Assembly (NCBI RefSeq): GCF_000745855.1
Contig: NZ_JQKD01000022.1
Span: forward strand, 1-64,000
DNA: 64,000 bases
Direction: 5' to 3'
Source: Xenophilus azovorans DSM 13620
GTDB lineage: Bacteria > Pseudomonadota > Gammaproteobacteria > Burkholderiales > Burkholderiaceae_C
Position 1 is the first letter of the stretch, and each line of letters starts with the position of its first letter. A model generated the notes under the pieces. That model worked only from the letters and a program-made list of their open reading frames with translations. It was not told where the DNA came from and made no database searches. The translations under genes were made by a program, and so were the position numbers. Below are positions 1 through 64,000 of this stretch, one piece after another.

Positions 1-190
1 CGCCTTCGCGCTGGCCCGTGTCACGCTCGTGCTGACGCACCCAGTTCAACAGCGTCTGCGGCGTGCTGCCGATCTTGCCGGCGATCGATACGACCGCCGC
101 CCACTGCGACGCGTGCTCCCCTCGATGCTCGAACACCATGCGCACCGCACGCTCGCGCACCTCCGGCGAAAACTTCACTGACTTCCTCAT
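1..190 (-). CDS. IS3-family transposase OrfA, N-terminal part
   Basis: The start codon is at 190 and the gene runs off the left edge after 63 residues. The visible protein begins [19 protein letters not shown] and continues with a helix-turn-helix region ([18 protein letters not shown]). This is the standard N-terminus of the OrfA DNA-binding subunit that joins OrfB by frameshifting to form the transposase. It lies inside the element whose end is at 243. The family assignment is by recalled motif pattern and is strong; the exact IS name is not determined. Confidence 0.85.
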
Positions 191-243
191 GATGGCTCCA
201 TCTTCTCAAACGAGGGAGCCTCCGCGAAAGCCGGGGCGGTTCA
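1..243 (-). mobile_element. IS3-family insertion sequence, one end (rest outside window)
   Basis: The element enters from the left edge and ends at about 243, where the + strand reads CCGGGGCGGTTCA. Read outward-in this is TGAACCGCCCCGG, which resembles the terminal inverted repeat of IS3-family elements of the IS407 type. The orfA transposase start lies about 50 bp inside this end, as expected. Beyond 243 the reading continues directly into the severed C-terminus of a permease gene. The other end and the orfB transposase are not in the window, so completeness and the target duplication cannot be judged. Confidence 0.8.
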
Positions 244-428
244 GGCTGGGCCTGCTGGACGGCCGCAACCTGGCGACCTCGCTGGTGCTGATGCCGCTGG
301 CGCCGCTGGGCGTGTGGGCCGGCGTGCGCGTCGCGCGCCGCATCGATCCTGTCTGGTTCTACCGCTGCGTCTACGCTGGCATGCTGCTCACCGGCCTGAA
401 GCTGGTGTGGGACGGCTTCCTCGCCTGA
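244..428 (+). pseudogene. TauE/SafE-family permease, C-terminal remnant cut by the IS
   Basis: The frame directly after the IS end encodes about 60 residues, including GLLDGRNLATSLVLMPLAP and two hydrophobic stretches, ending at 428. The pattern of a PLAPLGVWAG segment, then RRIDPVWFYRCVY, then a last membrane helix matches the C-terminus of TauE/SafE (DUF81) anion exporters, which normally have about 250 residues and 8 membrane segments. Only the last two segments are left here, with no start codon of their own. The N-terminal part should lie beyond the other end of the IS if the insertion is simple. Confidence 0.72.
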
Positions 429-468
429 CGGCCTTCTTCTTTCCGTTCATCCCTTCTGGAGACTCCTC

Positions 469-1230
469 ATGGCCTCTGCCGCCGCCTCCCTGTTCATCCT
501 CACCGGCGCCTCGCGCGGCATGGGCCGCGCCATGGCTTCGCAATTGCTCGCGCGCGGCAGCGGCGTGCAACTGCTGTGCATCTCGCGGCGCACCGACGCG
601 GCGCTGGAGGCCGAGGCCGCGAGCGCCGGCAGCCAGGTGGTGCAGTGGTCGCTGGACCTGGCCGACCCGGTGCCCGCGGCGCAGCAGCTCGGGCAGTGGC
701 TGGCCGGGCTGGACGGCGCGGCCTTTGGCGCCGCCACGCTGATCAACAACGCCGGCACCGTGGGCGACCCGGCGCCGCTGGCGCAGGCCGCGCTGCCGGC
801 GCTGTCGCAGGCGCTGCGCGTGGGGCTGGAGGCGCCGCTGCTGCTGACGGCCGCCTTCCTGCACGCGACGGCGGGCTGGGCAGGGCGCCGGCAGGTGCTC
901 AACATCTCCTCCGGGCTGGGCCGCAACGCGATGGGCAGCCAGGCGCCGTACTGCGCGGCCAAGGCGGGCATGGACCACTTCTCGCGCGCGGTGGCGCTGG
1001 AGTCGGGCGGCGCGCGCATCGTCTCGCTGGCGCCGGGCGTGATCGACACCGACATGCAGGTGCAACTGCGCAGCGCCGACGCGGCGCTGTTCCCCGACCG
1101 CGGACGCTTCGAGAAGCTCAAGAGCGAGGGGATGCTCGACTCGCCCGAGTCGGCTGCGCGCAAGGTGCTGGCGTGGCTGGAGCGGCCGGACTTCGGCGAT
1201 CAGCCGGTGGCCGACGTGCGCCAGGGCTGA
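469..1230 (+). CDS. SDR-family oxidoreductase (sepiapterin-reductase-like)
   Basis: This is a 253-residue classical short-chain dehydrogenase. The nucleotide-binding motif TGASRGMG is at residues 12-19, the NNAG motif at 93-96, the active-site Ser in NISSG near 147, and Tyr161 with Lys165 in YCAAK. The Arg16 after the glycine motif favours NADPH. The compact size and the overall pattern recall sepiapterin/benzil-reductase-type SDRs; the substrate is unknown. Its stop codon abuts the stop of the convergent MarR gene with no bases between. Translation likely starts at 469 behind the GGAG of tctggagactcctc. Confidence 0.85.
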   Translation: MASAAASLFILTGASRGMGRAMASQLLARGSGVQLLCISRRTDAALEAEAASAGSQVVQWSLDLADPVPAAQQLGQWLAGLDGAAFGAATLINNAGTVGDPAPLAQAALPALSQALRVGLEAPLLLTAAFLHATAGWAGRRQVLNISSGLGRNAMGSQAPYCAAKAGMDHFSRAVALESGGARIVSLAPGVIDTDMQVQLRSADAALFPDRGRFEKLKSEGMLDSPESAARKVLAWLERPDFGDQPVADVRQG

Positions 1231-1719
1231 TCAGAGATAGATTTTCTGCAGCAGGCGGATCAGCGTCTCGCGTTCGCGTGCGGTGAGCTTGGCGCTGGCG
1301 TCCTGTTCGAGCTGGACGACGGCTTTTTCGGCCTCGCGCACCAGCTCTTCGCCGGCCGGCGTGAGGTGCAGGCCGACGGCGCGCCCGTCGTACGGGTGGG
1401 GGCGCCGTTCGATCAGGCCGCGCTTGTCCATGCCGGCCACGATGTTGACGAAGTTGGGCGGCAGGATATCGAGCTTGGCGCACAACTGGCGCGAGGTGGC
1501 GCCCGGGTTGTGCGCCAGCAGCGAGAGCACGGAGAAATCCACCGGCTTGAGGCCGTAGTCGGCCATGCGTTCGGCGAACACCGCGCTGATGACCAGGTAG
1601 GCGCGCCGCGTGTTGTAGCCGACCAGGCTTTCGAGCAGGCCGCTGTCCAGCAGATCGGGGGTGTTGGCGGAGCGGGGGGCGCCGGGCGCTGTTTTTCTTG
1701 TCGTCGATGTCGATGCCAT
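1231..1719 (-). CDS. MarR-family regulator, probable hydroxycinnamate repressor
   Basis: This 162-residue protein has the MarR layout: an N-terminal dimerisation helix, a winged helix-turn-helix (SRQLCAKLDILPPNFVNIV, residues about 75-95), a wing with RRPHPYDGRAVGL, and a C-terminal dimerisation helix. A longer frame opens at 1794, but the Met at 1719 fits family length better. It is the last gene of the minus-strand hydroxycinnamate operon, 112 bp after the acyl-CoA dehydrogenase. MarR regulators of such operons (FerC/FerR, CouR) are known to be released by the hydroxycinnamoyl-CoA thioester. Here that role is inferred from context. The likely operator is the dyad at 9862-9880. Confidence 0.85.
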   Translation of the reverse strand: MASTSTTRKTAPGAPRSANTPDLLDSGLLESLVGYNTRRAYLVISAVFAERMADYGLKPVDFSVLSLLAHNPGATSRQLCAKLDILPPNFVNIVAGMDKRGLIERRPHPYDGRAVGLHLTPAGEELVREAEKAVVQLEQDASAKLTARERETLIRLLQKIYL

Positions 1720-1831
1720 GGCGCGCAGGCTACCGTAGCCCGGCCGCCGCGCACGCAGGGCTTCCCTGGGGGTGGGGGCGTCGGACGGGCTCACCGGAAT
1801 ACCTTCGCGCTACGGCACTGGCACGCAATGC

Positions 1832-3607
1832 TCATGCCGCCTCGCAGGCCTTCTTGACGATGCCGGCGCGCAGCTCGAACTCCGGCAGCACCCAGCGGCG
1901 GAAGGCGGCGGCCGGGCGCGCCCAGCGCGCGGCGTCGGCGCCGGGCGTGGCCTCGATGCGCGCCCAGGCCCAGGCCATCATGGCCAGCATCGCCAGGCGC
2001 AGGTAGTCGTCGGCCACTTCGTAGGGCAGGCGCGGCCTGGCCTGGGCGGCCATGGCGACGTTCGTCGTCAGGTAGCGCAGCTGCGCCAGGCGGCGCTGGG
2101 CGTCGGCATCGGCCTCGCGCGAGGCGTCCAGTTCGTCGCGCAGCGCCAGCAGCGTGGCGGCGAAGCCGGCGCCGGCGTCGGGCAGCACCTTGCGCACCAA
2201 GAGGTCGATCGCCTGGATCTCGTTGGTGCCCTCGTAGATCATGGTCACGCGCGCGTCGCGAAGCACCTGCTCGATGCCCCACTCGCGCACGTAGCCGTGG
2301 CCGCCGAAGACCTGCAGGCAGGCGCTGGCGCCCTCGAAGCCCTGCTGCGTGCAGGCGGCCTTGAGCACCGGCGTGACGTAGCTGCACCACTGCTGCGCCG
2401 CCTCGCGCGCGCGGGCGTCGACGGCGTGGCGGGCCACGTCGAGCTGCACGCCGGTGCGGTAGGCGATCAGGCGCGCGCCATCGGCCCAGGCGCGCTGGGT
2501 GTCGAGGATGCGGGCGACGGCGGGGTGGTCCTCGATCAGGCTCGGCTCGCTGCCGGGCGCGCCGGGCGCCGAGGCAGCGCCGGGCCGCCCCAAGCTGCCG
2601 AGTCCCCCTCGGGGGGCGCCGCCGGCATCGCCGGCGGCTGGGGGCGCTTTCATCTGCCGCCGCTCGGCGGCATAGGCCGCGGCCTTCTGCAGGGCGGCGT
2701 CGAGCAGGCCGATGCCCTGCAGTGCTACGTGCAGGCGCGCGCTGTTCATCATGACGAACATGGCGGCCAGCCCGCGGCCGGGCTCGCCGACCAGCCAGCC
2801 GGTGGCCTCGTCAAAGCGCATCACGCAGGTGGGGCTGCCGTGCAGGCCCATCTTTTCCTCGATGCGCTCGCAGTGCACCGCGTTGCGGCTGCCGTCCTCC
2901 AGCACCTTGGGCACCAGCGCGAGCGACAGGCCCTTGGGGCCGGGCGGGCCGTCGGGCAGGCGGCACAGCACCAGGTGGACGATGTTGTCCGTCAGGTCGT
3001 GCTCGCCGCCGGAGATGAAGATCTTGGTGCCGGTGATGCGCAGCGAGCCGTCGGCCTGCGGCTCGGCGCGCGTGCGCACCAGCCCCAGGTCGCTGCCGGC
3101 GTGGGCCTCGGTCAGGCACATGGTGGCGAGCCATTCGCCGGTGGCGATCTTTCCGAGGTAGCGCGCCTTGAGTTCGTCGCTGCCGTGGTGCTTCAGGCAC
3201 TCGTAGGCGCCGTGCAGCAGGCCCGGCGCCATGGTGAAGCCGTGGTTGGCGCCGCTGAGCCATTCGTACAGCACCGCCTCCAGCACGGCCGGCAGCCCCT
3301 GGCCGCCGTCGTCGGGGTGGGCCGAGAGGGCCGGCCAGCCGCCATCCACGAAGGCGCGGTACGCCTCGCGGAAGCCCGGCGGCGTGCGCACGCTGCCGTC
3401 AGCCTCGCGGCGGCAGCCGGTCTCGTCGCCCTCGCGGTTCAGCGGCGCGACCACCTCGCCGACGAATTTGCCGGCTTCATCCAGCACCTGCTGCACGAGT
3501 TCCGCATCGACTTCGCCGAAGGGCGCCAGCGCCTGCAGCGCGGCCGGCGCAGCCAGCACGTCGCGCAGCAGGAACAGGGTGTCGTCGGGGAGGGGGCGGT
3601 AGTCCAT
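1832..3607 (-). CDS. Acyl-CoA dehydrogenase (DmdC-like, with C-terminal domain)
   Basis: This 591-residue flavoenzyme has the N-terminal helical domain, the middle FAD-binding domain (MCLTEAHAGSDLG, TKIFISGGEHD), the C-terminal four-helix domain with the catalytic region MIYEGTNEIQ, and the extra C-terminal domain of the long acyl-CoA dehydrogenases related to 3-methylmercaptopropionyl-CoA dehydrogenase. It probably oxidises an acyl-CoA such as a dihydrohydroxycinnamoyl-CoA into the enoyl-CoA used by the same operon; this substrate is inferred. Residues about 318-346 form a Gly/Ala/Pro-rich insert encoded by an intergenic-type repeat. The gene starts 19 bp after the esterase gene stops, so the two are probably cotranscribed. 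Confidence 0.9.
   Translation of the reverse strand: MDYRPLPDDTLFLLRDVLAAPAALQALAPFGEVDAELVQQVLDEAGKFVGEVVAPLNREGDETGCRREADGSVRTPPGFREAYRAFVDGGWPALSAHPDDGGQGLPAVLEAVLYEWLSGANHGFTMAPGLLHGAYECLKHHGSDELKARYLGKIATGEWLATMCLTEAHAGSDLGLVRTRAEPQADGSLRITGTKIFISGGEHDLTDNIVHLVLCRLPDGPPGPKGLSLALVPKVLEDGSRNAVHCERIEEKMGLHGSPTCVMRFDEATGWLVGEPGRGLAAMFVMMNSARLHVALQGIGLLDAALQKAAAYAAERRQMKAPPAAGDAGGAPRGGLGSLGRPGAASAPGAPGSEPSLIEDHPAVARILDTQRAWADGARLIAYRTGVQLDVARHAVDARAREAAQQWCSYVTPVLKAACTQQGFEGASACLQVFGGHGYVREWGIEQVLRDARVTMIYEGTNEIQAIDLLVRKVLPDAGAGFAATLLALRDELDASREADADAQRRLAQLRYLTTNVAMAAQARPRLPYEVADDYLRLAMLAMMAWAWARIEATPGADAARWARPAAAFRRWVLPEFELRAGIVKKACEAA
2571..2652. repeat. REP-like palindromic repeat inserted in frame in a coding gene
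   Basis: This stretch holds two strong dyads: CCCCC-TC-GGGGG, and GCCGCCGGC-ATC-GCCGGCGGC with perfect 9-base arms. Its 17-base end (2578-2594) recurs exactly, in inverse orientation, between lysS and the LON-domain gene (62866-62882). This type of GC-rich palindrome is normally intergenic. Here it is read through in frame and gives a low-complexity loop just after the ERRQM motif of the acyl-CoA dehydrogenase. Confidence 0.75.
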
Positions 3608-3626
3608 GGTGCGGCGGAGAAGGGGT

Positions 3627-5339
3627 TCAGGAAGCGCGGCAGGCGAAGCTGGCCGCCTGCTCGGGATCGCCGCCGACGTAGCGGGCCACGCGCGGCCAGG
3701 CGCACAGCGGGCGGCTGCGCTGCGGCGACCAGTCCGCCGGCACCTCGGGGTTGGGCTGCGGCGTGCCGGCGCCGCGGGCGCGGGCTTCCACCGCGTCGGG
3801 CGCGCGGCCCTGTTCGACCCAGGCCACCAGCGGCGCCAGCAGGTCGAACTGGTCGGTGGACGGGCCGCCGCGGCAGTGGTTCATGGCCGGCACGGGGAAG
3901 TAGCGCGCGAAGGCCGCGGCCCGGCCGCCGTGGGCGGCGTCCAGCTCGCCGTACCAGCGCGCGGTGTCGCTGGGGGAGAACACGCCGTCGGCAGTGCCGT
4001 GGTAGACGATCATCTTCGCGCCGCGGCCGCGCAGCGCGGCCAGGTCGCCGGCCGGCGGCAGCATGAAGTCCAGCGCCGATTCGCGGTAGGTGGCGTCGCG
4101 GGCGGCGATGCGCGGCGCGTCGCGGTCCATGTCGAAGCCCAGCGCGAAGGGCAGGCCCTGCGGCCGGTCGGCCAGCGGCGGCGTGCTGAAGATGAAGGCC
4201 ACCGCGGCGGCGTCGCGCGTGCCCGGCGAGGCGAGCTTCCAGTTCCGCCAGTCCTGGCCGGCCAGGCCGGGATCGAACGGGAAGGCGCTGTACAGGGCCT
4301 TGCCCCGGCTGTCGCGGGCGCCGGCGAAGACGCGCGCGAGCGTGTCCTTCTGCGCCGGCGTGAGGCACCGGCCGGTGCGCTCGCCGGCGCAGGCCGGCAC
4401 GTCGCGCGCCACGTCGAAGCGCGCCTGGCAGGCCTGCACGTCGCCCACGATGCCGTCGGCCAGGCCGTCCAGCGCGTCGCAGCGGGCGCGGATGCGGCCG
4501 GCGACGAAGGTCAGCTCGTCCGGCGTGAAGGCGGTCTGCAGGTCGGGCTGGCCGGCGGCGGTGCGGCCGGTGGCGATCCGTGCGTACTGCTGCGCCCCCC
4601 ACAACTGCGCGACGGCGGCCCTGGGCAGGTTGAAGCCCGGGTTGCCGGCCAGCACGCCGTCGTATTCGCCGGGCAGGCGCGCGGCGGCCACCATGGCGTG
4701 GCGGCCGCCGTTGGAGCAGCCGGCGATGTAGGAGCGGTCGGGCCCGCGCCCGTAGGCGGCGGCGACGAGCTGCTTGGCCACCGGCGTGAGCTGGGTGACG
4801 GCGTCGTAGCCGTAGTCCCGCCGCGCCTGCGGATCGAGGCCGAAGCGCGGGTTCTGCGCGCCGCTGTGGCCGGCGTCGGAACTGACCACGGCGAAGCCCT
4901 GCTGCAGGGCCGTGTGGGTCGGCGCGCCGCCGCCGATCGTGCCCATGGCGGGCACCACCGCGCCGTCCAGGCCGCCGTTGACCTGGTGCAGGAAGCGTCC
5001 GTTCCAGGCGTCCGGCAGCCGCAGCTCGAAGCCGATGGCATAGCGCTGGCCGTCCACCGGGCTGGTGCGTTCGTTCAGCCGGCCCTGCACCAGGCAGTGG
5101 GCCGGCACCGCAACCGGGCTGTTACCCACCGTGACGGTGTCGGCCGCCACCGGCTCGGCGCGCGTGAGCACCGTGCCGGCGGGCAGGGCGCCTTGCGCCA
5201 GCGCCGCGCACTGGTGCAGCGCGCCCGGCCGCGCGGCGGCCAGGCGCGGCAGGCTGGCATCTGCATCCGGCCGGCTGCCGCAGGCGGCCAGGAGCAGGGC
5301 GGCACTGCCGGCCGCCACGGTCAGGCGCATGCCCCGCAT
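3627..5339 (-). CDS. Tannase/feruloyl-esterase family lipoprotein
   Basis: This 570-residue protein starts with a lipoprotein signal (MRGMRLTVAAGSAALLLAAC), so it is exported and anchored by the Cys of LLAAC. The mature part is an alpha/beta hydrolase of the tannase family. The nucleophile is Ser209 in GCSNGG, the acid is probably in the HGTADG segment, and His488 is in MNHCRGGP. The family cleaves aromatic esters such as gallates and hydroxycinnamate esters. Placed in an operon with a feruloyl-CoA-synthase-like enzyme, it should release free hydroxycinnamates outside the inner membrane. The start at 5339 lies 5 bp after the TTT receptor stop; a second Met at 5330 is an alternative. Confidence 0.88.
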   Translation of the reverse strand: MRGMRLTVAAGSAALLLAACGSRPDADASLPRLAAARPGALHQCAALAQGALPAGTVLTRAEPVAADTVTVGNSPVAVPAHCLVQGRLNERTSPVDGQRYAIGFELRLPDAWNGRFLHQVNGGLDGAVVPAMGTIGGGAPTHTALQQGFAVVSSDAGHSGAQNPRFGLDPQARRDYGYDAVTQLTPVAKQLVAAAYGRGPDRSYIAGCSNGGRHAMVAAARLPGEYDGVLAGNPGFNLPRAAVAQLWGAQQYARIATGRTAAGQPDLQTAFTPDELTFVAGRIRARCDALDGLADGIVGDVQACQARFDVARDVPACAGERTGRCLTPAQKDTLARVFAGARDSRGKALYSAFPFDPGLAGQDWRNWKLASPGTRDAAAVAFIFSTPPLADRPQGLPFALGFDMDRDAPRIAARDATYRESALDFMLPPAGDLAALRGRGAKMIVYHGTADGVFSPSDTARWYGELDAAHGGRAAAFARYFPVPAMNHCRGGPSTDQFDLLAPLVAWVEQGRAPDAVEARARGAGTPQPNPEVPADWSPQRSRPLCAWPRVARYVGGDPEQAASFACRAS

Positions 5340-5344
5340 GGCGC

Positions 5345-6337
5345 TCAGGATTCCGCCGTGAACCCGATCTGCTTGACCAGCGGACCCCAGCGCTCGTACT
5401 CGGCCTTCTGGTCGGCCGCCATCGCCTGCGGCGTGCTGCCGTGCGCCACCAGGCCCACCAGCGCCAGCGAGTCGACGACCGACTTGTCCTTCAGCGCGGC
5501 GGTGATGGCGGCGTTGGCCGCGGCGATGGTGGCGGCAGGCGTCTTCGCGGGGGCGAAGAAGCCGAACCATTCCTCCGAGGTCACGTCCGGGTAGCCCAGC
5601 TCGGTGAAGGTGGGCACGTCGGGCAGGTAGGGCGAGCGCTGCTTGCCCGAGGTGGCCAGCACGCGCACGCGGCCGCTCTTCATGTACTGCAGGTAGTCGC
5701 CGCTGGGGTTCATCGCCGCGGCGATCTGGCCGCCCACCAGGTCGGTGATGCTGGGCACCGTGCCGCGGTAGGGCACGTGCTTGAGTGCCACGCCCGAGCG
5801 CAGGCCGAGCAGCGCGCCCAGCAGGTGCGGCATGGAGCCGGCGCCGGGCGAGCCGTAGCTGGCCTGGTCCGGGTTGGCCTTGGCCCAGGCCAGGAAGTCC
5901 TTGAGCGTTTTCACCTCGGCCGGCACGGCCGGGCCCACGGCCAGGCCGTGGAACATGATGGCGCCGATGGACACTTGCGTCACGTCCTCGGGCTTGTAGC
6001 TGAGCTTGGGGTAGATGTACGGGTAGACCGAGAGGGCCGACACCGGCGCCAGCGTGAGCACCGAGCCGTCGGGCGGCGAGTTCTTCAGCGCCTCGACCGC
6101 GATGCGGCCGCCGGCGCCGGGCCGGTTCTCCACATAGCCGGGGTTCTTGCTGTAGGGCGTGCCGCCGATCTTCTCGGCGACGCGGCGGGCGACGCTGTCG
6201 CCCGCGCTGCCGGCCGGGAAGCCGTACATGATCTTCACCTGGTCCAGCGCCTGGGCCAGCGCGGAAAGCGGTGCGAGCGCGCCCAGCGCGGCGGCACCGC
6301 CGAGGGCGTGGAGGAGGAAGTGGCGACGGTCTTGCAT
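5345..6337 (-). CDS. TTT (Bug-family) periplasmic solute receptor
   Basis: This 330-residue protein has an N-terminal signal with twin arginines (DRRHFLLHALGG) followed by a hydrophobic run ending near ALAQA. The rest is a Bug/TctC-type binding fold, with the family's GGRIAVEALKNSPPDG, YGSPGAGSMPHL and HVPYRGTVPSITDLVGGQ segments. Such receptors bind carboxylates or aromatic acids for tripartite tricarboxylate transporters. No TctA/TctB membrane genes are nearby, which is usual for Bug proteins. A good ribosome site (AAGGAGAC) precedes the Met at 6337. In this operon a phenolic acid ligand is plausible but not shown. Confidence 0.9.
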   Translation of the reverse strand: MQDRRHFLLHALGGAAALGALAPLSALAQALDQVKIMYGFPAGSAGDSVARRVAEKIGGTPYSKNPGYVENRPGAGGRIAVEALKNSPPDGSVLTLAPVSALSVYPYIYPKLSYKPEDVTQVSIGAIMFHGLAVGPAVPAEVKTLKDFLAWAKANPDQASYGSPGAGSMPHLLGALLGLRSGVALKHVPYRGTVPSITDLVGGQIAAAMNPSGDYLQYMKSGRVRVLATSGKQRSPYLPDVPTFTELGYPDVTSEEWFGFFAPAKTPAATIAAANAAITAALKDKSVVDSLALVGLVAHGSTPQAMAADQKAEYERWGPLVKQIGFTAES

Positions 6338-6366
6338 GGTCTGTCTCCTTTGGTGGCGGGGGCGGG

Positions 6367-7131
6367 TTATCGGGGCGACATGCGCAGCGCGCCGTCCAGG
6401 CGGATCACCTCGCCGTTGAGGTGGCCGTTGGTGACGATGTGGCAGGCCAGCTCGGCGAACTCCGAGGGCTTGCCCAGGCGCGGCGGGAAGGGGATCGAGG
6501 CGGCCAGCGACTGCTGCACGGGCTCGGGCAGCTCCAGCAGCAGCGGCGTGGCGAAGATGCCGGGCGCCACGGTGCACACGCGGATGCCGTGCTGCGCCAG
6601 GTCGCGCGCCATCGGCAGCGTCATGCCCACCAGGCCGCCCTTGCTGGCGCTGTACGCCTGCTGGCCGACCTGCCCGTCGAAGGCCGCGACCGAGGCGGTG
6701 AACATCATCACGCCGCGCTCGCCGCCGTCCAGCGCATCGAGCTTCGCGCAGCGCGCGGCGAACAGGCGGCTGATGTTGTAGGTGCCGATCAGGTTGACGT
6801 TGACGACGCGCGCGAAGTCTTCCAGCGGCGCCGGGCTGCCGTCCTTGCCGACGATGCGCTTGGCGCTGCCGATGCCGGCCACGTTCATCAGGATGCGCGC
6901 CGGGCCGTGCGCCGCCTCGGCGCCGGCCAGCGCGGCCTCGACGCTGGCGGTGTCGGTGATGTCGCAGGCGAAGGCTGCGCCGCCGATCTCGGCCGCCACC
7001 TTCGCTGCGAGTTCGGCGTTGCGGTCCAGCACGGCGACCCTGGCGCCCAGCCGGGCCAGCTCGCGGGCGGTGGCCTCGCCCAGGCCGGATGCGCCGCCGG
7101 TGACGAGCGCGCTCTGTCCTTCGATCTTCAT
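6367..7131 (-). CDS. SDR 3-hydroxyacyl-CoA dehydrogenase (type II/HSD10-like)
   Basis: This 254-residue short-chain dehydrogenase has a TGGASGLGEA nucleotide-binding motif near residue 11, an acidic residue after beta-2 (VLDRN) that favours NAD, an NVAG motif, an active-site Ser in the FTASVAAF stretch, and YSASK. The CDITDT segment and the C-terminal GEVIRLDGALRM resemble the HSD10/type II 3-hydroxyacyl-CoA dehydrogenases. It would oxidise the beta-hydroxy-acyl-CoA made by the hydratase of the same operon, the role of CouN in Rhodococcus. It sits between the ligase and the TTT receptor, 16 bp from the ligase. Confidence 0.87.
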   Translation of the reverse strand: MKIEGQSALVTGGASGLGEATARELARLGARVAVLDRNAELAAKVAAEIGGAAFACDITDTASVEAALAGAEAAHGPARILMNVAGIGSAKRIVGKDGSPAPLEDFARVVNVNLIGTYNISRLFAARCAKLDALDGGERGVMMFTASVAAFDGQVGQQAYSASKGGLVGMTLPMARDLAQHGIRVCTVAPGIFATPLLLELPEPVQQSLAASIPFPPRLGKPSEFAELACHIVTNGHLNGEVIRLDGALRMSPR

Positions 7132-7147
7132 GTCTCGCTCCTTTGCG

Positions 7148-9022
7148 TCATTGCCATTGCGGCTTGAGGGTGAAGGGCAGCGCGTCGGCGTGCAGCGCCT
7201 GCACGGCGGCGTCGCGGTGCTTGAGCACGGCGCGCTGGTTGATGGAGCCCTTGTCCGTCACCTCGCCCTTGTCGATGGAGGGCGGCTCGGCCATCAGCGC
7301 GGCGCGGGCGATGCGGTTGGCGCTGCCGGTGGCGTCGCCGGCCAGCCGGTCGACGACTTTCTGGAAGTGCTGCTGCACCGCCTCGCTCTCCAGCACCTGC
7401 TGCATCGGCGCGCCTGGCGGCAGGCCGGCCAGTTCGCGCACCGCCTGCGTCGGGAAGATCAGCGCGCCCACTTCCTTCATGTTCAGGCCGGTGAGCACCA
7501 CGTCCTGGATGTAGGGCGCGCCGAAGGCGATCACCTTGGCGCGCAGCGGCCCCACGCTGACGAAGGTGCCGGTGGCGAGCTTGAAGTCTTCCGCGATGCG
7601 GCCGTCGAAGCGCAGGCCCAGGTGGATGTTGTCCGGGTCGATCCAGGCCACGGCGTCGCCGGTCTTGAAGAAGCCTTCCTCGTCGAAGGCGTCGTGCGTC
7701 GCCTCGGGCATGCGCCAGTAGCCGGGCGTGACGTTGGGGCCGCGGTAGCGGATCTCGACCTTGCCGTCGGTCGGCACCAGCTTCACTTCCATGCCCGGCG
7801 TGGGCAGGCCGAGGTCGCCGGTCTGCACCTGCGGGCGGGTGATGTACAGGCCGAAGGGGCCCGATTCGGTCATGCCCAGGCCGGTGCCCATCACCAGGCG
7901 CTCGCCGATCTCGGCCTCCTGGATGCGGTGGAGCTGGTCCCACACCGCCTGCGGCAGCGCGGCGCCGGCGTAGAAGAACATGCGGCAGCGCGACAGCAGG
8001 CGCTTGCGCAGCACCGCGTCCTCTTCCATCGCGTTGGCGATGTACTCGAAGCCGGTGGGCACGTTGAAGTACACGGTGGGCGCGATCTCGCGCAGGTTGC
8101 GCAGCGTCTCGGCGATGCCGGCAGGCGTGGGCTTGCCGTCGTCGATGTAGAGCGTGCCGCCGTTGTCCAGCACGATGCCCACGTTGTGGTTGCCGCCGAA
8201 GGTGTGGTTCCACGGCAGCCAGTCGACCAGCACCGGCGGCTCGTCGCCCAGCGCGGGGATCGAGGCGCGCAGTTGCGCCTGGTTGGCGCACCACATGCGG
8301 TGCGTGTTGATCACCGCCTTGGGGTTCTTGGTCGAGCCCGAGGTGAAGAGGAACTTGGTGATGGTGCCCGGGTGTGTGGCGTGCATGGCCGTGTCCACCG
8401 CAGCGGTGGGCTCGGCGGCCAGCAGCTCGGCGAGCGGCGTGGTGCGGCGGCCCTCCAGCGTGCCGCCGGCCAGCACCACCTCCACGTCCTGCGGCACGGT
8501 GGCGGCGATGGCGGGGGCATAGCGCGTGTCGGCCGCGAACACCAGGCCCGGCGTCAGCGTGCCCAGCACGTGGCGCAGCTTTTCGTAGTCCTTGCTCACC
8601 AGCGAGTAGGGCGGCGAGACGGGGCAGTGCGGGATGCCCGCGTACAGGCAGCCCAGCGCCAGCAGCGCGTGCTCGATGCCGTTCTCGCTCAGGATGGCGA
8701 CGGGGCGCTCTTCCGACAGGCCACGGTCGAGCAGCGCCTGGCCGATGGCGCGCGCCTTCGCCAGCGCCTCGCGGTAGGTGACGCGGATCCAGTCGCCGGT
8801 GCTGCCGTCGGCGTTGCGCGCGCGGCGGGCGATGAAGGTGCGCTCCGGCGCCACGGCCGCCCAGTACACCAGGCGGTCGGTCATGCGGTGCGCGTAGGGC
8901 CCCAGGGGCCGCTCGGCCGCGAGGTACTGCACGCCGTCGCCGCCCTCGCGCAGCACGCCGCGCGTGACGCCGAAGGCCAGGGGGCGGTAGGCCGGCGCAG
9001 CCGCCCGTGTCGTCTCCGTCAT
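7148..9022 (-). CDS. fcs: Feruloyl-CoA synthase-like hydroxycinnamate-CoA ligase
   Basis: This 624-residue AMP-forming acyl-CoA ligase carries the P-loop FLFTSGSTKNPKAV at about residues 225-240, the substrate/AMP segment GTGLGMTESGP, the hinge GLRFDGRIAEDFKL, and a C-terminal DKGSINQRAVL with the adenylation-type Lys. The TESGP and RIAEDFKL versions, the N-terminal RPLGPYAHRMTDRL and the length of about 620 are typical of bacterial feruloyl-CoA synthases. It activates ferulate, p-coumarate or caffeate in the cytoplasm. It follows the hydratase gene by 35 bp. Confidence 0.88.
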   Translation of the reverse strand: MTETTRAAAPAYRPLAFGVTRGVLREGGDGVQYLAAERPLGPYAHRMTDRLVYWAAVAPERTFIARRARNADGSTGDWIRVTYREALAKARAIGQALLDRGLSEERPVAILSENGIEHALLALGCLYAGIPHCPVSPPYSLVSKDYEKLRHVLGTLTPGLVFAADTRYAPAIAATVPQDVEVVLAGGTLEGRRTTPLAELLAAEPTAAVDTAMHATHPGTITKFLFTSGSTKNPKAVINTHRMWCANQAQLRASIPALGDEPPVLVDWLPWNHTFGGNHNVGIVLDNGGTLYIDDGKPTPAGIAETLRNLREIAPTVYFNVPTGFEYIANAMEEDAVLRKRLLSRCRMFFYAGAALPQAVWDQLHRIQEAEIGERLVMGTGLGMTESGPFGLYITRPQVQTGDLGLPTPGMEVKLVPTDGKVEIRYRGPNVTPGYWRMPEATHDAFDEEGFFKTGDAVAWIDPDNIHLGLRFDGRIAEDFKLATGTFVSVGPLRAKVIAFGAPYIQDVVLTGLNMKEVGALIFPTQAVRELAGLPPGAPMQQVLESEAVQQHFQKVVDRLAGDATGSANRIARAALMAEPPSIDKGEVTDKGSINQRAVLKHRDAAVQALHADALPFTLKPQWQ

Positions 9023-9057
9023 GTCGATCTCCGTCGATTGAAAAAGGGGGCCGGGCC

Positions 9058-9834
9058 TCAGCCCTTGGCGACCTTGGCGGCGCGGCCTTCGAGGAAGGCG
9101 CGCACGCGCTCCTTGGCGTCCGGCGCGTCCTGCACGATGCCGGACATCAGCGCCTCGGTGAAGAAGCCATGGTCGGCCGGCTGCTCGGCGATGCGCGGCA
9201 GCGCGTGCATCAGGGCGTAGTTGGTCAGCGGTGCGTTGGTGGCGACGCGGCGCGCCAGCTCCAGCGCCTTGTCGAAGGCCGTGCCCTCGGGCACCAGGTA
9301 CTGCGCGAAGCCGGCGCGCTCGCCTTCCTCGGCGTTGTAGACGCGGCCGGTCATCATCATGTCGGTCATGCGCGCCACGCCGATCAGCCTGGGGATGCGC
9401 ACCGAGCCGCCGCCGCCGACGAAGATGCCGCGCGAGCCCTCGGGCAGCGCATAGAAGGTGCTCTCGTCGGCCACGCGGATGTGGCTGGCGCTGGCCAGCT
9501 CCAGCCCGCCGCCGACCACCGCGCCATGCAGCGCCGCGATCACCGGCACCGGACCGCCCTGGATGCAATCCAGCGCCTGGTGCCACATGCGCGAGTGCTG
9601 CACGCCCTGGCTGGCGTTGCGCTCGCTGATTTCCGAGAGGTCGAGCCCGGCGCAGAAGTGCGGGCCCTCGCCGTCGAGCACCGCCGCGCGCACCGTGCCG
9701 GGCAGGTTCTGGAAGGTGTCGCGCAGCGCGAGGATCAGCCCGTCGTTGAGCGCATTGCGCTTGGCCGGACGGGTCAGGCGGACGATGGCGATGTCGTCCT
9801 GGATGTCGAGGCGGAGGTCGGGGTTCGGCGTCAT
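9058..9834 (-). CDS. Crotonase-family enoyl-CoA hydratase for hydroxycinnamoyl-CoA
   Basis: This 258-residue crotonase has the oxyanion-hole segments HFCAGLDL (about 59-66) and HGAVVGGGLEL (103-113). Glu112 and Glu132 (in YALPEG) are exactly 20 residues apart and match the two catalytic glutamates of true enoyl-CoA hydratases (E144/E164 of rat crotonase). Hydratase-lyases of the HCHL type have Ser at the first site, so simple hydration is favoured over retro-aldol cleavage to vanillin. It is the first gene of the operon, with an AAGGA ribosome site before 9834. Related proteins are often annotated as p-hydroxycinnamoyl-CoA hydratase/lyase, so activity remains to be shown. Confidence 0.85.
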   Translation of the reverse strand: MTPNPDLRLDIQDDIAIVRLTRPAKRNALNDGLILALRDTFQNLPGTVRAAVLDGEGPHFCAGLDLSEISERNASQGVQHSRMWHQALDCIQGGPVPVIAALHGAVVGGGLELASASHIRVADESTFYALPEGSRGIFVGGGGSVRIPRLIGVARMTDMMMTGRVYNAEEGERAGFAQYLVPEGTAFDKALELARRVATNAPLTNYALMHALPRIAEQPADHGFFTEALMSGIVQDAPDAKERVRAFLEGRAAKVAKG

Positions 9835-9857
9835 GATTGCAGTCCTTGCTGGAATCG

Positions 9858-9886
9858 ATTATGGTTATGAAAAATAACCAACTCAA
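9858..9886 (-). promoter_or_regulatory. Promoter with embedded MarR-type operator for the catabolic operon
   Basis: Reading the minus strand, a -35 TTGAGT (9886-9881) and a -10 CATAAT (9863-9858) are 17 bp apart. An inverted repeat, TGGTTAT-gaaaa-ATAACCA on the + strand (9862-9880), fills the spacer and overlaps the -10. A protein bound here would block polymerase. The dyad lies in the only gap between the divergent catabolic units, so it is the best candidate site for the MarR repressor encoded at the operon end. The prediction is from sequence alone. Confidence 0.7.
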
Positions 9887-9937
9887 GCACCGCCGCGCCT
9901 GATTGGATCGGTATTTACCCTAGCCCGGAGACAGTCC

Positions 9938-10804
9938 ATGGACATCGCCAACCTCATCGCCATCGACACGCACACCCATGCCGAGGTGAGCTGCTGGAAC
10001 CCCTTCGACAACTACGGCGAGGAGTACGACCGCGCGGCCGACAAGTACTTCAAGTCCGGCCGCCGCCCGACCATCCAGGAGAGCATCGACTACTACCGGG
10101 AGCGGAAGATCGGCATGGTGATGTTCGGCGTGGACAGCGAGTCCAACCTGGGCCGCCGCCGCATTCCCAACGAGGAGATCGCCGAGGCGGCGCAGAAGAA
10201 CCCCGACGTGCTGATCGCCTTCGGCAGCATCGACCCGCACAAGGGGAAGATGGGCGCGCGCGAGGCGCGGCGGCTGATCGAGGAGCACGGCGTACGCGGC
10301 TTCAAGTTCCACCCCACCGTGCAGGGCTACCACCCCTACGACCGCATGGCCTGGCCGATCTACGAGGTGATCGCCGAGCACCGGCTGCCGGCGGTGTTCC
10401 ACACCGGCCACAGCGGCATCGGCTCGGGCATGCGCTGCGGCGGCGGCCTGCGGCTGGAATACAGCAACCCGATGCACCTGGACGACGTGGCGATCGACTT
10501 CCCCGACATGCAGATCGTCATGGCGCACCCGAGCTTCCCGTGGCAGGACGAGGCGCTGTCGGTGGCCACGCACAAGCCCAACGTGTGGATCGACCTCTCG
10601 GGCTGGAGCCCCAAGTACTTCCCGAAGCAACTGGTGCAGTACGCCAACACGCTGCTGAAGGACCGCGTGCTGTTCGGCAGCGACTGGCCGCTGATCTCGC
10701 CCGACCGCTGGATGAAGGACTTCCAGGAGGCCGGCTTCAAGCCCGAGGTGATGCCGGGCATCCTGAAGGACAACGCCGTCCGGCTGCTCGGCCTGGGCGG
10801 CTGA
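9938..10804 (+). CDS. Amidohydrolase-2 family hydrolase/decarboxylase (CouO-like candidate)
   Basis: This 288-residue TIM-barrel metal hydrolase has the HTH metal motif at His12/His14, further His residues in FKFHPT, FHTGHSG and MAHPSF, and a metal-ligand Asp249 in FGSDWPL. The family includes ACMSD and resorcylate decarboxylases and, in Rhodococcus hydroxycinnamate catabolism, the CouO protein that hydrolyses the beta-keto thioester into acetyl-CoA and a hydroxybenzoate. Divergent placement from the ligase/hydratase genes across one operator, and the absence of a thiolase, make a CouO role attractive. Plain decarboxylation or demethylation of an aromatic acid is the alternative. Confidence 0.78.
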   Translation: MDIANLIAIDTHTHAEVSCWNPFDNYGEEYDRAADKYFKSGRRPTIQESIDYYRERKIGMVMFGVDSESNLGRRRIPNEEIAEAAQKNPDVLIAFGSIDPHKGKMGAREARRLIEEHGVRGFKFHPTVQGYHPYDRMAWPIYEVIAEHRLPAVFHTGHSGIGSGMRCGGGLRLEYSNPMHLDDVAIDFPDMQIVMAHPSFPWQDEALSVATHKPNVWIDLSGWSPKYFPKQLVQYANTLLKDRVLFGSDWPLISPDRWMKDFQEAGFKPEVMPGILKDNAVRLLGLGG

Positions 10805-10810
10805 GCGCGC

Positions 10811-11605
10811 TCAGCGCGGCACGGCGTCGGCGGTGGTGGTGGTCACCGCCGGCGGATCGTCGTCTTCATCGGCCTGCAGGTGGGCGGTGATGGCGTCGTG
10901 CCACAGCCGGTAGCCGGCCTGGTTCATGTGCAGGCGGTCGGGCAGGAACAGCTCCGCGCGCGGGCGGCCGTCCTCGTCCACCATCGGCGTGTAGATGTCG
11001 ATGAAGTCCGCATCCGCCTGCGTGCGCACGTAGGCCGCGATGATGTGGTTGGCCTCGCGGATCTGCGGCAGCAGCCGCTCGCGCGAGGGGCTGGGCTTGA
11101 TCGAGATGTAGCTGATGCGCGTGTCGGGCAGGGCCTCGCGCACGGTGTGGGCGAACTGCGCGAAGGCCTCCAGCACCTGGATCGGCGTGCGGCCCAGCAT
11201 CAGGTCGTTGTCGCCGGCGTACACCAGCACGTGGCGCGGGCGGTAGCGCACCACCAGGTCGCGCGCGAGCACGCTGCATTCGGCCATGGTGGAGCCGCCG
11301 AAGCCGCGGTTGATGACCACCGGCAGCTCGCTGAAATCCTGCGCCAGGCGGCTCCACATGCGGATGCTGGAGCTGCCGAAGAACAGCACGCCGCCGCTCT
11401 CGGGCATCCGCGTCCGGTCGGCCGCGGCGAAGGCGTCCAGCGAACTCTTCCAGCGCAGCTGCGCGGCCAGGTAGGCGGGCGAGAGGCCCGGATCGGGCGC
11501 CGGCTGCTCGGCGAAGGCGGCTGCTGCGCCCCACAGCGCGGCGGCGCAGACCAGCAGGGACGGCGCCAGCCGGCGCGCAGCGGACATGGGAAGGCGAAAC
11601 GGCAT
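10811..11605 (-). CDS. Exported SGNH/GDSL-type lipase or esterase
   Basis: This is a protein of about 264 residues with an N-terminal signal peptide (hydrophobic run LLVCAAALWGAAAAFA). The SGNH blocks are all visible: Ser in FFGSSSIRMW, Gly in NRGFGGS, Asn in VYAGDNDLM, and Asp/His in DRLHMNQAGY. It should be a periplasmic or secreted ester hydrolase; the substrate is unknown. A longer reading from 11647 adds a non-signal-like leader, so Met at 11605 (or 11587) is preferred. Its stop is 6 bp from the stop of the convergent amidohydrolase gene. The acidic tail DEDDDPP is a minor oddity. Confidence 0.85.
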   Translation of the reverse strand: MPFRLPMSAARRLAPSLLVCAAALWGAAAAFAEQPAPDPGLSPAYLAAQLRWKSSLDAFAAADRTRMPESGGVLFFGSSSIRMWSRLAQDFSELPVVINRGFGGSTMAECSVLARDLVVRYRPRHVLVYAGDNDLMLGRTPIQVLEAFAQFAHTVREALPDTRISYISIKPSPSRERLLPQIREANHIIAAYVRTQADADFIDIYTPMVDEDGRPRAELFLPDRLHMNQAGYRLWHDAITAHLQADEDDDPPAVTTTTADAVPR

Positions 11606-11835
11606 CACGTGGTCGGTACGACAGATACGGGGAAGAGCCAAGGCCATGCAACCCTCGAGCCAGCCGGCCGGTTGACAGCGCAGCGCGGAGCGAGGCCAAA
11701 AATCTTAACGGGCGTTCCTGACAGCGCCGCGTCGCCGCGACGGCCGGAAGCGCGCCGCCGCCGATTCAGGAAACAAAATGACACATATACTCCGCCAGAT
11801 CAACAGGGGGAACGAGCCCCATGCACGGAGCACCC

Positions 11836-13185
11836 ATGCCCAATCCGGCTCTCGACGACGAGGACAGCCTGCCCGCCCCGGCCCCCTTCTGGCATCGGCT
11901 CAACACCTTCTTCGGCCTTCCGCTGCAGGGCACGCCGCTGCTGTATGCGCTGGCGCTGGCGGCGTCCAGCCTGCTGGTCCTGCCGCTCGGCGCGGTCATC
12001 GGGCTGCCGCTGGCCATCGTGGTGGTGGTGCTGGGGCTGCTGCTGGCCGTCAGCCGCTACGGCTTCAAGGTGATGGCGCTGGGCGCGCGCGGCATCTTCC
12101 GCGCTGCCGACTATCCGCACCGGATGGAGGAGGACGTCACCGCGCTGCCGTGGAAGCTGTTCCTCGTGCTGCTGGCGCAGGGCTTCGCCGCCGGGCTGGT
12201 GCAGCGCCTGTTCGGCGAGGGGATGGGCCTGCTGGCCACCGGCGTCGTCTCGCTGGTGATGCCGGCCACGGTGATGGTGATCCTGCTCACCGGCAGCGGC
12301 ATGGCAGCCCTCAACCCGGCACGCCTGTGGGACACCATGACAGTGGTCGGCTGGCCCTACCTGCTGCTGTTCTTCTTCCTGTATTTGCTCAATGGCGGCA
12401 TGGGCTTCGGCGCCGTGTTCGTCGTCACCAAGATCGGCCGCACCATCGCCATCCCGCTGCTGAGCTTCGTCGTCATCTACTTCAGCTGGGTGATGTTCGC
12501 GCTGCTGGGCTACGTGATCTATCAGCACCACCGCGCCTTCGGCATCGACCTGCTGCCCGGCGGCGAGGCCGACGAGGGCCGCCCGCAGCTCACGCCCGAG
12601 CAGCAGGCCCAGCGCGCCGCCGACAAGGAGGTGGCCGGTCTTGTCGCTGCCGGCGACGTGCCCGCCGCGCTGGCGCTGGCTTACGAGGCGCAGCGCATCG
12701 ACCCCTACTCGCTGCCGGCGCAGCGCCGCTACCACCGCGTGCTGCTGCTCGCGGACGACAAGACGCCCACGCTGCTGGACCACGGCCGCCGCTTCATCGA
12801 GCAGTTGGTGCAGCAATCGCAGGTGTCGGAGGCGCTGCGCGTCTACCAGGCCTGCCGCGGCAAGGACGAGGCCTTCATGCCCGAGGGCAGCGCCAGCACC
12901 TTCGCGCTGGCCCGCCATGCCTGGCAGGGCGGCGACGCGAAGGAGGCGCTGCGCCTGCTCAACGGCTTCGACAAGCGCTTCCGCGGCGACCCGCTGATCC
13001 CCCAGGTCTACGAACTCGCGGCGCGTGCGCTGGTGCAGGGCCTGGGCAAGCCGAAGATGGCGCTGCCGATCCTGCAGCAGCTGGAGCGCAAATATCCCGA
13101 GAGCGAGGCGGCGCGGGAGGTGCGGTGGATGCTGCGGGAGGTGGTGGATGAGGGGCAGGCAGGGGCGGCGCCGGCACAGGCTTGA
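11836..13185 (+). CDS. Polytopic membrane protein with cytoplasmic TPR-like region
   Basis: I do not recognise a named family. The protein has about 450 residues. Residues about 30-240 hold five or six long hydrophobic segments, including a double helix near LLVLPLGAVIGLPLAIVVV and an aromatic-rich one near YLLLFFFLYLL. The remaining 200 residues are soluble and helix-rich with Ala/Leu spacing like tetratricopeptide repeats (VAGLVAAGDVPAALALAYEA and later units). The Met at 11836 has a GGAG 5 bp upstream; an earlier Met at 11821 is in frame. It may organise a membrane complex, but no function can be given. Confidence 0.75.
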   Translation: MPNPALDDEDSLPAPAPFWHRLNTFFGLPLQGTPLLYALALAASSLLVLPLGAVIGLPLAIVVVVLGLLLAVSRYGFKVMALGARGIFRAADYPHRMEEDVTALPWKLFLVLLAQGFAAGLVQRLFGEGMGLLATGVVSLVMPATVMVILLTGSGMAALNPARLWDTMTVVGWPYLLLFFFLYLLNGGMGFGAVFVVTKIGRTIAIPLLSFVVIYFSWVMFALLGYVIYQHHRAFGIDLLPGGEADEGRPQLTPEQQAQRAADKEVAGLVAAGDVPAALALAYEAQRIDPYSLPAQRRYHRVLLLADDKTPTLLDHGRRFIEQLVQQSQVSEALRVYQACRGKDEAFMPEGSASTFALARHAWQGGDAKEALRLLNGFDKRFRGDPLIPQVYELAARALVQGLGKPKMALPILQQLERKYPESEAAREVRWMLREVVDEGQAGAAPAQA

Positions 13186-13212
13186 GGCCTCCGCGGCAAC
13201 CTCGGAACGATC

Positions 13213-13545
13213 ATGAGCCGCGTGACCATCTCGATCCGGCCGTGCCAGCCGACTGCCTCGTTGATCGGTCGCATCCGCTCCATCACGAAGCTGGGCATCG
13301 CCGACGTGCGCGACCGTCTCGCAGGCGGTGAGCCGCTGTTCGATCAAGAGATCTTCGGCAACCGGGCGGAAGATCTCTTTGCGCAGGCAAGAGGCCTTCT
13401 GCTTGCGCTGGAGGAAGAGGGACAGCAACCGCTGGTGAGCGAAGCCGGTCGGCCGATCACGGCGCAGATACTGCGAAACATCCTTCAGGCGTCCGAAGCG
13501 TCGGCGGAGGAACTGCGGCGCCTGGACGATCTGGGGCATGTCTAG
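13213..13545 (+). CDS. Small hypothetical protein with L7/L12-C-terminal-like pattern
   Basis: This is a frame of 110 residues not assigned to a named family. After VTISIRPCQP comes IRSITKLGIADVRDRLAGGE and later LLLALEEEGQQPL. The order of a strand, a helix ending in T-x-LGI, a helix rich in D/R, and a last helix ending LEEEG recalls the ribosomal L7/L12 C-terminal fold, which also occurs in stand-alone proteins. Codon choice is less GC-biased than in its neighbours (for example ttgatcggt, gatcaagag). It lies alone between the membrane protein and the convergent permease. No strong ribosome site is visible. Confidence 0.55.
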   Translation: MSRVTISIRPCQPTASLIGRIRSITKLGIADVRDRLAGGEPLFDQEIFGNRAEDLFAQARGLLLALEEEGQQPLVSEAGRPITAQILRNILQASEASAEELRRLDDLGHV

Positions 13546-13562
13546 GTCCGGCCCACCCGCCC

Positions 13563-14807
13563 TCAATCCCCCAGCAGTTCCCCCACCGGCCGCAAGTCCT
13601 CCACCCGGTCGCACACCGCCTTGACGACCATGAGGATGGGGATGCCCAGCAGCAGCCCCCACACGCCCCAGAGCCACCCCCAGAAGATCACGCCGACGAA
13701 CACGGTGACGGGGTTCATGCGCGCGGTGCGGCTGGTCAGCCAGGGGGCCAGCAGGTTGCCGACCAGGGTGTGGATGAGCAGCGAGCTGCCGGCCACGGCC
13801 AGGGCCATCTCGATGCTGCTGAACTGCAGGAAGGCCACCAGGCCGGCGGCGGCGAGCATGATCACCGAGCCGACGTACGGGATCAGGTTGGTGACGCCGG
13901 CGAGGATGCCCCACACCGCCGCGTTGGCCAGCCCCAGCGCCCAGAAGGTCAGGCCGGTGGCCACGCCGACGACCGCGCTGGTGAAGATCTGCACCATCAG
14001 GTAGCGCTCGATCTGCCGCGTGATGTCGTCCAGCACGTGCACGGTGATCCTCTTGCGCTGCAGGCCGTGGCCGGTGATCTTGACCAGCTTGCGGCGGAAG
14101 GTGTCGCCCGAGCACAGCGCGAAGTAAGTGAGGAAGACCACCAGCGTAAGCTGGCTGGCGGCGCCGAGCAGGCCGACGGTGCCGCTCCACAGGTAGTCGC
14201 GCACGTTGAAGGGCGGGCGCTCGATGATGACGCGCTGCACGCCGCGGCGCGGCGGGGCGGGGGTGGCGTTGTCCTGGGCAGCGCGCTCCAGCTGCGCCGC
14301 CGCGGCCTGCACGGTGTCGAGCGGGCTGGCCTTGGTGCTGCGCTCGCGCACGGCGGCGCGCAGCTTCTGCGCGGCCACGGGCAGGGCATCGATCACCTCG
14401 GCGGCGCTGCCCGACAGCGAATAGCCTGTCCATCCCAGCCCGCCGCCCAGCGCCACCAGCAGCAGCGCCGCGCCCAGCCAGCGCGGCAGGCGCCAGCGCT
14501 CCAGCCGGTCGACCACCGGCGCGAGCGCATAGGTCAGCATCAGGCTGAGCATCAGCGGGATGAACACCGCCGCCGCCCAGCGCAGCGCGAACACGCAGGC
14601 CAGCACGGCCAGCACCGCCAGCGAGATGCTGCGCACGTCCACCGGCATCTGCAGAACGACCGGCGGGCCGTCGGCGGGCGGGGGCGGTGCCGGCGCGTCC
14701 GGCGGAGCGGCCTCCTCCGCGACTTCCGAAGTGGCGGGCGGCTCCTCGTCGGCGGCGGGGCCGGCGTCCGGGCCGGGGCTGGGTTCGGGCGGCGGTGGGT
14801 TGTTCAT
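13563..14807 (-). CDS. AI-2E family transporter (YdiK/PerM-type permease)
   Basis: This 414-residue protein has a Pro/Ala-rich N-terminal tail of about 55 residues, then about eight membrane segments with the central soluble domain of the AI-2E exporter (UPF0118) family. Typical family parts are the first double helix (AVFIPLMLSLMLTYALAP), the GIPYIGS-like motif appearing here as NLIPYVGSVIML, and the last helix GWLWGVWGLLLGIPILMVVK. Members export small molecules or act as Na+/H+ antiporters; the substrate here is unknown. Its start overlaps the response-regulator stop by an ATGA, so it is translated with the two-component pair. Confidence 0.88.
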   Translation of the reverse strand: MNNPPPPEPSPGPDAGPAADEEPPATSEVAEEAAPPDAPAPPPPADGPPVVLQMPVDVRSISLAVLAVLACVFALRWAAAVFIPLMLSLMLTYALAPVVDRLERWRLPRWLGAALLLVALGGGLGWTGYSLSGSAAEVIDALPVAAQKLRAAVRERSTKASPLDTVQAAAAQLERAAQDNATPAPPRRGVQRVIIERPPFNVRDYLWSGTVGLLGAASQLTLVVFLTYFALCSGDTFRRKLVKITGHGLQRKRITVHVLDDITRQIERYLMVQIFTSAVVGVATGLTFWALGLANAAVWGILAGVTNLIPYVGSVIMLAAAGLVAFLQFSSIEMALAVAGSSLLIHTLVGNLLAPWLTSRTARMNPVTVFVGVIFWGWLWGVWGLLLGIPILMVVKAVCDRVEDLRPVGELLGD

Positions 14808-15598
14808 GGGTTCCTCACGGCCTCGCGCACGCCGGCGAGCATGCGGCGCGAGACCATCACCAGCTCCGGCACGCCGGCCAGGCGCAACGCCCAGCCCTCG
14901 GTGTCTTCCTCCTGGTCGTAGTGGCGCTCCAGCGCGCGGATGGCGCTGCGCGCGACCAGGGTGCTGCGGTGCGCCCGCACGAAGCGCTCGGGCCAGCGCT
15001 CCTCCAGTTCGCCCAGCGTGCCGTCCATCACCAGCGAGCGGGTGGCGGTGCGCACGGTGATGTACTTCAGCTCCGCGCGCAGGTAGATCACCTCGGCCAG
15101 CGGGATGCGCTCGGCGCGCCCGCGGTCCTGGATCAGCAGGTGCTCGGCCGGCGCCGCCGCGCCCTGCGCGGCACGGCGTTCGCGCAGCACGCGCTCGGCC
15201 TTGGCCAGCGCCTGCTGCAGCCGCTCGGCGCGCACCGGCTTGGTCAGGTAGTCGACCGCCTCCAGCTCGAAGGCGGTGACGGCATGCTCCGCGTGCGCGG
15301 TGACGAAGACCACCGCCGGCGCGTCGGGACGCTCGCGCAGCAGCCGTGCGAGCTCCACGCCGTCGATGCCGGGCATGTGGATGTCCAGCAGCATCACGTC
15401 GAAGGGCTGGGCGTCCAGCAGCGCCAGGGCCTCGCTGCCCTGGGCCGCCTCGCCGCCGATCAGCGCGGCGGGCGTGCGGCACTCGCCCAGCAGGGTGCGC
15501 AGGCGGGCGCGGGCGAGGGTCTCGTCGTCCACCACCAGGGTGCGCAGCGCGTGCGAGAGCGGGCGGGCGGCGGGAAAGGATTCGGGCGGCAGGCTCAT
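14804..15598 (-). CDS. algR: LytTR-family response regulator, AlgR type
   Basis: This 264-residue protein has a receiver domain (LVVDDETLARARLR, phospho-Asp in VMLLDIHMPGIDG, Thr in VFVTAH, Lys in YLTKPV) and a C-terminal LytTR DNA-binding domain (EVIYLRAELKYITVRT, FVRAHRSTLV). It pairs with the HisKA-less kinase gene just upstream, which it overlaps by 4 bases. The argH-adjacent position of this pair is also found in Pseudomonas (fimS/algZ-algR), where it controls alginate, twitching and virulence genes; targets in this organism are unknown. Confidence 0.9.
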   Translation of the reverse strand: MSLPPESFPAARPLSHALRTLVVDDETLARARLRTLLGECRTPAALIGGEAAQGSEALALLDAQPFDVMLLDIHMPGIDGVELARLLRERPDAPAVVFVTAHAEHAVTAFELEAVDYLTKPVRAERLQQALAKAERVLRERRAAQGAAAPAEHLLIQDRGRAERIPLAEVIYLRAELKYITVRTATRSLVMDGTLGELEERWPERFVRAHRSTLVARSAIRALERHYDQEEDTEGWALRLAGVPELVMVSRRMLAGVREAVRNP

Positions 15599-16653
15599 GG
15601 TTCTTCTTCTGCGGGGATGTCGATGCGCACGCGGTAGTGGTCTCCGTCCACCCCGGCGCGGAAGCTCGCCTGCACGTCGTGCAGCAGCTTGAGCCGGTCG
15701 CGTACGTTGTTCAGCGCGATGCCATGGCCGCGCGGCAGCGGCGCGTCGGCCCAGTACAGCGGCGGCAGGCTGTTGACCACCTCGATCACCACCTTGGCCC
15801 CGCGCCGCTCGGTGCGGATGCGCAGCTTGCCGCCCTGCGGGCTGGGCTCCACGCCGTGCTTGACGGCGTTCTCCACCAGCGGCTGCAGCAACAGGCGCGG
15901 CAGCCGCGCACCGTCGGCCCGCGGGTCGACCGCCCAGCGCACCCGCATGCGGCGGCCGAAGCGCACCTGCTCGATCGCCAGGTAGCGCTGCGCCAGCGCG
16001 ATCTCGTCGCCCAGGGTGGCCGGCTGGTCCGGGTCGGCCAGCGCGGAACGGAACAGCTCCGACAGGTCTTCCAGCATCGTCTCGGCCTGGGCCGGCGCCT
16101 CGCGCACCAGGGCGATGGCGCTGTTGAGCGTGTTGAAGAGGAAGTGCGGGCGGATGCGCTGCTGCAGCTCCTCCAGCCGCGCCGTGGTGGCGGCCGGCGT
16201 GCGGCCGCTGGCGCGCAGTGCCATCGCCACCATCGCGCTGCCGGCGAAGGCCGCGCCGGCCAGCGCGCTGGCCAGCCACGAGGCCGAGGGCATGACGCCG
16301 GTGAAGCGCAGCAGCGCGCAGCCGTAGGCGGCCGAGGCGGCGCCCAGCAGCACCCCCGCGGCGTACTGCAGCCGCCGCGGCCAGCGCGCCATCGGCCGGC
16401 GCAGGGCGCACACCGCCACCAGCCACAGCAGGGTGGCGGGCAGCGCGCCACCGGTGACGGCCGCCGCCAGCCCCAGCCAGTCGACGAAGCCGGGGGCGAC
16501 GAACAGGGTCGTGATGGCCACCAGCGCCTGCACCGCCAGCACGGCGCGCAGCACCACGCCGATGCGGCAGGCGTCGAACAGCAGCGGCTGCGCCGCCGGC
16601 CGCTGGGGCGCGGGAGCGGACGCGGCGGCGGGCGGCCGCAGCGGGGCCGGCAT
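15595..16653 (-). CDS. algZ: Sensor histidine kinase, AlgZ/LytS type
   Basis: The protein has about 352 residues. Four hydrophobic segments in the first half form a membrane sensor without a large periplasmic domain. The kinase part has the His-box RPHFLFNTLNSAIAL of the His_kinase family and an ATP-binding N-box VENAVKHGVEP with a late glycine motif GHGIALNNVRDRL. It should phosphorylate the AlgR-type regulator encoded downstream. An alternative Met at 16701 would add 16 residues, but that region overlaps TAAAAT, the likely -10 of divergent argH; the Met at 16653 is preferred with moderate certainty. Confidence 0.87.
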   Translation of the reverse strand: MPAPLRPPAAASAPAPQRPAAQPLLFDACRIGVVLRAVLAVQALVAITTLFVAPGFVDWLGLAAAVTGGALPATLLWLVAVCALRRPMARWPRRLQYAAGVLLGAASAAYGCALLRFTGVMPSASWLASALAGAAFAGSAMVAMALRASGRTPAATTARLEELQQRIRPHFLFNTLNSAIALVREAPAQAETMLEDLSELFRSALADPDQPATLGDEIALAQRYLAIEQVRFGRRMRVRWAVDPRADGARLPRLLLQPLVENAVKHGVEPSPQGGKLRIRTERRGAKVVIEVVNSLPPLYWADAPLPRGHGIALNNVRDRLKLLHDVQASFRAGVDGDHYRVRIDIPAEEEP

Positions 16654-16803
16654 CGTCGAATCGACGCCGGGGTCGGCCGATAAAATCGATGGGTTTCGCA
16701 TCCCTCGCGAGGCGGTGGGCAGGCAGCGGGCCATTATTGCTGCGCCCGCCGCCGTTGCCGCCTCCGGCCGCCCCTTCCCGCCCTGCCTGCCGTGCACTCC
16801 GTC

Positions 16804-18201
<1,398 letters not shown>

Positions 18202-18273
18202 TCGGCCGCCCGCTCCCGGAACGACGACCACCCGACCCGCGCCGGCGCCCACCCGCCGCATCGCGCCGAGCGC

Positions 18274-19743
18274 ATGTTCTACGCCATCCCGCTGGAGAAC
18301 CCGCCCACCTGGCGCAACCCGCCGTGGATGACGGTGCTGCTCATCCTGCTGAACGTGCTCGTCTGGTGGGGCCCGCAGCGCAGCGAGCACAAGGCGCACG
18401 AGCGTGCCGCCGCCTTCTACGCCAGGAGTGCGCTGCCGGCGCTGGAGATGCCGGCGTATCTCGACTGGCTGGACGCCACCGGCGCGAAGCACGCCCGCCA
18501 GGCGCGGCGCGCCTACGAGCGCAAGCAGTACGCGCCCCTGCTCGACGCGATGAACCAGTCCGCGCCCTTCCTGGCGAAGCTGCGCGCCGACGAGGTCGTC
18601 ACCCCGGCGAACCCCCGCTACGAGGAGTGGGCGAGCGCCCGCCGCCAGTACGACGCGATGCTGCCCGCGCCCTTCACCGCGCGCTGGGCGATGGACTTCA
18701 ACCCCGACACCGAATGGCGGCCCGTCACCCTGCTCACGGCCGCCTTCCTGCACGGCAGCACCGGGCACCTGCTGGGCAACATGCTGTTCCTGTTCCTCTT
18801 CGGCTGCACGGTCGAACTGGCGCTGGGCCGTGCGACCTACCTCGGCTTCTACCTGCTCGGCGCGGTGGGCGCGTCGGCCATGTCCACCTGGTTCCACATG
18901 GGGCAGGGCGGCCTGGGGCTGGGCGCCTCGGGCGCCGTCTCGGCGCTGATGGCGATGTACGCCGTGCTCTACCGCATGCGGCGCATCCGCTTCTTCTACC
19001 AGCTCTTCTTCTATTTCAACTACGTCAGCGCGCCGGCCCTGCTGCTGCTGCCGGCGTGGATCGCCAACGAGCTGCTGCAGCAACTGCTGTCCGACGGCGG
19101 CGTCGACTACATGGCGCACCTGGGCGGCCTGCTCACCGGCGCCACGCTGATGGCGCTGACCCTGGCCGTGCGCCGCGTCGAGGCGCCCCGCGCGCCGGTA
19201 CCGGCCGAGGCCGACGACGGCCATGCGGCGCAGGTCGCGCTGGCGCGCCGGCTCACCGGCGAGATGCAGTTCGAGCGCGCGGCCGCGGCCTGGAAGGCGG
19301 CGGCCAGGCTGCGCCCGCGCGATGCCGAGACGCTGCGCCAGTGGTTCAACCTGGCGAAGCTGTGGCCGGCCGGCGAGGACTTCCACCGCTGCGCGCGCAT
19401 GATCTTCGCGCTGCCCGGCAAGGACGACGCGACGCTGGCGCTGCAGCACGCCAGCTACCGCACCTACCTCGACACCGCCAAGCCCGGCGCCCGGCTGCAG
19501 CCCGACGACATGGTGCGGCTGGTGCGCCGCTTCGTGCGTGCGCGCGAGTTCGCCGACGCCGAGAAGCTGTGCCAGGCGCTGATCCGCACGGCGCCCGCGC
19601 ATCCGCGCCTGGCCGACACGCTGGGCATCTGCGCCACGGGGCTGCTGCAGGCCGGGCAGCACGAGCGGGCCCGGGCGTGGCTGCCGCAGTTGCAGCGGTT
19701 TGCGCCAGCGGAACAAGTCACGCGCTTGCTGGCGCAGGGGTGA
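18274..19743 (+). CDS. Rhomboid-family intramembrane protease with C-terminal repeat region
   Basis: This is a 489-residue protein. Residues 18-33 are a first membrane segment, followed by an unusually long loop of about 110 residues before the rhomboid core. The core has HLLGNMLFLFLFG, the catalytic Ser219 in GASGAVSA and His282 in YMAHLGG, so the Ser-His dyad is intact. Residues from about 310 to the end are soluble, with helical repeats of TPR character (MQFERAAAAWKAAARLRPRD). It cleaves membrane proteins within the bilayer; substrates are unknown. It follows argH by 72 bp on the same strand. Confidence 0.88.
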   Translation: MFYAIPLENPPTWRNPPWMTVLLILLNVLVWWGPQRSEHKAHERAAAFYARSALPALEMPAYLDWLDATGAKHARQARRAYERKQYAPLLDAMNQSAPFLAKLRADEVVTPANPRYEEWASARRQYDAMLPAPFTARWAMDFNPDTEWRPVTLLTAAFLHGSTGHLLGNMLFLFLFGCTVELALGRATYLGFYLLGAVGASAMSTWFHMGQGGLGLGASGAVSALMAMYAVLYRMRRIRFFYQLFFYFNYVSAPALLLLPAWIANELLQQLLSDGGVDYMAHLGGLLTGATLMALTLAVRRVEAPRAPVPAEADDGHAAQVALARRLTGEMQFERAAAAWKAAARLRPRDAETLRQWFNLAKLWPAGEDFHRCARMIFALPGKDDATLALQHASYRTYLDTAKPGARLQPDDMVRLVRRFVRAREFADAEKLCQALIRTAPAHPRLADTLGICATGLLQAGQHERARAWLPQLQRFAPAEQVTRLLAQG

Positions 19744-19811
19744 TGTGCCGGAGCGGGGCGCTCGCCGTGGCAAGGGGGCCGCGGTGCGGTGGGTCCACAA
19801 CTTCCGTTCGG

Positions 19812-19855
19812 GCTGAGCTTGTCGAAGCCGTGCGCCGCGCTTCGACAAGCTCAGC
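19812..19855. repeat. Palindromic REP-like repeat downstream of the rhomboid gene
   Basis: A perfect 16-base inverted repeat, GCTGAGCTTGTCGAAG (19812-19827) and its complement (19840-19855), surrounds a 12-base loop. This TGAGCTTGTCGAA palindrome is one I recall as scattered between genes in many proteobacteria. It lies between the convergent rhomboid and ppc genes and could form a bidirectional hairpin, but has no T-tract. The rest of the 196-bp gap shows nothing else. Confidence 0.8.
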
Positions 19856-19939
19856 GTGAACTGCGGGTGGATGGTTCAAAGGCTGCATCGAGCCGCCCGG
19901 GCCCGGCACCGAGATCGCCAACGCCCCAGGGGCCCGCAA

Positions 19940-22813
19940 TCAGCCCGTATTGCGCAGCCCCGCCGCCACCCCGTTGATCGACAGGTGGATGCCGCGCTGC
20001 AGCCGCTCGCCGCCGTCGCCGCTGCGGAAGCGGCGCATCAGCTCCACCTGCATGTGGTGCAGCGGGTCGATGTAGGGGAAGCGGTGGCGCACCGAGCGCT
20101 GCATCTCCACGTTGCCCTCCAGTCGCTGCTTCGCGCCGGTGATGAGCGTGAGCGCGTCGGAGGTCCTGTGCCACTCGGCCTCGATCATCGAGAACACCTT
20201 CTGGCGCAGCTTGCGGTCGCCCACCAGTTCGGCATAGCGCGTGGCCAGCGCCAGGTCGCTCTTGGCCAGCACCATGTCCATGTTCGACAGCAGCGTGCGG
20301 AAGAAGGGCCACTGCGCGTACATGCGCTGCAGCAGCGCCTCGCGCTCCTTGCGGCCCTTGGCGTCGGGCGCGCCCTCGACGAAGCGCACGACCGCGCTGC
20401 CGAAGCCGTACCAGCCGTTGAGCGTCAGGCGGCACTGGCCCCAGCTGAAGCTCCAGGGCACGGCGCGCAGGTCCTCGATGTTGTGCTTGGGGTTGCGCGA
20501 GGCGGGGCGCGAGCCGATGTTCAGCTCGGCGATCTCGCGGATCGGCGTGGCGCCGAAGAAGTAGTCGACGAAGCCCGGCGTCTCGTACACCAGCGCGCGG
20601 TAGGCGGCCATGCTGGCGCGCGAAAGCGCCTCCGCCGCGTCGAGGAAGGCCGCCGGCGCGGCCTTGTTCGGCGTGAGGAAGGTCGCCTCCAGCGTGGCGG
20701 CCACCAGCGTCTCGAGGTTGCGCCGGCCGATCTCGCTGTTGGCGTACTTCGAGCCGATCACCTCGCCCTGTTCCGTCAGGCGCAGTTGCCCGCGCACGGT
20801 GCCCGGCGGCTGCGCCAGGATGGCCTGGTAGCTCGGTCCGCCGCCGCGGCCCACGGTGCCGCCGCGGCCGTGGAACATGCGCAGGCGGATCGGCCGCTCC
20901 TGCCCTGCATTCAACTCGTCGAACAGCTTCACCAGCGCGTTGCCGGCGCGGTACAGCTCCCAGTTGCTGGTGAAGATGCCGCCGTCCTTGTTGCTGTCGC
21001 TGTAGCCGAGCATCACGTCCTGCTCGGCGCCGGAGCGCTGCACCATCGCATGCACGCCCGGCAGGCCGTAGAAGGCGCGCACGATGGGCGCGGCGTTGCG
21101 CAGGTCCTCGATGGTCTCGAACAGGGGCACGACGATCAGGTCGCACACGGCATCCTCGTTCAAGGTGCCGCGCATCAGGCCCACTTCCTTCTGCAGCAGC
21201 AGCGCTTCCAGCAGGTCGCTCACCGTCTCGGTGTGGCTGATGATGTAGTGGCGGATGGCGGCGCGGCCGTAGCGCGCGTGCGCCGTGCGGGCCTGCGCGA
21301 AGATGGCCAGCTCGCTCACCGTGAGCGGCGCGTAGGCCGCGTCGGGCACGTGCAGCGGACGGGCGTCGTCCAGCAGGCGCAGCAGCAGCGTCTGCTTGGC
21401 GTCTTCCGCCAGCGCGGTGTAGTCGGGCTCGATGCGCGCCACCTTCAGCAGGTCGGCCACCACCGCCTCGTGCTTGTCGGAGCTTTGCCGCAGGTCCACC
21501 GTGGCGAGGTGGAAGCCGAACACCTCCACCGCGCGGATCAGCGGCTTCAGGCGCGGTTCGACCAGCGCGGCGCCGTGCTTCTCGCGCAGCGATTCCTCGA
21601 TGGTGCGCAGGTCGGCCAGCAGGCCCTGGGCGTCGGGATACGGGTTCTGCGGCGCCACCGCGTGGCGTGCCGCCACGCCGCCGGTCAGCTCGCGCAGCGT
21701 GGCCGCCAGGCGGGCGTAGATGCCGATGAGGGCGCGGCGGTAGGGTTCGTCGCGGCGGTGCTCGCTCGGGTCGGGCGAGGCCTCGGCCAGCGCCTGCATC
21801 TCGGGCGACACGTCCACCAGCGCGGCCGACAGCGACAGCTCGCCGCCCAGGTAGTGCACCTCGGTCAGGTAGTGGCGCAGCGCCAGCTCGCACTGGCGGC
21901 GCAGCGCGTAGTCCAGCGTCTCGGCCGTCACGTTGGGGTTGCCGTCGCGGTCGCCGCCGATCCACTGGCCCATGCGCAGGAAGGGCGCGATGTCCTCGCG
22001 GCCCAGCGCTTTCTCCAGGTCGGCGTACACGTGCGGGATCTCGCGCAGGAAGGTCGCCTCGTAGTAGGACAGCGCGTTCTCGATCTCGTCGGCCACCAGC
22101 AGCTTGGTGAAGCGCACCAGCCGCGTCTGCCAGAGCTGCGTGACGCGCACCCGCAACTGCGCCTCGTTGTCGGCCAGCTCGCGCGGCGTGAGCGCGTCCT
22201 TGCCGCCGGCGTACAGGCGCTGGCGCTGGCGGATCTCGTCGCGCGCGGCCAGCAGCTGCGCGATGCCGCGCTCGGCGTCGAGGATGCTCTTGCGCTGCAC
22301 CTCCGTCGGGTGCGCTGTGAGCACCGGCGAGAGATAGCTGTGCGCCAGCGCCTGCGCCACCTGCGCGTCGCCGATGCCGGCCTTGCGGATGCGCGCCAGC
22401 GCCACCTCCAGGCTGCCCTCGATGGCTTCGCCGGCGCGCTCGGCCTCGGTGCGGCGGCGGATCTGGTGGCGGTCCTCGGCCAGGTTGGCCAGGTGGCTGA
22501 AGTAGGTGAAGGCGCGGATCACGCGCACCGCCTCGTTGGCCGAGAGGCTCTTGAGCAGGTTCTTGAGCGCGCGGTCGGCCGAGTGGTCCTGGTCGCGGCG
22601 GAAGGCCACCGACAGGGTGCGGATCCGCTCCACCAGCTCGAAGGTGGCCGCGCCTTCCTGCTCGCGGATCACGTCGCCGAGGATGCGGCCCAGCAGGCGG
22701 ATGTCCTCGATCAGCGGCTGCTCGTCGGCCTGGCGCCGGGGGGCGGCCGGCTTGGCCGGGCTGGGGCTCTTCCTGGTCTTCGCGGGCGGGGTCCTGCGGG
22801 CGGCGGTGCTCAT
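19940..22813 (-). CDS. ppc: Phosphoenolpyruvate carboxylase
   Basis: This 957-residue enzyme carboxylates PEP to oxaloacetate to refill the citric acid cycle. Catalytic elements are [13 protein letters not shown] (catalytic His near 168), [28 protein letters not shown], the mobile loop [16 protein letters not shown] and the conserved C-terminus AGLRNTG. The N-terminal 30 residues are a Lys/Pro/Ala-rich extension. The gene is divergent from hemC, with starts 99 bp apart. Confidence 0.97.
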
Positions 22814-22912
22814 CCGGGTGGCTCCTGGGTAGGGGACATGGCGCGTGCAACGGCGTTGCTGCGGCGCAACATGCTAGCATCGTCAGCCCCCGAAGCCTGC
22901 GTTCCTCCACCC

Positions 22913-23815
22913 GTGAAACCCATCGTCATCGCCACGCGCGAAAGCCGCCTGGCCCTCTGGCAGGCCGAGCATGTGAAAGCACTTCTGCAAGAACGGGGCC
23001 ACGCCGTCGAACTGCTGGGCATGACCACGCGCGGCGACCAGATCCTGGACCGCACGCTCAGCAAGGTCGGCGGCAAGGGCCTGTTCGTCAAGGAGCTGGA
23101 GACGGCGCTGGAGGAGGGCCGCGCCGACATCGCGGTGCACTCGCTCAAGGACGTGCCGATGGAGCTGCCCGAAGGCTTCGATCTGGCCTGCGTGATGGAG
23201 CGCGAGGACCCGCGCGACGCGCTGGTCTCGCCAGGGTACGCCTCGCTCGACGAGGTGCCGCAGGGCGCGGTGGTCGGCACCTCCAGCCTGCGCCGCACGG
23301 TGCTGCTCAAGGCGTTGCGGCCCGACCTGCGCATCGAGCCGCTGCGCGGCAACCTCGACACCCGCCTGCGCAAGCTCGACGAGGGGCAGTACGCCGCCAT
23401 CGTGCTGGCGGCGGCGGGCCTCAAGCGGCTGGGCCTGCAGGCGCGCATCCGCCAGGTCTTCGAGCCCGAGGCGATGCTGCCCGCGGCAGGGCAGGGCGCG
23501 CTGGGCATCGAGATCCGCGCCGGCCGCGACGACCTGCGCGCCGCCCTGGCGCCGCTGGCGCACCAGCCGACCTGGCTGGCGACCGCCGCCGAGCGCGCCG
23601 TCAGCCGCGCGCTGGGCGGCAGCTGCTCCATGCCGCTGGCCGCGCATGCCCGCACGGGTGCGCAGGGCCTGCATCTGGCCGCCGCCTGGGGCGACGCCGA
23701 GGGCAGCGGCGCGCTGGTGCGCGCGCAGGCGGCGGAGGCCGTGACCGACCTGGCCGGGGCCGAGGCGCTCGGCATGCGCGTGGCCGGCGCGCTGCGCGCC
23801 GGCGGCGCCCGCTAG
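22913..23815 (+). CDS. hemC: Porphobilinogen deaminase (hydroxymethylbilane synthase)
   Basis: This 300-residue protein joins four porphobilinogens into hydroxymethylbilane for haem and cobalamin synthesis. It has [16 protein letters not shown] at the start, [21 protein letters not shown] with the catalytic Asp region, [18 protein letters not shown], and Cys238 in GGSCSMPL that holds the dipyrromethane cofactor. A GTG at 22913 gives the family N-terminus. The in-frame ATG at 22871 overlaps TGCTAGCAT (22872-22880), which looks like an extended -10 element, so the GTG is preferred. Confidence 0.95.
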
Positions 23816-23822
23816 CGCCGGC

Positions 23823-24602
23823 ATGGCCACGGCGGTGCGTCCTTCGGTGCTGGTCACGCGGCCGGCCGGCGAGGTCGGCCGCTGGGTGGATGCATTGCGC
23901 GCTGCCGGCATCGAGGCCGAGGCGTTTCCGCTGATCGAGATCGCCGCGCAGTTGCCCGGCGCGATGGCGCCGCTGCCGCCGGCGGACGCGCACGACGCGC
24001 TGATGTTCGTGAGCGCCGCCGCCGTGGCGCACTTTTTCCGGCTGCGGCCGATGCAGGCGGCCGGCCTCGGCGCCGCGCGCTGCTGGTGCACCGGCCCCGG
24101 CACGGCGGCCGCACTGCAGGCGGCCGGCGTGCCTGCGGAGCGCATCGATACGCCGCCCGAGGCGCAGGCGCGCTTCGATTCGGAAGCCCTGTGGGAACAG
24201 GTCGAGACGCAGGTGCGCCCCGGCCTGCGCGTGCTGCTGGTGCGCGGGGCCGACGCGCAGGGTCGGCCGGCGGGGCGCGACTGGCTGGCCCGCCGGCTGG
24301 AAGCGGCGGGCGCGGCGGTGCAGACCGTCGCCGTCTACCGGCGGCTGGCGCCGCAGTTCGACGAGGCTGCGCGCCGACGGGCGCAGGCCGCCGCGCGCGA
24401 CGGAAGCTGGTGGCTCTTCAGCAGCTCCGAAGCCGTGGGCAACCTGCGGGCCGCACTGCCGGGCCAGGACTGGGCCGGGGCGCGCGCGCTGGCGACCCAT
24501 GAACGCATCGTGGAGGCCGCGCGCCAGGCCGGTTTCGGACGGGTGGAGGCGGTTTCGCCGCGCCTGCCGGAGATGGTCGCCTCGATAGAATCCCTTCGAT
24601 GA
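23823..24602 (+). CDS. hemD: Uroporphyrinogen-III synthase
   Basis: This 259-residue protein is placed 7 bp after hemC. It shows the two-lobe pattern of the poorly conserved HemD family: VLVTRPAGEVGRWVDALRAAG at the N-terminus, MFVSAAAVAHFF, VLLVRGADAQGRPAGRDWLARRL, VYRRL, and WWLFSSSEAVGNL near the end. It closes the linear tetrapyrrole with inversion of ring D. It shares an ATGA overlap with the following hemX. Confidence 0.92.
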   Translation: MATAVRPSVLVTRPAGEVGRWVDALRAAGIEAEAFPLIEIAAQLPGAMAPLPPADAHDALMFVSAAAVAHFFRLRPMQAAGLGAARCWCTGPGTAAALQAAGVPAERIDTPPEAQARFDSEALWEQVETQVRPGLRVLLVRGADAQGRPAGRDWLARRLEAAGAAVQTVAVYRRLAPQFDEAARRRAQAAARDGSWWLFSSSEAVGNLRAALPGQDWAGARALATHERIVEAARQAGFGRVEAVSPRLPEMVASIESLR

Positions 24603-25681
24603 CGGCCGCCTCCGTGTCCGAAGAATCCTCCCCCGGCACGGCGCCGCCCCTGGCCTTGCCGGCGCCGGTGGCTGTGGTGCCCGTCGCGGTCACGGCGCAG
24701 GGCGTGCGGCTGGCCTTCGGCGTGCTGGCGCTGCTGACCGGCATCGCGCTGCTGCTGGCGATCCTGCTGTGGCAGAAGGTCTCGGGCATGCAGGAACAGC
24801 TCGCCCGCCAGAGCGCCGATGCCACCGTCCAGGCCACCGAGGCCCGCGCCCTGGCCCGCCAGGCGCAGGAGACGGTGAGCGACGCCGCGGCGCGCCTGGC
24901 GCTCTTGGACACCCGCGTGTCCGAACTCACGCTGCAGCGCGCCCAACTCGACGAACTGATGCACAGCCTCTCGCGCTCGCGCGACGAGAACCTGGTGGTC
25001 GACATCGAGTCCGCCGTGCGCCTGGCGCTGGAGCAGGCCCAGGCCACCGGCAACGTGCAGCCGCTGCTGGCGGCGCTCAAGGCCGGCGAGCAGCGCGTGG
25101 CGCGCGCGGCGCAGCCCCGGCTGGCGCCGCTGCAGCGCGCGTTGCAGCGCGACGCGGACCGCATCCGCGCGACCGCCAGCGGCGACGGCGGCGAGGCGCT
25201 GTCGCGCCTGGACGAACTGCTGCGCGGCGTCGACGACCTGCCCACCCTCAACCAGCTCGCGGTGCGCGGCGCGGCCGCGCCCGACGCCTGGGCCAACGAG
25301 GCCGTGCCGGCCGACGCGCCGTGGTGGCAGCGCTTCCTGATGACGGTGCGGGGCGAGCTGCGCTCCCTGGTGCGCGTCTCGCGCATCGACCGGCCCGAGG
25401 CGGCGCTGCTCGCGCCCGACCAGACCTTCTTCCTGCGCGAGAACCTCAAGCTCAAGCTGCTCAGCGCGCGGCTGGCGCTGCTGTCGCGCCAGGCGGACAA
25501 CGCGCGCGGCGAGCTGGCCGGCGTGCAGGCGCTGATCAACCGCTATTTCGACCCGGCATCGCGCAAGGTGCAGGTCGCCGCGACCCAGTTGCAGCAGGTG
25601 CAGTCGCTGGTCAGGGCGTCGGCGCCGCCGCATGTCGACGACACCCTGGCGGCTCTTGCTGCCGCTGCTGCCGGCCGATGA
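24599..25681 (+). CDS. hemX: HemX-like membrane protein
   Basis: This 360-residue protein has a Pro/Ala/Val-rich cytoplasmic N-terminus, one membrane helix (about 37-58), a coiled-coil-like stretch rich in Gln/Ala (about 60-115), and a periplasmic domain with the HemX-family segment WWQRFLMTVRGEL and the FFLRENLKLKLLSARLALL motif. It lacks the methyltransferase domain sometimes fused to it, although databases often label it uroporphyrinogen C-methyltransferase. Its exact role in the hem operon is unknown. It overlaps hemD by 4 bases. Confidence 0.9.
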   Translation: MTAASVSEESSPGTAPPLALPAPVAVVPVAVTAQGVRLAFGVLALLTGIALLLAILLWQKVSGMQEQLARQSADATVQATEARALARQAQETVSDAAARLALLDTRVSELTLQRAQLDELMHSLSRSRDENLVVDIESAVRLALEQAQATGNVQPLLAALKAGEQRVARAAQPRLAPLQRALQRDADRIRATASGDGGEALSRLDELLRGVDDLPTLNQLAVRGAAAPDAWANEAVPADAPWWQRFLMTVRGELRSLVRVSRIDRPEAALLAPDQTFFLRENLKLKLLSARLALLSRQADNARGELAGVQALINRYFDPASRKVQVAATQLQQVQSLVRASAPPHVDDTLAALAAAAAGR

Positions 25682-25715
25682 GCAACCCCTGCCGCCCCGC
25701 GAGGGAGACCCCCTG

Positions 25716-26999
25716 ATGCGCGCCGCGCTCTGGCTGCTCGCGCTGTTCGGCATCGCCGCCGCGGTGGCGCTGTTCGCCGGCAACAACCAGGGCACCGTCA
25801 CGCTGTTCTGGCCGCCCACGCGCATCGACCTGTCGCTCAACCTGGTGCTGCTGGCGCTGGGGCTGCTGTTCGTGGTGCTGCACCTGGCGCTGCGCGCGCT
25901 GGCGGCCCTGTTCTCGCTGCCGATCCAGGCGCGGCAGTGGCGCCTGCAGCAGAAGGAGCGGGCGCTGCACGCGGCGCTGCTCGACGCGATGGTGCAACTG
26001 CTGGCCGGCCGCTTCAGCCGCGCGCGCCGGGCGGCGCAGGCGGCCCTGGCGCAGGAGCGCATGCTGGCTGCGCTGGAAGCCCCGCTGCCCCAGGCGCCGC
26101 AGGTGCGCGCCCTGGCCCACCTGCTGGCGGCCGAGGCCGCGCAGTCGCTGCAGGACCAGCCCGGTCGCGACGCGCATCTGCACCAGGCCCTGCAGGAAGG
26201 CGACGACGCCCGCGCCGCGGCCGGCCTGGCGCCCGAGACGCGCGAGGGTGTGCAACTGCGCGCCGCGCGCTGGGCCCTGGAAGACCGCGATCCCGCCGCC
26301 TCGCTGGCCCGGCTGGCCGAACTGCCCCAGGGCGCCCAGCGCCGCACGCTGGCCCTGCGGCTGCGGCTGAAGGCGGCGCGCCAGGCCGGCCGGCCGCAGG
26401 ACGCGCTGGACACCGCACGGCTGCTCGCCAAGCACCGCGCCTTCTCCGCCGGCGCCGCCGCCAGCATCCTGCGCGGCCTGGCCGCCGACCTGATCGGCCA
26501 GGCGCACGACACCGGGCAGTTGCGCCAGGCCTGGGCGCGGCTGGAGCCGGCCGAGCGCGAGATCCCCGAGGTCGCCATCCAGGCGGCGCAGCGCATGATC
26601 GCCCTGGGCGGCGAGCCGGCCACGGCCCGCGCCTGGCTGCTGCCGGTGTGGGAGCGGGCCGTCGCGCAGCCGCGCGCGATGGACGAGGGCTTGCGCATCA
26701 AACTGGCGCGCGCGCTGGAGGCCAGCCTCGACACCGTCGATGCCGACTGGCTGGCGCGCATCGAGGCGGCCCAGCGCGCCGACCCGCGCAACGCCACCCT
26801 CCAGTACCTGGCCGGCATGGCCTGCATGCGCCGCCAGCTCTGGGGCAAGGCGCAGCAACTGCTGGCGCAGGCCGGCACGGCGCTGCAAGACGCCGAACTG
26901 CACCGGCGCGCCTGGTCGGCCCTGGCCGAGTTGGCCGAGATGCAGGGCGACCCGGCGCGGGCCGCCGAGGCCTGGAAGCAGGCCGCCCTCGGCCGCTGA
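25716..26999 (+). CDS. hemY: HemY-family membrane protein with TPR repeats
   Basis: This 427-residue protein has two N-terminal membrane helices (about 3-20 and 39-60) separated by the HemY motif GNNQGTVTLFWPPTRIDLSLN. A long helical, TPR-like cytoplasmic region follows (RFSRARRAAQAAL and several later units, to LAELAEMQGDPARAAEAW). It is the last gene of hemCDXY. The proteobacterial HemY is unrelated to the Bacillus oxidase of the same name; its function is unclear. The start at 25716 follows GAGGGAGA. Confidence 0.92.
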   Translation: MRAALWLLALFGIAAAVALFAGNNQGTVTLFWPPTRIDLSLNLVLLALGLLFVVLHLALRALAALFSLPIQARQWRLQQKERALHAALLDAMVQLLAGRFSRARRAAQAALAQERMLAALEAPLPQAPQVRALAHLLAAEAAQSLQDQPGRDAHLHQALQEGDDARAAAGLAPETREGVQLRAARWALEDRDPAASLARLAELPQGAQRRTLALRLRLKAARQAGRPQDALDTARLLAKHRAFSAGAAASILRGLAADLIGQAHDTGQLRQAWARLEPAEREIPEVAIQAAQRMIALGGEPATARAWLLPVWERAVAQPRAMDEGLRIKLARALEASLDTVDADWLARIEAAQRADPRNATLQYLAGMACMRRQLWGKAQQLLAQAGTALQDAELHRRAWSALAELAEMQGDPARAAEAWKQAALGR

Positions 27000-27123
27000 G
27001 CGCGGCGCCGCGCCCCCGTCCTTTCACTCCTTCCCTCCCCCGAGTTCGCTGCGGCCGCTCACGGCAGCCGCCGCCCGCCTGCACCCGCCGGTATCCCTCA
27101 TTAGTTCTATTTACTTAAAAAAA

Positions 27124-27162
27124 TTGAAACCGGCCGAGCTTGTGGAGTACAGTGTTAACTGT
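27124..27162 (+). promoter_or_regulatory. AT-rich candidate promoter and dyad upstream of wza
   Basis: The 100 bp before wza are strikingly AT-rich for this window. A -35-like TTGAAA (27124-27129) and a -10-like TACAGT (27148-27153) are 18 bp apart, with an A-tract just upstream that could act as an UP element. The dyad ACAGT-gtta-ACTGT (27149-27162) overlaps the -10 and could be an operator. The region 27000-27100 holds no other visible feature. Activity is inferred only. Confidence 0.5.
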
Positions 27163-27201
27163 TTCCAAAAGTATTACTTTCTTCCTTGGTCGAGGCGAAA
27201 A

Positions 27202-28329
27202 GTGAAAAGTAACGCATTACTCGGCTGGCGAAGCGGGCTGCTGGCCATCCTCGTCATCCTGCAGGGCTGTGCGGCCGCACCGGGTTTCAACAGCGTGCCG
27301 GAATCCCTGGCGCCGCCCCCTTCGGCGGACGGCGACCGGCCTGCCGAAGGCGCCGTCACGCCGATCACGCCGGAGCTGATCCTGGCGCAGCGAGCCAGCC
27401 ACCCGAGGACGCTGGGCGACGACGTGCAGCAGTTGCTGGGCACGCCCGCGTCCTACCGCATCGGCCCCGGCGACGTGCTGGGCGTCACCGTGTACGACCA
27501 TCCCGAGCTGACATCCAGCTTCATCCCGCCCACCACGGTGGCCGACCCGGCCAGCATCGCGCCCGCGCCGGGCTTCGTGGTGTCCGAGACCGGCCAGCTG
27601 AGCTTCCCCTACGTCGGGCTGTTCAAGGCCGAGGGCATGACGGTCCAGCAGGTGGAAGACCACCTCAAGAAGAACCTGGCGCGGGTCTACAAGGACCCGC
27701 AGGTCACGGTGCGCATCCAGGCCTTCCGCAGCAAGCGCGTCTTCGTCGAGGGCGAGGTGCGCGCGCCGGGGCTGCAGGTGTTCACCGACATCCCCATGAC
27801 GCTGCCCGAGGCCATCAGCCGCGCCGGCGGCATCCTGCCGGAGGGCGACCGCTCGTCCGTGATGCTCACCCGGGGTGGCAAGAGCACGATCGTGGACATG
27901 GTCGCCCTGGCCCAGACGGGCGTGGACCCGACCCGTATACCGCTGCAAAGCGGCGACATCGTCTACGTGCGCAACCGCGAGGAGCGCAAGGTCATCGTGG
28001 CCGGGGAGGTGCTCAAGCCCTCGGCCGTGCTGATGCGCAACGGCCGGCTGAGCCTGAGCGACGCGCTGGGCGAGGTGGGCGGCGTGGACCTGGCCACGGC
28101 CAACCCGCGCCAGATCTACGTGGTGCGCAACGAGCCGGCGGGCGGGCAGAAGATCTTCCACCTCGACGCCCGCACGCCGTCCTCGCTGGCGCTGGCCGAC
28201 GGCTTCGACCTGGAGCCCAAGGACCTCGTCTACGTCGACCCGGTCGGCCTCGTGCGCTGGAGCCGGATCATCAACCTCATTCTGCCGAGCGCGCAGAGTG
28301 CCAACCTGATCCGTGGCACCTACAGGTAA
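27202..28329 (+). CDS. wza: Wza-type outer-membrane polysaccharide export lipoprotein
   Basis: This protein of about 375 residues probably starts at the GTG at 27202, behind GAGG. The signal peptide ends in the lipobox LQGC, so it is a lipoprotein. It has the Poly_export domain (YRIGPGDVLGVTVYDHPELT, GQLSFPYVGLFKAEGMTVQQ) and two SLBB domains (KRVFVEGEVRAPG, RKVIVAGEVLKPS), and ends in a helix like the Wza pore helix. It forms the outer-membrane channel for capsule or exopolysaccharide and works with the Wzc co-polymerase encoded 15 bp downstream. No polymerase or glycosyltransferase cluster is adjacent. Confidence 0.92.
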   Translation: MKSNALLGWRSGLLAILVILQGCAAAPGFNSVPESLAPPPSADGDRPAEGAVTPITPELILAQRASHPRTLGDDVQQLLGTPASYRIGPGDVLGVTVYDHPELTSSFIPPTTVADPASIAPAPGFVVSETGQLSFPYVGLFKAEGMTVQQVEDHLKKNLARVYKDPQVTVRIQAFRSKRVFVEGEVRAPGLQVFTDIPMTLPEAISRAGGILPEGDRSSVMLTRGGKSTIVDMVALAQTGVDPTRIPLQSGDIVYVRNREERKVIVAGEVLKPSAVLMRNGRLSLSDALGEVGGVDLATANPRQIYVVRNEPAGGQKIFHLDARTPSSLALADGFDLEPKDLVYVDPVGLVRWSRIINLILPSAQSANLIRGTYR

Positions 28330-28344
28330 GCAGGAGTCGTGGCC

Positions 28345-30615
28345 ATGAGTTCCACCTTCAACACCCCCTCCACGGTCGTTCCCGTCACGCTGCAGCCGGT
28401 GGATTCGCCCTCCGACGAGCCGCTGCACGTGGGCCAGCTGCTGGACGTCTTCGTCTCCAACCGCGGGCTGATCGTCGGCATCGTGCTGGCCAGCCTGCTG
28501 GCGGGGCTGGCCGTGGTGACCTTCTCCAAGAAGACCTACGAGACCAACATCCTGGTGCAGGTCGAGGACTCCGAGAGCAGCTCGGCGACCAAGAGCTTCC
28601 TGGGCGAGGCGTCGGCGCTGTTCGACGTGAAGACGCCCACCAGCGCCGAGGTCGAGATCATTCGCTCGCGCGCCATCCTGGGCAAGGCCGTGGACGCCAC
28701 CCGGCTCGACCTGGTGGCCGAGCCGCGGCTGGTGCCGCTGGTGGGCAACTGGCTGGCCGAGCGGGCGACGGGACTGTCGAAGCCGGGCATCTTCGGCCTG
28801 GGCGGCTATGTGTCCGGCAAGGAGTCGATCAGCGTGGCCCGCTTCGACGTGCCGCCCGCCCTGGAGGGCGAGCCCTTCGTGCTGACGGCCGGCGAGGACG
28901 GCGCCTACGCACTGCGCGCCGAGGGCATCGACGAGGTGATCGGCCGGGTCGGCCAGCCGCTGACCGTGTCCACCCCGGACGGCAGGCTGGAGCTGGAGGT
29001 CACGGCGCTGGCCGGCCTGCCCGGCGCCGAGTTCAGGCTGGTGCGCCACCGGCGGCTCGACACCGTCAACGGGCTGCAGCGCAGCCTGACGCTGCAGGAG
29101 CGGGGCAAGCAGTCGGGCGTCATCGACGTGTCGCTGCAGGGCACCGACCCGGCGCGCATCGCCCAGGTGCTCAACGCCATCGCGGCACAGTACGTGCGCC
29201 AGAACGTCGAGCGCAAGGCCGAGGAGGCGCAGAAGACCCTGTCCTTCCTGGATTCGCAACTGCCGGTCTTCAAGCGGCAGCTGGAGGAGTCCGAGGAGAT
29301 CTACAAGCGCTACCGCAACCAGCGCGGCACCGTGGCCCTGGAGGAAGAGGCCAAGCTGATCCTGGAAACCGTGGTCGAGCGCCAGACCAAGCTGCTGGAA
29401 GCCCAGCAGAAGCGCCGGGAGATGGAGTCGAGGTTCACCAGCCAGCACCCGCAGATGCAGATGCTGGACGCGCAGATCGCCGCGCTGCAGGCCGACATCG
29501 GCGGCATCCAGACCCGCATCAAGGCGCTGCCCGGCATCCAGCAGGACGCCGTGCGCATGGAGCGCGACGTGAAGGTCAACACCAGCCTGTACCAGTCGCT
29601 GCTGAGCCAGGCGCTGCAGCTGCGGCTGGTCAAGGAGGGCAAGGTCGGCAACGCGCGCCTGCTGGACACGGCGCCGGTGCCGATCAAGCCCATCAAGCCC
29701 CGCAAGCCGCTGATCCTCGCGCTGGCGCTGTTCACCGGCCTGCTGCTGGGCAGCATCGCCGCCTTCGTGCGCAACGCGCTGGTGGAGCAGCGCATCAAGG
29801 ACCCGGACGAGCTGGAGGACCACATCGGCCTGCCGGTGTTCTCCACCATCCCCCACAGCGCGCTGCAGACCAGCGTGGCGACCCGGCGCCTGACCGGCCC
29901 CACGGGGGCGCGGCTGGTGGCGCTGGAGATGCCGGAGGACCCGGCCGTCGAGAGCCTGCGCACCCTGCGCACCGCCATGCAGTTCGCGATGCTGGGCGCC
30001 TCCAACAACCGCGTGCTGATGACCAGCCCGGCGCCCGGCGCGGGCCAGAGCTTCGTGGCCGCCAACTTCGCCACCCTCATGGCCATGGCCGGCAAGCGCA
30101 CGCTGCTGATCGACGCCGACCTGCGCCGCGGCCACATGCACCAGTACTTCGGCCTGCAGCGCCACGGCGGCCTGTCGGAGCTGATCGCCGGCAGCCTGAC
30201 GATCCAGCAGACGGTGCACCGGCACGTGGTGGACCAGCTGGACTTCCTGGCTACCGGCCAGCTGCCGCCGAACCCGGCGGAGCTGCTCACCTCCTCCGCC
30301 TTCAAGGAGGTGATGGAGCGGCTGTCGGAGCTGTACGACCTGGTCATCATCGACAGCCCGCCGGTGCTGGTCGCCTCGGACACCGCCACCATCGCCTCGC
30401 ATTCGGGCACGGTGCTCATCGTGGCACGCGCCGGCGTGTCCACCATGGGCGAACTGCGCGAGAGCACGCGCCGGCTCTCGCTGAGCGGCAAGTCCGCCAC
30501 CGGCGTGCTGCTGAACGCGGTCGAGGTGAAGAAGGGCAGCTTCGGCAACTACAAGTACGGCCGCTACCGCTACACCAACTACAACTACGAGAGCATCCTG
30601 CCCGACGAGCAGTGA
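28345..30615 (+). CDS. wzc: Wzc-type polysaccharide co-polymerase with altered BY-kinase
   Basis: This 756-residue inner-membrane protein has a Wzz domain, with membrane helices near residues 35-55 and 455-475 around a large periplasmic coiled-coil part, and a C-terminal bacterial tyrosine-kinase domain. Walker A' (LLIDADLRRG) and Walker B (LVIIDSPP) are intact, and the tail carries a tyrosine cluster (YKYGRYRYTNYNYE). The Walker A region reads SPAPGAGQS with Gln568 where BY-kinases have Lys, so ATP use is doubtful. The ATG at 28345 is placed 8 bp after AGGAG and is preferred over the GTG at 28339. It should set chain length together with the adjacent Wza. Confidence 0.92.
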   Translation: MSSTFNTPSTVVPVTLQPVDSPSDEPLHVGQLLDVFVSNRGLIVGIVLASLLAGLAVVTFSKKTYETNILVQVEDSESSSATKSFLGEASALFDVKTPTSAEVEIIRSRAILGKAVDATRLDLVAEPRLVPLVGNWLAERATGLSKPGIFGLGGYVSGKESISVARFDVPPALEGEPFVLTAGEDGAYALRAEGIDEVIGRVGQPLTVSTPDGRLELEVTALAGLPGAEFRLVRHRRLDTVNGLQRSLTLQERGKQSGVIDVSLQGTDPARIAQVLNAIAAQYVRQNVERKAEEAQKTLSFLDSQLPVFKRQLEESEEIYKRYRNQRGTVALEEEAKLILETVVERQTKLLEAQQKRREMESRFTSQHPQMQMLDAQIAALQADIGGIQTRIKALPGIQQDAVRMERDVKVNTSLYQSLLSQALQLRLVKEGKVGNARLLDTAPVPIKPIKPRKPLILALALFTGLLLGSIAAFVRNALVEQRIKDPDELEDHIGLPVFSTIPHSALQTSVATRRLTGPTGARLVALEMPEDPAVESLRTLRTAMQFAMLGASNNRVLMTSPAPGAGQSFVAANFATLMAMAGKRTLLIDADLRRGHMHQYFGLQRHGGLSELIAGSLTIQQTVHRHVVDQLDFLATGQLPPNPAELLTSSAFKEVMERLSELYDLVIIDSPPVLVASDTATIASHSGTVLIVARAGVSTMGELRESTRRLSLSGKSATGVLLNAVEVKKGSFGNYKYGRYRYTNYNYESILPDEQ

Positions 30616-30649
30616 TGCCGCGGGGCCGGTGCGCCCCGGCCCTCACGTG

Positions 30650-30687
30650 ACAACGCCCACCCCGTCCGATGACGAGGTGGGCGTTGT
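30650..30687. terminator. Hairpin between convergent wzc and rne
   Basis: A perfect 12-base inverted repeat, ACAACGCCCACC and its complement, encloses a 14-base loop. It lies 34 bp after the wzc stop and 34 bp after the rne stop on the other strand, so it could end transcription in both directions. Neither side has a real T-tract, so intrinsic termination may be weak. Confidence 0.6.
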
Positions 30688-30721
30688 GCTTTGAGGGGCC
30701 GCGGCGGCGCCGCGCCGCCGG

Positions 30722-33631
30722 TCAGGTGCTGGCCGCGCCCGACGATGCCTCGAAGGGCAGGACCACGCCGGCCAGGTCCTTGCGCGTCTCGACCAGGACC
30801 AGCGGGCCGTCGTCCAGCACCGGCAGCGGCGGGCGCTCGCGCGGCACGTGGACCGGGCGGGGCTCGGCCGCGATCGCGGCGCGCACTTCCGCCACGCGCT
30901 GCGCGTTCGAGTTCACCCAGATCAGGCCGGCGTCCTGCGCCACGCCTTCCAGCGTGGTGGTGGGCAGCTCGAACGGCGCGACGCGCGGCAGCGGGGCGCG
31001 CTGCGATCCCGACGACGCGGCGGGCGCCGCTGCGGCCACGGGCGCAGGCTCGGCCTGCGCAGCGGCGGCGGCAGGTGCCGACACCGGCAGTGCGTCGGGC
31101 TCCGCAGCAGGGGCCGGGCCACGGCCGGATGCCTCGCGGAAGTCGTCGCGGCCTTCGCGGCCGTCGCGGCCGTCTCGGCGGTCACGGCCGTAGCGGTCGC
31201 GCGAGCGGCCCCGCCGTTCCTCGCCCTCGGCACGGGGTGCACGCTGTTCGGCCTCCGCACCCTCTGCGGTCACCGGTGCAGCGCTGCGGTCCGCTTCCTC
31301 GGTCGGACCGGCACCTTCGGGTCGTGCCCGCTCGGAGCCGCCCCGGCGTTCGCGGCGCTCCTCGCCATTGCGGCGCGGCGCGTCGGCGGACCGGCCTGCC
31401 GCCGCCTCGCCCTGCTCGCCGGCCGTGCGGTTCTCGCGCGCTGCCTCGCCGCCGCGGGCCTCGCCCGGCTGCCGCTCGCGCCGCTCGCCGCGGCTGCGCG
31501 GCGGGCGGGCTTCCCCTTCGGCGCCGGTGCGCGGTGCGTCGGCCGAAGCCGTCGCCAGGCCGGCGTCCTCGGTGCCCGGGCGGGCGTCGGCATCGCGGCG
31601 GCCCCGGCTGCGGCCGCCGTTGCCGCCCTGCTGGCGCTCGGCGTCGCGGGCCTCGCGGCCGGATTCGCCCCGTTCGCCGCGCTCGCCGCGGCGCTCTCCG
31701 CCACCGTTGCGCCGCTCGCCGTCGCGCCGCTCGCCCGAGCGGGCGCCGCCACGGCCTTCGCCGTCACGGTCGCGCGAGCGTCCGCCGCGGCGTCCGTCGC
31801 CGCCGCGGCCTTCGCGCGACTGCTGCGTCTTCGCCGGCTCGGCCGGCGCAGCGACGGGCGCCGCTGCCGGCGCCTCGGCGGGCGCACCGCCGAAGAGGCC
31901 CTTGAGCCAGGCGAAGAAGCCGCCTTCGGCCGGCGCCCGGGCTGCTGCCGCGACCGGCGCGGCGGCCACGGGTGCCGGGGCTGCCGGCGCGGGCGCCACC
32001 GCCTCGCGCGGCGGCACCACCGGTGCCGGCGCATCCGGCAGCACGCCCTTGATCACCGGCGTCTGCTTGTTGGTGGGCTCCTGCGAGCGGCGCGTCACGC
32101 GCGTCGGGTCCTCGAACTCGTCGGCCATGCTGTAGCTGGCGCGCAGTTGGTCCAGGCGGGCGTCGTCGTGCTTGAGGCGCTCCAGCCTGTAGTTGGGCGT
32201 CTCCAGCGTCTTGTTCGGGATCATCAGCACGTTCACGCGCTGCTTGATTTCGATCTTGGCGATCTCGGTGCGCTTCTCGTTGAGCAGGAAGGAGGCCACC
32301 TCCACCGGCACCTGCACGTGCACGGCGGCGGTGTTGTCCTTCATGGACTCCTCCTGGATGATGCGCAGGATCTGCAGCGCGCTCGACTCCGTGTCGCGGA
32401 TGTGGCCGGAGCCGCCGCAGCGCGGGCAGGGGATGGAGGCGCCCTCGCTCAGCGCCGGCTTCAAGCGCTGGCGGCTCATCTCCATCAGGCCGAACTTGCT
32501 GATCGAGCCGAACTGCACGCGGGCGCGGTCCTGGCGCAGCGCGTCGCGCAGGCGGTTCTCGACCTCGCGGCGGTTCTTCGACTCGTCCATGTCGATGAAG
32601 TCGATGACGATCAGGCCGCCCAGGTCGCGCAGGCGCATCTGGCGGGCCACCTCGTCGGCGGCCTCGAGGTTGGTGCGGGTGGCGGTCTCCTCGATGTCGC
32701 CGCCCTTGATGGCGCGCGCCGAGTTGACGTCGATCGACACCAGCGCCTCGGTGTGGTCGATCACGATGGCGCCGCCGCTGGGCAGCTGCACCGTGCGGGC
32801 GTAGGCCGACTCGATCTGGTGCTCGATCTGGAAGCGGCTGAACAGCGCCGCGTCGTCGCGGTAGCGCTTCACGCGGGCGGCATGCTCGGGCATGACGTGC
32901 GCCATGAACTGCTGCGCCTGCTCGTAGATGTCGTCGGTGTCGATCAGGATGTCGCCGATGTCGTGGTTGAAGTAGTCGCGGATCGCGCGGATCACCAGCG
33001 ACGACTCCTGGTAGATCAGGAAGGCGCCGCGGGCGCCCTTGGCGGCGCCGTCGATGGCGCTCCACAGCTTGAGCAGGTAGTTCAGGTCCCACTGTAGCTC
33101 GGGCGCGGTGCGGCCGATGCCCGCGGTGCGCGCGATGATGCTCATGCCCTTGGGGTATTCGAGCTGGTCCATCGCCTCCTTCAGCTCGGCGCGGTCCTCG
33201 CCCTCGATGCGCCGGCTGACGCCGCCGCCGCGCGGGTTGTTGGGCATCAGCACGACGTAGCGGCCGGCCAGGCTGATGAAGGTGGTCAGCGCCGCGCCCT
33301 TGTTGCCGCGCTCTTCCTTCTCGACCTGGACGATCAGCTCCTGGCCTTCCTTGATCGCGTCCTGGATCCGGGCCTGGCTGGCCGAGACGCCTTCGGCGAA
33401 GTACTGCCTGGAGATTTCCTTGAAGGGCAGGAAGCCGTGGCGGTCCTCGCCGTAGTCGACGAAGCAGGCCTCCAGGCTGGGCTCGACGCGGGTGACGACG
33501 GCCTTGTAGATGTTGCCCTTGCGCTGCTCGCGCCCTTCGATCTCGATTTCGTAGTCGAGGAGCTTCTGCCCGTCGACGATGGCCAGGCGGCGCTCTTCGG
33601 CCTGCGTGGCGTTGATCAGCATCCGTTTCAT
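30722..33631 (-). CDS. rne: Ribonuclease E
   Basis: This 969-residue endoribonuclease is the scaffold of the RNA degradosome. The N-terminal catalytic half has the S1 domain (about 35-120), the 5'-sensor region, catalytic Asp301 (VSIDVNSAR) and Asp344 (IVIDFIDMD), and the zinc-link Cys402/Cys405 (CPRCGGSG). From about 520 on it is disordered: first Ala/Pro-rich with an amphipathic [11 protein letters not shown] membrane-anchor-like helix, then a long Arg/Gly/Glu-rich RNA-binding stretch, ending in a short conserved tail with LIWVNSN. A ribosome site AAAGGA precedes the start. The 5' region is long and probably regulatory. Confidence 0.96.
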
Positions 33632-34178
33632 GGGAGTGCGTGTCCTTTGTTGTTCGTTGTCTCTCGATGGTCCCGGAGGACCTTCGATGCACGGAGGACG
33701 ACGCGGCGAAACGGGCGGAACGACCGGTGCGCACCAGGCTGCCGACAGGGGAGAGGGGGCGCCGGGCCCACCCTCCGGGTCAGTTCGGCAGCAACCGGGG
33801 CGGTGGGGGCGCGAGGATGGGCGCGAGGCCGATCAGGCGCTGCGAAGCCACCTTCTCGATGGCCTGGGGCGCAGCAGTGACGGGCGCTGCGGGCGATTCA
33901 ATGCCGGAGGGCGCTGGCATCAGCCAGCGCAGGCACCATTGAACAAGCCACATCAGCACCGGGGCACTCGTCTCGATCCGCCGGCCGGCACCTGCTGCAT
34001 TCGATTGCGGGGCGCCGGCTGGCATGTATTCCGTTGGGGGTTTCGTCGGCGTCGGCCTCATTGCCTTGCCTGGGATGCCGCGAGGGGCAAGCCATGCGCC
34101 GCAGCGGCATCGACCTGCCAGGCGATGGGTGGGTGCTCTAAACTTCCCGTTCAATCAAGCACTTGCACGATCGCGCTG
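33632..34178 (-). promoter_or_regulatory. rne 5' leader region and divergent promoter area (no gene seen)
   Basis: These 547 bp separate rne from divergent rluC and hold no convincing gene. On the minus strand a perfect TATAAT (34193-34188) lies just inside the rluC start and would give rne a leader of about 550 nt. The leader contains hairpins, the clearest being GCGCTGGC-atca-GCCAGCGC (33911-33930). RNase E of E. coli controls its own message through hairpins in a long leader; a like role here is inferred. On the + strand TTGCAC (34163) and CATTAT (34187) are 18 bp apart and may serve rluC. Confidence 0.5.
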
Positions 34179-35234
34179 GTGAAAAACATTATAGGTGCGA
34201 AGCCGGCCGGCCGGTCTGCCGCGCCGCCGGCCGCGGCGGCGCAGCAGGTGCGCTTTCTCACGGTGGACGAGGAATCGGCCGGCCAGCGGCTGGACAACTA
34301 CCTCTTCCGCCACCTCAAGGGCGTGCCCAAGACGCACGTGTACCGCGTCATCCGCTCCGGCGAGGTGCGGCTGAACAAGGGCCGCGCCCAGGCGGACGCG
34401 CGCGTCGCCCCCGGAGACGTGGTCCGCTTGCCGCCGCTGCGCGTGGCCGAGCCGGCCGCCGCGCCGCCCGCGCCGGCGCGCGCCTTCGACCTGCTGTACG
34501 AGGACGAGGCCCTGATCGCCGTGAACAAGCCCGCCGGCGTGGCGGTGCACGGCGGCAGCGGCGTGAGCTTCGGCGTCATCGAGCAGCTGCGCGCCGCGCG
34601 GCCGCAGGCGCGCTTCCTGGAACTGGTGCACCGGCTGGACCGCGACACCTCCGGCGTGCTGCTGGTGGCCAAGAAGCGCAGCGCCCTCACGGCGCTGCAG
34701 GCGCAGTTCCGCGGCCGCGAGACCGGCAAGACCTACCTGGCGCTGGTGGAGGGCGACTGGCCGGCCCGGCTGAAGGTGATCGACGCACCGCTGGCCCGCT
34801 ACCTGCTGGCGCCCACGCCCGGCCAGGCCGAGGGCGAACGGCGCGTGAAGGTGGTGCCGAAGGACCATCCCGACGCGATGCGCGCCCTGACGCTGGTGCG
34901 GGTGCTGGCGCGCCTCACGCTGCCGGGCGACGCCGCGCCGATGACCCTGCTGGCGGTGACGATCAAGACCGGCCGCACGCACCAGATCCGCGTGCACCTG
35001 GCCTCTTCCGGGCACCCGATCGCCGGCGACGACAAGTACGGCGACGCCGAGCGCCGCCGCGCGCTGGCGCGCCTGGGCCTGAAACGCATGTTCCTGCACG
35101 CCTGGCGCCTGTCCTTCGACCATCCCGCCAGCGGTGAGCCGGTCGCCCTGCAGGCGCCGCTGCCGCCGGAACTGGCCGACCTGCTGCCGACGCCGGCCCG
35201 CGCTACCCTTGAGACGAATGACGAACCCCACTGA
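34179..35234 (+). CDS. rluC: 23S rRNA pseudouridine synthase RluC
   Basis: This is a protein of about 351 residues. An S4 RNA-binding domain (AGQRLDNYLFRHLKGVPKTH, VIRSGEVRLNKGRA) is followed by the RluA-type catalytic domain with the active-site Asp in HRLDRDTSGVLLVAKK and the late GRTHQIRVHLAS motif. It modifies uridines in 23S rRNA. A GTG at 34179 is used; a later GTG near 34249 (before RFLTVDEES) is also possible, because a promoter-like -10 on the + strand overlaps the first codons. The end overlaps the phosphatase gene by 17 bp. Confidence 0.93.
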   Translation: MKNIIGAKPAGRSAAPPAAAAQQVRFLTVDEESAGQRLDNYLFRHLKGVPKTHVYRVIRSGEVRLNKGRAQADARVAPGDVVRLPPLRVAEPAAAPPAPARAFDLLYEDEALIAVNKPAGVAVHGGSGVSFGVIEQLRAARPQARFLELVHRLDRDTSGVLLVAKKRSALTALQAQFRGRETGKTYLALVEGDWPARLKVIDAPLARYLLAPTPGQAEGERRVKVVPKDHPDAMRALTLVRVLARLTLPGDAAPMTLLAVTIKTGRTHQIRVHLASSGHPIAGDDKYGDAERRRALARLGLKRMFLHAWRLSFDHPASGEPVALQAPLPPELADLLPTPARATLETNDEPH

Positions 35235-35895
35235 CCCGCGCCCGCTGCGCTTCGACCTCATCGCCTTCGACTGGGACGGCACGCTGTACGACTCCACCGC
35301 CGTCATCACGCGCTGCATCCAGGCCGCGGTGGTGGACGTGGGCGGACGCCGGCCGGCGGAGCGCGATGCCGCCTGGGTCATCGGCCTGGGCCTGGCCGAG
35401 GCGCTGGCCAAGGCCGCGCCCGACGTGCCACCGGCGAAGTACCGCGAACTGGGCGAGCGCTACCGCCACCACTACCTGCGCCACCAGGACGACCTGGTGC
35501 TCTTCGACGGCGTGTTGCCGATGCTCGATGCGCTGGCGGCGCGCGGCCACCGGCTGGCGGTGGCCACCGGCAAGTCGCGCCGGGGGCTGGACGCCGTGCT
35601 GGACAGCATCGACTTGCGCCATCGCTTCGACGCCTCGCGCACCGCCGACGAGACTTTCGGCAAGCCCCATCCGCGCATGCTGCTCGAACTGATGGAGGAG
35701 CTTCAGGTCCCGCCCGAGCGCACCCTGATGATCGGCGACACCATCCACGACCTGCAGCTGGCGCGCAACGCCGGCTGCGCCGGCGTGGGCGTGAGCTACG
35801 GCGCCCACGAGCCGGCCGGCTTCGAGGCGCTGGCGCCGCTGCACGTGGCGCATTCCGTGCAGGACCTGTCCGACTGGTTGCTGACGAACGCCTGA
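35218..35895 (+). CDS. HAD-superfamily hydrolase (Gph/phosphoglycolate-phosphatase-like)
   Basis: This 225-residue protein has HAD motif I (FDWDGTLYDS, nucleophile Asp18, acid Asp20), a helical cap, motif II (VATGKSRRG), the Lys of motif III (TFGKPHPRML) and motif IV (MIGDTIHDLQLA). The substrate is probably a small phosphate ester; phosphoglycolate, pyrophosphate or a nucleotide are all possible. It begins inside the last codons of rluC and is followed closely by the Rieske gene, so the three are likely one transcript. Confidence 0.9.
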   Translation: MTNPTDPRPLRFDLIAFDWDGTLYDSTAVITRCIQAAVVDVGGRRPAERDAAWVIGLGLAEALAKAAPDVPPAKYRELGERYRHHYLRHQDDLVLFDGVLPMLDALAARGHRLAVATGKSRRGLDAVLDSIDLRHRFDASRTADETFGKPHPRMLLELMEELQVPPERTLMIGDTIHDLQLARNAGCAGVGVSYGAHEPAGFEALAPLHVAHSVQDLSDWLLTNA

Positions 35896-35906
35896 TCCAC
35901 CTGCCG

Positions 35907-36275
35907 ATGACCGAGGAAGCCATCCCTCTGTGCAACAGCCGCGACCTGGTCGACGGCGGCCTGGCCGTGGGCTTCGACGTCGTCTACGGCGGGCAGACCT
36001 GCCGCGCCTTCGCCATCCGTTTCGAGGGCCGCGTGCACGCCTTCCTCAACCGCTGCACCCACGTGGCGATGGAGATGGACTACCAGGAAGGCCGCTTCTT
36101 CGACGACACCGGCCAGTGGCTGCTATGCGCCACCCACGGCGCCGTGTACCGGCCCGACACCGGCGAGTGCGCCGGCGGCCCCTGCCGCGGCGGCCTGGTG
36201 CGCATCGCCCTGTCGGAGCACGACGGCGTGGTCCGCTGGCATACTGACTGGAACCTGCAGCCCGTCGCCTTCTGA
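35907..36275 (+). CDS. Rieske [2Fe-2S] ferredoxin-like protein
   Basis: This 122-residue protein carries one Rieske centre: Cys50 and His52 in NRCTH, and Cys74 and His77 in LLCATHGAVY, followed by the PDTGECAGGPCRGG loop. It is soluble, with no signal peptide or membrane helix. Stand-alone proteins of this type transfer electrons to oxygenases or act in unknown redox steps. It lies 11 bp after the phosphatase and 29 bp before sppA, a set I recall as conserved in related bacteria. Confidence 0.92.
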   Translation: MTEEAIPLCNSRDLVDGGLAVGFDVVYGGQTCRAFAIRFEGRVHAFLNRCTHVAMEMDYQEGRFFDDTGQWLLCATHGAVYRPDTGECAGGPCRGGLVRIALSEHDGVVRWHTDWNLQPVAF

Positions 36276-36304
36276 CCGGGCGCACGGCCCTTGCACCTCT
36301 TCCC

Positions 36305-37342
36305 ATGAGCGATTCCGACCGCCGCGAACCTTCGGGTTTCGAACCCTTCGCGCCCGCCCCGGGCGCCGCCGCACCCGCCGCACCCGCCGCGGCCCCTGCC
36401 GACCCTGCCGCCAAGCCCGGCTGGGAGCGGGCCGCCCTCGAGAAGCTGGCCTTCGCCGCACTGAAGGAGCAACGCGCCGCGCGGCGCTGGAAGACCTTCG
36501 TGCGCCTGGCTTGGCTGGCCTTCTTCATCGCCCTGCTGTGGCTGGGCTTCTCGCGCACCCAGCCCTCGGCCACGACCAGCACGGCCCACACCGCCGTGGT
36601 CGAGATCGAGGGCGAGATCGCCAATGGCGGCGACGCCAGCGCCGAGTTCGTCGTCGCCGCCATGAAGAACGCGCTGGAGGACCAGGGCGCCAAGGGCCTG
36701 GTGCTGCTGATCAACTCGCCCGGCGGCAGCCCGGTGCAGGCCGGCATCATCAACGACGAGATCAAGCGCCTGCGGGCCAAGCACAAGAAGCCCATCTATG
36801 CCGTGGTGGAGGAAAGCTGCACCTCGGCCGCCTACTACATCGCTGCCGCCACCGACAGGATCTACGTCGACAAGGCCAGCCTGGTGGGCAGCGTCGGCGT
36901 GCTGATGGACGGCTTCGGCTTCACCGGCACCATGGACAAGCTGGGCGTGGAGCGGCGGCTGCTCACCTCGGGCGAGAACAAGGGCTTCCTCGACCCGTTC
37001 AGCCCGCTGAGCGAGACGCACCGCCAGCATGCGCAGCAGATGCTCGACCAGATCCACGCCCAGTTCATCGACGTGGTGAAGAAGGGCCGCGGCGAGCGCC
37101 TGAAGGCCGACACGCCGGGCCTGTTCAGCGGCCTGTTCTGGACCGGCCAGCAGGCCGTGGACCTCGGCCTGGCGGACGGGTTGGGCAACGTCGACTACGT
37201 GGCGCGCGAGGTGGTCAAGGCCGAGGAGGTGATCGACTACACCCGCCGCGACAACGTCGCCGAGCGCCTGGCCAAGCGCTTCGGCGCCGCCTTCGCCGAC
37301 GTGACGCTGCGCGGCATGCGCGCGGGTCCTTCAGTCCGCTGA
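36305..37342 (+). CDS. sppA: Signal peptide peptidase SppA-like S49 protease
   Basis: This 345-residue protein starts with a cytoplasmic Ala/Pro-rich tail, then a single membrane helix (about 66-83) and a periplasmic S49 protease domain. The nucleophile is Ser174 (EESCTSAAYY) and the likely base is Lys226 (SGENKGFLDPF); the 52-residue spacing equals that of the Ser/Lys dyad of Bacillus SppA. The INSPGG and SVGVLM motifs are present. It degrades left-over signal peptides. It is a short, single-domain SppA, unlike the tandem E. coli form. Its end overlaps the convergent MFS gene by 12 bp. Confidence 0.92.
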   Translation: MSDSDRREPSGFEPFAPAPGAAAPAAPAAAPADPAAKPGWERAALEKLAFAALKEQRAARRWKTFVRLAWLAFFIALLWLGFSRTQPSATTSTAHTAVVEIEGEIANGGDASAEFVVAAMKNALEDQGAKGLVLLINSPGGSPVQAGIINDEIKRLRAKHKKPIYAVVEESCTSAAYYIAAATDRIYVDKASLVGSVGVLMDGFGFTGTMDKLGVERRLLTSGENKGFLDPFSPLSETHRQHAQQMLDQIHAQFIDVVKKGRGERLKADTPGLFSGLFWTGQQAVDLGLADGLGNVDYVAREVVKAEEVIDYTRRDNVAERLAKRFGAAFADVTLRGMRAGPSVR

Positions 37343-38527
37343 GGGCACCGGGGCGCGCGTTCCGCCCCCGGCCGCCCGCGCGGCGCGCGGCGCCGCCACG
37401 GCCAGCGCCATCGCGAACAGCACCACCACCGCCAGCGCGGCCGTGAGCGAACTGGCCCGCGCGAGGAAGCCGATCACCGGCGGCCCCGCCATGAAGCCCA
37501 GGTACGCCGCCGCCGACACCGCCGCGATGCCGCGCGCCGGCTCCACCCCCGGCACCTGCGCCGCGGCGGCGAACAGCACCGGCACCACGTTGGCGAAGCC
37601 GATGCCCACGCCGGCGAAGCCCGCCAGCGCCACCCACGGCGAAGGGGTGAGCAGCACCAGCGTCATCGAGGCCGCCGCCAGCAGCGCGCTGGCGCGCAGC
37701 AGCGGCGCCGGCGCCAGGCGCGCGCGCAGCGCGTCGCCGCCGAAGCGGGCCGCCGCCATCGCCGCCGAGAAGCTGGCATAGGCCAGCGCGGCCTGCTGCT
37801 GCGGGCTGCCCAGCTCCTGCTGCAGGTAGAGCACGCTCCAGTCGTACATCGCGCCTTCGGCGACCAGGCCCAGCGCCGCCAGGACGCCCAGCACCAGCAG
37901 CGCGGTGCGCCGGCTCCCGGACAGGCGCGGGGCGCCGCCGGCCGGCGTCTCGCTGGCGGTGAGCGCGGCCGGCAGCATCCAGCGGGCGGCCGCCACCACC
38001 GCCACCGCCATGACGCCGGCCACCAGCGCCAGGTGCCAGGCCGGCGCCAGCCCGGCGGCCAGGGCCGCGCCGCCGCTCACCGCGCCCGCCATGCCGCCCA
38101 GGCTGAACATGCCGTGCATGCCGCTCATCAGCGGCCGCCCGTCCAGGCGCTCCAGTTGCGAGGCCTCGGTGTTGATCGCCACGTCGAACACGCTGGTCGT
38201 CAGGCCGAAGGCCACCAGCAGCGCCAGCAGCCCGGTGTACGAGGGCATGTGGGTGAGCAGGGCGATCATCAGCGCATAGACGCCGCCGGTGACCAGCGCC
38301 ATGCGCGCCGCGCCGAAGCGGCCGATCCAGCGGCCCGCCCGGCTGATGCCGAACAGGGCGCCGAAACCGGCGGCCAGCATCGCCAGCCCGAGCCCCGCCT
38401 CGTCGATGGCGTAGTGCGCCTTCACGGTGGGAATGTGGACGCCCCAGGTGGCGAAGATGAAACCGGAGCAGAAGAACTGCGTGCGTGCGGCCCAGCGGGC
38501 GGCGGGGTGGAAGGGGGCGTGGGTCAA
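37331..38527 (-). CDS. MFS transporter
   Basis: This 398-residue protein has about 12 hydrophobic helices, with an ATWGVHIPTVKAHYAIDEAG start and the MFS motif-A-like segment GRWIGRFGAARM after helix 2. The VFDVAINTEASQLERLDGRPLMSGMHGMFSLGG segment recalls the YbjJ/fucose-permease-like branch. The substrate is unknown. The stop overlaps the sppA end, and it is preceded on its own strand by the RsmI-like gene 9 bp upstream. Confidence 0.88.
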   Translation of the reverse strand: MTHAPFHPAARWAARTQFFCSGFIFATWGVHIPTVKAHYAIDEAGLGLAMLAAGFGALFGISRAGRWIGRFGAARMALVTGGVYALMIALLTHMPSYTGLLALLVAFGLTTSVFDVAINTEASQLERLDGRPLMSGMHGMFSLGGMAGAVSGGAALAAGLAPAWHLALVAGVMAVAVVAAARWMLPAALTASETPAGGAPRLSGSRRTALLVLGVLAALGLVAEGAMYDWSVLYLQQELGSPQQQAALAYASFSAAMAAARFGGDALRARLAPAPLLRASALLAAASMTLVLLTPSPWVALAGFAGVGIGFANVVPVLFAAAAQVPGVEPARGIAAVSAAAYLGFMAGPPVIGFLARASSLTAALAVVVLFAMALAVAAPRAARAAGGGTRAPVPSAD

Positions 38528-38536
38528 GGTTCGATG

Positions 38537-39301
38537 TCAGCGGCCGATGGCGAAGACGGCGGGGAGCCGTTCCGGGGCCGGGGAAGGTTGCGCGCGCCAG
38601 GTCTTGACGCTGTGGCTGTGCACGGTCGCCTGCGCCAGCGTCAGTCCGCTGGCCACGGCCAGCCGCGTCTCGGGCTTCAGCGTCTGCACCAGCGCCTGCA
38701 GCAGCGCGGCGTTGCGGTACGGCGTTTCGATGAAGAGCTGCGTTTGTCCCGTGCGCAGCGCCAGGGCCTCCAGCTCGCGGATGCGCTGCTGGCGCGCCTG
38801 CGCGTCCTGCGGCAGGTAGCCGACGAAGGCGAAGTTCTGCCCGTTCAGGCCGCTGGCCGCCAGCGCCAGCAGCAGCGAGACCGGGCCGACCAGCGGCACG
38901 ACCGCGGCGCCCATCGCGTGCGCGGCGCGCACCACCGAGCTGCCCGGGTCGGCCACCGCCGGCATGCCGGCCTCGCTCAGGAGGCCCATGTCGTGCCCTG
39001 CCGCCAGCGGGGCGAGCAGGGCGCGGATCGCCTGCGCGTTCGCCCCGGCGCCGTCGTGGTCGCCCTTCTTGTGCACCTCGCGCGGCAGTTCCTGGATCGC
39101 CATCGCCTGCAGCGGCGCGGCCAGCGGCACCATCGCGTCGATGCGCTTGAGGTAGGCGCGGGCGGTCTTGGCGTTCTCGCAGATCCAGTGCGTCAGGCGG
39201 GCGGCGGTGGCCAGCGTGCCCTGCGGCAGCACGTCGGTGAGCGGCGCCTGCGGCTCGCAGCCGAAGTCCAGCGGGGCGGGGACGAGGTAGAGCGTGGCCA
39301 T
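38537..39301 (-). CDS. RsmI-like SAM-dependent methyltransferase (tetrapyrrole methylase fold)
   Basis: This is a 254-residue protein. The pattern of LLSEAGMPAVADPG, LVGPVSLLLALAASGLNGQNFAFVGYLP and the TQLFIETPYRNAALLQAL block is that of the RsmI family, which methylates the 2'-O of 16S rRNA C1402. The N-terminal LYLVPAPLDFG and the LPREVHKKG insert differ from standard RsmI, so it is probably a second, family-specific paralogue. It overlaps maf by one base (TGATG), so translation is coupled. Confidence 0.85.
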   Translation of the reverse strand: MATLYLVPAPLDFGCEPQAPLTDVLPQGTLATAARLTHWICENAKTARAYLKRIDAMVPLAAPLQAMAIQELPREVHKKGDHDGAGANAQAIRALLAPLAAGHDMGLLSEAGMPAVADPGSSVVRAAHAMGAAVVPLVGPVSLLLALAASGLNGQNFAFVGYLPQDAQARQQRIRELEALALRTGQTQLFIETPYRNAALLQALVQTLKPETRLAVASGLTLAQATVHSHSVKTWRAQPSPAPERLPAVFAIGR

Positions 39302-39882
39302 CAGAGCAGATCGACGCCCGCTGCGCGCAGCATGCGGCAGGTGCGGATCAGCGGCAGGCCGACCAGGGCGGTGGGGTCGTCGCTGTCGATGGCCTCCAGC
39401 AGCGCGATGCCCAGCCCCTCGCTCTTGGCGCTGCCGGCGCAGTCGTAGGGCTGCTCGATGCGCAGGTAGCGCTCGATGGCGTCGTCGCCGAGTTCGCGGA
39501 ACACCACCCGCACCGGCGCCAGGTCCTGCTGCACGAAGCCGGTGGCGCGGCAGACCACGGCCACGGCTGTCTGGAAGACCAGGGTGCGGCCGCTCATGCG
39601 CCGCAGTTGCGCACCGGCCCGGGCATGGTCGCCGGGCTTGCCCAGTGCCTCGCCGTCCAGGTCGGCCACCTGGTCCGAGCCGATCACCACCGCCTCGGGG
39701 AAGCGCTCGGCCACGGCCTGCGCCTTGGCCAGCGCCAGGCGGGCGGCCAGCGCGGCGGGCGTCTCGCCGGGCAGGGCGGACTCGTCCACTTCGGGCGCCT
39801 GCACGTCGAAGGGCAGGTGCAGCCGCTCCATCAGCGCGCGGCGGTAGCGCGAGGTGGAGCCGAGGATCACGGGGCGTTGCAT
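39301..39882 (-). CDS. maf: Maf/YceF-family nucleotide pyrophosphatase
   Basis: This 193-residue protein has the Maf signature LGSTSRYRRALMERL at the N-terminus, an EVDESALPGETP substrate loop, the catalytic Asp in VIGSDQVADLDG and the late SAKSEGLG segment. The Ser-Arg-Tyr-Arg-Arg and DQV details place it in the YceF subfamily, whose E. coli member hydrolyses m7GTP. It is divergent from yceD across a 54-bp gap that contains a small hairpin (CGCCCGG-cgaagg-CCGGGCG). Confidence 0.9.
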   Translation of the reverse strand: MQRPVILGSTSRYRRALMERLHLPFDVQAPEVDESALPGETPAALAARLALAKAQAVAERFPEAVVIGSDQVADLDGEALGKPGDHARAGAQLRRMSGRTLVFQTAVAVVCRATGFVQQDLAPVRVVFRELGDDAIERYLRIEQPYDCAGSAKSEGLGIALLEAIDSDDPTALVGLPLIRTCRMLRAAGVDLL

Positions 39883-39936
39883 CGTTCTATTGTCCGTGAC
39901 GCCCGGCGAAGGGCCGGGCGCCTTAGACTGCCGCCG

Positions 39937-40488
39937 ATGAAAGCCAAGGACTTCGATGCCGGCCGCCTGGACGTGCCGGCCTTCGCCCAGGCCGGCGCCG
40001 TGCTCTCGGCCGAGGAGCCGCTGGCCGCCTTCCCCCGCCTGGCCGCCGAATCCGCCGTGCCCGATGCCGCCGGCACCGTGCGCTGGCAGGTCCGGGGCGA
40101 GCTGCGCACCCCGGCCGGCGGCGCGGCCGTGCCCTGGCTGCACCTGCAGGCCGATGCCGGCGTGCCGCTGGTGTGCCAGCGCTGCCTGACCCCGGTGGAC
40201 ACGCCGCTGCATGCCGACCGCTGGTTCCGCTTCGTCGCCGACGAGGACACCGCTGCGCTGGAGGACGAGGAGGCCGAGGAGGACGTCCTCGTCGCGAGCC
40301 GCGACTTCGACCTGCGTGCGCTGGTCGAGGACGAACTGCTGATGGAACTGCCCATCACCCCGCGCCACGAGACCTGCCCGGTGCCGGTCGCGCTGTCGGC
40401 GGCCGACCCGGATTTCGATGCGGCGGGCGAGCGGCCCAACCCCTTTGCCGCGCTGGAGGCGCTCAAGGGTGGGAAGGGCAGCGGCTAG
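39937..40488 (+). CDS. yceD: YceD family protein (DUF177)
   Basis: This 183-residue protein has the DUF177 core: [20 protein letters not shown] with its CxxC pair, an acidic stretch ([12 protein letters not shown]), and [22 protein letters not shown]. It is located directly before rpmF, as in most bacteria, where YceD is linked to 23S rRNA accumulation and ribosome assembly. The next promoter (40540) suggests rpmF is also expressed on its own. Confidence 0.93.
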
Positions 40489-40539
40489 CCCGGTGGCGGC
40501 GCTCGCACGCAGGGCTGGCGCAGGTCGGCCGCGCCGGGC

Positions 40540-40545
40540 TATAAT
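40540..40545 (+). promoter_or_regulatory. Candidate -10 element for rpmF
   Basis: A perfect TATAAT stands 52 bp after the yceD stop and about 150 bp before rpmF. No good -35 is seen at 17 bp upstream (TGGCGC). The 208-bp gap has no other clear feature, apart from the AGGAG ribosome site before rpmF. A long untranslated leader for rpmF would follow from this start. Confidence 0.5.
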
Positions 40546-40696
40546 CGCGGGCTTCGCGCGCTCATCTCCACGGAGCATATGGGGCGCGACCCAGCGGCAG
40601 GCGGTCACTTTCTTGAGCGTCTTGCGGGCCCCGGCGGCGCTGCCCCGGTCCCGGCCGCACCGCCCACCAACCGTACCGAATACCTCAGGAGCCATC

Positions 40697-40879
40697 ATGG
40701 CCGTTCAGCAGAACAAGAAGTCGCCGTCCAAGCGCGGCATGCACCGCTCGCACAACGCCCTGGGCGTGCCCGGCATCGCCGTGGAGCCGACCACCGGCGA
40801 AACCCACCTGCGCCACCACATCAGCCCGAACGGCTTCTACCGTGGCCGCAAGGTGCTCAAGACCAAGAACGAAGGCTGA
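40697..40879 (+). CDS. rpmF: 50S ribosomal protein L32
   Basis: This 60-residue basic protein beginning [20 protein letters not shown] is a clear L32. It is the Cys-free form ([17 protein letters not shown]) without the zinc ribbon seen in some bacteria. AGGAG precedes the start. It heads the plsX-fab cluster as in other proteobacteria, and is followed at once by a strong terminator. Confidence 0.97.
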
Positions 40880-40896
40880 CCCGCCCTCTCAAGGCC

Positions 40897-40940
40897 AAGG
40901 CCCGAAGCTACTTTCCACGTAGCATCGGGCCTTTGTTTTG
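40897..40940 (+). terminator. Intrinsic terminator after rpmF, abutting the plsX start
   Basis: The stem is built from AAGGCCCGA (40897-40905) and TCGGGCCTT (40925-40933), with an inner stem GCTAC/GTAGC around a 7-base loop, and is followed by TTTGTTTTG. The ATG used for plsX begins directly after the T-tract (40941). Read-through or processing here could separate ribosomal-protein and lipid-gene expression. Confidence 0.85.
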
Positions 40941-42041
40941 ATGCCCACGACTCCCACGACGAACCCCGCGCCGGGGCCCGAGGCGATCACGCTGGCCGTC
41001 GACTGCATGGGCGGCGACCACGGCCCGCGCGTCACGCTGGCGGCCTGCCGCGGCTTCCTGGAGCGCCACCCGCAGGCCTCGCTGCTGCTGGTGGGCGTGC
41101 CGGAGGCGCTCGGCACGCTGCGGCATCCGCGCGCGCGCATCGTCGCGGCCACCGAGGTGGTCGGCATGGACGACCCGATCGAGGTCGCCCTGCGCAAGAA
41201 GAAGGATTCGTCCATGCGCGTGGCGATCCAGCAGGTCAAGGACGGAGCCGCCCATGCCGCCATTTCCGCCGGCAACACCGGCGCGCTGATGGCCATCGCC
41301 CGCTACCTGCTCAAGACGCTGGACGGCATCGACCGCCCCGCCATCGCCACCCAGCTGCCCAACATCCGCGGCGGCGCCTCCACAGTGCTGGACCTGGGCG
41401 CCAACGTCGATTGCGACGCCGAGGACCTGCTCCAGTTCGCCGTGCTGGGCTCGGCGCTGGTGGCGGCGCTCACCGGCAACGACGCACCTTCGGTGGGGCT
41501 GCTGAACGTCGGCGAGGAAGTCATCAAGGGCAGCGAAACCATCAAGAAAGCCGGCCAACTGCTGCAAACGGCTGCCAACTCGCAGGATCTGAATTTCTAC
41601 GGCAACGTCGAGGGCAACGACATCTTCAAGGGCACGACCGACATCGTGGTGTGCGACGGCTTCGTCGGTAACGTCGCGCTCAAGGCCACCGAAGGCGTGG
41701 CCTCGATGATCGTAGACTTCATGAAGCAGGAGTTTTCTGCCGGTATCTTCAGCAAACTCGCGGCGATCATCGCTTATCCGGTGCTTCGTGCGCTGAAGAA
41801 TCGGCTCGACCACCGGCGCTACAACGGCGCCGCCCTGTTGGGCCTGCGCGGCCTCGTGTTCAAGAGCCACGGCTCGGCGGACGAGGTGGCGTTCGGCCAT
41901 GCGCTGGATCGCGCTTATGATGCCGCCCGCAACAACCTGCTCGACCGCGTCCGCGCCCGCATCGCCCACGCCGCGCCCCTGCTGAAGCGCGCCGAGGCCC
42001 CGGAGAACTCCGAGCGCGCCCCGGCAGCACTCCAGGCCTGA
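40941..42041 (+). CDS. plsX: Phosphate acyltransferase PlsX
   Basis: This 366-residue protein converts acyl-ACP to acyl-phosphate for phospholipid synthesis. It has [18 protein letters not shown] at the start, [26 protein letters not shown], and the late [14 protein letters not shown] and [18 protein letters not shown] segments. The Met at 40941 gives a 14-residue Pro/Thr-rich lead. No ribosome site is visible, because the rpmF terminator occupies that space. The stop overlaps the fabH start by one base (TGATG). Confidence 0.95.
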
Positions 42042-43021
42042 TGAGCACCCCTTATTCCCGCATCACCGGCACCGGCAGCTACCTGCCGCCGCGCCGCGTG
42101 ACCAACGACGACCTGGCCCGCGAACTGGCGGGCCGCGGCATCGAGACCTCCGACCAGTGGATCGTGGAGCGCACCGGCATCCGCGCGCGCCACTTCGCCG
42201 AGCCCGACGTCACCAGCAGCGAGCTGGCCCTGCACGCCAGCCGGCATGCGCTGGAGGCCGCCGGCCGCAGCGCCTCGGACGTGGACCTGATCATCGTCGC
42301 GACCTCGACGCCCGACATGGTCTTCCCCTCGTCCGCCTCGATCCTGCAGCACAAGCTGGGCGTGGCCGGCTGCCCGGCCTTCGACGTGCAGGCCGTGTGC
42401 AGCGGCTTCATCTACGCGCTGACCGTGGCCGACGCCATGATCCGCACCGGCACCGCGCGCTGCGCGCTGGTGGTGGGCGCGGAGGTGTTCTCGCGCATCC
42501 TCGACTTCAGCGACCGCACCACCTGCGTGCTGTTCGGCGACGGCGCCGGGGCTGTGGTGCTGGAGGCGAGCGACACGCCCGGCATCCTGGCCAGTGACAT
42601 CCATGCCGACGGCTCGCACGTCGGCATCCTGTGTACGCCGGGCCACGTCTCCGGCGGGCAGGTGACGGGCACGCCGCTGCTGCACATGGACGGCCAGGCC
42701 GTCTTCAAGCTGGCGGTGCGCGTGCTGGAGGACGCGGCGCGCACCGTGCTGAAGAAGGCCGGCAAGACCGACGCCGACATCGACTGGCTGATCCCGCACC
42801 AGGCCAACATCCGCATCATGCAGGGCACGGCGCGCAAGCTGAAGCTGCCCATGGACAAGCTGGTCGTCACCGTGCACGAGCACGGCAACACCTCGGCGGC
42901 GTCGATCCCGCTGGCGCTGGACGCCGCCGTGCGCGACGGCCAGGTGAAGAAGGGCGACACCGTCATGCTCGAGGGCGTGGGCGGCGGCTTCACCTGGGGC
43001 GCGGTGCTGCTCAACATGTAG
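42041..43021 (+). CDS. fabH: 3-oxoacyl-ACP synthase III
   Basis: This 326-residue thiolase-fold enzyme starts fatty-acid synthesis by condensing acetyl-CoA with malonyl-ACP. It has the catalytic Cys120 in QAVCSGF, a His in IPHQANIRI, an Asn in [12 protein letters not shown], and the FabH-type [17 protein letters not shown] start. It is translationally coupled to plsX. Confidence 0.97.
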
Positions 43022-43072
43022 CCTCGCGGCGCCCCGCGGGCGCCGCGGCTTGACCCGGAGACACAAGACATC

Positions 43073-44023
43073 ATGACTTCCTTTGCGTTCGTCTTTCCCG
43101 GCCAGGGATCGCAGGCCGTGGGCATGCTCGACGCCTGGGGCGACCACCCCGCCGTGCGCGAGACGCTGGCCGAGGCCTCCGAGGCCCTCGGCGAGGACGT
43201 GGCCAGGCTGATCCACGAAGGCCCCAAGGAGGCGCTGGCCCTCACCACCAACACCCAGCCCGTGATGCTGGTGGCCGGCGTCGCCGCCTGGCGCGCCTGG
43301 CTGGCCGAGGGGGGGGCGAAGCCTGCCGCGGTGGCGGGCCATTCGCTCGGCGAATATTCCGCCCTGGTGGCGGCCGGCGTGCTGACGCTGAAGCAGGCCG
43401 CGCCACTGGTGCGCCTGCGCGCCCGTGCGATGCAGGAGGCCGTGCCGGTGGGCGCCGGCGCGATGGCTGCCATCCTCGGCATGGCGTCCGAGAAGGTCGC
43501 GGCCGGCTGCGCCGAGGTGACGGCGGGCTTCCCGGCCGGCAGCGGCGAGGTGGTCGAGGCGGTGAACTTCAACGACCCGATGCAGACCGTGATCGCCGGC
43601 AGCAAGGCCGCGGTGGAGAAGGCCTGCGAGGCGCTCAAGGCCGCCGGCGCCAAGCGTGCGCTGCCGCTGCCGGTGTCCGCGCCCTTCCATTCCAGCCTGA
43701 TGAAGCCGGCGGCCGAGGCGCTGCGCGCCGCGCTGGCGGACGTGGAACTGGCCGCGCCGGCGATCCCGCTGGTCAACAACATCGACGTCGCGGTCGAGGA
43801 CGACCCGGCGCGCATCCGCGACGCCCTGGTGCGCCAGGCGGCCGGCCCGGTGCGCTGGGTCGAGTGCGTGCAGGCGCTCCAGGCGCGGGGCGTGACGGCC
43901 ATCGTCGAATGCGGGCCGGGGCGCGTGCTGTCCGGCATGGTCAAGCGCATCGCGCCCGACGTCGCCAACCCGGTCATCCTCGATCCGGCCACGCTGGCCG
44001 AGACGAAGCAGTCGCTGGCCTGA
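43073..44023 (+). CDS. fabD: Malonyl-CoA:ACP transacylase
   Basis: This 316-residue acyltransferase has FVFPGQGSQAVGM at the N-terminus, the nucleophile Ser91 in GHSLGEYSAL, the malonate-binding Arg in RLRARAMQEAVP, and the catalytic His in SAPFHSSLM. It loads malonyl groups onto the acyl carrier protein. The start at 43073 follows a GGAG ribosome site in the 51-bp gap after fabH. Confidence 0.97.
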   Translation: MTSFAFVFPGQGSQAVGMLDAWGDHPAVRETLAEASEALGEDVARLIHEGPKEALALTTNTQPVMLVAGVAAWRAWLAEGGAKPAAVAGHSLGEYSALVAAGVLTLKQAAPLVRLRARAMQEAVPVGAGAMAAILGMASEKVAAGCAEVTAGFPAGSGEVVEAVNFNDPMQTVIAGSKAAVEKACEALKAAGAKRALPLPVSAPFHSSLMKPAAEALRAALADVELAAPAIPLVNNIDVAVEDDPARIRDALVRQAAGPVRWVECVQALQARGVTAIVECGPGRVLSGMVKRIAPDVANPVILDPATLAETKQSLA

Positions 44024-44037
44024 AGAGGCACCTCCCC

Positions 44038-45124
<1,087 letters not shown>

Positions 45125-45221
45125 GCCTTCGGTCCTCCCCGTGGAGGCCGGCCGCGCGGCGCCATGACCGCCTGACCTCGGCCGCGCGCTCCGCCCGTTT
45201 TCCCCTGGAAAGGTTCATGGC

Positions 45222-46466
45222 ATGACCCAACGCCGCGTCGTCGTCACCGGGCTCGGTTGCGTTTCTCCCGTCGGCAACACCGTCGCCGACAGCTGGGCCG
45301 GCCTGCTCGCCGGCCGCTCGGGCGTCAGCACCGTCACCCGTTTCGACGCCAGCAACCTGGCCTGCCGCTTCGCCGGCCAGGTGCAGGACTTCGACATCAC
45401 GAAGTACATCTCCGAGAAGGAAGCGCGCCACATGGACCGCTTCATCCACCTCGGCATGGCGGCCGCCATCCAGGCGGTGGAAGACAGCGGCCTGCCCACC
45501 GGCGAGGCGCTCACGCCCGACCTGGCCTCGCGCATCGGCTGCAACATCGGTTCGGGCATCGGCGGGCTGCCGATGATCGAAGAGACGCACGGCGAGCTGG
45601 TCAACCGCGGCCCGCGCCGCATCTCGCCCTTCTTCGTGCCGGCCTCGATCATCAACATGATCTCCGGCCACGTGTCGATCAAGTACGGCTTCACCGGCGC
45701 CAACATCGCGGTGGTCACGGCCTGCACCACCGGGCTGCATGCCATCGGCCTGTCGGCACGGCTGATCCAGGCCGGCGATGCGGACGTGATGGTCGCCGGC
45801 GGCGCCGAATCCACCGTGTCGCCGCTGGGCATCGGCGGCTTCGCGGCCGCGCGTGCGCTGTCCACCCGCAACGACGACCCGGCCGCCGCCTCGCGCCCCT
45901 GGGACAAGGATCGCGACGGCTTCGTGCTGGGCGAGGGTGGCGGCGTGATGGTGCTCGAGGAGTACGAGCACGCCAAGGCCCGCGGCGCGAAGATCTACGC
46001 CGAACTGGTCGGCTTCGGCATGAGCGCCGACGCCTATCACATGACGGCGCCCAACGTGGACGGCCCGCGCCGCTCGATGGAGGCGGCGCTGCGCAACGCC
46101 GGCGTCAACGCCGACCAGGTCCAGTACCTGAACGCGCACGGCACCTCCACGCCGCTGGGCGACCTGAACGAGACCAACGCCATCAAGAACGCCTTCGGCG
46201 ACCACGCGAAGAAGCTGGTGGTCAACTCCACCAAGTCGATGACGGGCCACCTGCTGGGCGGCGCCGGCGGCATCGAGTCGGTCTTCACCGTGCTGGCCGT
46301 GCACCACCAGAAGAGCCCGCCGACCATCAACATCTTCAACCAGGACCCGGAGTGCGACCTGGACTACTGCGCCAACGAGGCGCGGGACATGAAGATCGAC
46401 GTCGCCGTGAAGAACAACTTCGGCTTCGGCGGCACCAACGGCACGCTGGTGTTCAAACGCGCCTGA
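45222..46466 (+). CDS. fabF: 3-oxoacyl-ACP synthase II
   Basis: This 414-residue condensing enzyme elongates acyl-ACPs. It shows [16 protein letters not shown], the catalytic Cys168 in VVTACTTG, the His of [12 protein letters not shown], the Lys/His of [11 protein letters not shown], and the C-terminal [10 protein letters not shown]. It lies 97 bp after acpP in the standard order. Confidence 0.97.
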
Positions 46467-46486
46467 CGCGCACCGGCCTTCCTTTC

Positions 46487-46972
46487 ATGCACAGCGCCCC
46501 ATCGGTGAGCTATCCGGTGGGGCGCTCGCGCTTTGCGGCCGGGCTCTTCGCCGCACTGTGGCTGGCCGGCGCGGCCTGTGCGGGGCTGTGGCTCCACCAG
46601 AACCCGGCCGACCCGGCGCGCGCGGCGGCCCTGGCGACCGCGCTGGCATTGACGGCCCTCGCCGCGGTCCACGCGCTGGGTCGGGTGCCGCCGAGCCCGC
46701 TGGCATGGGACGGCGCGTACTGGCACCTGGGCACGGACGGCGCAGCCATGCGCATGGCGACGGCGGCTGCGGGACTCGACCTGCAGGGCGTGCTGCTGCT
46801 GCGCCTGGCGGAGCCCGGGCAGGCGCCGCGTTGGCTGTGGCTGGAGCGTGGCTGGGCGCCCGAGCGCTGGAACGCCCTGCGCCGTGCGGTATATTGCCGC
46901 CCCCCGTCGCCCGAAGCGGCGCCGGTGCCCGCCGCCGATGCCGGCGCGCGGCGCGTCCCGCCTGCTGCATGA
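46487..46972 (+). CDS. Hypothetical membrane-associated protein before rpoE
   Basis: This is a 161-residue protein I cannot assign. It has two membrane segments (about 17-37 and 46-64), then a soluble part with LAWDGAYWHLG and LWLERGWAPERWNALRRAVY. The two helices followed by a small beta-rich tail resemble proteins of the YcxB/toxin-anchor size class but without firm match. It sits between fabF and rpoE, overlapping the rpoE start by an ATGA, so it is translated with the sigma factor and may belong to envelope-stress control. Confidence 0.75.
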   Translation: MHSAPSVSYPVGRSRFAAGLFAALWLAGAACAGLWLHQNPADPARAAALATALALTALAAVHALGRVPPSPLAWDGAYWHLGTDGAAMRMATAAAGLDLQGVLLLRLAEPGQAPRWLWLERGWAPERWNALRRAVYCRPPSPEAAPVPAADAGARRVPPAA

Positions 46973-47625
46973 CCGCATCCCCCCCGCCCCCGCCCGAGAA
47001 CGACGGCCCTGCCGCCGGGCGGCCGGTCGACCCGGATTTCCAGCTCGTCCAGCGCACGGTGGCCGGCGACCAGAAGGCCTACGAGCTCCTGGTGCTCAAG
47101 TACCAGCGCCGCATCGAGCGGCTGATCGGCCGGATGGTGCGCGACGTCGACCTGGTCGAGGACATCGCCCAGGAAACCTTCATCCGCGCCTACCGCGCGC
47201 TGCACCAGTTCCGCGGCGAGGCGCAGTTCTACACCTGGCTGTACCGCATCGCCGTCAACACGGCCAAGAAGGCCCTGGTGGACATGAAACGCGACCCGAC
47301 GGTGCCCGAGGCGGCGCTGCGCGGGGCCGACGACGACGATGAAACTTACCGGGGCGGAAACGAACCAATCAGCGACGAAACCCCCGATTCCGTGCTGGCG
47401 GCGCAGGAGATCGCCGCCGCGGTCAACGCCGCGATGGAGGCGTTGCCGGCCGAACTGCGGCAGGCCGTGACCCTGCGGGAGATCGAGGGTTTGAGCTACG
47501 AGGAAATCGCCGAGGTCATGAATTGCCCGATCGGTACGGTGCGCTCGCGCATCTTCCGGGCGCGCGAAGCGATCTCGGCGCGGGTGAAACCCCTGCTGGA
47601 CAACCAGTCGGGCAAGCGGTGGTGA
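46969..47625 (+). CDS. rpoE: RNA polymerase sigma factor RpoE (AlgU)
   Basis: This 218-residue ECF sigma factor has region 2 (VLKYQRRIERLIGRMVRD, EDIAQETFIRAYRAL, FYTWLYRIAVNTAKKAL) and region 4 (EALPAELRQAVTLREIEGLSYEEIAEVM, PIGTVRSRIFRAREAI). It directs envelope-stress genes and is held by the anti-sigma factor encoded downstream. The N-terminal Pro-rich lead and an acidic linker (GADDDDET) are small extras. Confidence 0.97.
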   Translation: MTASPPPPPENDGPAAGRPVDPDFQLVQRTVAGDQKAYELLVLKYQRRIERLIGRMVRDVDLVEDIAQETFIRAYRALHQFRGEAQFYTWLYRIAVNTAKKALVDMKRDPTVPEAALRGADDDDETYRGGNEPISDETPDSVLAAQEIAAAVNAAMEALPAELRQAVTLREIEGLSYEEIAEVMNCPIGTVRSRIFRAREAISARVKPLLDNQSGKRW

Positions 47626-47641
47626 CGATCAGGTGAACGAC

Positions 47642-48301
47642 ATGGACGAAGGCATGAAGCAGGATCTCGAGCGTGTATCCGCGCTGGCGGACGGGGCGCT
47701 GCACGGCGAAGCTTTCGCCCGGGCGGTGGGCGATCTGGGCGTGCGCGAGGACTTGCGGCGCGAATGGCAGGTGGTGCACCTGGTGGGCGACGTGCTGCGC
47801 TCGGGCACGCATGCGCCGTGCTCCGACTCGGCCGCCTTCCTGGCACGGCTGCGCGAGCGGCTGGCGGCCGAGGTCGTCCGCCCCGGGGCGGCGCAGCCGG
47901 CGCCGGGGGCAGAGCTGCGCATGGTGCGCGCCGAGGCGGCCAACGAGCCGGTGTTCCGCTGGAAGGTGGCCGCCGGCGTGGCCTCGGTGGCGGCGGCGGC
48001 CGCGATCGGCTGGGCCTGGATGGGGCAGGGCGGCACCGCGCCGGCCGGCGCCCAACTGGCGCGCAGCACGCCGCAACTGGTGGTGCCGGGCGCAGCCGGC
48101 CAGCCTCCCGTGCTGGCCGCGGCGACCCAGGGTGGGCAGCCGGCCCGCTCGCGCGTGGTGATCGGCAACGGCGCCCCGCAGATCATGCTGCGCGACCCGC
48201 GGCTGGACGAACTGCTCCAGGCCCACCAGCAGGCCAGCGGCGCCTCCAACATGCCGTCGGGTTTCCTGCGCAACGCCACCTTCGAAGGTCCTTCGCGCTG
48301 A
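47642..48301 (+). CDS. rseA: Anti-sigma-E factor RseA (MucA)
   Basis: This is a 219-residue protein. The cytoplasmic RseA_N domain (ERVSALADGALHGEAFARAV, WQVVHLVGDVLRS) binds sigma E; one membrane helix (about 107-125) follows, then a periplasmic part with the RseA_C-like DPRLDELLQAHQQ. Stress-triggered proteolysis would free RpoE. The ATG at 47642 lies 5 bp after AGGTGA and is preferred over the GTG at 47633. Confidence 0.93.
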   Translation: MDEGMKQDLERVSALADGALHGEAFARAVGDLGVREDLRREWQVVHLVGDVLRSGTHAPCSDSAAFLARLRERLAAEVVRPGAAQPAPGAELRMVRAEAANEPVFRWKVAAGVASVAAAAAIGWAWMGQGGTAPAGAQLARSTPQLVVPGAAGQPPVLAAATQGGQPARSRVVIGNGAPQIMLRDPRLDELLQAHQQASGASNMPSGFLRNATFEGPSR

Positions 48302-48304
48302 GGC

Positions 48305-49396
48305 ATGCCAAGTCGCGCTGGTAACCCGCCGACCGCGCTGCTGGCGCCGGCACGCCCTTTCCGCTCGATCGCCGCCGCGCTGCTGCTGGCCGGCGGGCTC
48401 GGCGGCCTGCCGGTCCATGCCCAGGATACGGCCCCCGAGGCCGCTTCCCCGGCCGCGGCGCCGCAGGACCCGGCGCGCCTGGGCGTGCTGGACTGGCTGC
48501 GCCGCATGCACCAGGCGGCCCGGCAGACCAGCTACGTCGGCACCTTCGTGGTGTCCGCCGCCACCGGCGACCTGTCCAGCGCGCGGATCTGGCATGCCTG
48601 CGAGGGCGATCTGCAGATCGAGCGCGTCGAGGCGCTGAGCGGCCCGCCGCGCTCCACCTTCCGCCGCAACGACCTGGTGCTCACCTTCCTGCCCGAGCTG
48701 GGCGTGATCCGCAGCGAGCGGCGCGACAACGTGGAGGTGTTCCCCAACCTGCTCGGCGCGTCCGAGTCCTCCATCGCCTCTCTGTACGGCGTGCGCCTGC
48801 TGGGCAAGGGCCGCGTTGCCGGCATCGATGCCGACGTGGTGCAGATCGTGCCGCGCGACGACCTGCGCTTCGGCTACCGCGTCTGGAGCGAGCGCCGCTC
48901 CGGGCTGGTGCTCAAGCTGCAGACGCTGGATGCGGAGGGCGGCGTGGTGGAGCAGTCCGCCTTCTCCGAAGTGCAACTGGATGCGCCGCTGCAGGTGCGG
49001 GCGCTGGACCAGATGATGTCCAGCACGAGCGGCTACCGGATCGAGAAATCGCAATTGCGGCGCACCACCGCCGAGGCGGAGGGCTGGGCGCTGAAGGCGC
49101 CGGTGCCCGGCTTCAAGCCGGTGAGCTGCTACCGCCGCGCGCTCGGCAGCCGGGCCTCGGACGGCGAGCGTACGGTGCAGTGGACCTTCTCGGACGGCCT
49201 GGCGACGGTGTCCCTGTTCATCGAGCCCTTCGACCCGCAGCAGGCCGGGCCCGAGACCGTGATGCAGCTCGGCGCCACCTACACGCTGACCCGGCGCCTG
49301 CTGGCCGAGGACGGCGGCTGGTGGCTCACCGCCGTCGGCGAGGTGCCGCCCCGGACGCTCGAATCCTTCGCGCAGGCGCTGGCGCGCACGCGTTGA
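48305..49396 (+). CDS. rseB: Periplasmic sigma-E regulator RseB (MucB)
   Basis: This 363-residue exported protein has a signal peptide ending near LPVHAQ, the MucB/RseB lipid-sensing domain (LRRMHQAARQTSYVGTFV, RIWHACEGDLQIERVEALSG) and the C-terminal domain (APVPGFKPVSCYRR, WTFSDGLATVSLFIEPF). It binds RseA and guards it from cleavage. It is placed 3 bp after the rseA stop. Confidence 0.94.
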   Translation: MPSRAGNPPTALLAPARPFRSIAAALLLAGGLGGLPVHAQDTAPEAASPAAAPQDPARLGVLDWLRRMHQAARQTSYVGTFVVSAATGDLSSARIWHACEGDLQIERVEALSGPPRSTFRRNDLVLTFLPELGVIRSERRDNVEVFPNLLGASESSIASLYGVRLLGKGRVAGIDADVVQIVPRDDLRFGYRVWSERRSGLVLKLQTLDAEGGVVEQSAFSEVQLDAPLQVRALDQMMSSTSGYRIEKSQLRRTTAEAEGWALKAPVPGFKPVSCYRRALGSRASDGERTVQWTFSDGLATVSLFIEPFDPQQAGPETVMQLGATYTLTRRLLAEDGGWWLTAVGEVPPRTLESFAQALARTR

Positions 49397-49505
49397 CCGG
49401 CCCCTGCGATCCGCGGCGCCGGCCGACGGCCGGGAACCGATCCGGCCCCGACAATTCGAAGGCTGCGCTTCCCCTTTCCGTTCACCATCACCCGACAAGA
49501 GAGAG

Positions 49506-50993
49506 ATGACGATGTTCCAAGCCGAAGGCAAGACCGGACTCCATGCCTGCCTGCTGGCCGCCGCGCTGGCGGTGACGGGCTCCGCCGCACTCGTCCCGGC
49601 CGCGGCCCAGGCGCAGCAGCCCGCCGCGGCGGCGCGCGTGCTGCCCGACTTCACCGACCTGGTGGACCAGGTCGGCCCGTCCGTGGTCAACATCCGCACC
49701 ACCGAGCGCGTGGCGCGCGGCGGCGCCTCCGCGGAGATGGACGAGGAGATGCAGGAATTCTTCCGCCGCTTCTTCGGCCAGCCGCTGCCGGGCATGCCGC
49801 GCCAGGGGCCGCGCCGCGGCCAGCCGCAGGAGGAGGAGCGCCCGCGCGGCGTCGGTTCCGGCTTCATCCTCACCGCCGACGGCTACGTGATGACCAACGC
49901 GCACGTGGTCGAGGACGCCTCGGAGGTGATCGTCACCCTGGCGGACAAGCGCGAGTTCAAGGCGAAGATCGTCGGCAGCGACAAGCGCACCGACGTGGCG
50001 GTGGTCAAGATCGACGCGACCGGCCTGCCGGCCGTGAAGGTGGGTGACATCTCGCGCCTGCGCGTGGGCGAGTGGGTGATGGCCATCGGCTCGCCCTTCG
50101 GGCTGGACAACACCGTCACCGCCGGCATCGTCAGCGCCAAGCAGCGCGACACCGGCGACTACCTGCCCTTCATCCAGACCGACGTGGCGGTCAATCCCGG
50201 CAACTCGGGCGGCCCGCTGATCAACATGCGCGGCGAGGTGGTGGGCATCAACAGCCAGATCTATTCGCGCTCGGGCGGCTTCATGGGCATCTCGTTCGCG
50301 ATCCCGATCGACGAGGCCATCCGCGTCAGCGAGCAGCTGCGCGCCTCCGGGCGCGTCACGCGCGGACGCATCGGCGTGCAGATCGACCAGGTCACCAAGG
50401 ACGTGGCTGAGTCCATCGGGCTGGGCAAGCCGCAGGGCGCGCTGGTGCGCGGCGTGGAGACCGGTTCGCCCGGCGACAAGGGCGGCATCGAGGCCGGCGA
50501 CATCATCCTCAAGTTCGATGGCACGGCCATCGACAAGCCGAGCGACCTGCCGCGCCTGGTGGGCAACACCAAGCCGGGCACCAAGAGCACCGTCACCGTG
50601 TTCCGCCGCGGCAAGACGCGCGACCTGACCGTGACCGTCGCGGAGCTGGAGCCCGACAAGCCGGCCCGCGTGCCGGGCAGCCGCGAGGAGCCGACGCCGT
50701 CTTCCGCCTCGGCCGCCGCCAAGTCGCTCGGCCTGGCCGTCAGCGAGTTGAGCGCCGAGCGCAAGCAGGAACTGAAGCTGCGCGGCGGGGTGCGCGTGGA
50801 CGCCGCCAGCGAGGCGGCGGCCCGTGCCGGGCTGCGCGAGGGCGACGTCATCCTCGCCGTGGGCAACGTGGAGGTGGCGAACGTGCGCGAGTTCGATGCG
50901 GCCCTGGCGAAGATCGACCGCTCCAAGCCGGTCAGCGTGCTGTTCCGCCGCGGCGAGTGGGCGCAATACGCCCTCATCCGCCCGTCGCGCTGA
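49506..50993 (+). CDS. mucD: DegP/MucD-type periplasmic serine protease
   Basis: This 495-residue HtrA-family protease has a signal peptide ending near AAAQAQ. The trypsin-like domain holds the triad: His in TNAHVVEDA, Asp in DKRTDVAVVKID and Ser in NPGNSGGPLINM. Two PDZ domains follow (GRIGVQIDQVTKDVAES; the second with GLAVSELSAERKQELKL). It degrades misfolded envelope proteins and ends the rpoE stress unit. A GAGAGAG ribosome site precedes it and a terminator follows. Confidence 0.96.
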   Translation: MTMFQAEGKTGLHACLLAAALAVTGSAALVPAAAQAQQPAAAARVLPDFTDLVDQVGPSVVNIRTTERVARGGASAEMDEEMQEFFRRFFGQPLPGMPRQGPRRGQPQEEERPRGVGSGFILTADGYVMTNAHVVEDASEVIVTLADKREFKAKIVGSDKRTDVAVVKIDATGLPAVKVGDISRLRVGEWVMAIGSPFGLDNTVTAGIVSAKQRDTGDYLPFIQTDVAVNPGNSGGPLINMRGEVVGINSQIYSRSGGFMGISFAIPIDEAIRVSEQLRASGRVTRGRIGVQIDQVTKDVAESIGLGKPQGALVRGVETGSPGDKGGIEAGDIILKFDGTAIDKPSDLPRLVGNTKPGTKSTVTVFRRGKTRDLTVTVAELEPDKPARVPGSREEPTPSSASAAAKSLGLAVSELSAERKQELKLRGGVRVDAASEAAARAGLREGDVILAVGNVEVANVREFDAALAKIDRSKPVSVLFRRGEWAQYALIRPSR

Positions 50994-51012
50994 GCTTCGC
51001 GACGGCGTCAAG

Positions 51013-51049
51013 TGGCCCCACCCGTCAGTCGGGTTTGGGGTCTTTTTTT
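51013..51049 (+). terminator. Intrinsic terminator after mucD
   Basis: The arms GGCCCCACCCG and CGGGTTTGGGGTC pair with a small bulge (A against TTT) around a 5-base loop, followed by seven T. It ends the rpoE-rseA-rseB-mucD transcript 19 bp after the stop codon. Confidence 0.85.
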
Positions 51050-51374
51050 GGCGACAAAGCCGCCGGACGCCGCGCGCGGACCCACTTCAATTGAAGTTTG
51101 CATCTACTAACTTTGTCTGAGCCCTTGGATGGGTTTCGGTAGAATGCGTCGCCCGGATGCTCTTTCGGCGGCATAACAGAGGGGTCGGCCACCACGATAC
51201 GAGATGGTCACGCGGCATGCACCGCTGCTCCACAGATCGCCCACAAGTTGTTCATGAAGTCACCCACAATGCCTGTGGATAAGCTGTTCATATAATTCCT
51301 GTTGCTGCCCTGCAACGAGCCTTCGGCTGCCCTTCCTGCCTGTACGCGCCCCCCGATTTGCCTACAATGAAGCT

Positions 51375-51440
51375 CCAACTACTGCAGTTGCCATTGCTTG
51401 TTGGTTCAGGGCGCGTCCTTCGAAGACGCGCCCTTTTTTC
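51375..51440 (+). ncRNA. Candidate small RNA upstream of lepA
   Basis: A -10-like TACAAT (51363-51368) lies just before. About 65 nt later comes a textbook terminator: GGGCGCGTC (51409-51417), loop CTTCGAA, GACGCGCCC (51425-51433), then six T. A small hairpin (CAACT/AGTTG) lies at the 5' side. A discrete transcript of about 65 nt is the simplest reading; a lepA leader with early termination is the alternative. No -35 is clear. Confidence 0.45.
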
Positions 51441-51494
51441 TTGTGCTGTGCCGCCTGTGTGCGAGTGATTTCAAGTACTTAAGCGTTCCCGTTG

Positions 51495-53306
51495 ATGAAC
51501 CACATCAGAAATTTCTCGATCATTGCGCACATCGATCACGGCAAGTCGACGCTGGCGGACCGCCTCATCCAGCGCTGTGGTGGCCTCGCCGAGCGCGAGA
51601 TGCAGGCGCAGGTGCTCGACTCGATGGACATCGAGAAGGAGCGTGGGATAACCATCAAGGCGCAGACCGCCGCGCTGCACTACAAGGCGCGCGACGGACA
51701 GGTCTACAACCTCAATCTCATCGACACGCCGGGCCACGTCGACTTCTCGTACGAGGTCTCGCGCTCGCTCTCCGCATGCGAGGGCGCGCTGCTCGTCGTC
51801 GATGCATCGCAGGGCGTGGAAGCGCAGACGGTGGCCAACTGCTACACCGCGCTGGACCTCGGCGTCGAGGTGCTGCCGGTACTCAACAAGATGGATTTGC
51901 CGCAGTCCGATCCCGAGCGCGCGAAGGAAGAGATCGAGGACGTGATCGGCATCGACGCGAGCGATGCCATCCCGTGTTCGGCGAAGACCGGCATGGGCGT
52001 GGACGAGATCCTGGAGGCGATCGTCGCCAAGGTGCCGCCGCCGCGCGGCAAGGCGGATGCGCCGCTGCGCGCCATGATCATCGACAGCTGGTTCGACGCC
52101 TACGTGGGCGTGGTGATGCTGGTGCGCGTGGTCGACGGCCGCCTGGGCAAGGGCGACCGCATCAAGCTGATGGCCACCGACGCGCTCTACAACGCCGACA
52201 ACCTGGGCGTGTTCACCCCGGCCAACGAGCCGCGGACGAGCCTGGAAGCGGGCGAGGTGGGCTACATCATCGCCGGCATCAAGGAACTGCAGGCGGCCAA
52301 GGTGGGTGACACCATCACGGTGGTGCGCACGGCGCAGGGCGCCAACACCACGCCGGCGGCCGAGCCGCTGCCGGGCTTCAAGGAGATCCAGCCGCAGGTC
52401 TTCGCCGGCCTGTACCCGACCGAGGCGAGCGAATACGACCAGCTGCGCGACGCGCTGGAGAAGCTCAAGCTCAACGACGCCTCGCTGCACTTCGAGCCGG
52501 AGGTGAGCCAGGCGCTGGGCTTCGGCTTCCGCTGCGGCTTCCTGGGCCTCTTGCACATGGAGATCGTGCAGGAGCGGCTGGAGCGCGAGTTCGACCAGGA
52601 TCTGATCACCACCGCGCCGAGCGTGGTCTACCAGGTGCTCAAGAACGACGGCGAGCTCATGATGGTGGAGAACCCCTCCAAGATGCCCGACATCGGCAAG
52701 ACGGCCGAGATCCGCGAGCCGATCGTCACGGTGCACCTGTACATGCCGCAGGAGTACGTCGGCCCGGTGATGACGCTGGCCAACCAGAAGCGCGGCGTGC
52801 AGATCAACATGGCCTACCACGGCCGCCAGGTGATGCTGACCTACGAACTGCCGCTGGGCGAGATCGTGCTGGACTTCTTCGACCGGCTCAAGTCCGTCAG
52901 CCGTGGCTACGCCAGCATGGACTACGAGTTCAAGGAGTACCGGCCGTCCGACGTGGTCAAGGTCGACATCCTGCTCAACGGCGAGAAGGTGGACGCCCTG
53001 TCGATCATCGTGCACCGCAGCCAGTCGCAGTACCGCGGCCGGGCGGTGGTGGCGAAGATGCGCGAGATCATCAGCCGCCAGATGTTCGACGTGGCGATCC
53101 AGGCGGCCATCGGCGCCAACATCATCGCCCGCGAGACCGTCAAGGCGCTGCGCAAGAACGTGCTGGCAAAATGCTACGGCGGCGACATCACCCGCAAGCG
53201 CAAGCTGCTGGAAAAGCAGAAGGCCGGCAAGAAGCGGATGAAGCAGATCGGCTCGGTCGAGGTGCCGCAGGAAGCCTTCCTGGCCATCCTGCAGGTCGAA
53301 GAATAA
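51495..53306 (+). CDS. lepA: Translation elongation factor 4
   Basis: This 603-residue ribosome-bound GTPase has G1 ([14 protein letters not shown]), switch motifs ([16 protein letters not shown]), NKMD and SAK boxes in the G domain, the EF-G-like domains, and the unique LepA C-terminal domain ([36 protein letters not shown]). It remobilises stalled ribosomes. It lies upstream of lepB, the usual arrangement. No strong ribosome site precedes the ATG. Confidence 0.97.
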
Positions 53307-53328
53307 GCAAACCTCATCTCCCCAAGCG

Positions 53329-54300
53329 ATGGCACTCCTGACTTCCCTGATCCTCGCCGCGTTCGCCGGCTACATCGGCGCCTGGTACCTCGACGCGGTC
53401 GAAGGCAACTTCGCCCTGCTGCTGTTCCTGGCCACCCTGATCACCGGCGCCTACTGGCTGGCCGAGCGTTTCTGGTTCCTGCCCCGGCGGCGGGCGGCCG
53501 CGGCGGCGTTCGATGCGGCCGGCGCGCAGCGGCGCGAGGAGCTGACGCGCCAGGGCATCACCCAGTTCGACCGCGAGGACGGCCAGGCACGCGAGAAAAT
53601 CCTGGCGCAGCCCTGGTGGCTGGACTGGACGGCGGGGCTGTTCCCGGTGATCCTGGCCGTGTTCCTGCTGCGCTCCTTCGTCGTCGAGCCGTTCAAGATC
53701 CCCTCCGGCTCGATGATGCCGACCCTGCTCACCGGCGACCTGATCCTGGTGAACAAGTTCACCTACGGGCTGCGCCTGCCGGTGGTCAACACCAAGATCA
53801 CCGAGGGCACGCCGCTGGCGCGCGGCGACGTGGTGGTGTTCCGCTACCCGCCCAAGCCGAGCATGGACTACATCAAGCGCGTGGTCGGCATCCCCGGCGA
53901 CGAGGTGGCCTACCTGAACAAGCAACTGACCATCAACGGCCAGCCGGTTGCCAAGGAGGCGGTGCCCGACTACTTCGACGAGGACGTCATGCGCTACTTC
54001 AAGCAGTACCGCGAGGACCTGGACGGCCGCACGCACATGCTGCTCAACGACGACAGCCGGCGGGCGGGCCTGTCCGACGCGGAGGTGATGGACTTCCCCG
54101 GCCGTGAAAATTGTCGTTACAGTGTCGAGGGCGTGGTCTGCAAGGTGCCGCCGGGTCACTATTTCATGATGGGCGACAACCGCGACAACTCGCTCGATTC
54201 GCGCTACTGGGGCTTCGTGCCGGACCAGAACGTCGTGGGCAAGGCCTTCTTCATCTGGATGAACTTCGGCAGCCTGGGGCGCATCGGTTCGTTCCATTGA
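53329..54300 (+). CDS. lepB: Signal peptidase I
   Basis: This 323-residue inner-membrane protease has two N-terminal membrane helices (about 1-20 and 27-45) and a third before the active site. The nucleophile is Ser128 in IPSGSMMPTL and the base Lys183 in YIKRVVGIPGD; box E GDNRDNSLDSRYWGFVP is intact. It removes signal peptides of exported proteins. The 22-bp spacing to lepA supports cotranscription. Confidence 0.97.
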   Translation: MALLTSLILAAFAGYIGAWYLDAVEGNFALLLFLATLITGAYWLAERFWFLPRRRAAAAAFDAAGAQRREELTRQGITQFDREDGQAREKILAQPWWLDWTAGLFPVILAVFLLRSFVVEPFKIPSGSMMPTLLTGDLILVNKFTYGLRLPVVNTKITEGTPLARGDVVVFRYPPKPSMDYIKRVVGIPGDEVAYLNKQLTINGQPVAKEAVPDYFDEDVMRYFKQYREDLDGRTHMLLNDDSRRAGLSDAEVMDFPGRENCRYSVEGVVCKVPPGHYFMMGDNRDNSLDSRYWGFVPDQNVVGKAFFIWMNFGSLGRIGSFH

Positions 54301-54342
54301 GCGGCTGAGCGGCCGCCATTTTTCAGGGAAAGAAAAGAGGGT

Positions 54343-54702
54343 ATGAGGGAAATCCAATCCGAACGCCGGCGCCAGCGCGGCATCTCGTTCATCGGCCTGC
54401 TGTTCGTCGCCGTGGTGCTGGCGTGCGTGGGCGTGGTGGTGGCGCAGGTGATCCCGACGCTGATCGAGTACCAGGCCATCCTGAAGGCGGCCAACAAGGC
54501 CAAGGAAGGCACGACGGTGCCCGAGGTGCGCGCCATCTTCGACCGGGCGCAGGCCATCGACGACTTCCAGGCCGTCGCCGGCCGCGACCTCGAGGTGCGC
54601 AAGGACGGCGAGAAGGTGGTCGTCGCCTTCGCCTACGACAAGGAAATCCACCTCTTCGGCCCGGCCTACCTGCTGCTGAAGTACAAGGGCGAATCCAACT
54701 GA
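54343..54702 (+). CDS. DUF4845 family membrane protein
   Basis: This 119-residue protein has a basic start (RRRQRG) and one membrane helix (about 15-36, [19 protein letters not shown]), then a small periplasmic domain with the DUF4845 pattern [16 protein letters not shown]. The N-terminus resembles type-IV-pilin-like anchors but lacks a clear prepilin site. It stands between lepB and rnc, as commonly seen in gamma- and betaproteobacteria; function unknown. Confidence 0.88.
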
Positions 54703-54730
54703 GCCCTCAACTGAGCGCCCTGCAACGCAC

Positions 54731-55417
54731 GTGAAAGACAGCGCTCTTGCGGGCCTGCAGGCGCGCCTGTCGCACCGCTTCTCGGATCCCGTCCTGCTGC
54801 AGCGCGCGCTGACGCACCGCAGCTACTCGTCCGACCACAACGAACGGCTGGAATTCCTGGGCGATTCGGTGCTGAGCCTGGCCGTCTCGCACCTGCTGTT
54901 CCGACGCCTGGCGCAGTTGCCCGAGGGCGACCTTTCGCGGGTGCGGGCCAACCTCGTCAAGCAGGACACCCTGCACCGCCTGGCGCTGAAGCTGGAGCTG
55001 TCGCCCCTGCTGCGCCTGGGCGAGGGCGAGGCGAAGTCCGGCGGCGCGGCGCGGCCGTCCATCCTGGCCGACGCGCTGGAAGCGGTGATCGGCGCCGTCT
55101 ACCTAGACGCCGGCTATGCCGCCGCGCAGGCGCTGGTGGAGCGCCTGTACGAGGCGGTGGAGATCAACCCCCGCATGGAGGCGGCCGGCAAGGACGCCAA
55201 GACGGAATTGCAGGAGTGGCTGCAGGGCCACAAAATGAAGCTCCCCGCCTATCGCGTGGTCGCCACGCTCGGCGCGGCCCACAAGCAGACCTTCGACGTC
55301 GAGTGCGAGGTGGCCGAGCTGGGCTTCGTCGAGCGCGGCATCGGCGGCTCGCGCCGGGCAGGCGAGCAGGCGGCCGCCGCGGCGATGCTGCTGCGCCTGA
55401 AGGCCCATCGACCCTGA
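54731..55417 (+). CDS. rnc: Ribonuclease III
   Basis: This 228-residue enzyme has a catalytic domain with the signature [16 protein letters not shown] and later acidic [13 protein letters not shown], and a C-terminal dsRNA-binding domain ([34 protein letters not shown]). It processes rRNA and double-stranded messages. GTG at 54731 is the start; it forms a tight unit with era and recO. Confidence 0.96.
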
Positions 55418-55428
55418 AGAACACCGCC

Positions 55429-56385
55429 ATGGCTGAACATCCCGACGCAGAAACCCCCGCGACCGACGCCGCGCGCCGCTGCGGCCTCGTGGCCATCGTC
55501 GGCAAGCCCAACGTCGGCAAGTCCACGCTGCTCAACGCGCTGGTGGGGCAGAAGATCAGCATCACCTCGCGCAAGGCGCAGACCACGCGCCACCGCATCA
55601 CCGGCGTGCGCACCCTGCCGGAACTGGAGGGCGGCGGCACGCAGTTCGTGTTCGTCGACACGCCCGGCTTCCAGACGCGCCACGGCAACGCGCTCAACCG
55701 CTCGCTCAACAAGACGGTGCTGGGCGCGGTGGCCGACGTGGACCTGGTGCTCTTCGTGGTCGAGGCCGGCCGCTTCACGCCGGCCGACGCGAAGGTGCTG
55801 GGCCTGCTGGGCAAGGACGCGCCGGTCCTCCTGGTGGCCAACAAGCTCGACACCGTGCACCGCCGCGCCGACATCGCACCCTGGCTGGCCGAGATGCAGA
55901 AGGAACACGCCTTCGCGGAGTTCGTGCCCATGTCGGCCAAGAACCCGAAGGACATCGAGCGCCTGTTCGGCATCTGCGCGAAGTACCTGCCCCAGCAGGA
56001 CTGGTGGTACGACGAGGACGAGCTGACCGACCGCAGCGAGAAGTTCCTGGCCAGCGAGACGGTGCGCGAGAAGCTGTTCCGCCTGACCGGCGACGAGCTG
56101 CCCTACACCTCCACGGTCGTCATAGACAAGTTCGAGGAGGAGCCGCCGCAGAAGAAGGGCCAGAAGCGCCTGCTGCGCATCGCCGCCACCATCGTGGTCG
56201 AGCGCGACGGCCACAAGGCCATGGTGATCGGCGACAAGGGCGACCGCATCAAGCGCATCGGCACCGAGGCGCGGCAGGAACTGGAGAAGCTCATGGACGC
56301 CAAGGTCTTCATCGAGCTGTGGGTCAAGGTGCGCTCGGGCTGGGCCGACGACGAGGCGCGGGTCCGCTCGTTCGGCTATGAATGA
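55429..56385 (+). CDS. era: GTPase Era
   Basis: This 318-residue protein has G1 ([14 protein letters not shown]), G2 ([14 protein letters not shown]), G3 (DTPGF), G4 (NKLD) and G5 (SAKN) in the N-terminal GTPase domain and a C-terminal KH domain ([19 protein letters not shown]). It binds the 3' end of 16S rRNA during 30S maturation. The stop overlaps recO by an ATGA. Confidence 0.97.
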
Positions 56386-57155
56386 AGCGCAGCTCCGTCC
56401 TGCATGAGCCGGCCTATGTGCTGCACCGCTACGACTGGAGCGAGTCCAGCCTGATCCTCGAGGCGCTGACGCGCCACCACGGCCGCATCGCGCTCGTCGC
56501 CAAGGGTGCCAAGCGGCCCAGTTCCAGCTTCCGGCCGGTGCTGCTGCCGCTGCAGCCGCTGCAGCTGGGCTACGGGGGCGACGCGGAGATCCGCACGCTG
56601 AAGTCCGCCGAATGGATGGGCGGGCACGTGATGCCCACCGGTGAGGCCCTGCTGTCGGGCTACTACCTCAACGAGCTGCTGATCCGCCTGCTGGCGCGCG
56701 ACGATGCGCATCCTCAGCTCTTCGATGCCTATGCGGGGGCCGTGCAGGTGCTCGCCGCCGCGCCGGAGGGCAGCGCGCAGGCCAGCGTGCAGGCCTCGGC
56801 CCTGCGCGCCTTCGAGCTGCTGCTGCTGCGCGAGGTGGGCCTGCTGCCGGCGCTGGACGTCCAGACCTCGACGCTGGCGCCGCTGCAGGACGCCGTGCCC
56901 TACGCGCTGCTGGCCGAGGCCGGCCTGCGCGAGGCCGGCGAGGGCGAGCCGGCGCTGGCCGGCGGCGCCTGGCGCACGCTGCACCGGTCGCTGGACGACA
57001 GCGCCCCCTTCGCCGCCACGGTGCGCGCCGTGGCCGAGCTGCCCGCCGGCGCCAGCGCCGCGCTGCGCGCGCAGCTGCGGCAACTGCTCAACTACCATTG
57101 CGGCGTCTCCACGCTGCGCACCCGGCAGCTGATGCGGGAGCTGCAAGACTTATGA
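56382..57155 (+). CDS. recO: DNA repair protein RecO
   Basis: This 257-residue protein has the RecO N-terminal OB-fold pattern ([33 protein letters not shown]) and helical C-terminal domain ([31 protein letters not shown]). It helps load RecA in the RecFOR pathway. It has no zinc-binding Cys cluster, as in E. coli RecO. The end overlaps pdxJ by 4 bases. Confidence 0.95.
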
Positions 57156-57931
57156 GCGTCGTCATTCCTTCGTCCCGTACCTCCCTGTCGGTCAACCTGA
57201 ACAAGGTGGCGCTGGTGCGCAACACGCGGCACCTGGGCATCCCCAGCGTGACCTACGCCGCCGCGCTGTGCCTGGATGCCGGCGCCCACGGCATCACGGT
57301 CCACCCGCGGCCCGACGGGCGCCACATCCGCGCGCAGGACGTGGCCGACCTCTCCGCCCTGCTGCAGCGCGACTGGCCGCGGGCCGAGTTCAACATCGAG
57401 GGCAACCCCTTCCACAACCTGATGGACTTCGTGCGCGAGTTCCGGCCGCACCAGGCCACCTTCGTGCCCGACAGCGAGGACCAGTTCACCAGCGACCACG
57501 GCTGGCGCTTCCCGGAGGACCTGGCCCGCCTGAAACCCCTGGTGGCCGAGGCCCGCGCGCTGGGCGTGCGGGTGAGCCTGTTCATGGACCCGGAGCCCGA
57601 GCAGATGGCCGAGGCACGCGCCACCGGCGCTGACCGCGTCGAGCTGTACACCGAGGGCTACGCCGCCTCGCGCGGCACCTCGCGCGCCGGGCCGGTGCTG
57701 TCGCAGTACGCGGCCGCCGCACGCGCGGCGCAGGCCGTGGGCCTGCAGGTCAACGCCGGCCACGACCTCAGCCGCGACAACCTCACGCTGTTCCTGCAGG
57801 CGGTGCCGGGCATCCGGGAGGTGTCGATCGGCCACGCCTTCATCGCCGATGCGCTGGAGTCTGGCTACGCCGCGACCACGCGCGACTACCTGCGCTGCAT
57901 CGACGAGGCCTACGGCGGCGCCGTCGCATGA
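57152..57931 (+). CDS. pdxJ: Pyridoxine 5'-phosphate synthase
   Basis: This 259-residue TIM-barrel enzyme joins deoxyxylulose phosphate and amino-acetone phosphate to form PNP. It has [73 protein letters not shown] and the closing [11 protein letters not shown]. It is translated between recO and acpS, with 4-base overlaps on both sides. Confidence 0.97.
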
Positions 57932-58320
57932 TCCACGGCATCGGCACCGACCTGTGCGACATCCGCCGCATCGAGGCGACCTTCCGGCGGCAGGGCGAGC
58001 GCTTCGCGCTGCGCGTCCTGGGCGATGCGGAGCTGGCCGTCTGGCGCGCCCGCAGCGCCCGCTGGCCGAAGCGCGGCCTGCGCTACCTGGCCACGCGCTT
58101 CTCGGCCAAGGAGGCCTTCAGCAAGGCCATCGGCCTGGGCATGCATGCGCCGATGGGCTGGCGCCTGTGCGAGATCCTCAACGAGCCCGGCGGCAAGCCG
58201 CGCATCGTGCTGCACGATCCGCTGAAGGGCTGGTTCGAGGCGCAGGGCCTGGCGGCGCACGTGACGGTGACCGACGAGGCGGACTACGCGGCCAGTTTCG
58301 TCGTGGTCGAAAAAACATGA
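57928..58320 (+). CDS. acpS: Holo-ACP synthase
   Basis: This 130-residue phosphopantetheinyl transferase has the family motifs [14 protein letters not shown] and [15 protein letters not shown], and loads the CoA arm onto the Ser of ACP encoded at 44.9 kb. It overlaps pdxJ by 4 bases. It is followed by 174 bp with GC-rich hairpins before nagZ. Confidence 0.95.
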
Positions 58321-58335
58321 CCCACCCCAGTCTGC

Positions 58336-58374
58336 GCGGATTTCGTTCCGCTTCGCCAACCCCCTTCCAGGGGG
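58336..58374. repeat. GC-rich hairpin sequence between acpS and nagZ
   Basis: The acpS-nagZ gap contains GCGGA-TTTCGT-TCCGC (58336-58351) followed by CCCCC-TTCCA-GGGGG (58360-58374). This combination of a TTCGTTCCGCTTCGCC block and a C5/G5 hairpin resembles palindromic repeats I recall between Comamonadaceae genes. It has no T-tract after it, so it is not an obvious terminator. No second full copy was found in this window. Confidence 0.4.
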
Positions 58375-58494
58375 CACGCTCAGCGGCCTGGCGGAGCCAG
58401 TTCCGCGAGCGTTCCCGCATGGCCTGCTCCGCGGCCTTCTGTTCCGTTGCGCTTCGTGTGCCGTGGGTGGTGCGGCGTGTCACGGATGACTGAC

Positions 58495-59502
58495 ATGAGC
58501 GAGTTTTTCCACCGTCCCCTGATCATCGACGTCGCCGGCACCGCGCTGACCGACGACGACCGCCGGCGCCTTACGCATCCGCTGGTCGGCGGCGTCATCC
58601 ATTTCGCGCGCAACTGGGAAGGCCGGGCGCAGATGACGGCGCTCAATGCCGAGATCAAATCGCTGCGGCCCGACCTGTTGATCTGCGTGGACCACGAGGG
58701 CGGACGCGTGCAGCGCTTCCGCACCGACGGCTTCACGCGGCTGCCCTCCATGCGCTCGCTGGGCGAGGCGTGGATGCAGGACCCGATGCGCGCCACGCAG
58801 CAGGCCAGCGCCCTCGGCCACACGCTGGCGAGCGAACTGCGCGCCGTGGGCGTGGACTTCAGCTTCGCGCCGGTGCTCGATCTGGACCACGGCGAAAGCA
58901 GCGTCATCGGCGACCGCAGCTTCCACCGCGACCCGCGCGTGGTGACGCTGCTGGCCAAGAGCGTGATGCACGGCATGCTGCGCGCCGGCATGTCCTGCTG
59001 CGGCAAGCACTTTCCCGGCCACGGGTACGTCCAGGCCGATTCGCACGTGGCGATCCCCGTCGACCGGCGCAGCCTCAAGGCCATCCTGGCGGAAGACGCG
59101 AAGCCGTTCGAATGGCTGAGCGACACGCTGGGCGCCGTGATGCCGGCGCACGTGATCTACAGCCGGGTCGATCCGCGGCCTGCCGGGTTCTCGCGCCGGT
59201 GGCTGCAGGACATCCTGCGCGGCCGGCTCGGCTTCGAGGGCGCGATCTTCAGCGACGACCTGAGCATGGAGGCCGGCCGCTACATCGAAGGGCGCGTCCT
59301 GAGTTTCGCCGAGGCCGCCTGCGCCGCGCTGGAGGCCGGCTGCGACCTGGTTCTTCTGTGCAACCAGAGCCCGGCCGAGGGTGGGGTGCTGGACCGCTTT
59401 CTGGACGACATGGACAGGAGGACGGCATCCGGCGAATGGGCGCCAGCCGCCGATAGCGAGATCCGGCGGCGGCAGTTGATGCCGCGAAGAGGCCTGGAAT
59501 GA
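58495..59502 (+). CDS. nagZ: Beta-N-acetylhexosaminidase NagZ
   Basis: This 335-residue GH3 enzyme has the sequence KHFPGHG at about 171-177 carrying the His of the catalytic Asp/His pair, DHEGGRVQRFR, and the nucleophile Asp in FSDDLSMEA. It cleaves GlcNAc from muropeptides in the cytoplasm during cell-wall recycling. The Met at 58495 is chosen; Met 58486 adds three residues. The end overlaps the glycosyltransferase gene by 4 bases. Confidence 0.95.
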   Translation: MSEFFHRPLIIDVAGTALTDDDRRRLTHPLVGGVIHFARNWEGRAQMTALNAEIKSLRPDLLICVDHEGGRVQRFRTDGFTRLPSMRSLGEAWMQDPMRATQQASALGHTLASELRAVGVDFSFAPVLDLDHGESSVIGDRSFHRDPRVVTLLAKSVMHGMLRAGMSCCGKHFPGHGYVQADSHVAIPVDRRSLKAILAEDAKPFEWLSDTLGAVMPAHVIYSRVDPRPAGFSRRWLQDILRGRLGFEGAIFSDDLSMEAGRYIEGRVLSFAEAACAALEAGCDLVLLCNQSPAEGGVLDRFLDDMDRRTASGEWAPAADSEIRRRQLMPRRGLE

Positions 59503-60356
59503 ACACAGCGAACAGGTTGTCGCTTCAGCACATCGATCTGGTCGTGCCCTACAGGGAGGCGTCGGCAGAGCGCCGCGACAACCTCTATGGCGTGCTGCGT
59601 CATCTGGTGGCCACCTACAGCGACTGCCGCATCTGGCTCATGGAGGCGGATGCACGCCCGCATTTCGAGTGGGCGCGCATCGGGGATGCTTCGGTCCGCC
59701 ATGTCTTCGTTCACCACGACGGGCCGTTTCCCAAGGCGCGTCTGTGCAACATGGGCGTGCGGCTGGCGAACAGCCCCGTCGTCTGCCTGCACGACGCCGA
59801 TTCCGTTGCCATGCCAACGGCGCTGGCGGGTGCGGTGAATGGACTGCTGCACGGCGCAACGTCCGACGCCATCTGTCCCTACTGGCCGGTCGTCAATGTC
59901 GAGGGCTCGCTCAGGCAGCGTTTCCTGGAGACAGGAGATGTCGGCGCGCTGCATTCGCTCGATCCCGCGGCGTTGCCGCCGGAAGCCGCATTGCTGTATG
60001 CCTCGGCCAACGGTGGCGTGGTGCTGTTCAAGCGTCAGGACTACCTTCGCGTGGGCGGCTACAACGAACGCCTGGAAGGCTGGGGCGGCGAAGACGACGA
60101 ACTGCTGAACCGGGCCACGCGGCTGGGTGTGCGTTGGCATTCCTTCACCCCGCCGCTGATCCATCTGCACCACGATACCGCGTCTCGCAGCGAATGGATT
60201 CAAGCCACCCGCGACAGCGATAACATCCGGCACGCCGATGCCATTCAGAGCATGTCGGACGAGGCGCTGCAGGCGCTGGTGACCGAGTTGTCGACCCAGT
60301 TCGGACCGGTCGATCGCATCGCGCCGCCGGTGGAATTCAGCAAGCCCGGCGACTGA
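59499..60356 (+). CDS. Glycosyltransferase, GT2/GT7C-like (galactosyltransferase family)
   Basis: This 285-residue soluble protein has the layout of a GT-A transferase: IDLVVPYREASAERRDNL, then ARLCNMGVRLANSPVVCLHDADS with the DxD-type metal motif, ANGGVVLFKRQDYLRVGGYNERL and WGGEDDELLNRATRLG. The last two match the C-terminal domain of beta-1,4-galactosyltransferase-like enzymes. The acceptor is unknown. GC content and codon choice are lower and looser than in nagZ. It is coupled to nagZ by an ATGA but ends 20 bp inside the convergent FkbM gene. Confidence 0.85.
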   Translation: MNTANRLSLQHIDLVVPYREASAERRDNLYGVLRHLVATYSDCRIWLMEADARPHFEWARIGDASVRHVFVHHDGPFPKARLCNMGVRLANSPVVCLHDADSVAMPTALAGAVNGLLHGATSDAICPYWPVVNVEGSLRQRFLETGDVGALHSLDPAALPPEAALLYASANGGVVLFKRQDYLRVGGYNERLEGWGGEDDELLNRATRLGVRWHSFTPPLIHLHHDTASRSEWIQATRDSDNIRHADAIQSMSDEALQALVTELSTQFGPVDRIAPPVEFSKPGD

Positions 60357-61203
60357 CGCGGGCCTGATCCCAAGGGTGGGTCGCCCAGACGCGCTGCGTG
60401 GGCAGATAGCGCATCACGCCGTCGTCGACGCCGGCACGGGACATGCTGCTCACCTCGAAGCGCTCCTCCGGCAGGCACAGCATGTCGAAGGAATAGTCGT
60501 TGAAGATGTCGTCGCTGCGCCCCAGCCAGTTGGAGGCCCAGAACATCGGCGTGATGTAGTACCAGCAGACGTAGCCTTGCGGCTCCAGCAGCGCCACGAC
60601 GGCATTGCGCACTTCCTGGGTGTTGATTTCCACGTAGACGGCCGGACGGCAGCGTGCAAGGGTCTGCGTCGCGCCTTCCAGTACCTCGACCTCGAAGCCC
60701 TCCACATCGGCTTTGAGCAGATCAAGGCGATCGAGTGCGAGGGCGTCGATGGAAGTCAGGGCAACGGTCTCGGTGGCTCCTGCCCAAGGCTTCTTCGCAG
60801 ATGCGCCACCGAAATTGAAAGGCTGCCCGGGATCGGGCAGCGGGAACTCGACCCGCCCCGGTACAGAGCCCACCGCCTGCTGCACAGCCCGCACGTTCAG
60901 GCAGTCGTTGGCCACCAGATTGGCGCACAGCAACTGGAAGGTATGCCGCGCGGGCTCGAAGGCGTATACCGTGCCCGCGGAGCCCACGCGCTGCGAGAAC
61001 CAGAGCGTGTGAGAGCCGATGTTGGCGCCGGCTTCCAGCACCGTGTCGCCCGGCAGCACCATTTGATCGAAGAGCCGGATCTCCGCCTCCGACCATTCGC
61101 CGTAGAGCCGCAGGCTTTGGCCGATGTACAGATCGTTGGGATTGACGAAGAAACGGCCGTGGCGGGCAGCCACGAGCCGGTAGAACGGCATCTTGGCGGA
61201 CAT
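60337..61203 (-). CDS. FkbM-family methyltransferase
   Basis: This 288-residue protein has the SAM-binding motif VLEAGANIGSHTLWFS, EPARHTFQLLCANLVANDC, the FkbM signature DLLKADVEGFEVEVLEGA and AVYVEINTQE. Such enzymes methylate hydroxyls of sugars or small metabolites. It lies 4 bp after the lysS stop on the same strand and meets the glycosyltransferase gene tail to tail, so the pair may modify the same glycan. Its base composition is also milder than that of lysS. Confidence 0.88.
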   Translation of the reverse strand: MSAKMPFYRLVAARHGRFFVNPNDLYIGQSLRLYGEWSEAEIRLFDQMVLPGDTVLEAGANIGSHTLWFSQRVGSAGTVYAFEPARHTFQLLCANLVANDCLNVRAVQQAVGSVPGRVEFPLPDPGQPFNFGGASAKKPWAGATETVALTSIDALALDRLDLLKADVEGFEVEVLEGATQTLARCRPAVYVEINTQEVRNAVVALLEPQGYVCWYYITPMFWASNWLGRSDDIFNDYSFDMLCLPEERFEVSSMSRAGVDDGVMRYLPTQRVWATHPWDQARVSRRAC

Positions 61204-61207
61204 GGCT

Positions 61208-62731
61208 TCAGCCTTCGCGCCGCAGGGCGGGAAACAGGATCACGTCGCGGATGCTGGGCGAATCGGTCAGCAGCATCATGAAGCGGTCGATGCCGATGCC
61301 GCAGCCGCCGGTGGGCGGCATGCCGTATTCCAGGGCGCGAACGAAGTCGTGGTCGAAGTACATCGCCTCGTCGTCGCCGGCGTCCTTGGCGTTCACCTGA
61401 GCATTGAAGCGGGCGGCCTGGTCCTCGGCGTCGTTCAGTTCGGAAAAGCCGTTGCCGAACTCGCGGCCGGTGATGTACAGCTCGAAGCGCTCGGTCACTT
61501 CCGGCCGCTCGTCGTTGGCGCGCGCCAGCGGCGAGATCTCGGTCGGGTGCTCCATGATGAAAGTGGGCTGCCAGAGCTTCTCTTCCACCGTCTCCTCGAA
61601 GTACATCACCTGCAGGCTGGCCAGGCTGCGCGCGGCGAGGCGGTCCTTCTCTTCCGAGAGGCCCTGCTTCCTCAGCGCGGCGATCAGCCAGTCGCGGTCG
61701 TCCACCCTGTCGCCGGCATCGGTGTGCTTGAGGATGGCCTCGCGGATGGTCAGGCGCTCGAAGGGCGCGGCGAGATCCACCGGCCTACCCTGGTAGCTCA
61801 GCTGCAGCGTGCCCACGGCTTTCTGCGCCGCGTCGCGGATCAGCGCCTCGGTGAAGTCCATCAGGTCGCGGTAGTTCCACCAGGCCGCGTAGAACTCCAT
61901 CATCGTGAACTCGGGGTTGTGGCGGACCGAGATGCCTTCGTTGCGGAAGTTGCGGTTGATCTCGAACACGCGCTCGAAGCCGCCGACGATCAGGCGCTTG
62001 AGGTACAGCTCCGGCGCGATGCGCAGGTACATCTCCTGGTCCAGCGCGTTGTGGTGCGTGACGAAGGGCTTGGCGTTGGCGCCGCCGGGAATGGGGTGGA
62101 GCATGGGCGTCTCCACCTCCAGGAAGCCGTGCTCGACCATGAAGGCGCGGATGCCCGACACCGCCCTGCTGCGCGCCACGAAGCGCGCGCGCGCGGCGTC
62201 GTCGGTGATCAGGTCGACATAGCGCTGGCGGTACTTCTGCTCCTGGTCGGCCATGCCGTGGAACTTGTCCGGCAGCGGGCGCAGGCTCTTGGTCAGCAGG
62301 CGCAGCGTCGTCACCTTGACCGACAGCTCGCCGGTCTTGGTCTTCATCAGCGTGCCCTCGGCGCCGAGGATGTCGCCCAGGTCCCACTTCTTGAAGTCGG
62401 CGTACACCTCCTCGCCGACCGCGTCGCGCGTGACGTAGAGCTGGATGCGGCCGGTGGCGTCCTGCAGCGTCGCGAAGCTGGCCTTGCCCATCACGCGCTT
62501 GAGCATCATGCGCCCGGCGACGCTGACGGCGACCGGCGCCGCCTCCAGCGCCTCGGCGCCCGTGTCGCCGTGGGCCGCCAGCAGAGCGGCGGCGCGGTCG
62601 GCGGGCTTGAAGTCGTTGGGGAAGGCGACGCCCTTGCCTTCGGCCTGGCCTGCCCGCAGGGCCCTGAGTTTTTCGCGCCGTTCGGCGATCAACTGGTTGT
62701 CATCGGGCGGGCTGGCGGGGGCGTCGGACAT
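61208..62731 (-). CDS. lysS: Lysyl-tRNA synthetase, class II
   Basis: This 507-residue enzyme has the N-terminal OB-fold anticodon domain ([21 protein letters not shown]) and the class II core: motif 1 near [21 protein letters not shown], motif 2 [20 protein letters not shown] and motif 3 [22 protein letters not shown]. It charges tRNA-Lys. Length and motifs are complete. The start at 62731 has a GAAGG-like site upstream on its strand. Confidence 0.97.
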
Positions 62732-62847
62732 GAGAAGGAAAAACCGGGTGGCGTCGAAAAGCGAACCCGCCATTTTATCGGCTGCGGGGTCCGGGCAGCT
62801 ATCAAGAAAAGGTGCCTCGGTCAATCGCTTCGCGCTTGCCCGATCAC

Positions 62848-62882
62848 CGAGGGGGATGCTTTTGTCTTGGGGCGGCCCGGCG
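62848..62882. repeat. Repeat related to the one inside the acyl-CoA dehydrogenase
   Basis: In the 165-bp gap between lysS and the LON-domain gene, CCGAGGGGGA is followed 8 bases later by CTTGGGGCGGCCCGGCG (62866-62882). Both blocks also occur, in the same order, in the reverse complement of 2571-2652; the second block is identical over 17 bases. It therefore belongs to a dispersed intergenic family. Confidence 0.6.
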
Positions 62883-62896
62883 ACAAAAAAAGAGCG

Positions 62897-63547
62897 CTAT
62901 TCCTTGACGATGCCGGTGCGCGCCAGCAGGTCGCTCACCAGTTCCAGCCGCATCAGCGGGCTGCCCAGCTCCATCAGCCGCTGCTTCAGCTCGGGCTGCA
63001 GCGGCAGCAGCTCGCACCAGCGGTTGGCGACCCAGCCGCAGTCGTCGAAGTGGTAGGGCGGTGCGACGGGCAGGCGGACCGCGGCGTTCTCGTGCGCCTT
63101 GCGCTCCTCCAGGGTGCGCACGAGGCGGCGCAGCGCGTCGGCCGCATGCTGCAGGTCCTGCGGCACCGGCATGGACACGTCGTCCGGCATCGGTTCGACC
63201 TCGGCCGTCCACAGGCCGTGCTTGTGCAGTTCGCTGCCGCGGATGCGGAAGCGCCGCGTGCCCACGCATTCGATGTGCATCAGCCCCGGCTGCGGCGAGG
63301 CGAGCTGCGAGATCGTCGCCAGCGTGCCGATGCTGGCGAACTGCTCGGCCTCGGCGCCCGGCACGCGCACTTCGGCGCCCTGGGTGAGCCCAACCACGCC
63401 GAAGGGTAGCCCCGCCTTGTGGCAGCGGCCGATCATGTCCAGGTAGCGCACCTCGAAGATGCGCAGCGGCAGCAGGCCGCCGGGGAACAGCACCGTGCCC
63501 AGGGGGAACAGCGGGATGGAGAGCGGGGGTGGGGAAGAGGCGGTCAT
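62897..63547 (-). CDS. LON substrate-binding domain protein
   Basis: This is a 216-residue protein with only the N-terminal LON domain: IPLFPLGTVLFPGGLLPLRIFEVRYLDMI at the start, GTLATISQ, and GTRRFRI. The ATPase and protease parts of Lon are absent, so it is a stand-alone member of the YcaO-neighbour/LON-substrate-binding family, which may recognise unfolded protein or act as an adaptor. It is divergent from the YggT gene, with starts 50 bp apart. Confidence 0.9.
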   Translation of the reverse strand: MTASSPPPLSIPLFPLGTVLFPGGLLPLRIFEVRYLDMIGRCHKAGLPFGVVGLTQGAEVRVPGAEAEQFASIGTLATISQLASPQPGLMHIECVGTRRFRIRGSELHKHGLWTAEVEPMPDDVSMPVPQDLQHAADALRRLVRTLEERKAHENAAVRLPVAPPYHFDDCGWVANRWCELLPLQPELKQRLMELGSPLMRLELVSDLLARTGIVKE

Positions 63548-63597
63548 GGGCGAAGGGGCGTGGCTATCATCGCACTCCCTTCCCCTGCGCGCCGCTG

Positions 63598-64000
63598 ATG
63601 TTCTACCAGATCCCATCCTTCCTGCTGGACGTGATCGTCGGCCTGCTCGGCTGTGCCTGCCTGCTGCGGCTGTACATGCAGTACCACCGGGTGCCCTTCG
63701 GCAATCCGCTCGGGCGCTTCGTGTTCGCGCTCACCGACTGGATCGTGGTGCCGCTGCGCCGCATCGTGCCCGCTGCCGGCAAGTGGGACCTCGCCAGCGC
63801 CATCGCCGCCTGGCTGCTGGTGATGGCGAAGTACCTGCTGCTGATGCTGCTGTTCGGCGCGATGCGGATGACGGTGCTGCCGCTGCTGTCGCTGTTCGGG
63901 CTGATGCAGCTCGCCGTCTCGGGGCTGACGGCGCTGCTGGTGGTCTACGCGGTGCTGTCGTGGGTGCCGGGCGCCTCGCCGCTGCTCAAGGACCTGGTGG
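63598..64000 (+). CDS. yggT: YggT family integral membrane protein, N-terminal part
   Basis: The gene starts at ATG 63598 and runs off the right edge after 134 residues. It has the YggT pattern: a first helix (LDVIVGLLGCACLLRLYM), the motif VPFGNPLGRFVFALTDWIVVPLRRIVP, then hydrophobic helices and the start of the second half (YAVLSWVPGAS). YggT proteins have a role in osmotic or division-linked processes that is poorly known. TATCAT at about 63564 could be a -10. Confidence 0.9.
   Translation, partial: MFYQIPSFLLDVIVGLLGCACLLRLYMQYHRVPFGNPLGRFVFALTDWIVVPLRRIVPAAGKWDLASAIAAWLLVMAKYLLLMLLFGAMRMTVLPLLSLFGLMQLAVSGLTALLVVYAVLSWVPGASPLLKDLV

Follow-up and report, generated by a model that had tools for sequence, protein, structure and literature searches.

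The eight-gene locus at positions 1231-10804 of the window, by which we mean the whole 64,000-nucleotide stretch of Xenophilus azovorans DSM 13620 DNA that was analysed, would with a probability of roughly four in five encode a CoA-dependent beta-oxidative deacetylation pathway for hydroxycinnamates in the class of ferulate, p-coumarate and caffeate. The pathway would be of the Agrobacterium fabrum type, with a CouO-type enzyme performing the last step. Ligation, hydration, oxidation to a beta-keto thioester and CouO-type cleavage, with MarR control from a shared gap, had already been proposed in the original prediction and remain the best reading, based on homology, gene order, catalytic residues and operator conservation. 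Pathways of this type have been described before in Agrobacterium and Rhodococcus, and within the Proteobacteria the unit has a precedent.

All eight genes were recovered in Pfam and NCBIfam searches, with gene starts taken from the sequence. Seven of them form a row on the minus strand, which begins with a crotonase-fold enoyl-CoA hydratase of the PRK08150 family (9058-9834; NCBIfam NF006013), an AMP-forming CoA ligase of the feruloyl-CoA-synthase type (PRK12582; 7148-9022, 624 aa; NCBIfam NF009232) and an SDR dehydrogenase (6367-7131; Pfam adh_short). These are followed by a Bug/TctC-type periplasmic binding protein (5345-6337; Pfam TctC, 1.6e-52), a tannase/feruloyl-esterase-family hydrolase with a lipobox-like LLAAC (3627-5339; Pfam PF07519, 3.5e-121), an acyl-CoA dehydrogenase (ACAD) of 591 aa (1832-3607; Pfam Acyl-CoA_dh N/M/1) and, as the last gene, a MarR-family regulator (1231-1719; Pfam MarR_2, 4.3e-14). 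The gaps from the crotonase to the ACAD gene are, along the row, 35, 16, 29, 5 and 19 bp, and 112 bp lie ahead of the MarR gene; such short gaps are compatible with, but no proof of, a single seven-gene operon. The amidohydrolase gene (9938-10804, plus strand; Pfam Amidohydro_2, 5.9e-52) is divergent from the row and separated from it by 103 bp. As had been claimed for the unit, it contains neither a thiolase nor a vanillin dehydrogenase: no thiolase or aldehyde dehydrogenase was found by Pfam among the eight genes.

The amidohydrolase is probably a CouO/HpeF-type aryl-beta-ketoacyl-CoA hydrolase, predicted to release an aryl acid and acetyl-CoA. It is 53% identical to the CouO-like protein of Rhodococcus wratislaviensis L116, which is encoded in an SDR-amidohydrolase-MaoC cluster, 59% identical to a Rhizobium Q54 protein annotated as 4-hydroxyphenyl-beta-ketoacyl-CoA hydrolase, 73% identical to the member closing an acetophenone-carboxylase-type (hpe-like) cluster in P. 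putida YC-AE1 and 58% identical to the R. leguminosarum member of an hpe-like cluster. Residues H12, H14, K123, H155, H197 and D249 are invariant in an alignment of 20 sequences, and D249 falls in the same alignment column as position 257 of the L116 protein, an Asp within a GSD motif. We take Asp257 of CouO to be a metal ligand, and the D257N variant is reportedly inactive. HpeF is 95% identical to RHA1 CouO and the same cleavage has been proposed for it (PMC9618137). The occurrence of CouO-like hydrolases in several kinds of cluster suggests that their common element is an aryl-beta-keto thioester.

The original prediction saw a counterpart of CouLMNO in every step. The comparison was made via R. 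wratislaviensis L116, which was assigned as cou from gene order and stands in for RHA1. The order of reactions proposed here is that of the RHA1 cou genes (CouL, M, N, O, R), and the route, the CouO-type hydrolase and the MarR control hold up, whereas the remaining parts are remote. Over an alignment of 405 aa the ligase shares only 24% identity with the CouL-like L116 protein, and the best NCBIfam models of the two differ; the SDR is 31% identical to the CouN-like protein of the same superfamily; and PF01575 places the CouM-like protein in the MaoC fold, with no BLASTP match at 1e-3 to the crotonase of the window. A CouL-type identity of the ligase and a CouM-type identity of the hydratase were therefore rejected. 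The Rhizobium Q54 cluster, which we used as a stand-in for that of A. fabrum C58, matches in the Fcs-type ligase (46% identity), the PRK08150 crotonase (54%), the SDR (59%), the CouO-like hydrolase (59%) and MarR (33%), which are all homologous, and its ACAD is 38% identical. Since the Rhizobium cluster matches at 46-59% in the first four of these, the locus is best filed under A. fabrum-type beta-oxidative deacetylation, with the likeness to C58 itself drawn via Q54. The C58 report (PMC7797058) lists, for the hydroxycinnamate cluster SpG8-1b (Atu1415, 1416, 1417, 1421 and HcaR), a feruloyl-CoA synthase, an enoyl-CoA hydratase, a hydroxyacyl-CoA dehydrogenase, an enzyme that cleaves the beta-keto-CoA and a MarR protein; the last enzyme is named a beta-keto-thiolase there, putative reactions are flagged, the MarR gene lies in one unit with Atu1421, and a vanillate demethylase is found inside the cluster. 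In Q54, the crotonase, MarR and amidohydrolase genes run together and diverge from the ligase and SDR genes, whereas in the window the amidohydrolase gene alone is divergent and the row includes the tannase-type esterase and the Bug receptor. The phd cluster of Corynebacterium glutamicum also brings together a ligase, an ACAD, a hydratase, an SDR, an amidohydrolase-like protein and a MarR regulator. The Hpe pathway for acetovanillone and hydroxyacetophenone, on the other hand, reaches the beta-keto thioester by carboxylation of a ketone, and the unit has no carboxylase. With the non-beta-oxidative Ech-Vdh (Fcs/Ech) route for ferulate it shares the feruloyl-CoA-synthase-like ligase, but the genome has no Ech over the cut-off and the unit no aldehyde dehydrogenase.

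To follow the genes among relatives, synteny was compared in 36 of 57 other genomes of the same family, mostly closest kin, with a full-length amidohydrolase match of at least 64%; loci L067-L070 (33-64%) were kept out of the counts, and ORFs of high-GC comparison loci were selected with a GC3 filter. The association of the genes goes beyond chance: ligase and crotonase genes accompany the amidohydrolase gene at 30 of the 36 loci, together with the SDR gene at 24, and both are missing at 6; MarR is present in 24. As ACAD (16/36), Bug (15/36) and esterase genes (9/36) vary, the core is SDR-ligase-crotonase/amidohydrolase and these three are variable add-ons. Among 299 genomes of the phylum, 14 have both crotonase and amidohydrolase, 5 only the crotonase, 8 only the amidohydrolase and 272 neither (Fisher p 8e-15, although the genomes are kin and p-values overstate their independence). 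The amidohydrolase is missing, at the thresholds used, from 5 of 19 crotonase-positive genomes, and one genome without it (G020, locus L262) carries MarR, esterase, Bug, SDR, ligase and crotonase genes in one row, which suggests that a different enzyme may perform the last step there. Four genomes from a different family (f41) have the amidohydrolase gene unlinked to the ligase-crotonase-SDR cluster, and with a Rhodococcus query none of the sought partner types was found near the amidohydrolase gene in 22 of 80 loci.

The MarR protein is probably a repressor acting on the shared divergent gap. Its best match among solved structures is 6c28 (named CouR; E 1.9e-17), and it matches 3fm5/5cyv (RHA1 CouR) with an E of 4e-4. 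The gap contains the palindrome TGGTTAT-N5-ATAACCA (9862-9880), which occurs nowhere else in the genome of 6.5 Mb even when up to 2 mismatches are allowed. An operator score of at least 11/14 was reached in 22 of 28 divergent gaps, the window included, as compared to 0.4% of shuffled gaps, and the operator type varies together with the MarR type among relatives. A single promoter-like site was found in the gap (9886-9858, minus strand; 0.2 expected), and the operator lies inside it.

We propose that the pathway starts with the esterase, probably an ester-releasing enzyme of the cell envelope, which would free the acid from plant esters, and that the Bug/TctC protein, probably an uptake receptor, would aid import of the acid. 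The ligase, which scores 706.9 bits on NF009232 at 7148-9013 (below the cut-off of 777) and is 46-52% identical to proteins annotated as feruloyl-CoA synthase (loci L073 and L111), would then form the aryl-acrylyl-CoA, into which the ACAD probably also channels dihydro-acids (aryl-propionates). Addition of water by the crotonase would be followed by oxidation of the 3-hydroxyacyl-CoA by the SDR, a probable 3-hydroxy-3-arylpropionyl-CoA dehydrogenase. Finally, the metal-dependent amidohydrolase is predicted to hydrolyse the aryl-beta-ketoacyl-CoA beside its aryl ketone, yielding vanillate or 4-hydroxybenzoate and acetyl-CoA, by a route that would involve neither a thiolase nor an aldehyde. VanA-like oxygenases and PobA, of which 7 (VanA_C) and 2 matches over cut-off are encoded elsewhere in the genome, could carry these products on. 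MarR would repress both the operon and the amidohydrolase gene via the one palindrome, from which aryl-acrylyl-CoA presumably releases it. A second PRK12582-like ligase is encoded at C5:268069-269850, and no crotonase or aldehyde dehydrogenase was recognised among its neighbours as judged by their N-termini. Among the titles and abstract openings of the literature found, none describes an operon joining an esterase and a ligase.

The crotonase could alternatively act as a hydratase-lyase giving an aromatic aldehyde and acetyl-CoA, with an aldehyde dehydrogenase encoded elsewhere and the amidohydrolase belonging to another path. Its nearest solved structure is indeed 3hin, which we take to be an R. 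palustris crotonase, and CouA of R. palustris is said to give p-hydroxybenzaldehyde. However, both glutamates at what we take to be the hydratase motif positions (E112 and E132) are present in the window crotonase, whereas a Thr replaces the first in the Ech-type protein L198, the one of three Ech loci used as reference. The crotonase scores 416.7 bits on NF006013 (cut-off 232) and 75.2 bits on the Ech model NF006588, below its cut-off of 276. The PRK08150 family also takes in proteins annotated dmdD, and plasmid genes with this annotation are 48-50% identical to the crotonase. No Ech-type lyase over the NF006588 cut-off is encoded in the whole genome, where the best match reaches 161 bits; given 72 matches, all below cut-off, a lyase activity elsewhere in the genome could still exist. 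None of the 299 genomes has both the window-type crotonase and Ech (19 and 15 positive), which is not significant (p 0.61). A lyase route would also need no SDR, yet the operon includes an SDR gene, as do similar ligase-crotonase-ABC clusters from a different family (L249, L251, L253, L255), and the amidohydrolase shares the operator gap with the operon. Two papers disagree on the R. palustris couAB route, which one assigns to non-beta-oxidation (PMC3610893) and the other calls beta-oxidative (PMC10458429); the SDR in the clusters of the other family bears on this question. Taken together, we regard the lyase route as quite improbable. It is unlikely, too, that the crotonase is a hydratase-thioesterase freeing the 3-hydroxy acid. 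This possibility comes from 16 of 80 actinobacterial amidohydrolase loci, in which relatives of the crotonase (51-64% identical) are clustered with an acetoacetate-CoA ligase, a carnitine-dehydrogenase-like enzyme and a CouO-like hydrolase, a set whose chemistry seems to close only when cleavage of the thioester is followed by oxidation of the free acid and its renewed activation. The row in the window has no second ligase, so that in this case the SDR and the CouO-type enzyme would have to work on free acids.

One might also speculate that the chemistry is as proposed but serves another main substrate, either an aryl-propanoid beyond the common hydroxycinnamates or acids released from other esters by the esterase. 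MHETase is the nearest solved structure to this protein (E 1.6e-112), followed by feruloyl esterases; its motifs GCSNGG, HGTAD and NHC align with those of MHETase, placing it in the tannase/MHETase family, and it shares 39% identity with a tannase encoded in a cluster from Alloyangia. The ACAD in the operon and the variation of transport and esterase genes among relatives point in the same direction. Nevertheless, the ligase and the cluster have counterparts in clusters where a feruloyl-CoA synthase is annotated, the regulator is nearest to a CouR, and the PobA and VanA-like genes suit hydroxy- and methoxybenzoate products, which makes a different main substrate unlikely. It is highly improbable that the amidohydrolase decarboxylates aromatic acids in the manner of LigW or the dihydroxybenzoate decarboxylases. 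Pfam family and fold are common to both groups, and in a fold search with the predicted structure (pLDDT 87.7) decarboxylases predominated at ranks 2-50, alongside some amidohydrolases of unassigned function, with identities of 14-20%. Among solved structures its best match by sequence is an uncharacterised protein (88.5 bits). But the nearest decarboxylase reaches 28.9 bits, as opposed to 53-73% identity to CouO/HpeF-type proteins, and its linkage to the ligase and crotonase genes is conserved. This agrees with the earlier assignment of the protein to the CouO type.

We therefore favour beta-oxidative deacetylation for the locus, which is predicted to lead to vanillate without passing through vanillin, under a regulator of its own that acts at one site. 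For Proteobacteria, schemes of ferulate degradation often show the route through Ech and vanillin. Of the 150 genomes sampled from the family, however, 58 have the CouO-type amidohydrolase gene and 3 an Ech over the cut-off, suggesting that annotation with the Ech route only would misread many genomes.

Eight genes were found within positions 1231-10804 of the window, seven in a row on the minus strand and one, coding for an Amidohydro_2 protein, opposite them on the plus strand. In transcription order, the minus-strand genes code for a crotonase (PRK08150), a feruloyl-CoA-synthase-type ligase (PRK12582; 706.9 bits, below the cut-off of 777), an SDR, a Bug/TctC receptor, a tannase-family esterase with a lipobox-like signal (3627-5339), an acyl-CoA dehydrogenase (ACAD) and a MarR protein, and the gene coordinates give spacers of 35, 16, 29, 5, 19 and 112 bp. 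The operon is genuine and conserved, a fairly ordinary catabolic unit with predicted enzyme activities and a predicted substrate. The solved structure closest to the esterase is MHETase (E 1.6e-112), and the esterase is a candidate for ester or MHET activity. A further SDR gene, at 469-1230 on the opposite strand directly downstream of the MarR gene, is left outside the unit; its product is of the NF005436/PRK07023 type and scores 242.5 bits, below the cut-off of 292. A search of the 6.5-Mb genome (132 contigs) with the window amidohydrolase gives no second match at E 0.001. The genome also encodes a second PRK12582-like ligase, 41-48% identical to the window ligase (G000:C5:268069-269850; L200:9540-11414), and its apparent neighbours, read from N-termini, are an ABC binding protein, a beta-keto acid cleavage enzyme and a two-gene oxidoreductase.

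The original prediction saw a counterpart of every CouLMNO step of Rhodococcus in this unit. Sequence similarity supports this closely for the amidohydrolase, which shares 53% identity with its counterpart in an R. wratislaviensis locus standing in for the RHA1 genes (L116), but does not support a one-by-one match for the other enzymes. The L116 trio SDR-amidohydrolase-MaoC is, judged by gene order, taken to be couN-couO-couM. The window ligase and SDR are just 24% and 31% identical to the CouL-like and CouN-like proteins, respectively, and whereas the window hydratase is a crotonase, the CouM-like protein is of the MaoC type (PF01575), and BLASTP did not match the two. Therefore, only the last enzyme of the unit is close to the Rhodococcus set. 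Residue 257 of the L116 amidohydrolase is an Asp within a GSD motif, and Otani et al. (2014) reportedly identified D257 of RHA1 CouO as a required metal ligand. In a Rhizobium cluster standing in for Agrobacterium fabrum C58, a protein annotated as 4-hydroxyphenyl-beta-ketoacyl-CoA hydrolase, 59% identical to the window amidohydrolase, is surrounded by ligase, crotonase, SDR, ACAD and MarR genes. The ligase and crotonase are 46-52% and 54-60% identical to their counterparts in the Rhizobium and Terrarubrum clusters, and the Rhizobium SDR and ACAD reach 59% and 38%. The A. fabrum type is thus a sharper assignment than CouLMNO. An excerpt of PMC7797058, which points to Campillo et al. 2014, gives the same enzyme series for A. 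fabrum C58, with the final enzyme named beta-keto-thiolase and some reactions marked putative. No characterisation of a betaproteobacterial operon of the present type was found in the literature searched, a weak negative as most subscription papers lay outside it.

With regard to a hydratase-lyase route, the window crotonase keeps both E112 and E132, which we take to be the glutamates of the hydratase motif. In the one Ech sequence compared (L198), Thr replaces the first Glu and the second is kept. The genome has 72 matches to the Ech model NF006588, and even the strongest, at 161 bits, falls short of the 276-bit cut-off; the window crotonase scores 75. The lyase-vanillin route exists in such bacteria too, since a ferulate transcriptome of a Paraburkholderia, as excerpted (PMC9701309), reports a hydratase-lyase and a vanillin dehydrogenase. 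In four genomes of another family, ligase, crotonase and SDR genes are linked in clusters with an ABC binding protein gene (L249, L251, L253, L255), and the amidohydrolase gene lies at a separate place in the genome (L250, L252, L254, L256). Since a lyase route would leave an SDR without a role, these clusters bear on the drawing of the R. palustris couAB route.

Two plasmid-borne clusters of the acetophenone-carboxylase type, in P. putida YC-AE1 (L072:2274-10864) and R. leguminosarum (L114:2411-9873), likewise end with CouO-like amidohydrolases. The window protein is 73% and 58% identical to these two, respectively, which adjoin biotin-carboxylase-type, HAD and acetoacetate-CoA-ligase genes. 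In a quick LG+G4 tree of 134 rows with automatic cluster labels (one same-family row is labelled maoC, probably wrongly), it belongs to a starred set of 37 rows, of which 30 carry the ligase-plus-crotonase label. Four changes are needed to account for the four rows labelled hpe, so the amidohydrolase has repeatedly moved from one kind of cluster to another. An aryl-beta-keto thioester would be common to these cluster kinds, and this is the strongest argument for the substrate of the amidohydrolase. In the parts of the papers available, HpeF is described as 95% identical to RHA1 CouO, with equal cleavage proposed (PMC9618137), and CouO as an amidohydrolase superfamily member with an aromatic acid as product (PMC4737184). 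The closest fold to the AlphaFold model (pLDDT 87.7) is the uncharacterised 3irs; next, with 14-20% identity, come decarboxylases and unassigned amidohydrolases, as expected for the superfamily.

The 103-bp divergent gap contains TGGTTATGAAAAATAACCA (9862-9880), which lies inside the sole promoter-like site detected there and is a candidate operator; no second such site was found in the genome at up to 2 mismatches. Among 39 loci (the window and L031-L068), crotonase and amidohydrolase genes are divergent in 28 and not divergent in 5, and 6 have no crotonase. A site scoring at least 11/14 is present in 22 of the 28 divergent gaps, window counted, and in 0.4% of single-base-shuffled gaps. Of the 27 relatives with a divergent gap, 22 have a MarR gene adjoining the others. 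Sites score 11-14 in the 15 relatives whose MarR is at least 56% identical and 7-11 in the 7 with at most 41% (Mann-Whitney p 2e-4, too small as the loci are related); five relatives in which no MarR was found score 13-14. A regulator and its site would be expected to change together in this way. The solved structure closest to the window MarR is CouR (6c28). RHA1 CouR is released by p-coumaroyl-CoA according to the same excerpt of PMC4737184, and by analogy the ligand of the window MarR may belong to the p-coumaroyl-CoA class.

At phylum level, 14 of 299 genomes have both a crotonase match (threshold E 1e-85) and an amidohydrolase match (E 1e-90), 5 have the crotonase alone and 8 the amidohydrolase alone; four of these 8 have Ech, and two others (L266, L268) have a crotonase of 51-53% identity, below the threshold. 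Among the best 80 of 582 loci from a Rhodococcus-led query, mostly actinobacterial, MaoC lies near the amidohydrolase in 33 and acetoacetate-CoA ligase in 19, and 22 have none of the partner types looked for. Some actinobacterial clusters (L133:3500-9900, L124, L137 and others) combine a PRK08150-type crotonase, an acetoacetate-CoA ligase, an L-carnitine-dehydrogenase-like protein and a CouO-like amidohydrolase. All four genes are present in 16 of these best 80, and 11 of those loci also show an AMP ligase; in L133, TIGR01217 (acetoacetate-CoA ligase) scores above and NF005471 (L-carnitine-dehydrogenase-like) below the cut-off. This set suggests a free-acid detour. On a Massilia putida plasmid (L202:2194-14171), a crotonase of the same type (56% identity) neighbours a 3-hydroxyacyl-CoA-dehydrogenase-type gene and genes for a 3-keto-5-aminohexanoate cleavage protein, an AMP ligase, an ACAD and ETF, another way of ending such a pathway.

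In 36 of the 57 other family genomes with the amidohydrolase, mostly the closest and with some stretches stopping at contig ends, ligase and crotonase are present in 30 loci, the SDR in 26 (a fragment in L038) and all three in 24. MarR is likewise found in 24, whereas the add-on genes are more variable (ACAD 16, Bug 15, tannase 9). Five loci (L042, L048, L051, L060, L065) have an 81-88% identical amidohydrolase without ligase and crotonase, beside housekeeping-looking genes in some, as read from N-termini. Across the family sample of 150 genomes, own included, Ech exceeds the cut-off in three, and one of these, G056, has the amidohydrolase as well. Defined as a near-full-length match of at least 64% identity, the amidohydrolase is present in 58 of the 150 and split across two contigs in one further genome (G041), and the analysis thereby yields a count of how common this enzyme is in the host family.
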